Shown one piece after another: positions 1-31,134 of a stretch of 31,134 nt of DNA. The translations under genes were made by a program, and so were the position numbers. The first letter of the stretch is position 1, and the number at the start of each line of letters is the position of its first letter. The notes under the pieces were generated by a model. That model was not told where the DNA came from. It ran no database searches and saw nothing but the letters and a program-made list of their open reading frames with translations. The stretch spans positions 1 to 31,134 of the forward strand of contig BDTG01000044.1 of the NCBI GenBank assembly GCA_002897695.1, read 5' to 3'. This DNA is from a bacterium BMS3Abin14 (GTDB lineage Bacteria > BMS3Abin14).

Positions 1-2
1 AA

Positions 3-185
3 CTGATGTACGCTGCACTGGTCCGCGGCTCCGAAAGATGGAGGGGCATCACCATCAATGATTTCGAACGCAGACAACTCGATTGCCTCCAGGAAGAGTT
101 GAAAAAACAACACCAGGAGGACAACAAACCTGCGATAAAACCGAGTTCAACCCATAAGGAAATTTACAGCAAAAATAGGACTTGA
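3..185 (+). pseudogene. IS256-like (mutator family) transposase, C-terminal fragment
   Basis: An open frame enters from the left edge and ends at TGA 183-185, giving about 60 residues. It contains ALVRGSERWRGI followed by a charged tail (FERRQLDCLQEELKKQ). The (L/I)RASERWRG-type block followed by a short Arg/Glu-rich helix resembles the C-terminus of one branch of IS256/mutator transposases, as I recall the family. Only the tail is visible, so I cannot say whether the gene is complete to the left. It ends only 17 bases before the first possible start of the IS110 transposase, so two elements abut or one has inserted beside the other. Family assignment is moderate because so little is present. 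Confidence 0.5.
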
Positions 186-201
186 CCAGATACGGGTAAG
201 T

Positions 202-1365
202 GTGGATGTAGGCTGTTATGGTCACAGTGTGGCAATCGGCCTTGCGGATGGTGCGTTGATCGAGGAGTTCGAGATCGACCACAGCCCTGAAGGGTTTTGC
301 CACTTCTTTGGTCGTATTGCTCGCCAGGAGGCCAAATATGACCTTCCGGTATCGGTGGCGATGGAGGGCTACAATGGATACGCACGCCCCCTGGACCGGC
401 TGGTACGTCTTAAAAACTACCGTCTGTTCAACATCAACAACGTTAAGCTCGCCCGTTTCAAGGAGATCTTTCCAGGGGCGGCCAAGACGGACCGGATCGA
501 CGCGAGGAAAGGTCTTGAGCTGTTTCAGCTCCAGGACTTCCTTCCGGCGGCCAAGGGTGTCCTTCAGGAGGTAGCGGCCACTTCGGAGGAGAACGCTCTT
601 TTAAAGCGTCTGACCCGTCGCCGGAGGCGGCTGGTGGAAGAAAGAGCCCGCGTTCTTAATATTATGCAGGCCGATTTACAGGCAGTGAGCCCTGGGCTAC
701 TGGGAATCACAGGTGATGCTTCCAATGTTTGGTTTCTCCGGCTAATAACCAGCACGGATAGTCTGGAGAAATTGTCCCGGCTACGCCGGTCCACTCTCCT
801 GAAGATCCGCTCTGTGGGACGCAAGTATGCGGAGGTGATCCAGGCTTGGCAGAAACGGGCACACTTCAGCGATGAGGTGGATTATGTGGGTGAGATGATC
901 TAGGAGGACGCGGCACGCATCCTTGAGCTTCGCGACAAGGTCAAGGAACTCGATGACAGGATCGCAAAGATCGCGGAAGGTTCCTGTGAGGCTGTCATCT
1001 TGTTGTCCCTTCCTGGTTTCGGTCCCACCAGTACAGCCGAACTGGCTGCCGAGATCGGAACGATAGGCCGGTTCGAGACCGAAGCCAGTCTGGCTCTATA
1101 CCTGGGCATGGCCATCCTCGACAACAGCTCAGGAAGGAAGAGAGGATCAAAGACATCGAAGATGGTCAACACCAGGGCCAAGGCTGCCATGATGGCCGCT
1201 GTGGACAGCCACAGGAAGTGTGTTCCCGAATCTCAAAGGTACTATGAAAAGAAACGTGCGGAGGGGAAGAAACACAATCAAGCGGTAAGGGCCTTGGGCA
1301 GGCACCTGTGTCGGGTCATTTTTAAGATGCTCAAGGAAGAAAGGGAATACGAAATCCGGAATTGA
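202..1365 (+). pseudogene. IS110-family transposase interrupted by an in-frame TAG stop
   Basis: The 388-codon frame reads as a full IS110-type DEDD transposase/recombinase except for TAG at 901-903. The N-terminal RuvC-like part shows DVGCYGHSVAIG (first Asp), AMEGYNGYARPLD (Glu) and KTDRIDARKG (Asp/Asp). After the stop, the same frame continues with PGFGPTSTAELAAEIG and LGMAILDNSSGRKRG, the Transposase_20 region with the Ser-Gly that normally carries the nucleophilic serine. Both halves look intact and no frameshift is needed, so a recent single-base nonsense mutation is the simplest reading. The start is unclear: GTG at 202 begins inside the first conserved block (upstream codons read DQIRVSV) and no in-frame ATG precedes it, so the 5' end may also be damaged. 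Other genes here end in TAG, so readthrough is not expected. Confidence 0.8.
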
Positions 1366-1690
1366 AAAAAACACTTGAAAATTCAAGCGGGATGTTCAAG
1401 TCGGGAATTTGTCAATTCCTGACAATGTTACAGGGGCTATTGCTCAATTCCCGCCCTGACCCCAGTCACTCCCCGCAGCGCTACAGTGATAAAACTGCGT
1501 GGAAGGGATGGGAAAAGGACCAGCCCCCGAGGGTGAATCCAGCGGGCAAAGAAAATCCCGGGCTGGACAAGGGTTCGGGTGCAAACTCACCTGGAAAAAA
1601 TGGTCAAGGAGATGTGAGGGGAAAGGGCATCCCCGGGAAGCCTGAGTGAAAGTTGTGAGCGATCCAACTCCGTACCACAGGTCAATGTTC
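1366..1690. other. Non-coding region 3' of the IS110 transposase, with inverted repeats
   Basis: About 325 bases with no convincing gene. It opens with an inverted repeat, CTTGAA-AA-TTCAAG (1374-1387), then a stronger hairpin at 1400-1423 (GTCGGGAATT / AATTCCTGAC, 9 of 10 pairs, loop TGTC). The rest (about 1440-1690) is purine-rich. The only open frame, 1362-1649, is rich in Gly, Pro, Lys and Asn and resembles nothing I know. In the IS1111 branch of the IS110 family the guide (bridge) RNA lies 3' of the transposase, so this stretch could hold such an RNA and the right end of the element. That is an inference from position and structure only. Confidence 0.4.
1400..1423 (+). repeat. Inverted repeat / hairpin downstream of IS110 transposase
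   Basis: GTCGGGAATT (1400-1409) and AATTCCTGAC (1414-1423) form a ten-position stem with one G/T wobble and a TGTC loop. No T-run follows, so it is not a typical intrinsic terminator. It lies 35 bases after the transposase stop and could be an end structure of the element or a stem of an element-encoded RNA. Confidence 0.5.
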
Positions 1691-1692
1691 GT

Positions 1693-2271
1693 CTAAAGAT
1701 CCGTGATCAGGTCCTCCAGTCTCCTTTTGGGCACGTGGTGGACCCCTTTTTCGTCCCTCCAGTACTTGATGCTTCCGTCCTCGCCCAACGGGTCGATGGA
1801 TATCTCCTCCTTCGGTTTCCCGAGGGCAATGGCAAGGAGGATCTCGTAGTGTTCCGGGATCTGAAGGGAGGCTCGGAGGGAATCCCTTTTAATGGAGCTG
1901 ATCATGCATCCGCCAAGCCCCTTTTCCACGGCTCCAAGGAGGATGGTCTGGGCAATAATCCCATGATCGCAGGCGAATGCGCTGGTAATCCTGGTATCGC
2001 CCAGAAGCAGGATATAGCCTGAAGGACGTTCTCCCTCAGTGGGGCCGTTCCAGTCCGCAAGGTAACCGGCCCAGGCCAGATGAGGGAAGATACGGGCATT
2101 TTTCTCAGGGTCTCCGGACAGGATGTACCGGATGGGCTGTCTGTTGGCGGTGGACGGCGTCAGCCTAGCCAGGCCGATGAACTCCTTCAAGGTATCCCCG
2201 GAGATGCTGTGGTCCTGGTAAAAGCGCCGGTAACTCCGGTTGGTCCGTACAAGTTCCTCAATCATTTCCAT
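1693..2271 (-). CDS. Nitroreductase family protein
   Basis: A 192-residue protein of the FMN-dependent nitroreductase fold, which transfers hydride from NAD(P)H to nitro, quinone or other substrates in the cytosol. It opens with MIEELVRTNRSYRRF and continues with LARLTPSTANRQPIRYIL, the N-terminal FMN-phosphate contact region (RxSxRxF, then S/N-rich) usual in the family. GLGGCMISSIKRDSLR and LLAIALGKPKEE match the later conserved segments. Length is normal for the small single-domain members. AAAAGGAGATGG just before the ATG supplies a good ribosome binding site. It lies downstream of acnA on the same strand, 91 bases away, so co-transcription is possible. The physiological substrate cannot be deduced. 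Confidence 0.88.
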   Translation of the reverse strand: MEMIEELVRTNRSYRRFYQDHSISGDTLKEFIGLARLTPSTANRQPIRYILSGDPEKNARIFPHLAWAGYLADWNGPTEGERPSGYILLLGDTRITSAFACDHGIIAQTILLGAVEKGLGGCMISSIKRDSLRASLQIPEHYEILLAIALGKPKEEISIDPLGEDGSIKYWRDEKGVHHVPKRRLEDLITDL

Positions 2272-2317
2272 CTCCTTTTTGAAAGCCCCCCCCCTCGCTT
2301 TAAGAATTTTCCTCTCG

Positions 2318-2351
2318 CCCGCTCGTCACGCCTGTAGCGCAGCGAACGGGT
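2318..2351. repeat. Imperfect inverted repeat between acnA and nitroreductase
   Basis: CCCGCTCG and CGAACGGG flank a loop of about 17 bases in the gap between acnA and the nitroreductase gene (7 of 8 positions pair). A related GCTCGTTCGTCAC string occurs upstream of fumC near 6737. No T-run supports a terminator on the minus strand. It looks like a dispersed intergenic repeat. Confidence 0.35.
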
Positions 2352-2362
2352 GGTGAAAATTT

Positions 2363-5167
2363 TTATCTGTTTTCCAGCATATCCCGCAGGACCTTCTGCA
2401 ATATACCACCGTGCCGGTAATATTCAACCTCCACGGGGCTGTTCAAAAGGACCCCCGCGGTAAAGGTTATGGGTTTTTCGTCCGCCCCGTCCATTCTGGC
2501 GGTTACGGTGGCCTTTCCATTGGCCGCAAGACCCTCGCCGATGCCTGTGATCTCCAGGGTTTCCTTCCCCGTAAGACCAAGGGTCTCCGTGTTTTCGCCC
2601 GACTCGAACTGAAGAGGTAAAACACCCATGCCCACAAGGTTGCTGCGGTGGATGCGTTCGAACGACTGTGCCAGGACGGCCTTCACCCCGAGGAGGAGGG
2701 TTCCCTTGGCGGCCCAATCCCTGGAGCTTCCTGCACCGTATTCCTTCCCGCCGACTACGACGAGAGGCGTATCTTCATCCTTATAGCGCATGGCGGCGTC
2801 AAAAATGGTCATCCGTTCCCCCTCGGGCATATGGAGCGTCCATCCTCCTTCCCCTTCAACCATGGCATTTTGGATACGGATGTTCCCGAAGGTGCCCCTC
2901 ATCATCACCTCGTGGTTTCCCCTCCGGGAACCGAAACTGTTGAAGTCCGAACCCTGAATCCCGTTTTCCAGGAGGTAGTGTCCGGCCGGGCTGTCATCCG
3001 GGATGGTCCCGGCAGGCGAGATGTGGTCGGTGGTCAGGGTATCTCCGAAGATCCCGAGAATACGGGCTCCCTCGATATCCCTCGGCACCGGGGGAGTGTC
3101 GGGCATGTCATCGAAAAAAGGCGGTTCCCTGATGTAGATGGAAGCCGGATCCCAGGGGAAGAGATTTGAATCCGAATCCTTCAGGGAATTCCAGAACTCG
3201 TTTCCCTCGTATATATGACTGTACGCGTCAAGGAATTTCCCTGGATCCAGGAAGGATTTAACCGTGGACAGTATCTCCTCCCGGGATGGCCATATTTCCT
3301 TAAGATATACCGGATTGCCATTGGGGTCCCGCCCCAGAGGGTCGTGGGTCATGTCAACCGTAACCGAACCGGCAATGGCGTAGGCAACCACGAGCATGGG
3401 GGATGCAAGGTAGTTCGCGCGGATGTATGGGTTGATCCGGGCCTCGTAATTCCGGTTGCCGCTCAGAACAGCCGCTGTGACGAGCTGATTCTCCTCGATG
3501 GCTTTGGCAATGCCGGCTCGCAGCGGCCCACTGTTTCCGATGCAGGTTGTGCAGCCGTAGCCCACCACGTGGAATCCCAATGCATCCAGAAACGGTGTGA
3601 GGCCTGAATCATCCAGGTAGCTTGTGACTACGCCGGAGCCGGGGGCCAGGCTGGTCTTGACCCACGGCCGGGTCCTCAGGCCCCGTTTAACCGCATTACG
3701 TGCGAGAAGTCCGGCACCGATCATGACCGATGGATTGGATGTGTTGGTACAGCTTGTTATGGCCGCGATCACAACGGATCCGTCGCAGATGGGGATCTTT
3801 GCCTGGTCCAGCTCCTCCTCAACGCAGCGGCACAACGGCCTGGGGTCCGTGGGACAGCCGCACTTCTCCGGCACCGGGTGAGAGGAACCCCCCTCATCGG
3901 CCCAATATCCGCAATCATCAAACCGGTCGGCATCGGAGGTGACCCCCGCCTCGAGCATTCGGGGAAGGGTCTCGAGAAAGGAGTCCTTCATCCCACCAAG
4001 CTTCACCCGCTGGTGAGGTTTGCTGGGACCGGCCAAAGAGGGTTCGACCTTTCCCATGTCCAGCTCATAAACCGAGGTATAGGAGGGTTCTTCGTCCGTT
4101 TCGGAGTGAAAGAGCCCCTGATGCTTTGAGTAGTTTTCGACAAGGTCGACAAGCTCCCGGGGCCTGCCGGTTGCCGAAAGGTATCGAAGTGTCTCATCAT
4201 CCACCGGAAAGAAGGCCGCGGTGGCTCCGTACTCCGGGGACATATTGGAAATCGTTGCCCGGTCGGGAAGGGTCAGGGTCCTTAACCCGGTGCCGAAGAA
4301 CTCCACAAATCGCCCCACAACACCTTTTTCCCGGAGAAATTCGGTGATGGTGAGCACAAGGTCAGTGGACGTGGACTCACTGGGAAGCCTGCCTTTTATA
4401 TTGATCCCGACAACCTCAGGTATGGGCATGTAGTATGGCTGCCCCAGGAGCACGGCCTCCGCCTCTATCCCCCCCACGCCCCATCCAAGTACGCCCAGGC
4501 CGTTTATCATCGGTGTATGGGAGTCAGTGCCTACAAGAGTGTCGGGAAAAGCGTACAATTCCCCATGGATTGTACGTGTCCCGACAACCGATCCAAGATA
4601 TTCCAGGTTGACCTGGTGGACAATCCCCGCCCCGGGGGGCACCACCCGGAGATTGGAGAAAGCCTTCTGTCCCCAATGGAGCATGGAGTAGCGTTCGGCA
4701 TTGCGCTCCGTCTCCTTCTGGATGTTGAACTCGAAGGCCTGGCCGGTTCCGAAGTGGTCCACCTGTACCGAATGGTCTATGACCATATCCGCCGGAATGG
4801 ACGGATTGATCCTGGACGGGTCCCCCCCCTTTCGTTCCATGGCAGAACGCATGGCGGCGAGATCCACCAGGGCGGGCAAACCTGTGAAGTCCTGAAGGAC
4901 CACACGTGCCGGCATGAAGGGTATGGTTCCCCCACCGCTGTTGCCAGGGCTCCACGCCGCCAGCCTCAGGACATCCTCTCGAGACACGAACTTACCCCCG
5001 GAATGTCGAAGCAGGTTTTCGAGTAGAACACGGATGGAAAAAGGAAGCCGGTCAACACCCGACACCCCCGCTCCGGAAAGAGCGCCCAGGTGGTAAATTG
5101 TATATGATTTGTCCCCTGATTTCAGGGTCTTCCTCACGTCAAAGGGGGAGAGTGCGGATGTTTTCAT
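2363..5167 (-). CDS. acnA: Aconitate hydratase A
   Basis: A 934-residue [4Fe-4S] dehydratase interconverting citrate and isocitrate in the TCA cycle. Cluster ligands are visible as Cys473 in TSCTNTSNPS and Cys539/Cys542 in GYGCTTCIGNSG. The C-terminal swivel domain carries GSSRDWAAKGTLLLGVKAV. Domain order is the AcnA/IRP type, with the swivel domain last. It is about 40 residues longer than E. coli AcnA (891). Most of the excess lies between SLAGP (377) and the first cluster cysteine, where a cysteine-rich stretch adds Cys419, 436, 438, 446, 448 and 461. The start is supported by GGGAGG eight bases upstream of ATG. It lies 159 bases downstream of fumC on the same strand, suggesting co-expression of two TCA steps. 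A second aconitase, acnB, is encoded about 9 kb away. Confidence 0.96.
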   Translation of the reverse strand: MKTSALSPFDVRKTLKSGDKSYTIYHLGALSGAGVSGVDRLPFSIRVLLENLLRHSGGKFVSREDVLRLAAWSPGNSGGGTIPFMPARVVLQDFTGLPALVDLAAMRSAMERKGGDPSRINPSIPADMVIDHSVQVDHFGTGQAFEFNIQKETERNAERYSMLHWGQKAFSNLRVVPPGAGIVHQVNLEYLGSVVGTRTIHGELYAFPDTLVGTDSHTPMINGLGVLGWGVGGIEAEAVLLGQPYYMPIPEVVGINIKGRLPSESTSTDLVLTITEFLREKGVVGRFVEFFGTGLRTLTLPDRATISNMSPEYGATAAFFPVDDETLRYLSATGRPRELVDLVENYSKHQGLFHSETDEEPSYTSVYELDMGKVEPSLAGPSKPHQRVKLGGMKDSFLETLPRMLEAGVTSDADRFDDCGYWADEGGSSHPVPEKCGCPTDPRPLCRCVEEELDQAKIPICDGSVVIAAITSCTNTSNPSVMIGAGLLARNAVKRGLRTRPWVKTSLAPGSGVVTSYLDDSGLTPFLDALGFHVVGYGCTTCIGNSGPLRAGIAKAIEENQLVTAAVLSGNRNYEARINPYIRANYLASPMLVVAYAIAGSVTVDMTHDPLGRDPNGNPVYLKEIWPSREEILSTVKSFLDPGKFLDAYSHIYEGNEFWNSLKDSDSNLFPWDPASIYIREPPFFDDMPDTPPVPRDIEGARILGIFGDTLTTDHISPAGTIPDDSPAGHYLLENGIQGSDFNSFGSRRGNHEVMMRGTFGNIRIQNAMVEGEGGWTLHMPEGERMTIFDAAMRYKDEDTPLVVVGGKEYGAGSSRDWAAKGTLLLGVKAVLAQSFERIHRSNLVGMGVLPLQFESGENTETLGLTGKETLEITGIGEGLAANGKATVTARMDGADEKPITFTAGVLLNSPVEVEYYRHGGILQKVLRDMLENR

Positions 5168-5326
5168 GGATTCGGCCTCCCTGCTCGAGAGTTTGCAACA
5201 TCACGGCTTCAGCAATTTTCACCTGCCGTTTATCACAGGTCCTTCACGGCTCTGGAGAGGGGAAGTCCATGCTCCGGCAACTCAACCATCATAATCACCG
5301 AAAGCGTACGAAACAGGCCAACGGGT

Positions 5327-6709
5327 TCAGTTCCCGACCATCCCAGCGGGGTCCAGCGCCTTTTTTATCTCGTCCTCGGTGAGGATGCCCTTCTCCCTTA
5401 CAAGCTGTCTGACGGTCTTGCCCGTCAGGCCGGCCTCCTTTGCGAGCCGGGAGGCCTCGTCGTACCCTATGACCTGTGCCAGGGGAGTTATCAGGGCCAG
5501 GCTCTGTTCCACCAGCTCTTCACACCTATCTATGTTGGCTGAAATGCCGTCCACGCACTTTTTCGCCATCAGGATGGTGGTGTTGGTGATGAGGGTGAGA
5601 GACTCCATTATAACATGGGCCAGAAGGGGCATCATTACGTTAAGCTCAAGGTTCCCAGACGCGTTGGCCATGGTCACGGTCACATCGTTGCCCATGACCC
5701 TGACGGCGGCCTGCAGGGCCGATTCAGGTATGACCGGATTGACCTTGCCAGGCATTATGGATGACCCCGGCTGGAGGGCGGGGATGGCAACCTCACCTAT
5801 GCCGCAGCGGGGACCGCAGGCCAGGAACCGGATATCGGAGGCGATTTTGTAAAGGGATGAGGCATAGGCAGCCAGGGACTTGTGAAGGGAAACCAAGGCG
5901 TCCTTGCCGCCCATCGCCGCGAACCGATTGGGGGCTATGGCAAAAGGAATATCCGCTTGCGACGCGATCCGCAATACTACCAGCTCGGCGAAACGCGGGT
6001 GGCTGTTGAGGCCTGTGCCGACCGCCGTCCCGCCAAGCGGTAATTCCTCCAGATGTAAAAAGGTGTCCTCAACCGCTTCCATGGCGTGTTCGACCTGAGA
6101 GGCGTAGCCTGAAAATTCCTGCCCCAGGGTAATGGGAACCGCGTCCTGCATGTGCGTTCTGCCGACCTTGACCACACGGGAGAATTCCCTGGACCTTGCG
6201 GACAGGGAATTCTTCAGGGTCTTCAGGGCCGGAAGAAAGGATTTTCCGGCGTACTCCCTGACCGCAATATGGATGGAGGAGGGGATAACGTCATTACTGG
6301 ACTGGCCGAGATTGACGTGGTCATTGGGGTGTACGGGGGTTCTACCCTGGCGTTGGGACCCCATGATTTCGTTGGCCCTGGCCGCGATAACCTCGTTCAT
6401 GTTCATATTTGTGGAGGTGCCTGACCCGGTCTGGTAGACATCAATGGGAAACTGGCCCTGAAATTTCCCGCCCATTACCTCGGCGGCGGCATCGTCAATG
6501 GCCGAAACGACCTCTTCGGTCAGGAGGCCGAGTTCTCCATTGACCCGGGCCGCCTCTTTTTTTATCAGCGCCAGGGCGTGCAGGATCCCGTCCGGCATCG
6601 TGGTGCCAGAGACGGGGAAGTTTAGAACGGCCCTTTGGGTGGAGGCGCCGTAGTAGGCATCCTTCGTGACCATCATCTCTCCCATGGAATCGCTCACTTT
6701 AATCATCAT
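5327..6709 (-). CDS. fumC: Fumarate hydratase, class II
   Basis: A 460-residue member of the fumarase/aspartase superfamily, an oxygen-stable, cluster-free homotetramer that hydrates fumarate to malate. Conserved segments are GSGTSTNMNMNEVIA, HPNDHVNLGQSSND, GRTHMQDAVPITLGQE, GGTAVGTGLNSHP and the signature GSSIMPGKVNP. The PGKVNP form, GPRCGIGE and a C-terminus ending in GMVGN match fumarase better than aspartase (usually PAKVNP), though VNPVIPE is somewhat aspartase-like. The first of two adjacent ATG codons follows a run of eight G that can act as a Shine-Dalgarno sequence. It is probably the first gene of a fumC-acnA unit. An aspartase activity cannot be excluded from sequence alone, but fumarase is clearly favoured by motif and neighbour. 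Confidence 0.92.
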   Translation of the reverse strand: MMIKVSDSMGEMMVTKDAYYGASTQRAVLNFPVSGTTMPDGILHALALIKKEAARVNGELGLLTEEVVSAIDDAAAEVMGGKFQGQFPIDVYQTGSGTSTNMNMNEVIAARANEIMGSQRQGRTPVHPNDHVNLGQSSNDVIPSSIHIAVREYAGKSFLPALKTLKNSLSARSREFSRVVKVGRTHMQDAVPITLGQEFSGYASQVEHAMEAVEDTFLHLEELPLGGTAVGTGLNSHPRFAELVVLRIASQADIPFAIAPNRFAAMGGKDALVSLHKSLAAYASSLYKIASDIRFLACGPRCGIGEVAIPALQPGSSIMPGKVNPVIPESALQAAVRVMGNDVTVTMANASGNLELNVMMPLLAHVIMESLTLITNTTILMAKKCVDGISANIDRCEELVEQSLALITPLAQVIGYDEASRLAKEAGLTGKTVRQLVREKGILTEDEIKKALDPAGMVGN

Positions 6710-6858
6710 TCCCCCCCCTTTTAACTCATTTTCTCACGCTCGTTCGTCACATAATGAAAACTGACTCACTAAAGACGCAAAGAACGCAAAGAAGCACCGA
6801 ATACCGGTAAGTTAACTCAATTCTATCAATAATGACAACCTTATGGCTCGACATGCTC

Positions 6859-6882
6859 AACATCCGGGGGTTGCCGGATGTT
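6859..6882. repeat. Perfect 9-bp hairpin, intergenic
   Basis: AACATCCGG (6859-6867) and CCGGATGTT (6874-6882) pair perfectly around a GGGTTG loop. There is no adjacent T-run on the plus strand. It may be a dispersed palindromic repeat. Confidence 0.55.
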
Positions 6883-6901
6883 CACATTAAAAAGATAATC
6901 T

Positions 6902-6970
6902 CCTCACCCAAGTTGCTGTTGATCCTTGACCCAATTCTCCCTCTCCCCCTGGGAGAGGGCAGGGGTGAGG
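6902..6970. repeat. REP-like nested palindrome
   Basis: Inner arms CCCTCTCCC (6939-6947) and GGGAGAGGG (6951-6959) pair perfectly around a 3-base loop. Outer arms CCTCACCC (6902-6909) and GGGTGAGG (6963-6970) can extend it. The CCCTCTCCC/GGGAGAGGG followed by GGGGTGAGGG pattern recurs in intergenic DNA of many bacteria, so this is probably one copy of a dispersed extragenic palindrome, not a gene-specific regulator. Confidence 0.6.
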
Positions 6971-7097
6971 GGATGTGATTTACTTTGCAGACTTTGATCT
7001 ACTCCGTGAAAACCTTTTCAGAGCCGTAGAATTCGTGATAATCTTGTTACCCCTTTTATCATTATGGATATACTGGCCACCACCGTGAGGACAGGCG

Positions 7098-8246
7098 ATG
7101 CTGCGTATTGACAGAGAAAAGAAGGAAACGGCAGACTTGGCGCCCTATGCGGCGCTCAATTCCCTTTCCAGGGGCCGCCTGCATCCTGAGGAGGAACACC
7201 CCTATCGCCTCCCTTTCGAACGGGACAGGGACCGCATAATCCACTGCACCGCTTTCAGGCGGATGGAATACAAGACGCAGGTCTTCTTCTACCACGAGGG
7301 CGATTATTTCCGGACCAGGCTGACCCACTCCCTGGAGGTTTCCCAACTCAGCCGTTCCGCAGCCCTTGCCCTGAATCTTAACGAGGTTCTCGCCGAAGCT
7401 GTTGCGTTGGCTCACGATCTTGGGCACACCCCGTTTGGCCATGCCGGGGAAAGAGCCATGGACGCGCTCATGAGTGACGAGGGGGGGTTCGAGCACAACC
7501 TTCAGACCCTTCGGGTGGTTGATCTCCTGGAGTATAGGTATCCCGGGTTTCCCGGCCTGAACCTTTCCTGGGAGGTCCGGGAGGGGATCGCCAAACACAG
7601 CACCGATTACGACCAGCCGGATATAACCGTTTTCGGACCCACTCAACCGAGTCTGGAGGGCCAGATCGTTGAACTGGCCGACGAAATCGCCTACAACAAC
7701 CACGATCTTGACGACGGTCTGACCTCGAAGCTGATTACACTCGATCAACTGGAAGACATTACGATCTGGCGGGAGGTCAAGGGGGGTGTTCAAAAAGAAA
7801 TGCGGGGGATCTCTTCCGCCATGCTGAGAAACGAGGTCATCAGGAGGATTATTAACTGGCAGGTAACGGATCTCATCTCCACAATTGCCGGAAACCTCAA
7901 ATCTATGGGTATTTCAAGCCGCCGCGAACTGGCGCAGGCCCCTTCGAGGGCAGCCGCCTTCAGCACGGAGATGGATTCCATGAACAGTGAACTGAAGTCC
8001 TTTCTGAGGGAAAATCTCTACGGTCATTACCGTGTTGTACGAATGGCCGAAAAAGCCCAGAGGATACTCAGGGACATGTTCATGGCCTACTGTGAAAAAC
8101 CCAAGCAGCTGCCCCCGCATGTGTACAGGAAAATAGAGGAAGACGGCAATCCCGTTCGGGTGATATGCGATTACATGGCGGGGATGACGGACAAGTTTGC
8201 TCTCGATGAGCACAGAAAGCTTTTCGATCCGCTGGCGAGGGTGTAA
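7098..8246 (+). CDS. dgt: dGTPase-like HD-domain triphosphohydrolase
   Basis: A 382-residue metal-dependent HD-superfamily enzyme of the deoxyguanosine triphosphate triphosphohydrolase family, which splits dNTPs to nucleosides and tripolyphosphate and so tunes dNTP pools. The N-terminal RDRDRIIHCTAFRRMEYKTQVF block is the family hallmark. Metal ligands appear as His77 (RLTHSLEV), His106-Asp107 (AHDLGHTPFGH) and Asp195 (ELADEIAYNNHD). Length fits the shorter, non-E. coli subgroup (E. coli Dgt is 505). GAGGA at 7087-7091 lies six bases before ATG. Divergent from fumC and followed at about 200 bases by the cytochrome gene. Substrate preference within dNTPs cannot be read from sequence. Confidence 0.93.
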   Translation: MLRIDREKKETADLAPYAALNSLSRGRLHPEEEHPYRLPFERDRDRIIHCTAFRRMEYKTQVFFYHEGDYFRTRLTHSLEVSQLSRSAALALNLNEVLAEAVALAHDLGHTPFGHAGERAMDALMSDEGGFEHNLQTLRVVDLLEYRYPGFPGLNLSWEVREGIAKHSTDYDQPDITVFGPTQPSLEGQIVELADEIAYNNHDLDDGLTSKLITLDQLEDITIWREVKGGVQKEMRGISSAMLRNEVIRRIINWQVTDLISTIAGNLKSMGISSRRELAQAPSRAAAFSTEMDSMNSELKSFLRENLYGHYRVVRMAEKAQRILRDMFMAYCEKPKQLPPHVYRKIEEDGNPVRVICDYMAGMTDKFALDEHRKLFDPLARV

Positions 8247-8288
8247 GGACCAGAAGGGAGGACACGGAGACGCGGAGAGTGAGACGAA

Positions 8289-8323
8289 GTCATTGCGAGC
8301 GACTGAATAAGGAGCGCGGCAAT
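8289..8323. repeat. Dispersed ATTGCGAG...GCAAT repeat, copy 1
   Basis: GTCATTGCGAGC (8289-8300) followed by GCGGCAAT (8316-8323) forms an imperfect inverted repeat. The same 12-mer recurs at 21918-21929, also followed by GCAAT. This family of short ATTGCGAG...GCAATC repeats is common in intergenic DNA of deltaproteobacteria-like and other genomes. Confidence 0.55.
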
Positions 8324-8372
8324 CCCGGGCGTAGTCGTAAGGAAACCTGAAACATGGAATCTGAAACCCCTG

Positions 8373-8401
8373 TCCGCCGAAGCTCGCAGAGCGAAGGCGG
8401 A
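8373..8401. repeat. Imperfect palindrome TCCGCC...GGCGGA
   Basis: TCCGCC at 8373-8378 and GGCGGA at 8396-8401 flank GAAGCTCGCAGAGCGAA, which is itself partly palindromic (GCTCGCAGAGC). It is a dispersed-repeat type seen in many genomes and lies between dgt and the cytochrome gene. Confidence 0.45.
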
Positions 8402-8443
8402 TGGAACCAGGAACCAGGCCCTGATTTTAAATCGGAGGTTAAC

Positions 8444-8785
8444 ATGAAAAAGGTGTCTATTTTAACGATGGTTATGGCAGGAATATTAATGTTTTCCATG
8501 AATGTATTTGCGGACGGCATGCCATCTTCGGATGCCGATTCCGCTGCTTTGGCCGCGACTGCGAGTGGTCCTGTGGATTTCGATTTAGCCAAAGCTACCT
8601 TTGAAAAAACATGCTCGAAATGCCATTCACTAAACCGGCCCCTGGGAAAGACCAAGGATCGGGAAAGCTGGAACCGAACCACCAGAAGGATGTCCTCAAG
8701 GCACAAGGCGCTTTTTGGCAAGCCTATCCCTGAGGAAAACCGGAAAGCCATCGTTGAATACCTGCTTATGAACGCCGGGAAATAG
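8444..8785 (+). CDS. Small periplasmic monoheme cytochrome c
   Basis: A 113-residue secreted protein. The N-terminus MKKVSILTMVMAGILMFSMNVFA is a signal peptide with probable cleavage after the Ala of FADG. One covalent heme site is visible, CSKCH at residues 57-61, with Met83 (TTRRMSSRH) a candidate axial ligand. The short length and single CxxCH suggest a class I-like c-type cytochrome or a heme domain acting as a small electron carrier. A longer in-frame reading from 8354 exists, but ATG 8444 has GGAGGT four bases upstream and starts exactly at the signal peptide, so I choose it. It stands alone between dgt and smc with no electron-transfer partner nearby. Confidence 0.88.
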   Translation: MKKVSILTMVMAGILMFSMNVFADGMPSSDADSAALAATASGPVDFDLAKATFEKTCSKCHSLNRPLGKTKDRESWNRTTRRMSSRHKALFGKPIPEENRKAIVEYLLMNAGK

Positions 8786-8841
8786 CCTTGATATGAAGCA
8801 TCTTCCATGCTAGAGTTTCATCAAAAGTGTTAAGTATGACT

Positions 8842-8872
8842 CGACGGTTACGCGAATAGGGAAGTACCGTCG
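8842..8872 (+). promoter_or_regulatory. Inverted repeat in the smc upstream region
   Basis: CGACGGT (8842-8848) and ACCGTCG (8866-8872) are perfect 7-bp arms separated by 17 bases, 50 bases before the smc start. It could be an mRNA hairpin or a binding site. No T-run follows, so a terminator is unlikely. No promoter elements could be assigned with confidence. Confidence 0.35.
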
Positions 8873-8922
8873 GCAGTTGTGCGTGCGGTGTGCGTAGTCC
8901 CCGTCAGGCATGGAAGGTGTCT

Positions 8923-11900
8923 ATGAAGCTTAAGCGTCTAGAAATTCAGGGATTTAAATCCTTTCCGGACCGAACTGTGTTCGATCTGCGTTCCGGCGGA
9001 CTTACCGTCATCGTCGGGCCCAACGGATGTGGAAAAAGCAACATCGTCGATGCCATCAGGTGGACACTCGGAGAGCAGAGCGCGAAACTTCTCAGGGGCC
9101 AGGTGATGGAGGATGTCATCTTCAACGGGAGCGATCGTCGCAAGCCTATGGGGTTTGCGGAGGTGACGCTCCTTTTTGATAACGACGGCTCCGTGAACGG
9201 GCAATGGAAGGACTACGCGGAAATATCTATTTCCAGACGGCTTTACCGCACCGGTGAGAGCGACTATCTCATTAACGGGGTCCCATGCCGTCTTAAAGAC
9301 GTGAAGGAGCTCCTTGCTGATGCCGGTGGAAGCAGCCGGGGCTACTCCATTGTCGAACAGGGGCGCATTTCCCTGCTTGTCAACTCGAAACCCGAGGAGA
9401 AGCGAGCTCTCATTGAGGAGGCCGCAGGGGTCCTGAAATACCGGATGCGTCGGCTTGAAACCCAGCGAAAGCTTGAGAAAACAAGGCAGAATCTCCTTCG
9501 TGTGAGTGATGTTATCCGGGAGATCAAGCGTCAGCTGGATTCCCTCAAAAGAAGCGCTGCCAAGGCAAGACGGTACCGTAAGCTCAGGGACGAACTTGCA
9601 GGCCTCGTCCTGCGGCTTCGCTTCGTGGAATTTGGAGGGATCGGCGCCGAACTTGGTCGTTTGGAGAAGGAGCTTTCCATAAAAACGGACATGCTCGAGG
9701 CCCGGGAGGCGATGCTCAGCGGCCTCGAGGCCAGAGAGGAGACCCTCCGTGTGGATCTGGCGGCAGGTGAGGACCAGATCGCCGCGTTTTATGAGACAGT
9801 CCGCTCGATCGAATCCGAAATCGCCAGGCTGGAAGGGGACATTTCCGTACGTGAGAGTTCCATTGTGGCCCTTGAGGAGCGAATAGGCAGACTGAATGAC
9901 GACGATGCCCGACTTGTGGAGAAGGGTGAGGCCGAACGTTCTGAGCTGGTTCAACTGGAACTGGGGCTTAAGACTATTGAGGGGGAGTATCTGCGTTATG
10001 ACGAGGAACTGAGGGAAGCGGTGTCCCTTTTTGATGAGGTTGATGCGGAGGCGAAGGCCGCCCATGAATCCATGGATGAAAGCAGATCTACCCTTTTTAC
10101 CTTCGAGTCGGAACGCCTGCGCCTTGTATCCGAAATCGAATCGGGGAAGCGTTCCCTTGAGAGTATGGAAAGAAGGAAAAATGACATCCTCCATCGGGAG
10201 GAGGGCTTGGGCACAAGATTCCAGAAGGCCGGCGATTCCATCGCTCATGGGGAATCCCGTCTTGAGCAGGTCAGGAACGACAGGGACAATCTGTCAGGCG
10301 GCCTTCTGGATCACAGGAACACTCTGTCGAAAAACAGGGAGGAACTGTCGGTCCTGGAGGGAGAAATCTCTTCCATCTCCGAAAGGCTTGCGGAAGTCAG
10401 GGGGCTACAGAGGACCCTGGCATCAATGGAGGAGGAGATGGAGGGGTTCTCTGACGGAGTCCGGGGGGTGATAACGGAGTTTGCCGCGTCCGATTCTTCC
10501 GGGGTGCTGGGTGTAGTCGCCGATTACCTTGAGGTTCCCCGGAAATTTGAAATAGCCGTAATGGCGGTTCTTGGCGAGCGGCTTCAGCACGTCATCGTCG
10601 ACCGGCCCGAGAGAGGCCTTTCCGCGGTGGATTATCTGAAGGAACGATCAATGGGCAGGGGAGGCTTCATTCCCATGTCGCCAAGATCGGGAGGTTCCAC
10701 GGACGATGGGCTCAGGGATGTGAAGGGTGAGGGCGTTCTCGGGCCTCTCCTCGACAATGTGCGGTTTTCCGACAAGCTGAACGGAGTGGGAAAGTTTCTT
10801 CTTGGAAATACCCTCGTCGTCGAGGACCTCGGCAAGGCTCTGAACCTGTGGAACAGGAACGGCTTTTCCGCCACGATGGTTACCCTGGACGGCGATGTGG
10901 TGGAACCCACAGGGGTTATCACGGGGGGCGCCTTTGAGGGAGGGAAAGGGGATGTGCTGGTTCGCAAGAGGCGGCTCAGGGAGGTGCGGCTGGCCTCGGA
11001 GTCGCTCGGGGCGGAACTGGATCAAGCCCGGGCCGGAAGGGAGTCCGTCAGGGCCAGGATTGCGGAGATCGAGGCTCGCCTGTTGGAAATGGAAAAACGC
11101 CATCGGGATCTGGACATAAAATATCTGGATGCGGAGGGGAACCTGGTGGTTCTCAGGAAAGAAAGGGATCATCTCGCCGGGGTGCTGGAAGATCTTCAGG
11201 CGGAGCGGGAGATGGTGGAGGAAGAAGAGGCCGGAATCAGGGAGCAAATGGACGCCTGGCAGGAAAGGCTGTCGCAGTTGAAGGAGGAGGAGTCCGCCGC
11301 CCGGAAAGACCTTGATACGGTGGAAGAGGATTTCCACCGTTTGAGCATCCTTGTTGAGACACACAGGAAACAGGTTGAAGAATCCAGAATCAGGGTCAAT
11401 ACGGTAACCTTGAGAAAAGAAAACTTCCATCGTGAACTCCAAACCGCCGTGGATCGTTCCCGGGAGGTTGCCGTAAGGCTGGAACGGATCCATGAGGAGA
11501 TTGAAGAATCGAAAAAACGTATTTTACTTCACCGTGCGGAGGTAAAAACCGGCGCCGAGGCGGTGGAAAGGTCCGCTTCCGATCTTCAGGAGAAAAAGGA
11601 CCGCCTCGTCTCAATGCGTGAGAAACAGCAGGAAGCCCGCTCCGAGGCGGTGCTTCTGGCAGGGAAGGCCAGGGAAACCAGATCAGAATCCGGGGGCCTC
11701 CGCTCCGAGTCATCATCCATCGACATCAAGGTTCATGAGTTGAGGACAGAAAGGCAGAACCTCATACAACGGGTCAGGGAGGAACATGACCTTGATCTGG
11801 CTTCGCTGACGGAGGCAGATTTTGAAGAACAGGAGTTTGATCCGGATACCACCCGCGAAAGGATAGGAAGCCTGAGACAGAAGATCTCCACCCTGGGGGA

Positions 11901-12495
11901 GGTAAACCCCGGCGCGGTGGAGGAGTTCGAGGAGCTTAACCGGAGGCACGATTTCCTTGCCTCCCAGAAGAAGGACCTTGAGGAGTCCATCGATTCTCTC
12001 GAAAAGGCCATTCGAAAGATCAACCGGAAGAGCAAGGAGAGGTTCCTGGAGACTTTCAAAGAGGTTAATGAAAACTTCATCAGGCTTTGCCCTGTTTTAT
12101 TCGACGGCGGTACGGGACGGATGGTTCTTATAGACGAAAGCGACCCATTGAACACGGGAGTGGACATACAGGTCGAACCCCGCGGCAAAAAGCTGAAAAA
12201 CATGCAGCTCCTGTCCGGCGGCGAGAAGGCCCTTATCAGCCTGGCCATGATCCTCTCGATGTTTCTGGTCAAGCCCAGCCCGTTCTGTATCTTCGATGAG
12301 GTTGACGCGCCCCTCGACTACGAGAACCTGGAGCAGTTTTCCAGGATAATAAAGGACCTTTCTGCAACCTATCAGATCCTCCTCATTACGCATAACAAGA
12401 AAACCATGGAATCGGCTGATGTCCTTTACGGAATCACCATGAGGGAGCCGGGGGTGTCCCAGGTGGTTTCCGTTCAGATGAAGGACGTTGCCTGA
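8923..12495 (+). CDS. smc: Chromosome segregation protein SMC
   Basis: A 1190-residue SMC ATPase that, with ScpA/ScpB, compacts and separates the chromosome. The N-terminal head has the Walker A motif GPNGCGKS at residues 32-39. Two long coiled-coil arms rich in Glu, Arg and Leu follow, split by a globular hinge at roughly residues 510-675 (GVRGVITEFAAS to GVITGGAFEGG). The C-terminal head has the ABC signature LLSGGEKAL near residue 1097 and Walker B FCIFDEVDAPLD near 1122. Length is normal for the family. I start at ATG 8923 (MKLKRLEIQGFKSF), with GGAAGG five bases before the TATG; an upstream GTG at 8890 would add an unconserved leader. The stop overlaps the next start by one base (TGATG), so translation is probably coupled. 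No scpAB genes are in the window. Confidence 0.97.
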   Translation: MKLKRLEIQGFKSFPDRTVFDLRSGGLTVIVGPNGCGKSNIVDAIRWTLGEQSAKLLRGQVMEDVIFNGSDRRKPMGFAEVTLLFDNDGSVNGQWKDYAEISISRRLYRTGESDYLINGVPCRLKDVKELLADAGGSSRGYSIVEQGRISLLVNSKPEEKRALIEEAAGVLKYRMRRLETQRKLEKTRQNLLRVSDVIREIKRQLDSLKRSAAKARRYRKLRDELAGLVLRLRFVEFGGIGAELGRLEKELSIKTDMLEAREAMLSGLEAREETLRVDLAAGEDQIAAFYETVRSIESEIARLEGDISVRESSIVALEERIGRLNDDDARLVEKGEAERSELVQLELGLKTIEGEYLRYDEELREAVSLFDEVDAEAKAAHESMDESRSTLFTFESERLRLVSEIESGKRSLESMERRKNDILHREEGLGTRFQKAGDSIAHGESRLEQVRNDRDNLSGGLLDHRNTLSKNREELSVLEGEISSISERLAEVRGLQRTLASMEEEMEGFSDGVRGVITEFAASDSSGVLGVVADYLEVPRKFEIAVMAVLGERLQHVIVDRPERGLSAVDYLKERSMGRGGFIPMSPRSGGSTDDGLRDVKGEGVLGPLLDNVRFSDKLNGVGKFLLGNTLVVEDLGKALNLWNRNGFSATMVTLDGDVVEPTGVITGGAFEGGKGDVLVRKRRLREVRLASESLGAELDQARAGRESVRARIAEIEARLLEMEKRHRDLDIKYLDAEGNLVVLRKERDHLAGVLEDLQAEREMVEEEEAGIREQMDAWQERLSQLKEEESAARKDLDTVEEDFHRLSILVETHRKQVEESRIRVNTVTLRKENFHRELQTAVDRSREVAVRLERIHEEIEESKKRILLHRAEVKTGAEAVERSASDLQEKKDRLVSMREKQQEARSEAVLLAGKARETRSESGGLRSESSSIDIKVHELRTERQNLIQRVREEHDLDLASLTEADFEEQEFDPDTTRERIGSLRQKISTLGEVNPGAVEEFEELNRRHDFLASQKKDLEESIDSLEKAIRKINRKSKERFLETFKEVNENFIRLCPVLFDGGTGRMVLIDESDPLNTGVDIQVEPRGKKLKNMQLLSGGEKALISLAMILSMFLVKPSPFCIFDEVDAPLDYENLEQFSRIIKDLSATYQILLITHNKKTMESADVLYGITMREPGVSQVVSVQMKDVA

Positions 12496-12857
12496 TGCCT
12501 TTCAGGGGCCCCCTTGAAAGGGCTGTTGCCAGGGCTTCAGGCGCGCTGGGGATTGTTTTTGTCGCCGATGACGGGGAAACAATAGATCAATATACTATCG
12601 GCGATCTCTACGACATCCGGCTGGCAGGCGCCCACAACGGTATTGTCCTCCAGATGGTTCAAAGGTCCCTGAAGAACGTGTCTGCAAATGGAGACATGCT
12701 AAGGGAAATTTCCATAACTTCCGAAAAACACATCTTTACGCTGCTGCCGGTCCAGGAGGGCAACTTTCTCGTCCTTGTCCAGGATCGTACCGGTGTCCGC
12801 TCCCAGGGAGTGATGGTGCTACGTGCTGCGGTAGAGGAGATCACCGCGTTGATCTAG
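12495..12857 (+). CDS. Roadblock/LC7-like small protein between smc and ftsY
   Basis: A 120-residue protein without signal peptide or membrane segment. Its pattern of alternating strand and helix (ALGIVFVADDGETIDQY, an amphipathic helix, then SEKHIFTLLPVQEGNFLVLVQDR and a C-terminal helix) fits the Roadblock/LC7 fold. Bacterial members such as MglB act as regulators of small Ras-like GTPases. The start overlaps the smc stop by one base (TGATG) and the stop lies 39 bases before ftsY, so it is expected to be made with both. No Ras-like GTPase gene is in the window; FtsY is an SRP-type GTPase. The fold call rests on sequence pattern only and any role with SMC or FtsY is inference. Confidence 0.68.
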   Translation: MPFRGPLERAVARASGALGIVFVADDGETIDQYTIGDLYDIRLAGAHNGIVLQMVQRSLKNVSANGDMLREISITSEKHIFTLLPVQEGNFLVLVQDRTGVRSQGVMVLRAAVEEITALI

Positions 12858-12896
12858 CAGGATTTTGCCGCGGCCCCTGCACGACAAGAAACCTCC

Positions 12897-13835
12897 ATGA
12901 CGACAGAAGCCGAAAAAATAAGGTTTGAAAAGGGCATGCAGAAGACCCGTGGATCACTCACGGGGCGTATACGGGCCATATTCGGGGGGAAGGCGTCCGT
13001 CGGAGAGGAGGATCTGGAACATATCGAGGAGGTCCTTATCCAGGCGGATGTGGGTGTGGCCTATACGACGAAAATGATCGAGGAGATGAGGGAGGCTCTG
13101 GTCAGTCGAAAGAGCTGGGGTGAAAGGGACTTCCGGTCGTTTCTTTTTAATTGGGTAGTGCGGGCGGTTGGCGATCAAGGTGAAAAAAATGGCTGCGGAT
13201 TCTTCGAGCCCCGTGATCCCGATGTACGCCCGGAAGTGATCCTTTTTGTGGGCGTCAACGGGACGGGGAAGACCACAACCATCGGAAAACTGTCGCGTCT
13301 TTTCATCGCGAAAGGACGGGGAGTCATGCTTGTGGCTGGAGACACCTACAGGGCAGCAGCGCCGGAACAGCTGGAGGTCTGGGCGAAGAGGTCCGGTTCC
13401 ATGTACCATAGGGGGGCCGAAAAAGGGGATGCGGCATCTGTGGTACATGATGCCCTGACCATGGCGTGTTCCGCCTCCCTGGACACTGTTCTGGTTGATA
13501 CGGCAGGTCGTCTCCATACCAAAGAGCCGCTGATGAGGGAACTTGAAAAAATAATGAAGGTTGCCTCCAGGGTGGTGGAGGGGGCGCCGCATCAGGTTGT
13601 CCTCGTCCTGGATGCGACAACGGGACAGAATGCCCTCGTTCAGGCCCGATCTTTTATGGATGTCGTGGGTGTGACCGGGATAATCATCACCAAAATGGAC
13701 GGCTCGGCCAAAGGTGGAATTCTCATCCCCATTTCCTGTGAACTGGGGCTTCCCATCCATTTTGTCGGGATGGGGGAGGGTATCGATGATCTGGTGCCCT
13801 TCGATCCGGAAGCATATGCCGAGGCACTGATTTAG
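12897..13835 (+). CDS. ftsY: Signal recognition particle receptor FtsY
   Basis: A 312-residue SRP-type GTPase that docks ribosome-SRP complexes at the inner membrane. The N domain (helical, EEDLEHIEEVLIQADVG) precedes the G domain with P-loop GVNGTGKT at residues 119-126, GDTYRAAAPEQLEVWAKR (G2/insertion box), DTAGRLH (G3), TKMDGSAKGG (G4 and following) and the closing GLPIHFVGMGEGIDDL. The acidic A domain of E. coli FtsY is missing. That is normal for compact versions, which reach the membrane through the amphipathic start of the N domain. ATG 12897 is the natural start. It is third in the smc-roadblock-ftsY run. Confidence 0.97.
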   Translation: MTTEAEKIRFEKGMQKTRGSLTGRIRAIFGGKASVGEEDLEHIEEVLIQADVGVAYTTKMIEEMREALVSRKSWGERDFRSFLFNWVVRAVGDQGEKNGCGFFEPRDPDVRPEVILFVGVNGTGKTTTIGKLSRLFIAKGRGVMLVAGDTYRAAAPEQLEVWAKRSGSMYHRGAEKGDAASVVHDALTMACSASLDTVLVDTAGRLHTKEPLMRELEKIMKVASRVVEGAPHQVVLVLDATTGQNALVQARSFMDVVGVTGIIITKMDGSAKGGILIPISCELGLPIHFVGMGEGIDDLVPFDPEAYAEALI

Positions 13836-13866
13836 ACCGGATGCCCGGATTTCAGAAGGAAGTAAA

Positions 13867-13995
13867 ATGCCCGTAAATGGCCAAAAACATGCAAAGAGAA
13901 AATTTCTGGAGGGGATGGGATGCCTGTTATATCTTGTGGCCGTGGCGCTGTTGGCTGGTGTTTTTCTGGCACACTGCGGGGAGGTGTTTCGTTGA
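13867..13995 (+). CDS. Small single-pass membrane protein, 42 residues
   Basis: A short open frame too small for most gene callers. It has ATG at 13867 preceded by AAGGAAG (13855-13861) at five bases, an excellent ribosome binding site, and TGA at 13993-13995. The product has a basic N-terminus (MPVNGQKHAKRKF), one hydrophobic segment from about residue 18 to 35 (GCLLYLVAVALLAGVFLA) and a short tail, HCGEVFR. The topology rule (positive residues inside) predicts the N-terminus in the cytoplasm. It begins 31 bases after ftsY on the same strand and is probably co-transcribed. I recognise no family. Two cysteines (one in the segment, one in the tail) are noteworthy. It may encode an accessory membrane peptide, but translation is unproven. 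Confidence 0.55.
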   Translation: MPVNGQKHAKRKFLEGMGCLLYLVAVALLAGVFLAHCGEVFR

Positions 13996-14020
13996 CTTTT
14001 CAGGTGAATAGGGGTAATTA
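13992..14020 (+). promoter_or_regulatory. Possible sigma-70 promoter for the tRNA gene
   Basis: TTGACT (13992-13997) matches the -35 consensus in 5 of 6 positions. A weak TAATTA (14015-14020) follows after 17 bases, 11 bases before the mature tRNA start. The -35 overlaps the stop codon of the small membrane ORF. The -10 is poor, so this is a tentative call. Confidence 0.35.
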
Positions 14021-14031
14021 GGTCCGTTCTC

Positions 14032-14108
14032 GGCGGTGTAGCTCAGGTGGTTAGAGCATGCGGCTCATATCCGCAGTGTCCGGGGTTCAAGTCCCTGCAC
14101 CGCCACCA
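14032..14108 (+). tRNA. tRNA with CAT anticodon (probably elongator tRNA-Met)
   Basis: A complete 77-nt cloverleaf with encoded CCA. The acceptor stem GGCGGTG (14032-14038) pairs with CACCGCC (14098-14104), with discriminator A and CCA at 14106-14108. The D arm GCTCAGGTGGTTAGAGC, the anticodon stem TGCGG/CCGCA with loop CTCATAT, and the T arm with TTCAAGT are all present. A CAT anticodon can belong to elongator Met or, with lysidine modification, to Ile2. The overall look is closest to elongator Met. It does not look like initiator tRNA because the first acceptor pair (G-C) is normal. Position 38 is T instead of the usual A. Confidence 0.95.
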
Positions 14109-14114
14109 AGAAAC

Positions 14115-14143
14115 AAAAAAGCTCCCTTGGCGGGAGCTTTTTT
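14115..14143 (+). terminator. Strong intrinsic terminator, probably bidirectional
   Basis: GCTCCC (14121-14126) and GGGAGC (14132-14137) flank the loop TTGGC. Six A precede and six T follow, so the hairpin works on both strands. It lies seven bases after the tRNA and faces the 3' end of acnB, so it can end transcription from both sides. Confidence 0.92.
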
Positions 14144-14164
14144 ATTGGTTCATCGAACGTTTTG

Positions 14165-14230
14165 CCGTCGCGTTGGACCTTGGAGGTTGGACGTTGAACT
14201 TCCCCATAGCCTATCGCCCATAGCCCATTG
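14165..14230. repeat. Short low-complexity repeats between terminator and acnB
   Basis: GTTGGACCTTGGAGGTTGGACGTTGAAC-type repeats are followed by CATAGCC/CCCATAGCCCATTGCC repeats. The TTGGAC units reappear in inverted form near 21846-21872. They look like dispersed intergenic filler with no visible gene or regulator. Confidence 0.4.
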
Positions 14231-14242
14231 CCTGCCTGTCTA

Positions 14243-16837
14243 CTAGAACGCCATCGGCGTTGAGATCTCCTTCTCGAACGGCCCGACCTTTTCCCTGTAG
14301 ACAGCCCTGTATTCCTCGAGAGTCGGGATTTTTCCATCCAGTGCAGACAGGGCGGCCACGATGGATGAGCCCAGAAAGACCTGCGCTCCGGTTCCCATTC
14401 TGTTGTCAAAGTTCCTGGTGCTTGTTGATACCACAGTGGCTCCGGTGGCGACCTGGGCCTGGTTTCCCATGCACAGGGAGCATCCTGGGACATGGACGTT
14501 GGCTCCTGCCGACAGGAGGGTATGGTGCACCCCCTCGTCGGCGAGCTTCGTATTGCTCTCCCTGTCGGGTGGAACGGTCCAGAACCGCATGGACGGTGGC
14601 AGAAGTTTCCCTCCCAGGATCTTTGCCACGGCCCTGAAATCGGTGATATCCGTCATGCAGGACCCGACAAAGACCTCGTCGATGGCTGTCCCGGCCGCCT
14701 CCGAAAGGGTGACGATCTTGTCGGGATCATTGGGAGCGGCGAGGAGAGGCTCTGTGATAGTGTCAAGATCCACCTCGATGATGTCGGCGTATGGCGCTCC
14801 TTCGTCGGCCTCCATAACCTCCGGCGTCGCAAGCCACTTCTCCATAAGGTTGATTATTACCTGAATCTGTTTGGAGGGGTTCCTTTTCTTGAATGTTTCT
14901 TTCAGGAACGTAAGGTTGTTCTGAACATACTCGATTATCCTGTCGGGGTTATGCGCAAAAGTGCATGCGGCGGCGGAGCGTTCGGCGGAGGTGTCGGTGA
15001 ATTTATAGGAATCCATCACGGAAATGTGGTCAAGCCCCTGGATCTCAAGTATCCGGTCCGCAAATACGTTGACCTTGTCGTCGCCCTTCTTCAGGTTCAG
15101 CTTCCCCTGCCGGAGTGCGGCGTAAGGGATTGCGTTGACCAGGTCCCGGGCGGTGATCCCGGGCTGCACCTCCCCCTTGAAGCGGACGAGTACTGATTCG
15201 GGCATGTCGAGGGGCAGATAGCCCTGACTCCCGGCAAAAGCCACCAGGTCCGAACCGGCCGGAAAACTGATTCCGATGGGGTACCGTGTGTGGCTGTCGC
15301 CCCCGGTGCCGACGAAGTAGGGGAGTAACAGCCGGTTGCCGTTAACGTGGATGATTCCGTCGCCGGGCCGGAGCGCAATCCCACCCAGACGGTTGGTAAA
15401 GCGTGTAAGGTTGGTCTGCATGGTGGCGTCCTTGCTTCGGGGGCCGGCGGCAGTGTGACAGAAGGACTGAATATACACTGTGGCGAAATGGGTACACGCC
15501 AGCTCTTCCAGCTCCTGCCGGGTCATCTTTCCGGTGGTATCCTGGCTGAACACAATGTGCGCCTGGGGCTCAACGTACTGTCCGGGCAGGATCCCGGGAA
15601 GTCCTGCCGCCCTTCCCACCAGCTTCTGGGCCAGGGAAAATGGCTGATTTTCGGGCAGCTCGGGCTTGCCCGGCAACGTGACGGTAGGCTCTTTAACCTC
15701 CATGCCCTGTTTTGCGCACAGCTCCCTGGCGCGAACAGTCAGCTTCCTCCCGATAATCAGGAGGTTTCTTCCCCCGGATCGGGATTCCTCCATGATGGAG
15801 GGAGGGTCAACGGAAAATCGGGCGAGGACCTCGTTGGAAGCTTTTTCGGTGACCGTTCCCCTGGAAAAATCAACCTCCACAATTTTCCCCTCGAGGAGGT
15901 TCCCGGACTGGCAGCGGACAGGAATGGCCCCGCATCCACGGAGGGTGTTGAAAAAGATGGGAGCGATCTTCGAGGCCATTACGATCCCGCCGCGGCGTTT
16001 GTTCGGAGTGTGGGGAATATCGTTTCCGATCCACCAGACCAGCGAGTTGGAGGCGGATTTGCGGCTGCTTCCCGTTCCTACCACATCGCCGGCAAAAAGT
16101 ATCGGCACGCCGGGATTTTCCTTTCTTATCCCTTCCAGGCGCTGGAGAAAGTCGGTGTCGTCCGGACTGGTGGACAGCATGGACAAGGCATGAAACGGAA
16201 TGTCGTCCCGGGTGATGGCCTCCTGGGCGGGGGACAGAAAATCGGTGTTGATCTCTCCACTTGTCCTGATGATAACGCAATCGACCTTTTGGGGCACCGG
16301 CGGCATGTTCTCGAACCACCTGGCTTCGGCCCAGCTGCGTAGAATATTCTGTGCAAAGGGGTTGCCGTCCGATGCAAGTTCTGCGATTTTGGTAATCATC
16401 AGGGGGGAGATGAGAATGGTCAGTGACAGGGCTTTCGCGGCGGCGGCCGCAAGGTCCTTGCCGGCGTCGAGGGCTTCCACCATGAAGGGGATATTTGCGC
16501 CGCCTCCCATCTGCCCGAGCATTTCCACCGCATCGAGAGGGGAGATGTATCTGGATATTTTTTCGCCGTTAAGAATCCCGCCGAGAAACTCAGCCTTGAC
16601 GTAGGATGAATCGGTAACTCCGGGGGAGACCCTCTCCCGCAACATATACAAAAGGGTCTGCGCTGTGTCTTCGAGGCCCGGTTTGACCATGGCCCTGGAA
16701 TCAAGGCTGTCTGATTGCAATGCCTCACAGACAGCTTGTGTCTCCTCATCGCTCAGGGGAAGGGGAGGTATGCCTCTGGCTTCCCGCTCGTGGACAGCCT
16801 TCAGGTAGTTGTCGAAAACAGGATTTAGATCGCTCAT
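14243..16837 (-). CDS. acnB: Aconitate hydratase B
   Basis: An 864-residue bifunctional aconitase / 2-methylisocitrate dehydratase, almost exactly the length of E. coli AcnB (865). The AcnB-specific order is seen: an N-terminal HEAT-like helical domain (YLKAVHEREARGIPPLPL), then the swivel domain (GDVVGTGSSRKSASNSLVWW), then the cluster-binding core. Cluster ligands are Cys727 in FVGSCMTDITDF and Cys786/Cys789 in VPGCSLCMGNQ. It is encoded apart from acnA and fumC, next to two foldase genes on the same strand, but with its own upstream region of 204 bases that has a perfect palindrome and a good -10 box. Separate regulation of the two aconitases is therefore likely. The intrinsic terminator at 14115-14143 ends it. 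Confidence 0.97.
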   Translation of the reverse strand: MSDLNPVFDNYLKAVHEREARGIPPLPLSDEETQAVCEALQSDSLDSRAMVKPGLEDTAQTLLYMLRERVSPGVTDSSYVKAEFLGGILNGEKISRYISPLDAVEMLGQMGGGANIPFMVEALDAGKDLAAAAAKALSLTILISPLMITKIAELASDGNPFAQNILRSWAEARWFENMPPVPQKVDCVIIRTSGEINTDFLSPAQEAITRDDIPFHALSMLSTSPDDTDFLQRLEGIRKENPGVPILFAGDVVGTGSSRKSASNSLVWWIGNDIPHTPNKRRGGIVMASKIAPIFFNTLRGCGAIPVRCQSGNLLEGKIVEVDFSRGTVTEKASNEVLARFSVDPPSIMEESRSGGRNLLIIGRKLTVRARELCAKQGMEVKEPTVTLPGKPELPENQPFSLAQKLVGRAAGLPGILPGQYVEPQAHIVFSQDTTGKMTRQELEELACTHFATVYIQSFCHTAAGPRSKDATMQTNLTRFTNRLGGIALRPGDGIIHVNGNRLLLPYFVGTGGDSHTRYPIGISFPAGSDLVAFAGSQGYLPLDMPESVLVRFKGEVQPGITARDLVNAIPYAALRQGKLNLKKGDDKVNVFADRILEIQGLDHISVMDSYKFTDTSAERSAAACTFAHNPDRIIEYVQNNLTFLKETFKKRNPSKQIQVIINLMEKWLATPEVMEADEGAPYADIIEVDLDTITEPLLAAPNDPDKIVTLSEAAGTAIDEVFVGSCMTDITDFRAVAKILGGKLLPPSMRFWTVPPDRESNTKLADEGVHHTLLSAGANVHVPGCSLCMGNQAQVATGATVVSTSTRNFDNRMGTGAQVFLGSSIVAALSALDGKIPTLEEYRAVYREKVGPFEKEISTPMAF

Positions 16838-16916
16838 GGATTGTCTCCTCAGTCCGATTCAGGCCTCTCCCCTGATGGTAAAAAAAAACGATGGGGCACA
16901 GGTCCTGGAGATAGGG

Positions 16917-16922
16917 ATTATC
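16917..16922 (-). promoter_or_regulatory. Candidate -10 box of acnB
   Basis: On the minus strand the hexamer is GATAAT (5 of 6 to TATAAT), about 80 bases upstream of the acnB ATG. No good -35 lies 17 bases upstream; that space is taken by the palindrome at 16925-16939. Confidence 0.4.
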
Positions 16923-16924
16923 TC

Positions 16925-16939
16925 TGTATACTGTATACA
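16925..16939. promoter_or_regulatory. Perfect 15-bp palindrome upstream of acnB
   Basis: TGTATAC-T-GTATACA is a perfect 7+1+7 inverted repeat, 88 bases upstream of acnB and adjacent to the candidate -10 box. The TGTATAC half-site resembles operators of GntR-family regulators. No GntR gene is in the window, so the regulator is unknown. The position, covering the -35 to -10 spacer, would suit repression. Confidence 0.6.
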
Positions 16940-17041
16940 ATTTCTGAGTGAAAATAAAGAAAAGATGCGATCAGGGACTATAACTGACTGTGTCCGCTGG
17001 ACATCGGACTCTGAGCAGAGTAGGTGTGCGCGCGGTCGTTT

Positions 17042-18061
17042 TTACTTCTTCAAGATCTCAATCCTGGCCTTTGAGCGCAGAACGTTCACGAGCTTTGAAA
17101 TCATTTCCCCGGCCTTTTCACGCCGCAATTTTGCGACAATATCGTCTCGGACATCATTAAGGCTCCGGAAGGATGAAGGTCGGTAGGATACAACCTTGAA
17201 GATGCGAAAGCCGCCTCGCGTTTCAATAGGTGGGCTGACACCCCCTTCGGGGAGGGAGAAGATGACTCTTGCGATGGGAGTGTGAAGATTCCTCTCCTGA
17301 ACGAGCCCCATGTCACCGGCGGTGGACCCGGCGGCGGGATCCTGTGAATATTTACGTGCGAGAGATGAGAAATCGGTCCCTTTTGAAGCTTCGTTCTGGA
17401 TTACCCTGGCCTTGGCAAGGGCGGAACGAACCTCGGATTTATTTTTCCATGCCTTGACCCGTATGAAGATCTGGTTCACATGGGCAGCTCTGGAAAGGGG
17501 GTACATCTTCAGGTTCGCATTGTAATAAGATTTGATCTCCTCGGACGACACGTGGATTTTGGAATAGATAACTTTATTCAGATAACGGTTTATAACCAGA
17601 TCTCTGAAGATGCTCTTCTTGAGATCCTGAATGTTCATATCTATGCAGCTGAGGGCATCAGCGAGACGCTCTTTTCCACCGATCCTGGCGAGCTCCTTGC
17701 GAAAGCGGCGTTCGACTTCTTCATCCAGTCCGGGCGAACTCTGTTTGAGTCCCTCCTGATAGAGAAGCTCTATGTCAATAAGACGCCTCAGCATCCTGTC
17801 ATTGTCAGGCACTGGGATTTTTCCACCTTGCAACGACGCTCTTCGCTCTGGTCCCATCCGTACAAGAGACGCTTCCACTGCGCAGCTGATATCAGAGCGG
17901 TAGATGGGCATCCCGTTTACCTTGGCAACCGCCTGGGATGATGGCTGGGAATAGGCCGGGGGGACAAGCAGGAAAAACAAAAATACAAGAGAAAAGATGG
18001 AACCTGTCGACAGGCCGATGTGGAATTGGTGGATGTTCGGTTTTTGTGATCCGGATAGCAT
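17042..18061 (-). CDS. SurA/PpiC-like periplasmic peptidyl-prolyl isomerase
   Basis: A 339-residue exported foldase. Residues 20-38 (GSIFSLVFLFFLLVPPAYS) are a signal sequence or anchor. Next comes a SurA-like N-terminal chaperone region (VAKVNGMPIYRSDI, then helices LLYQEGLKQSSPGLDEEVERRFRKEL). A parvulin domain at about residues 190-290 follows, with HVNQIFIRV, DFSSLARKYSQDPAAGSTAGDMGLV and RVIFSLPEGGVSPPIETRGGFRIFKV, all parvulin hallmarks. The role is prolyl isomerisation and chaperoning of envelope proteins. It lies downstream of a second PpiC protein on the same strand, but an intrinsic terminator stands 22 bases before its start. The chosen ATG gives a long N-tail before the hydrophobic segment, so the true start may be internal. 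Confidence 0.85.
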   Translation of the reverse strand: MLSGSQKPNIHQFHIGLSTGSIFSLVFLFFLLVPPAYSQPSSQAVAKVNGMPIYRSDISCAVEASLVRMGPERRASLQGGKIPVPDNDRMLRRLIDIELLYQEGLKQSSPGLDEEVERRFRKELARIGGKERLADALSCIDMNIQDLKKSIFRDLVINRYLNKVIYSKIHVSSEEIKSYYNANLKMYPLSRAAHVNQIFIRVKAWKNKSEVRSALAKARVIQNEASKGTDFSSLARKYSQDPAAGSTAGDMGLVQERNLHTPIARVIFSLPEGGVSPPIETRGGFRIFKVVSYRPSSFRSLNDVRDDIVAKLRREKAGEMISKLVNVLRSKARIEILKK

Positions 18062-18081
18062 TATTGCATCAATCCTGTTCC

Positions 18082-18119
18082 GAAAAAAGAGAGGGGCGGC
18101 CCTTTCAGAACCACCCCTC
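18082..18119 (-). terminator. Intrinsic terminator between the two ppiC-like genes
   Basis: Read on the minus strand, GAGGGGTGG pairs with CCGCCCCTC (nine pairs, one G-T) around a TTCTGAAAGGG loop, followed by TCTTTTTT. It lies 78 bases after the stop of the upstream foldase and only about 22 bases before the next start. Confidence 0.8.
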
Positions 18120-18196
18120 GCATTACACTGTTAACCCAACCGGGCTGATTTGTCAATACACCTGGCGACAAAACGGCAGGGTCCCTCGGCAGACCC

Positions 18197-19342
18197 CTAT
18201 TTCTTTGACGATGGGTGACCCGGCGGCAGTCCCGGCAGGCCGCCGCTGTGTGGTGAGAGCCCGGGCTGGGGGGTTGGTTTGAACAGAATCTTAATATCGG
18301 CCTGGCCGGTAAGCTTCTTAATCTCGTTGCTGATCGCAGTGTTAATCTTGGAGTTCTTGAGGTTTGAGATGATCTTGTCCTTAACCTCTCCAAAAGGTAC
18401 GACCCGAGCTTTCTTGCGATCCGTAACCTTGATGACGTGATACCCGAATTGGGTAAGAACCGGGTCGCTTATCTCTCCCACCTTCATCCCGAAGGCAGCA
18501 TCCTCGAAAGGTTTAACCATCTTGCCGCGTCCAAAAAATCCAAGGTCTCCACCGGAGGGGCCGCTGGGCCCTTCCGATTTTTCTTTTGCCAAGGCAGCAA
18601 AATCAGCGCCCTTTTCCCTGGCCTTTTTCGCAATCTCGTTTGCGCGTGCGAGTGCCTTGCCTTTTTCTTCCCTGGACGCGTCTTTGGCAACATTGATGAG
18701 GATATGACTGGCTCTAACCTGCTCCTTTTTCTTGAAGGAGTCAGGATGGTCGTTGTAGTTTTTCTTTGCCTCATCCTCAGAGACCGAAATGCCGGCGACA
18801 ATAGTTTTGTCGATAAAATCCTGTATGGTTATCTGCCGCGCTATATTTCCCCGGAGGGACTCCTCGGTGAATCCCCGTTTCACCATCTCGGCATCGAAAG
18901 CATCCCTGGCGGGGTATTGACCGGCGAGCTTGTCGAAGGATGTACTCACTTTTTCCTTGGATGCCTTGAAGCCCTCCTTTGTGGCTTCCTGATAAAGCAG
19001 TTCTCCGGAGACGAGTTGATCCAGAATCCTGGGGCCAATCTGACCCATCAATGTCTCTGTGGAAATTTTGGAACCACCCATCCTGAGAGCTGTGTTTTTC
19101 ACGGCCGTTTCAACTGCGCTCATAAGTATTGGTTTTCCATTGACGAGGGCGGCAACCCCACTGTCGGTGACAGCAGCGGTCATTTTTGCCGATACCGCCT
19201 CCGATGGAGCGTTCTGTGATGTGGCCTCAGCGGACGTTTTGTTTACATCGGATGTTTTGCCTCCATCCTTGGCGCAGGAGACTACCGGCAGGGTAATTAG
19301 AATCGCCATGGCAAAGGCGAAAAGACAACGGAACAATTTCAT
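18197..19342 (-). CDS. PpiC-type peptidyl-prolyl isomerase lipoprotein (PrsA-like)
   Basis: A 381-residue lipoprotein. The signal peptide MKLFRCLFAFAMAILITLPVVSC ends in a lipobox (LPVVSC) with Cys23 as the lipidated residue. A Ser/Thr/Ala-rich linker follows, then a SurA_N-like region (VAALVNGKPILMSAVETAVKNTAL). The parvulin domain at about residues 215-315 has VRASHILINV, DFAALAKEKSEGPSGPSGGDLGFFGRGKMVKPFEDAAFGM and FGYHVIKVTDRK, a complete rotamase signature. It is expected to be membrane-anchored in the periplasm and to assist folding of exported proteins. AAAGGA lies eight bases before ATG. It shares domain layout with the next gene downstream, pointing to an old tandem duplication. Confidence 0.92.
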   Translation of the reverse strand: MKLFRCLFAFAMAILITLPVVSCAKDGGKTSDVNKTSAEATSQNAPSEAVSAKMTAAVTDSGVAALVNGKPILMSAVETAVKNTALRMGGSKISTETLMGQIGPRILDQLVSGELLYQEATKEGFKASKEKVSTSFDKLAGQYPARDAFDAEMVKRGFTEESLRGNIARQITIQDFIDKTIVAGISVSEDEAKKNYNDHPDSFKKKEQVRASHILINVAKDASREEKGKALARANEIAKKAREKGADFAALAKEKSEGPSGPSGGDLGFFGRGKMVKPFEDAAFGMKVGEISDPVLTQFGYHVIKVTDRKKARVVPFGEVKDKIISNLKNSKINTAISNEIKKLTGQADIKILFKPTPQPGLSPHSGGLPGLPPGHPSSKK

Positions 19343-19423
19343 GATTTGAGTCCTTTCCTTCTCTTCAGGGAGTATCCACTATTTGTGGGAGTGTCCGCAA
19401 TTTGGGAATCACAGCATAACAGG

Positions 19424-21073
19424 TCAATAAAGCCTGGATTTGGCGATTGGATACCGCCTCCCGAGCCCGAATGCATTCCAGCTTACTTTAATTCCGGGGG
19501 CTGCCTGCTGCCTCTTGTACTCGTTGCCCTCCACCATGTTCAAAATCGAACATACAAAGTCCTCCTTATACCCCAAACTGACGATTTCGGACAGGGTTTT
19601 GTGGTCCTCAATATACGCTTTTAATATGGGGTCCAGGAGGGCATAGGGCGGGAGTGAATCCTCGTCTCGCTGGTTGGGACGTAGTTCGGCGGATGGTTCC
19701 TTGGTAATAATTCTGCGTGGTATCACATCCTGCTCCCGGTTAAGGTAGTCACAGATTTCGTAGACCTCTCCCTTGTAAAGGTCGCTGATGACCGCGAGAC
19801 CGCCGGACATGTCTCCATAAAGGGTACAGTATCCAGTGGCCAGCTCGGATTTATTCCCGGTGGACAGTACGAGATGGCCAAAACGGTTGGACAGGGCCAT
19901 GAGGATATTCCCCCTGATTCTTGCCTGAATATTCTCCTCCGTTGCGTTACCCGGCAGGCCCTCAAGACCATCAGATAATTCATTAAGATATGAGGTATAA
20001 ATATTTGATATATCTATTGTTTTTGTTTTGATTTTCAGATTGTACGCCAGGGTTTCAGCATCTGTAACACTCTCCGGGGAAGTGAAGGGGGAAGACATGA
20101 GGATGCCGAGGACGTTTTCGGGGCCCATGGCATCGGCGGCCACAGCGGCAGTCAGGGAAGAATCGATGCCGCCCGAAAGTCCGAGGACTGCCGAAGGGAA
20201 ACCACACTTTGCCGCATAATCCCCAAGGCCACTCACCAATGCCTTGTAGACGGCCTCGGTGCCGTCCATGTCAGGGATGCTGGTGACAGGTGAGGGGAGG
20301 TTCAACAGATCGATCAGGAGCATATCCTCCTCGAAACCCTTACCAAGTGCCACAACCCGGCCGCTTTCATCCATTACCAGGCTTCTTCCGTCGAAAACAA
20401 GGGAATCGTTTCCTCCTACCTGGTTGACATAGATCACCGGGGTTTTGAAACGTCTGGCGATATTGGCCAGCATCTCCATTCTCAGGTGTCCTTTGCCCCG
20501 GCTGAAAGGCGAAGCTGCGATGTTGATAAGCGGCGCAGGGTTGGAAGACAGGAATTCCTCCACCGGGTCGAGGTGATATTGTCTGGTGAGCCAGAATGTT
20601 TTGTCATTCCAGGCATCTTCGCAAATGGATACCCCGGCTTTCCAACCTTCCAGTTCAAAGAGGGAAAGTTCTCGTCCAGGCTCAAAGTAACGGCTTTCGT
20701 CGAAGACATCATAGGTGGGAAGCAGGACCTTCCGGTGAATACCAAGCACCCGGCCTCCCTTTATCAGAACTGCCGAATTGTGGAGGGGTTTCCCTTCCCC
20801 CGGCGTATTGCTAGGAAGGATGGTACCAACAAGCAGAGACAACCCCAGGCCCGCGGTCTGTGCAATAAGGGACTGGAGGGCATCGGCGGATCGGCGGGTA
20901 AAGTTCGGGTTGGTCAGCAGGTCAAGTGGGGGATAGCCGGTAAGTGACAGCTCCGGGAATATGGCCAGCGATGACCCGGATTCACGGGCTTTCCCGGCAA
21001 GGGAGACGATTTTCCCGACATTCCCGGAAAAATCCGCCACGGTCGTATTGATCTGGTGAAGAGAGATCTGCAT
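19424..21073 (-). CDS. nadE: NAD+ synthase, glutamine-hydrolysing
   Basis: A 549-residue two-domain enzyme for the last step of NAD synthesis, amidating deamido-NAD with ammonia from glutamine. The N-terminal nitrilase-type glutaminase domain shows the Glu-Lys-Cys triad: Glu41 (FPELSLTGYPPLD), Lys115 (HRKVLLPTYDVFDE) and Cys151 (VSICEDAWND). The C-terminal synthetase domain has the PP-loop LGLSGGIDSS at 298-306. The protein ends in KVSWNAFGLGRRYPIAKS, the family's usual C-terminus. I use ATG 21073 because MQISLHQINTTVADFSGN is the conserved beginning. A longer frame to 21172 adds an unconserved leader. An AAGGAG lies about 24 bases upstream, unusually far, so a non-ATG start a few codons earlier is possible. 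Confidence 0.95.
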   Translation of the reverse strand: MQISLHQINTTVADFSGNVGKIVSLAGKARESGSSLAIFPELSLTGYPPLDLLTNPNFTRRSADALQSLIAQTAGLGLSLLVGTILPSNTPGEGKPLHNSAVLIKGGRVLGIHRKVLLPTYDVFDESRYFEPGRELSLFELEGWKAGVSICEDAWNDKTFWLTRQYHLDPVEEFLSSNPAPLINIAASPFSRGKGHLRMEMLANIARRFKTPVIYVNQVGGNDSLVFDGRSLVMDESGRVVALGKGFEEDMLLIDLLNLPSPVTSIPDMDGTEAVYKALVSGLGDYAAKCGFPSAVLGLSGGIDSSLTAAVAADAMGPENVLGILMSSPFTSPESVTDAETLAYNLKIKTKTIDISNIYTSYLNELSDGLEGLPGNATEENIQARIRGNILMALSNRFGHLVLSTGNKSELATGYCTLYGDMSGGLAVISDLYKGEVYEICDYLNREQDVIPRRIITKEPSAELRPNQRDEDSLPPYALLDPILKAYIEDHKTLSEIVSLGYKEDFVCSILNMVEGNEYKRQQAAPGIKVSWNAFGLGRRYPIAKSRLY

Positions 21074-21228
21074 GCGAGGGATATAATCATAAATAAGCTC
21101 CTTTCTGTCAACCGCCCCGTGTCCAGAGACCAGCAGGCCCCTCCTGTCTCTGACACCGGGGGTAAGAAGCAATACCCCAGATCATCAAGCCTTATCTATT
21201 CTGGCACCCATATTGCTTTATTTCCGGC

Positions 21229-21795
21229 ATGAAATCGAGCAATGGGTGGAACCAGGGAAGGGCACGAACGCTCCTGATTATTTTCCTGGTTATTTTTATA
21301 TCCGGGAGGTTTGTGGTATGGGCAAAGCGCCCGATTTTTCCTCCCGAGTCCGCCCTTGCCGCCGCTGGCCCGTGGCCGCCGCCTCTTCCAACAAAAATTC
21401 TGGACGCTACCGGCACCGTCGCTGGACGCCTGCTCCTGTTTCCATCCGGCACAACCGTCAAGGGTGCATTGTTATCCCTTGGCCTTAAGATTGATCCACT
21501 GTGCTCCGGGATTGCCTTGCCCCGAGCCGGTGTCGTTTGGCGCGGTAGCGCCGGCTGGGGAATACGCCCGATGACCCAGTTGGAGAGATGGATATGGAGG
21601 ATACCAATGGACCTGAACGCGGTTGGGCCAGTGGAGCTGGCACTCATAGCCGGTGTGGGCCCGGTTCTTGCGGGCAAGATATCTGTTTTCCTTTCCCGAA
21701 ACGTTCGAACCGGGACTGTTGATTCGCTTGGTCATGTACGCGGGGTTGGGCCTAAAAAGCTTCGACTGCTGAAAAAGTACCTCGAAGCGGACTGA
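21229..21795 (+). CDS. Membrane-anchored helix-hairpin-helix protein (ComEA-like)
   Basis: A 188-residue protein with one N-terminal hydrophobic segment (LLIIFLVIFISGRFVVWA, about residues 15-32), a Pro-rich linker, a small middle region and a C-terminal helix-hairpin-helix unit. The HhH shows MDLNAVGPVELALIAGVGPVLAGKI and a second GVGPKKLRLLKKYL, the pattern of DNA-binding HhH pairs in ComEA. ComEA-type proteins bind DNA in the periplasm during natural transformation. Compared with classical ComEA, the middle part (GTVAGRLLLFPSGTTVKGALLSLG) resembles a SLBB-like or soluble-ligand region. No other competence gene is nearby, so the role is open. It is divergent from nadE. Confidence 0.75.
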   Translation: MKSSNGWNQGRARTLLIIFLVIFISGRFVVWAKRPIFPPESALAAAGPWPPPLPTKILDATGTVAGRLLLFPSGTTVKGALLSLGLKIDPLCSGIALPRAGVVWRGSAGWGIRPMTQLERWIWRIPMDLNAVGPVELALIAGVGPVLAGKISVFLSRNVRTGTVDSLGHVRGVGPKKLRLLKKYLEAD

Positions 21796-21917
21796 TCGTG
21801 CGCGACGAGTCCAGGTATCGAGGTTTCGGAGTGACTGGAAGCGGGGGTCCGACGTCCAAAGTCCAAGGGCCAACATACACAACCCGTGCGGCCACTTTCG
21901 GCAAGGAACAAACGGAT

Positions 21918-21948
21918 GTCATTGCGAGCCGACCCTGTGCGACGCAAT
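21918..21948. repeat. Dispersed ATTGCGAG...GCAAT repeat, copy 2
   Basis: GTCATTGCGAGC at 21918-21929 is identical to 8289-8300. Its ATTGCG (21921-21926) pairs perfectly with CGCAAT (21943-21948). The recurrence in two unrelated intergenic gaps supports a dispersed repeat family. Confidence 0.6.
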
Positions 21949-22136
21949 CTCGTGCAAAGCCTTTTTTATGAACTGTGCCTTTTAGCGGTAAGCTGCTCTT
22001 GAATGTACCCTGTGTTACCCTGCCTGCCGTGAGCAAGCGAAGCGCGTCGAACGGTGTTAAATCAGTTTTTCATTATTATGGTTTTCATCCAGGCCCCCAT
22101 TTCCAGGATGGCCCGAATTTTTCTGTCCCGGAATAG

Positions 22137-22165
22137 TTGACAAAAACCCTAACTAAAGTTAGATT
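22137..22165 (+). promoter_or_regulatory. Sigma-70 promoter of the cysE-isc operon
   Basis: TTGACA (22137-22142, perfect -35) is followed after 17 bases by TAGATT (22160-22165, 4 of 6 to the -10 consensus). The expected start is near 22172, giving a short leader before cysE. The palindrome in the spacer makes it a regulated promoter. Confidence 0.75.
22149..22162. promoter_or_regulatory. Rrf2/IscR-like operator inside the promoter
   Basis: CTAACT-AA-AGTTAG is a 14-bp palindrome with perfect 6-bp arms. It sits in the spacer and overlaps the first bases of the -10 box, an ideal repressor position. The CTAACTAAAGTTAG layout resembles GACTAAA-type sites of Rrf2 regulators. The operon encodes its own Rrf2 regulator (iscR), so autoregulation is likely. 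Confidence 0.65.
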
Positions 22166-22205
22166 CACCAATAACTGAATTTTCCAGTCAGGAATAGGGG
22201 GCGTC

Positions 22206-22961
22206 ATGTTTGAGACTGTCAAGGCCGACATCAGGGCCGCCAAAGAGAGGGATCCTGCATGCCGGGGCGCATTGGACGTGGTCTTCAGCTATCCTGGATT
22301 TCATGCCGTGTTCCTTCACCGAATTTCCCACCGTCTCTGGGGATGGAGGATGTTCTTTCTTGCCAGGCTTCTTTCCCATGTGGGACGGTTTTTCACCGGT
22401 ATCGAGATCCACCCCGCCGTCAGGGCCGGGAAGGGGCTTTTTATCGATCACGGCATGGGCGTCGTTATCGGTGAAACCGCTGAAATAGGTGAAAACGTTA
22501 CACTTTACCAGGGAGTGACCTTGGGTGGAGTGAGCCTGAAGAGGGAAAAACGCCACCCGACTCTCAGGGACAACGTGGTGGTCGGCGCCGGCGCCAAGGT
22601 CCTCGGGCCCTTCGAGGTTGGTGAAAACAGCCGTATCGGTTCCAACTCGGTGGTGGTCAAGGAGGTGCCGCCTAACTCCACAGTGGTGGGGATTCCCGGC
22701 AGGATCGTGGTGAAGGAGGGTAGGAACGTTGGGGAGGTTGACCTTGATCACCAGGTGATGCCGGACCCTGTCGCCCAGGCTTTTACCTGCCTTATGGAAC
22801 ATGTGAACATTCTCCATAAGCGCCTGAATGCCCTCAGCGAGAAGGAGGGCCAGGAGCAGGACAGGTTCGATGAACTCAGTTGCCGGCTTGACGATATTGT
22901 GAAGAAGTCCATCAAAAAGGCCTCAAAACCGGCCCATTCCAAAAAGGCCGGCGCCAAATGA
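22206..22961 (+). CDS. cysE: Serine O-acetyltransferase
   Basis: A 251-residue enzyme that acetylates serine with acetyl-CoA to O-acetylserine, the carbon skeleton of cysteine. After an N-terminal helical part ([22 protein letters not shown]) it has a left-handed beta-helix of hexapeptide repeats, including [26 protein letters not shown] and [11 protein letters not shown], with the catalytic His/Asp in the FIDHG segment. The C-terminus is extended by about 50 charged residues with Lys-rich end ([19 protein letters not shown]). It is the first gene of the operon, and its ATG overlaps iscR by four bases (ATGA). The pairing with iscS suggests cysteine made here feeds Fe-S assembly. Confidence 0.94.
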
Positions 22962-23422
22962 AGATTACCACCCGGGCCAGTTATACCGTTCGGGCCCTTC
23001 TTGACCTGGCCCAGAATTCGGAGAATGGGAGACCGGTCAGGCTGTCGGACATTTCCTTGAGGGAAGGGATCTCCCACGCTTATCTCGAGCAGCTGTTCAA
23101 CCAGTTAAAGAGGGTAGGGGTTGTCAAGGGGAAGAAGGGTCCCGGCGGCGGTTACGTTCTATCCCTCCCCCTCGGGGAGATCCTTATGGGCAACGTGATC
23201 CGTGCTGTGGAGGGAGATGAGAAGCTTTTCCTGTGCACAGAGGAAACAGTTGGGGAAGACTCGTGCCGCCGGTATTCCTACTGCACTACACATCATCTGT
23301 GGGAGAGGCTTTCTTCCAGGGTGCATGAATTTTTAAACTCCATTACGCTGGCGGATCTCCTTCGGGACGCCGGATATCCTGGAAAAGGCGAGGAGAGAAG
23401 GAATGCAGAGAACCTATCTTGA
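22958..23422 (+). CDS. iscR: Rrf2-family Fe-S cluster regulator IscR
   Basis: A 154-residue winged-helix transcription factor of the Rrf2 family. The N-terminus [18 protein letters not shown] and the recognition region [39 protein letters not shown] are classic. Cluster ligands are present as Cys93, Cys103 and Cys109 with THH at 111-113, but the first spacing is C-x9-C instead of the C-x5-C in E. coli IscR. The second spacing (C-x5-C) matches. It overlaps cysE by four bases and iscS by twenty, so all three are translationally linked. It probably binds the palindrome at 22149-22162, repressing the operon when Fe-S supply is sufficient. CymR-like cysteine sensing is less likely given the cysteines. 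Confidence 0.92.
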
Positions 23423-24584
23423 CCACAACGCAACAACGCCTCTGCGCACGGATGTCAGGGAGAGGATGCTCCCTTTTTTCGGAGAGCTTTTCGGAAATCC
23501 TTCCAGCGCACATTCCTTCGGCCAGGAGGTCAAGGTACATCTGGATGAGGCGCGAAACAGAATTGCCGATCAGCTTGGGGCCTCCCCCAACGAGATCGTT
23601 TTCACCAGCGGGGGGACAGAGAGCGACAATGCGGCCCTCAAAGGGGTAGCCTTTGCGGCCCAAAAGGGACACATAGTCACGACGGTGATCGAGCACCCCG
23701 CGGTCATACAGTCGGCCTCATACCTGGCAAAAAAAGGGTTCGATGTCACGTATGTGCCGGTTGCCTCCAACGGTGTGATAGACCCTGTGGAGATAAAAAA
23801 AGCCCTTCGGTCCGACACCATCCTCGTCTCCGTAATGCACGTCAACAATGAGGTGGGAACGATCCAACCGGTCCGGGAAATATCCGCCATTACCCGGGAT
23901 GCCGGGGTGTTTTTTCATACCGACGCGGTGCAGAGCTTCGGCAAGCTTCCCACGAATGTGGACGATCTTGGTGTGGACCTGTTGTCCCTGGCGGCGCACA
24001 AGATCTACGGTCCCAAGGGCGTCGGGGCGCTGTATATCCGCAAGGGAACGAGGATCGACCCCCTGATTATCGGCGGCGCGCAGGAGAAGCGGAGGCGAAG
24101 CGGGACCGAAAACGTCGCCGGGGTGGTGGGGCTGGGCGAGGCCATATTCCTCGCCGAGACGGAGAGAGAGGATGTATTCCGCCGGCTGACAACCTTCAGG
24201 AAGAGGCTTGTTGATGCCCTTCCCGAAATGATGGATGACGTTGTGATTAACGGTAGTCCCGACAATACTTTTCCCTCCACCATCAGCCTCAGTGTCGCCA
24301 GGGTGGAAGGGGAGTCCATGCTCCTTTCCCTGGATATGGAGGGAGTGGCGGTTTCTACCGGTTCGGCATGTTCCTCGGGATCACTTGAACCCTCCCACGT
24401 CCTGATGGCGATGGGGATCGACACCGTGCTTGCTCAGGGGACGCTTCGCATCAGCATGGGCCGCGGGACCACCAGGGATGAAATCGAGCTTTTCCTGGAT
24501 GTGTTCCCCCCCATCGTTGCGAGGCTCAGGGCCATGTCCCCCCTGGGGGCTAAATGGGGTGAACAGTACAGTCAGGCAAAATAA
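23403..24584 (+). CDS. iscS: Cysteine desulfurase (IscS/NifS type)
   Basis: A 393-residue PLP enzyme that converts cysteine to alanine and a persulfide sulfur on its active-site cysteine. It opens with [22 protein letters not shown] binds the cofactor, Lys200 in SLAAHKIYGPKG forms the Schiff base and Cys323 in STGSACSSGSLEPSHV is the persulfide carrier. The short loop around this Cys and RISMGRGTT mark the group I (IscS/NifS) class. GGAGAGAAGG lies just before ATG, inside the end of iscR. It supplies sulfur to IscU and MnmA encoded next. Confidence 0.96.
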   Translation: MQRTYLDHNATTPLRTDVRERMLPFFGELFGNPSSAHSFGQEVKVHLDEARNRIADQLGASPNEIVFTSGGTESDNAALKGVAFAAQKGHIVTTVIEHPAVIQSASYLAKKGFDVTYVPVASNGVIDPVEIKKALRSDTILVSVMHVNNEVGTIQPVREISAITRDAGVFFHTDAVQSFGKLPTNVDDLGVDLLSLAAHKIYGPKGVGALYIRKGTRIDPLIIGGAQEKRRRSGTENVAGVVGLGEAIFLAETEREDVFRRLTTFRKRLVDALPEMMDDVVINGSPDNTFPSTISLSVARVEGESMLLSLDMEGVAVSTGSACSSGSLEPSHVLMAMGIDTVLAQGTLRISMGRGTTRDEIELFLDVFPPIVARLRAMSPLGAKWGEQYSQAK

Positions 24585-24594
24585 GGAGAGGCAC

Positions 24595-24969
24595 ATGAGT
24601 ATGTACAGCGAGAAGGTTATGGACCATTTCCGGAATCCGCGAAACGTTGGTGAGATCGAGGATGCCGACGGGGTGGGGGAAGTGGGTAATCCAACCTGCG
24701 GGGATATCATGAAGATCTACCTGAAGGTCAAGGACGATGCTATCGAGGACATCAAGTTCCAGACCTTCGGTTGCGGTTCGGCCATAGCCACAAGCAGCAT
24801 GGTTACGGAGATGGTCATGGGAAAGAGCCTCGAGGATGCCGAGATCGTTACAAACAAGGCGGTCGCTGAGGCCCTGGACGGCCTTCCCCCGATAAAGATG
24901 CACTGTTCCAATCTTGCGGCGGACGCCCTACATGCCGCCATCAAGGATTACCGGGATAAGCACCAGTAA
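24595..24969 (+). CDS. iscU: Fe-S cluster assembly scaffold IscU/NifU-N
   Basis: A 124-residue scaffold on which [2Fe-2S] and [4Fe-4S] clusters are built. Cluster ligands are Cys35 with Asp37 (NPTCGD), Cys60 (FGCGSA) and Cys104 with His103 (KMHCSNLA). LPPIK at 97-101 is the HscA chaperone recognition motif. A longer in-frame reading to 24430 lies inside iscS and is discarded; ATG 24595 follows AAGGAG at six bases and the iscS stop overlaps that ribosome binding site. There is no hscA/hscB or fdx in this cluster. It lacks the extra NifU C-terminal domains. Confidence 0.95.
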   Translation: MSMYSEKVMDHFRNPRNVGEIEDADGVGEVGNPTCGDIMKIYLKVKDDAIEDIKFQTFGCGSAIATSSMVTEMVMGKSLEDAEIVTNKAVAEALDGLPPIKMHCSNLAADALHAAIKDYRDKHQ

Positions 24970-25020
24970 TAATGTATCCCATCATCACAGGGTGAACCCA
25001 GCCTCTTAATCTGCCGGCAC

Positions 25021-26091
25021 ATGAAATCCAGCAAAGAGACCGTTATGGTAGCCATGAGCGGTGGCGTGGATTCCTCCACTGCGGCCGCTATCCTCCTTGA
25101 GGAAGGATACAGGGTCGTAGGGATCACCATGCTGCTCTGGGCTCAGGATGTGCCCGGCCTGGAAACCGGCTGCTGCGGAACGGAAGATCTGGCCGATGCC
25201 CGGGCGGTATGCGCCTCGCTGGGCATTCGGCATTACAGCCTGGACCTGCGCAGGGAGTTCATGGCGGAAGTTGTGGAGCCGTTTGTTCGGACCTATCTGG
25301 GGGGACGAACGCCGAACCCGTGTATATTGTGCAACGAACATCTGAAATTCCGCTATCTTTTGAAAAAAGCAATGGGAATAGGCGCCGACATGCTTGCCAC
25401 GGGCCATTATGCCCGGATCGAACATGGGAGCGTCGCATACCGACTCCGGAGGGGTGTGGATCCCTCCAAGGACCAATCCTATTTCCTGTATCCCGTGGAC
25501 CAGAAAATACTCTCGCGCCTCCTGTTCCCTCTGGGAGGCCTGAGCAAGGATGCGGTTCGGGTTCACGCCAGGGATTTGGGCCTGCGGGTTCACGAGAAGC
25601 CGGACAGTCAGGAGATCTGCTTCATCCCTCCCGGCGGGCTGAAGGAATTCATCGGCAAATCAACGGATGGCAGCATGCGGCCGGGGCCGGTTGTGGACAC
25701 ATCCGGGAAGAGGATCGGCACTCATGACGGGGCCGGGTTCTACACCGTGGGGCAGAGGAAAGGGCTGGGAATCGCCGCCGGGGAGCCGTTGTATGTCGTC
25801 CGCGTCGAGGTGGAGTCCAACACCGTTGTTCTGGGGGGCAGGGATGAGGCCGCCTCGTCGTGCTTGCGGGCGAGAAGTGCCCGTTGGATCTCCGGCGTCC
25901 CGCCCTCAGGCCGATTCCGGGGGCAGGTGCAGATCCGGCACCGCCACATACCGGCAGGGGCATGGGTCCACGCCCTACCCGACAGGTCCTTTTCCGTCGA
26001 ATTTGATGAGCCTCAGCACGGTGTGGCCCCGGGCCAGGCGGCGGTGGTCTACGACGGAGAATATGTGCTTGGGGGAGGCTGGATTATTTAA
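25021..26091 (+). CDS. mnmA: tRNA-specific 2-thiouridylase
   Basis: A 356-residue ATP-dependent enzyme that puts sulfur on U34 of tRNA-Lys, Glu and Gln. The PP-loop motif SGGVDSS is at residues 13-19. Cys104 in [12 protein letters not shown] is the expected nucleophile and Cys200 in DSQEICFIP the second catalytic cysteine. GHYARI and QSYFLYP are further family motifs, and the protein ends in a beta-barrel domain. It lies 51 bases after iscU in the same operon, matching its need for IscS sulfur. The start at 25021 lacks a good ribosome binding site. A downstream ATG (Met9) after AAAGAG is an alternative, but family alignment supports either. Confidence 0.95.
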
Positions 26092-26159
26092 ACCTTTTGC
26101 CTGCCCGGGTGTCTAAATTGTCGGAAAGCCTTTGACCTATGGAAATAGACAGGGGGAAT

Positions 26160-26687
26160 ATGGATGAACGCAAGCTCGTCAATATGGCCCGGAGCGGCGA
26201 TGATGGGGCCTTCGAGGAACTGGTACGCCGTAATCAGAAGGCCCTTTATTCCTTTGCCTACAGACTTTCCGGCAATGGGGACGATGCTGCCGAGGTGGTG
26301 CAGAATGCCTTCATCAAGGCCTACCGTTCCATCGGGAGGTTTCGCGGTGATTCCTCATTTAAAACCTGGCTCTACCGGATCACCGTCAATACCTTCAGAA
26401 ACCACGTCCGGGATGAGGCAAAAAGAAAGCACCTTCCCATCGATGGAAGGGTCTTGCCGTCCGGTGATGACGTCTTCGCGGCGGTTTCCAGGAGACAGGA
26501 AATGTGGATGGTTCAAAAGGCCATGGAAAGCCTTCCACCGAGACAGCGCGAGGCTCTCGTCCTGAGAATTAATGAGGGATGCCGCTTCTCAGAGGTGGCG
26601 GACATAATGAAATGTTCCATCGGGGCCGCAAAGGCAAACTACCACCAGGCGGTGAAGAAGTTAAAGGCCGTAATTGGAGGCGAGTGA
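26160..26687 (+). CDS. ECF-type RNA polymerase sigma factor
   Basis: A 175-residue extracytoplasmic-function sigma factor. Region 2 is EELVRRNQKALYSFAYRLSG...DDAAEVVQNAFIKAYRSIGRFRGDSSFKTWLYRITVNTFRNH, with the DAAEVVQNAF and FKTWLYRI signatures. Region 4 is LPPRQREALVLRINEGCRFSEVADIMKCSIGAAKANYHQAVKKLK, a helix-turn-helix for the -35 element. ATG 26160 (MDERK) follows AGGGGG by three bases; an ATG at 26139 adds seven residues without a ribosome binding site. It is followed within three bases by an anti-sigma factor gene, the usual partner. The product is about the size of RpoE. Confidence 0.93.
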   Translation: MDERKLVNMARSGDDGAFEELVRRNQKALYSFAYRLSGNGDDAAEVVQNAFIKAYRSIGRFRGDSSFKTWLYRITVNTFRNHVRDEAKRKHLPIDGRVLPSGDDVFAAVSRRQEMWMVQKAMESLPPRQREALVLRINEGCRFSEVADIMKCSIGAAKANYHQAVKKLKAVIGGE

Positions 26688-26689
26688 AT

Positions 26690-27265
26690 ATGACGTGCAG
26701 CGATCCATGGACGAGGGACCATCTGCCTGACCTGACCAGGGGAAGAATGTCCGTGGAGGAGACCGGGAGAGCAATGGCTCATCTGGAGGAGTGTCCGCAA
26801 TGTGCGGAGGAACGCGCCCTCATAGAGGTACTTGAAGGGATCGGGATCCCGGATCCGGGTGTTGACTTCTGGTCGGCCCTGCCGGAGAAGATCACAAAAG
26901 GGATCAGGGGGGGGGAAGGTACCGGGCTCCGGTGGTTTGGCGGACTGGCCCTTGCGGGTGTAGCTGCGACGTTGCTTCTCTTTCTCCTCGTACCGGGTTC
27001 TCCCCATGTTGACCGCCTTGGACCCCTCATCGAAATGGGGCCCATTTCATTGGTGGACCTGGGGCTGGAACAGGATCTCCTTTCCAGTGAGAATGAAAAT
27101 ACTCTGGCAGTGGAGGATGTCCTGGAGATAGAGATCGGACTGACAGAGGAGGAGGCCGCCCTTATCTCTCCATTTACCGCCGGGGAGTTTGGGAACATAT
27201 CCATGGACCCTGACACCATCGGCGAACTGGAGAGGGCGTTGGACGAGATGTCGAACAGAGGTTAA
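26690..27265 (+). CDS. Zinc-finger (ZAS/zf-HC2) anti-sigma factor
   Basis: A 191-residue inner-membrane protein that should hold the adjacent sigma factor. The N-terminal zinc-binding anti-sigma motif is His31-x3-Cys35-x2-Cys38 (HLEECPQC), with an upstream His11 in RDHLPDL as the usual additional ligand. A transmembrane helix spans about residues 82-103 (WFGGLALAGVAATLLLFLLVPG). The C-terminal half, about 85 acidic residues, lies in the periplasm and is probably the signal-sensing or protease-processed part. ATG 26690 follows GGAGG by nine bases and starts two bases after the sigma factor stop. A longer in-frame reading overlaps the sigma gene and is not used. Confidence 0.88.
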   Translation: MTCSDPWTRDHLPDLTRGRMSVEETGRAMAHLEECPQCAEERALIEVLEGIGIPDPGVDFWSALPEKITKGIRGGEGTGLRWFGGLALAGVAATLLLFLLVPGSPHVDRLGPLIEMGPISLVDLGLEQDLLSSENENTLAVEDVLEIEIGLTEEEAALISPFTAGEFGNISMDPDTIGELERALDEMSNRG

Positions 27266-27279
27266 AGGAAGGTGAGATC

Positions 27280-27873
27280 ATGAGAATCAGGCTACCCGTA
27301 ATAGCGATCGTACTTGCCCTGTTCCTGGTTGGAACCCTGCAGGGGCCCCTTCGGGCGGAAGACAGGACAGATTCCCCATCGGAGCAGGACATCAGCCGGG
27401 TGAGGGAAAAGCTTGAGACGTTGAGGGCCTGGAAGCTGACGGAGTTTCTCAACCTCGAGGAACAGACGAGTGCCAGGTTGTTTCCCGCCATGCATGAGGC
27501 CGAGAAGGCACGGCAGAGGATTGAGGCCGGGAACCGGGTACTGATTCAAAGGATGGCCCAAAGCTTAAAGCGCGGCGATGTCAACCAGGCGGAGATGGCG
27601 AAGATCCTGGATCGTCTGCAGGAAAACCGAAAGGAGATTGCCCGAATTGAGGAAATGCACTTTACCAAGGTACGCTCCATCCTTTCGCCTGCCGATACAG
27701 CACGCTATATTCTCTTCCAGATCCGGTTCCGGCAGGAGATAAGGAAAAGGATAATCCGGGCGGGCCGGGAAGGCCGCGACAGGCGTGATTCCGGGGTCCG
27801 CCGCGATAACATGGGCAGGGAATATGGCGGCGACTCCGACCGAAGTGGTTCAGGGGGAGGAAAGGGCCGGTGA
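27280..27873 (+). CDS. Periplasmic Spy/CpxP-like (LTXXQ) protein
   Basis: A 197-residue secreted, helical protein. The signal peptide is MRIRLPVIAIVLALFLVGTLQGPLRA, cut after about residue 26. The body has long amphipathic helices with repeating charged heptads (LRAWKLTEFLNLEEQTSARLF, RKEIARIEEMHFTKVRSILSPADTARYILFQIRF). Both the LTEFLNL...F and LSPADTARYILF elements are LTxxQ-like, as in Spy, CpxP and ZraP stress proteins. The C-terminus is an Arg/Gly/Asp-rich disordered tail. It follows the anti-sigma gene by 14 bases, so it is probably the effector or feedback part of the module. A role as periplasmic metal or misfolding sensor is inference. Confidence 0.7.
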   Translation: MRIRLPVIAIVLALFLVGTLQGPLRAEDRTDSPSEQDISRVREKLETLRAWKLTEFLNLEEQTSARLFPAMHEAEKARQRIEAGNRVLIQRMAQSLKRGDVNQAEMAKILDRLQENRKEIARIEEMHFTKVRSILSPADTARYILFQIRFRQEIRKRIIRAGREGRDRRDSGVRRDNMGREYGGDSDRSGSGGGKGR

Positions 27874-27982
27874 GGGGAATATCTTCGTGGAGTAACCCGT
27901 TAGGAGATGTGGTAAATCAGTTTTGATCCCATTTTTAAAATTTCGGCTTTTCCCTTTTCCCCGTTTCAAGTAAATTAACCAC

Positions 27983-29281
27983 ATGAAGCACGATGTCTCC
28001 GACCAGTCGGTGCGCCCCCGAACCTACGCGGCCATTACCCTCGGCTGCAAAACCAACCAGTACGATACAGCTGCCATTGTATCCGGGATGGAGGCGCATG
28101 GAATGACCCGGTCCGAACCGGGAACCGCCGATGTCCTTATTGTCAATACCTGCATGGTTACGGGTCCCACCGAAGCCCAGTGCCGCCAGGCCATACGCAG
28201 GGCCAGGAGAGCCAACCCGGACGCCAGGGTGATCGTGACGGGATGCATGTCCAGGGGATCTTTCAGCCGGCTCTCGGGGATGCCGGAGGTGGATCAGGTT
28301 GTTGATCCCGCCGAAAAGGGCAAAATACCCGGCATGCTCGGTTTCTTGCAAACGGCGCCGTGGGTTGACTGGCCCGAGGACCCCGGGGTAGGTGTCGATA
28401 ACCGTGACCGGGGATTCCTGAAAATCCAGGACGGCTGTGATCATGCCTGTTCATATTGTATTGTTCCTTCCGTTCGGGGGAAGAGCCGCAGCCTGCCCGC
28501 AGGGAAGGTCGCCACGGCGGTACGCAGCCTCATGGAAGGGGGCCGCTCCGAGGTCGTCCTCACCGCCATTCATCTCGGGCTTTACGGGAAGGACCAATAC
28601 CCCACAGCCACCCTCGATGATCTCCTCTGCCGTCTTGTCGATGAGGGTCTTCCAGGCAGAATTCGGCTCAGTTCCATGGAGCCCCTTGAAATTACCGGCC
28701 GACTTCTGGATATCATCGCCTCCTCAGAAGGCGGGATCTGCAGACACCTGCACATCCCGCTTCAGAGCGGGAGCGACGAGGTCCTGCGGGCCATGGGCCG
28801 GCCATATCTTCGAAGTGATTTTACCCGGATCGTCCATCGTGCCAGGGAACTGGTGCCCGGAATCGGGATAGGGTGCGACGTCATCTGCGGATTTCCCGGG
28901 GAGACGGAGGATGATTTCCACGGGACCGAGGTCCTTATCAGAGACCTTGCCATACCATTTTTGCATGCCTTTCCCTATTCGCCGCGACCGGGAACCCGAT
29001 CGGCCGGCATGAGCGACGACGTGCCGCACCGGGTGAAGAAGGCCAGGGTCAGGGCGCTTCGAGAGGCGGCCACTGACAACCTCCGGAATTTTCTGGACAG
29101 CATGATTGGAGCGGAACTTACCGTTGTGCCGGAAAGTGCGTGGAATGGAGCAGACACCGTCGCCCTTGCCGACAATTACTCAAGGGTTGTCCTGAAGGCT
29201 GCCGATGAGCTGTGCCCGGGAAGCCTTGTGACAGCCACTATCGTAGGACGGGACGGGCTGTTTTTAAAGGGGATGCGATGA
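27983..29281 (+). CDS. mtaB: MtaB-type tRNA methylthiotransferase (radical SAM)
   Basis: A 432-residue radical-SAM enzyme that probably adds a methylthio group to t6A37 of tRNA. The UPF0004 domain has cluster cysteines at 22 (LGCKTNQYDTA), 57 (VNTCMVTG) and 88 (VTGCMS). The radical-SAM cluster is Cys152, 156, 159 (GCDHACSYC). LGCKTNQYDT is nearer to MtaB than MiaB (LGCQMN...). The C-terminal TRAM-like domain (IGAELTVVPESAWNGADTVALADNYSRVVL) closes the protein. A short leader is visible between 27874 and 27982. Its stop overlaps the acylphosphatase start by four bases (ATGA). The substrate (t6A or i6A) rests on motif choice. Confidence 0.9.
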   Translation: MKHDVSDQSVRPRTYAAITLGCKTNQYDTAAIVSGMEAHGMTRSEPGTADVLIVNTCMVTGPTEAQCRQAIRRARRANPDARVIVTGCMSRGSFSRLSGMPEVDQVVDPAEKGKIPGMLGFLQTAPWVDWPEDPGVGVDNRDRGFLKIQDGCDHACSYCIVPSVRGKSRSLPAGKVATAVRSLMEGGRSEVVLTAIHLGLYGKDQYPTATLDDLLCRLVDEGLPGRIRLSSMEPLEITGRLLDIIASSEGGICRHLHIPLQSGSDEVLRAMGRPYLRSDFTRIVHRARELVPGIGIGCDVICGFPGETEDDFHGTEVLIRDLAIPFLHAFPYSPRPGTRSAGMSDDVPHRVKKARVRALREAATDNLRNFLDSMIGAELTVVPESAWNGADTVALADNYSRVVLKAADELCPGSLVTATIVGRDGLFLKGMR

Positions 29282-29565
29282 CTGAAAATCGGCGGGTTCG
29301 AATGATCGTTCACGGGCGCGTACATGCTGTGGCCTTTCGGGCCAGTACGGTTCGCGAGGCGTCGGGAATGGGGCTGGCGGGAATAGTACGCAACCTCACC
29401 GACGGTACGGTGGAGATAATTGCGGAAGGACCGGGGGACGTTTTGGAAAGATTGATCGAATGGTCCCACCATGGCCCACCCGCGGCGATTGTGGAAACAG
29501 TGGATGTCTCCATGGCAGCGGCGACAGGTGAATTTTCCGGGTTCGAGGTCCGATTCGGATATTAA
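29278..29565 (+). CDS. Acylphosphatase-like protein with altered phosphate loop
   Basis: A 95-residue protein of the acylphosphatase fold. The catalytic Arg (AFRAST) and Asn (IVRNLTDGTVEI) are in place, and the ending FSGFEVRFGY is typical. However, the phosphate-binding loop reads GRVHAVAFR instead of the usual GRVQGVGFR, replacing Gln by His and two glycines by Ala, which may weaken catalysis. Acylphosphatases hydrolyse carboxyl-phosphates such as acetyl phosphate; acetate kinase, encoded 1.4 kb downstream, handles acetyl phosphate. ATG 29278 overlaps the mtaB stop (ATGA), which suggests coupled translation. The longer reading from 29212 lies in the mtaB end and is not used. Confidence 0.85.
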   Translation: MTENRRVRMIVHGRVHAVAFRASTVREASGMGLAGIVRNLTDGTVEIIAEGPGDVLERLIEWSHHGPPAAIVETVDVSMAAATGEFSGFEVRFGY

Positions 29566-29638
29566 TCTGCCCGGATTCATCCTGTTTTGGTATCCTATGG
29601 ACAGGAAGCTGGACCGGAACCGACCTGAAGGGGATGGC

Positions 29639-30913
29639 ATGAAATATCTCACCGCGCTCAGAAAAGACGTAAGATCCCGCGTGGAACTCATCGAAAAAGC
29701 CGATATCGTGGTGGGTATTCCATCCTACAACAACCAGAGTACAATCGGGAACGTGGTGCTGCAGGTCAGCCGTGGGCTAAACCGGTACTATCCCGACAAG
29801 AGGGTCGTCATTATCGTATCTGACGGCGGCTCGGTGGATGACTCCCGGGAGGAGGCGGAAACTGTTCGGGTTCACCCCTATCAGGAAAAGATTATCACTA
29901 TCTACCGTGGGGTCCCGGGCAAGGGATCGGCATTAAGGGCGGTTCTGGAGATCTCCAAATTTCTCCAGGCAAAGGCATGCCTGGTGGTGGATTCGGACCT
30001 GCGCAGCATCACTCCCCAGTGGATACGGAACCTTCTCTGTCCCATTATCGAGGACAAGTACCAATTCGTGGCCCCTTACTATAAGAGGTTCAAGTTCGAC
30101 GGCACAATTACCAACAACATAGTCTACAACATGACAAGGGCCCTTTACGGGAAGAGGGTCCGACAGCCCATCGGCGGAGATTTTGCCCTCTCGGAGGATC
30201 TGGTGGGAGAGATCTACAACCAGGACGTGTGGGATACGGATGTGGGGCGCTTCGGTATCGACATCTGGCTCACCACCACCGCCCTGGTTCGGGGTTATAA
30301 CATCTGTCAGGCCCGGTTGGGAGCCAAGATCCACGATGTAAAGGATCCGTCCGAGAGTCTGGGCCCCATGTTCCGGCAGGTGATCGCCACGATGTTCAGC
30401 CTGATGGAGAGGAACGTGGATCATTGGCGCCAGGTCACCGGCAGCGAAGAAGTCCCGATCACCGGAGCTGAAATTGAGACCGAGCCCGAGGAGTTTCCCA
30501 TCCACGTCGATACTCTGATCGAGTCTTTCATGCACGGGTATGCCCAGTTCAGTTCCCTCTGGGAGCAGATACTCAGTGAGGAATCTTTCGCCATGGTCAA
30601 GGAACTCGCCGAGATGGGGGACGGTTTTGACATGGATGTCAATATCTGGGCGCATGTCCTTTTCGACGCCGCCGCCACCTACCACTGCTGGGAGAAACAT
30701 CGCTTTAAACTCGTGGAGCTTATCACTCCGCTTTACTACGCGCGGGTTGCCAGTTACGCAAGGGCGGTGGAAGGGATGAACGGTTCCCAGGCCGAGGAGG
30801 AAATCGAGCGGCAGGCGAAGTGTTTCGAGGATGAAAAGCCCTATCTGCTGGAACGATGGAAGTGGGTTGAGGAAACCAAGGCCCGGGGGGAATTCTGCGG
30901 GCAGTTCCCCTAG
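29639..30913 (+). CDS. GT2/GT81-like glycosyltransferase
   Basis: A 424-residue glycosyltransferase with GT-A fold: VVGIPSYNNQSTIG opens the nucleotide-binding region, SDGGSVDD and VVDSDL (residues 117-121, the metal-binding DxD) follow, and QPIGGDFALS lies near the acceptor site. It resembles glucosyl-3-phosphoglycerate synthase or mannosylglycerate synthase types, which make compatible solutes or lipopolysaccharide precursors. I cannot choose between them. The C-terminal 200 residues are helical and mostly unassigned. ATG 29639 follows AAGGGG by five bases, and MKYLTALRKDVRSR starts a clear helix; longer readings reach into the acylphosphatase gene. It ends two bases (30913) before ackA. 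Confidence 0.78.
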   Translation: MKYLTALRKDVRSRVELIEKADIVVGIPSYNNQSTIGNVVLQVSRGLNRYYPDKRVVIIVSDGGSVDDSREEAETVRVHPYQEKIITIYRGVPGKGSALRAVLEISKFLQAKACLVVDSDLRSITPQWIRNLLCPIIEDKYQFVAPYYKRFKFDGTITNNIVYNMTRALYGKRVRQPIGGDFALSEDLVGEIYNQDVWDTDVGRFGIDIWLTTTALVRGYNICQARLGAKIHDVKDPSESLGPMFRQVIATMFSLMERNVDHWRQVTGSEEVPITGAEIETEPEEFPIHVDTLIESFMHGYAQFSSLWEQILSEESFAMVKELAEMGDGFDMDVNIWAHVLFDAAATYHCWEKHRFKLVELITPLYYARVASYARAVEGMNGSQAEEEIERQAKCFEDEKPYLLERWKWVEETKARGEFCGQFP

Positions 30914-30914
30914 C

Positions 30915-31134
30915 ATGCACATTCTCGTTTTAAACTGCGGTTCATCAAGCATCAAGTACTCGGTTTTCCGGGCGGAAGGGGGAATCCTTCTTCATCATGG
31001 ACTTGCCGAGCGTGTTCGTGACTATACCGTATCCCTCGAAAGGGTTTTTTCCGCGGTCCGTGACGTCCTTCACCGGGGTCTCGACGCCATTGGGGGGGTG
31101 GGGCACCGGGTTGTCCACGGCGGGAACCGGTTTT
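30915..31134 (+). CDS. ackA: Acetate kinase, N-terminal part (runs off the edge)
   Basis: The first 73 residues of acetate kinase, cut by the window edge. The nucleotide-binding start MHILVLNCGSSSIKYSVF and the HRVVHGGNRF block of the ASKHA fold are both present. The distance between NCGSSS and GHRVVHGG is about 56 residues against 78 in E. coli AckA, so this is a compact variant. The enzyme interconverts acetate + ATP and acetyl phosphate. It begins one base after the glycosyltransferase stop, so the two are almost certainly co-transcribed. No pta gene is in view. Confidence 0.88.
   Translation, partial: MHILVLNCGSSSIKYSVFRAEGGILLHHGLAERVRDYTVSLERVFSAVRDVLHRGLDAIGGVGHRVVHGGNRF

Follow-up and report, generated by a model that had tools for sequence, protein, structure and literature searches.

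Five genes on one strand, cysE-iscR-iscS-iscU-mnmA, follow a predicted sigma-70-type promoter in the window, i.e., the whole stretch of 31,134 nucleotides analyzed here (Table 1). From cysE to iscU, neighboring genes overlap or are separated by about 10 bases, and the gap between iscU and mnmA is 51 bases. The first-pass annotation had described an isc-type operon encoding its own Rrf2 regulator behind such a promoter; this description stands, and the gene calls hold by family models. The operon cysE is the only match in the genome above the TIGR01172 cut-off, and the product of the operon iscU is the sole NifU_N protein detected in the source genome. A search for SUF core proteins found none in that genome, whose completeness is rated at 100%, and none in eight of the eleven other family genomes, some of which are incomplete. 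Because no SUF core protein and a single NifU_N protein were found in the source genome, the operon is probably the organism's only cluster assembly system and its regulator probably a local one. SUF core proteins occur in only 3 of the 12 family genomes (G002, G007 and G009; L068-L070), which suggests that SUF was gained or lost within the family.

Table 1. Genes and promoter elements of the cysE-iscR-iscS-iscU-mnmA locus (positions in the window).
Feature	Position	Strand	Evidence or remark
-35 hexamer TTGACA	22137-22142	+	sequence; unchanged in 8/8 intact orthologous promoters
17-bp spacer	22143-22159		between TTGACA and TAGATT
-10 hexamer TAGATT	22160-22165	+	17 bp from the -35 in all orthologues
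Site 1, secondary predicted IscR site, ATAGTTGACAAAAACCCTAACTAAA	22133-22157	+	overlaps the -35 and the spacer
Palindrome CTAACT-AA-AGTTAG of the first-pass annotation	22149-22162		regarded as a chance combination of spacer sequence and the -10 region
Site 2, main predicted IscR operator, ATAACTGAATTTTCCAGTCAGGAAT	22171-22195	+	about -1 to +24 of the predicted transcription start
cysE, serine O-acetyltransferase	22206-22961	+	TIGR01172, 240.8 bits (cut-off 210.65)
iscR-like Rrf2 regulator	22958-23422	+	Pfam Rrf2, 121.9 bits; C93, C103, C109, H112, E44/Q45
iscS/nifS cysteine desulfurase	23403-24584	+	TIGR03402, 514 bits
iscU/nifU scaffold	24595-24969	+	TIGR03419, 223 bits (cut-off 187.9)
mnmA, tRNA 2-thiouridine synthase	25021-26091	+	NF001138, 413.9 bits (cut-off 284)

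Elsewhere in the window, translations read by eye indicated two different long aconitase-like hydratases on the minus strand (14243-16837 and 2363-5167). A fumarase-like gene lies at 5327-6709. Transposase-like ORFs split in two at 202-1365, IS110-like by eye, are possibly a decayed element.

The inclusion of cysE and mnmA in one isc unit had been called a compact arrangement. In three relatives with longer DNA, mnmA still lies 3′ of iscU, at a distance of 250-790 bases, and the membership of mnmA in the unit is therefore firmest for the window. Those longer gaps (L061-L063) hold no clear conserved gene. Nor is the arrangement unusual, as Clostridium perfringens has an Rrf2-iscS-iscU-trmU cluster, cpe1786-1783 (PMC2940859). 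The four genes and their order are shared with the window, and that genome has no suf genes; in contrast, its cysE is located elsewhere, with cysK under a T-box, and its regulator is nearer to CymR. A distant genome of another family (L011) carries an IscR-like gene and iscS immediately after cysE, with no recognizable type 1 site. Among the papers searched, none on cysE beside isc genes was found. In Azotobacter vinelandii and in Pseudomonas, cysE presumably stands ahead of the isc genes.

The regulator, which is encoded together with Fe-S assembly genes, shares 42% identity with E. coli IscR, and IscR structures were its top structural matches, the best solved one being 4hf0. Its score against the IscR model TIGR02010 was 136.1 bits, under the cut-off of 207.55 yet the best of all NCBI families, compared with 75.6 bits against the CymR model. 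We thus call it IscR-like, short of a certified IscR. The alignment shows a winged helix with an Lx3Gx6Gx2GGx2L wing motif and pairs C93, C103, C109 and H112 with the E. coli cluster ligands C92, C98, C104 and H107, and E44 and Q45 with E43 and Q44; the DNA-reading residues of the two proteins thus align as well as their cluster ligands. All these residues are invariant in the family, the four ligands in nine members. The regulator differs from its E. coli counterpart by a longer loop between the first two Cys ligands (nine residues versus five) and by a Lys in place of R59.

Twelve genomes of the source organism's family, including its own, were searched for orthologues, and nine of them have an orthologous regulator with an adjoining cysE orthologue. 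The promoter comparison covers eight of these nine, from seven genera, the cysE start of the ninth being lost in unread bases. TTGACA is identical in all eight, with a G directly 5′ of it, and the spacer is 17 bp throughout; the -10 reads TAGATT, TAAATT, TAAGTT, TAAATA or TATATA. The -35, spacer and -10 are as the first-pass annotation had described them. A scan based on the consensus returned 4 such promoters in 8.5 kb against 3.7 expected, so that the call rests on conservation rather than on the match to consensus. Because the same spacing is kept in eight genomes, the element is more than chance, and we take TTGACA-17-TAGATT upstream of the cysE start codon to be a real promoter of the sigma-70 type.

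Five bases past the -10 begins a 25-bp block, site 2, that is conserved in all eight promoters, with the consensus AAAACCAAACNTTCAAGTCGGGAAT. Of its 25 positions, 20 agree with the type 1 consensus of E. coli IscR, ATASYYGACTRWWWYAGTCRRSTAT (PMC3899308), the best score in the window, the next best being 18. When the 166-bp upstream region was shuffled 20,000 times, matches of at least 20/25 arose 3 times (P = 1.5e-4). Since 2 of 60 shuffles of the whole window also attained 20/25, the score by itself does not single out site 2 in 31 kb beyond doubt; what does so is that the site is conserved and stands in front of the operon encoding the regulator. With a matrix built from the six other genera, leaving out that of the window, site 2 ranked first at 22.5 bits, followed by a site at 14.1.

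The two halves of site 2 are not equally kept. The right half is strongly conserved across the orthologues; the left half is also kept but, in six of the seven genera, is AACCAAWC-like instead of YYGACT, and the type 1 scores drop to 14-17/25. When up to 3 mismatches to the strict E. coli consensus were allowed, none of the 12 family genomes yielded a site, and the family's sites are therefore always imperfect type 1 matches. We looked for a wider regulon with the site 2 profile (E up to 5), which gave exactly one match per genome in 9 of the 12 family genomes; as these matches are members of the profile or identical to one, the informative result is the absence of further sites in these genomes. 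Eight of the matches lie at the cysE promoter and the ninth at a contig end, in a genome in which the regulator was not found.

Site 1 overlaps the promoter in register with the -35 and scores 17/25 against the type 1 consensus. The mean score over the eight orthologues was 16.9, compared with 12.5 ± 0.7 for a null in which TTGACA was fixed and the flanks and spacers were shuffled; none of 2,000 such sets reached it, a count that is no true probability as the sequences compared are related. In two relatives (G008 and G005), site 1 scores 18 and 20, better than in the window. Some IscR-like genes of other groups (L012, L013 and L016) have sites of 18-19/25 about 40 bases 5′ of the gene.

The closest parallel is the iscR promoter of Pseudomonas aeruginosa, which has two type 1 sites, A and B (PMC3899308, PMC6599224). 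Both were footprinted; the principal IscR site is B (ATAGTTGACCTAATTACTCGGATAA, -42 to -18), on which repression depends, site A being weaker (PMC6599224). Their reported matches of 68% and 76% (PMC6599224) correspond to 17 and 20 of 25 in our count, a level that site 1 (17) and site 2 (20) reach as well. Both promoters thus have two 25-bp type-1-like sites with a similar degree of match, one of them over the -35 with ATAGTTGAC, and an isc operon 3′. The position of site 1 resembles that of site B, which binds IscR and represses. In contrast to P. aeruginosa, the better site of the window lies over the transcription start instead of within or 5′ of the -35 region, and the centers of the two sites are 38 bp apart rather than 25. 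On this sequence evidence, the regulator probably binds site 2, just downstream of the small palindrome, and probably also the weaker site 1.

The first-pass annotation had instead proposed that palindrome, CTAACT-AA-AGTTAG, as the IscR operator. It is present as read and overlaps the spacer and the -10, a usual location for a repressor. Its right arm, AGTTAG, joins the last bases of the spacer to the first of the -10 and is conserved because it is part of the -10 region: mean information over the eight promoters was 1.61 bits per column in the right arm, compared with 0.77 in the left arm, 0.92 in the whole spacer and 0.45 in the upstream flank. The left arm reads CTAAGT in the same genus, where one base breaks the repeat, and is unrelated in other genera. 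When the 166-bp upstream region was shuffled by dinucleotides, 33% of the shuffles contained a perfect inverted repeat with 6-bp arms and a gap of 0-8 bp, and the window contains 8-12 inverted repeats of this kind per gap length. The exact 14-base pattern is found only once in the genome and thus marks no regulon. Nor do its arms, spaced as they are, conform to GAC-N7-GTC, the core found in the type 1 sites of E. coli and the RisR sites of Myxococcus. The palindrome therefore looks like a product of chance, and it is extremely unlikely to be the operator. The annotation had itself named lack of conservation upstream of orthologous operons as grounds for refutation; the palindrome is not conserved there, and by that standard its role as operator is refuted. 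What survives of that proposal is an operator in this promoter, placed by our analysis at site 2 and, with a weaker prediction, at site 1.

Other explanations concern the nature of the conserved block and the identity or signal of the regulator. Site 2 stops 7-13 bases 5′ of the start codon, in GGAAT, near the Shine-Dalgarno position, and part of its conservation may serve translation. That the whole block is a leader element for translation or RNA structure, with no protein site, is nevertheless unlikely: the eight leaders have no common RNA fold, the leader has no Rfam match, a separate AGGGGG is present in the window, and the conserved AAGTC and AACC parts are dispensable for ribosome binding. 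A CymR-like regulator sensing the cysteine supply, with the operon as a cysteine regulon, would suit a unit that begins with cysE and would recall the C. perfringens Rrf2-iscSU-trmU genes, whose expression rises under cysteine limitation (PMC2940859). We regard this reading as quite unlikely, as the IscR model fits the regulator better than the CymR model does (136 versus 75.6 bits) and the cluster-ligand residues are invariant in its family. Control of the cysE promoter by the genome's other Rrf2 protein is very unlikely. This protein is 40% identical to the operon regulator and keeps the three cysteines, but its gene is far off, adjoining a larE-like gene, and the family site was found nowhere but at the operon of the nearer regulator. 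The second gene itself (G000:C33:9737-10150; L032:2738-3151, minus strand), IscR-like and next to the gene of a larE-like sulfur transferase, is conserved across the family.

We thus consider it rather likely, from the sequence comparisons, that this is an autoregulated isc-type operon promoter, with the IscR-type regulator at site 2 and probably also at site 1. We infer a mechanism in which RNA polymerase would use TTGACA-17-TAGATT to start near position 22172, transcribing the genes together. A dimer of the regulator carrying an Fe-S cluster would bind the type-1-like site over the transcription start, with a weaker second contact probable over the -35, and the promoter would be blocked; by analogy with known systems, such repression by cluster-loaded IscR is likely. 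When clusters are scarce or oxidized, the regulator would lose its active cluster and leave the DNA, and this release would allow cysE, iscR, iscS, iscU and, at least in the window's genome, mnmA to be made.

IscR autoregulation through type 1 sites is already known in E. coli and P. aeruginosa. The system described here shares with that of E. coli the type 1 consensus and the aligned counterparts of the four cluster ligands and E43, and differs in that the operon begins with cysE, with no SUF core and apparently a one-operon regulon. In Myxococcus xanthus, Fe-S assembly genes are likewise repressed by an Rrf2 protein, RisR, whose site has a GAC-N7-GTC core; RisR belongs, however, to a separate Rrf2 subgroup, is encoded in a suf operon and controls both isc and suf (PMC9973013). 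Somewhat unusual are the asymmetry of site 2 in most genera and its placement over the start. It is conceivable, and we propose it tentatively, that the regulator of this family reads an asymmetric type 1 site (AACCAA on one side, AAGTCGGGAAT on the other) over the start of one operon only, the genome's sole cluster assembly system, through which tRNA thiolation would be set together with cluster assembly and the synthesis of cysteine.

These results correct where to look for the regulator and illustrate that a palindrome overlapping a -10 can mislead if read from a single sequence. They also supply an operator prediction for a family of uncultured bacteria, some of whose genomes appear to have the isc-type operon as their sole cluster assembly system; the remaining biology is as expected from known isc operons.
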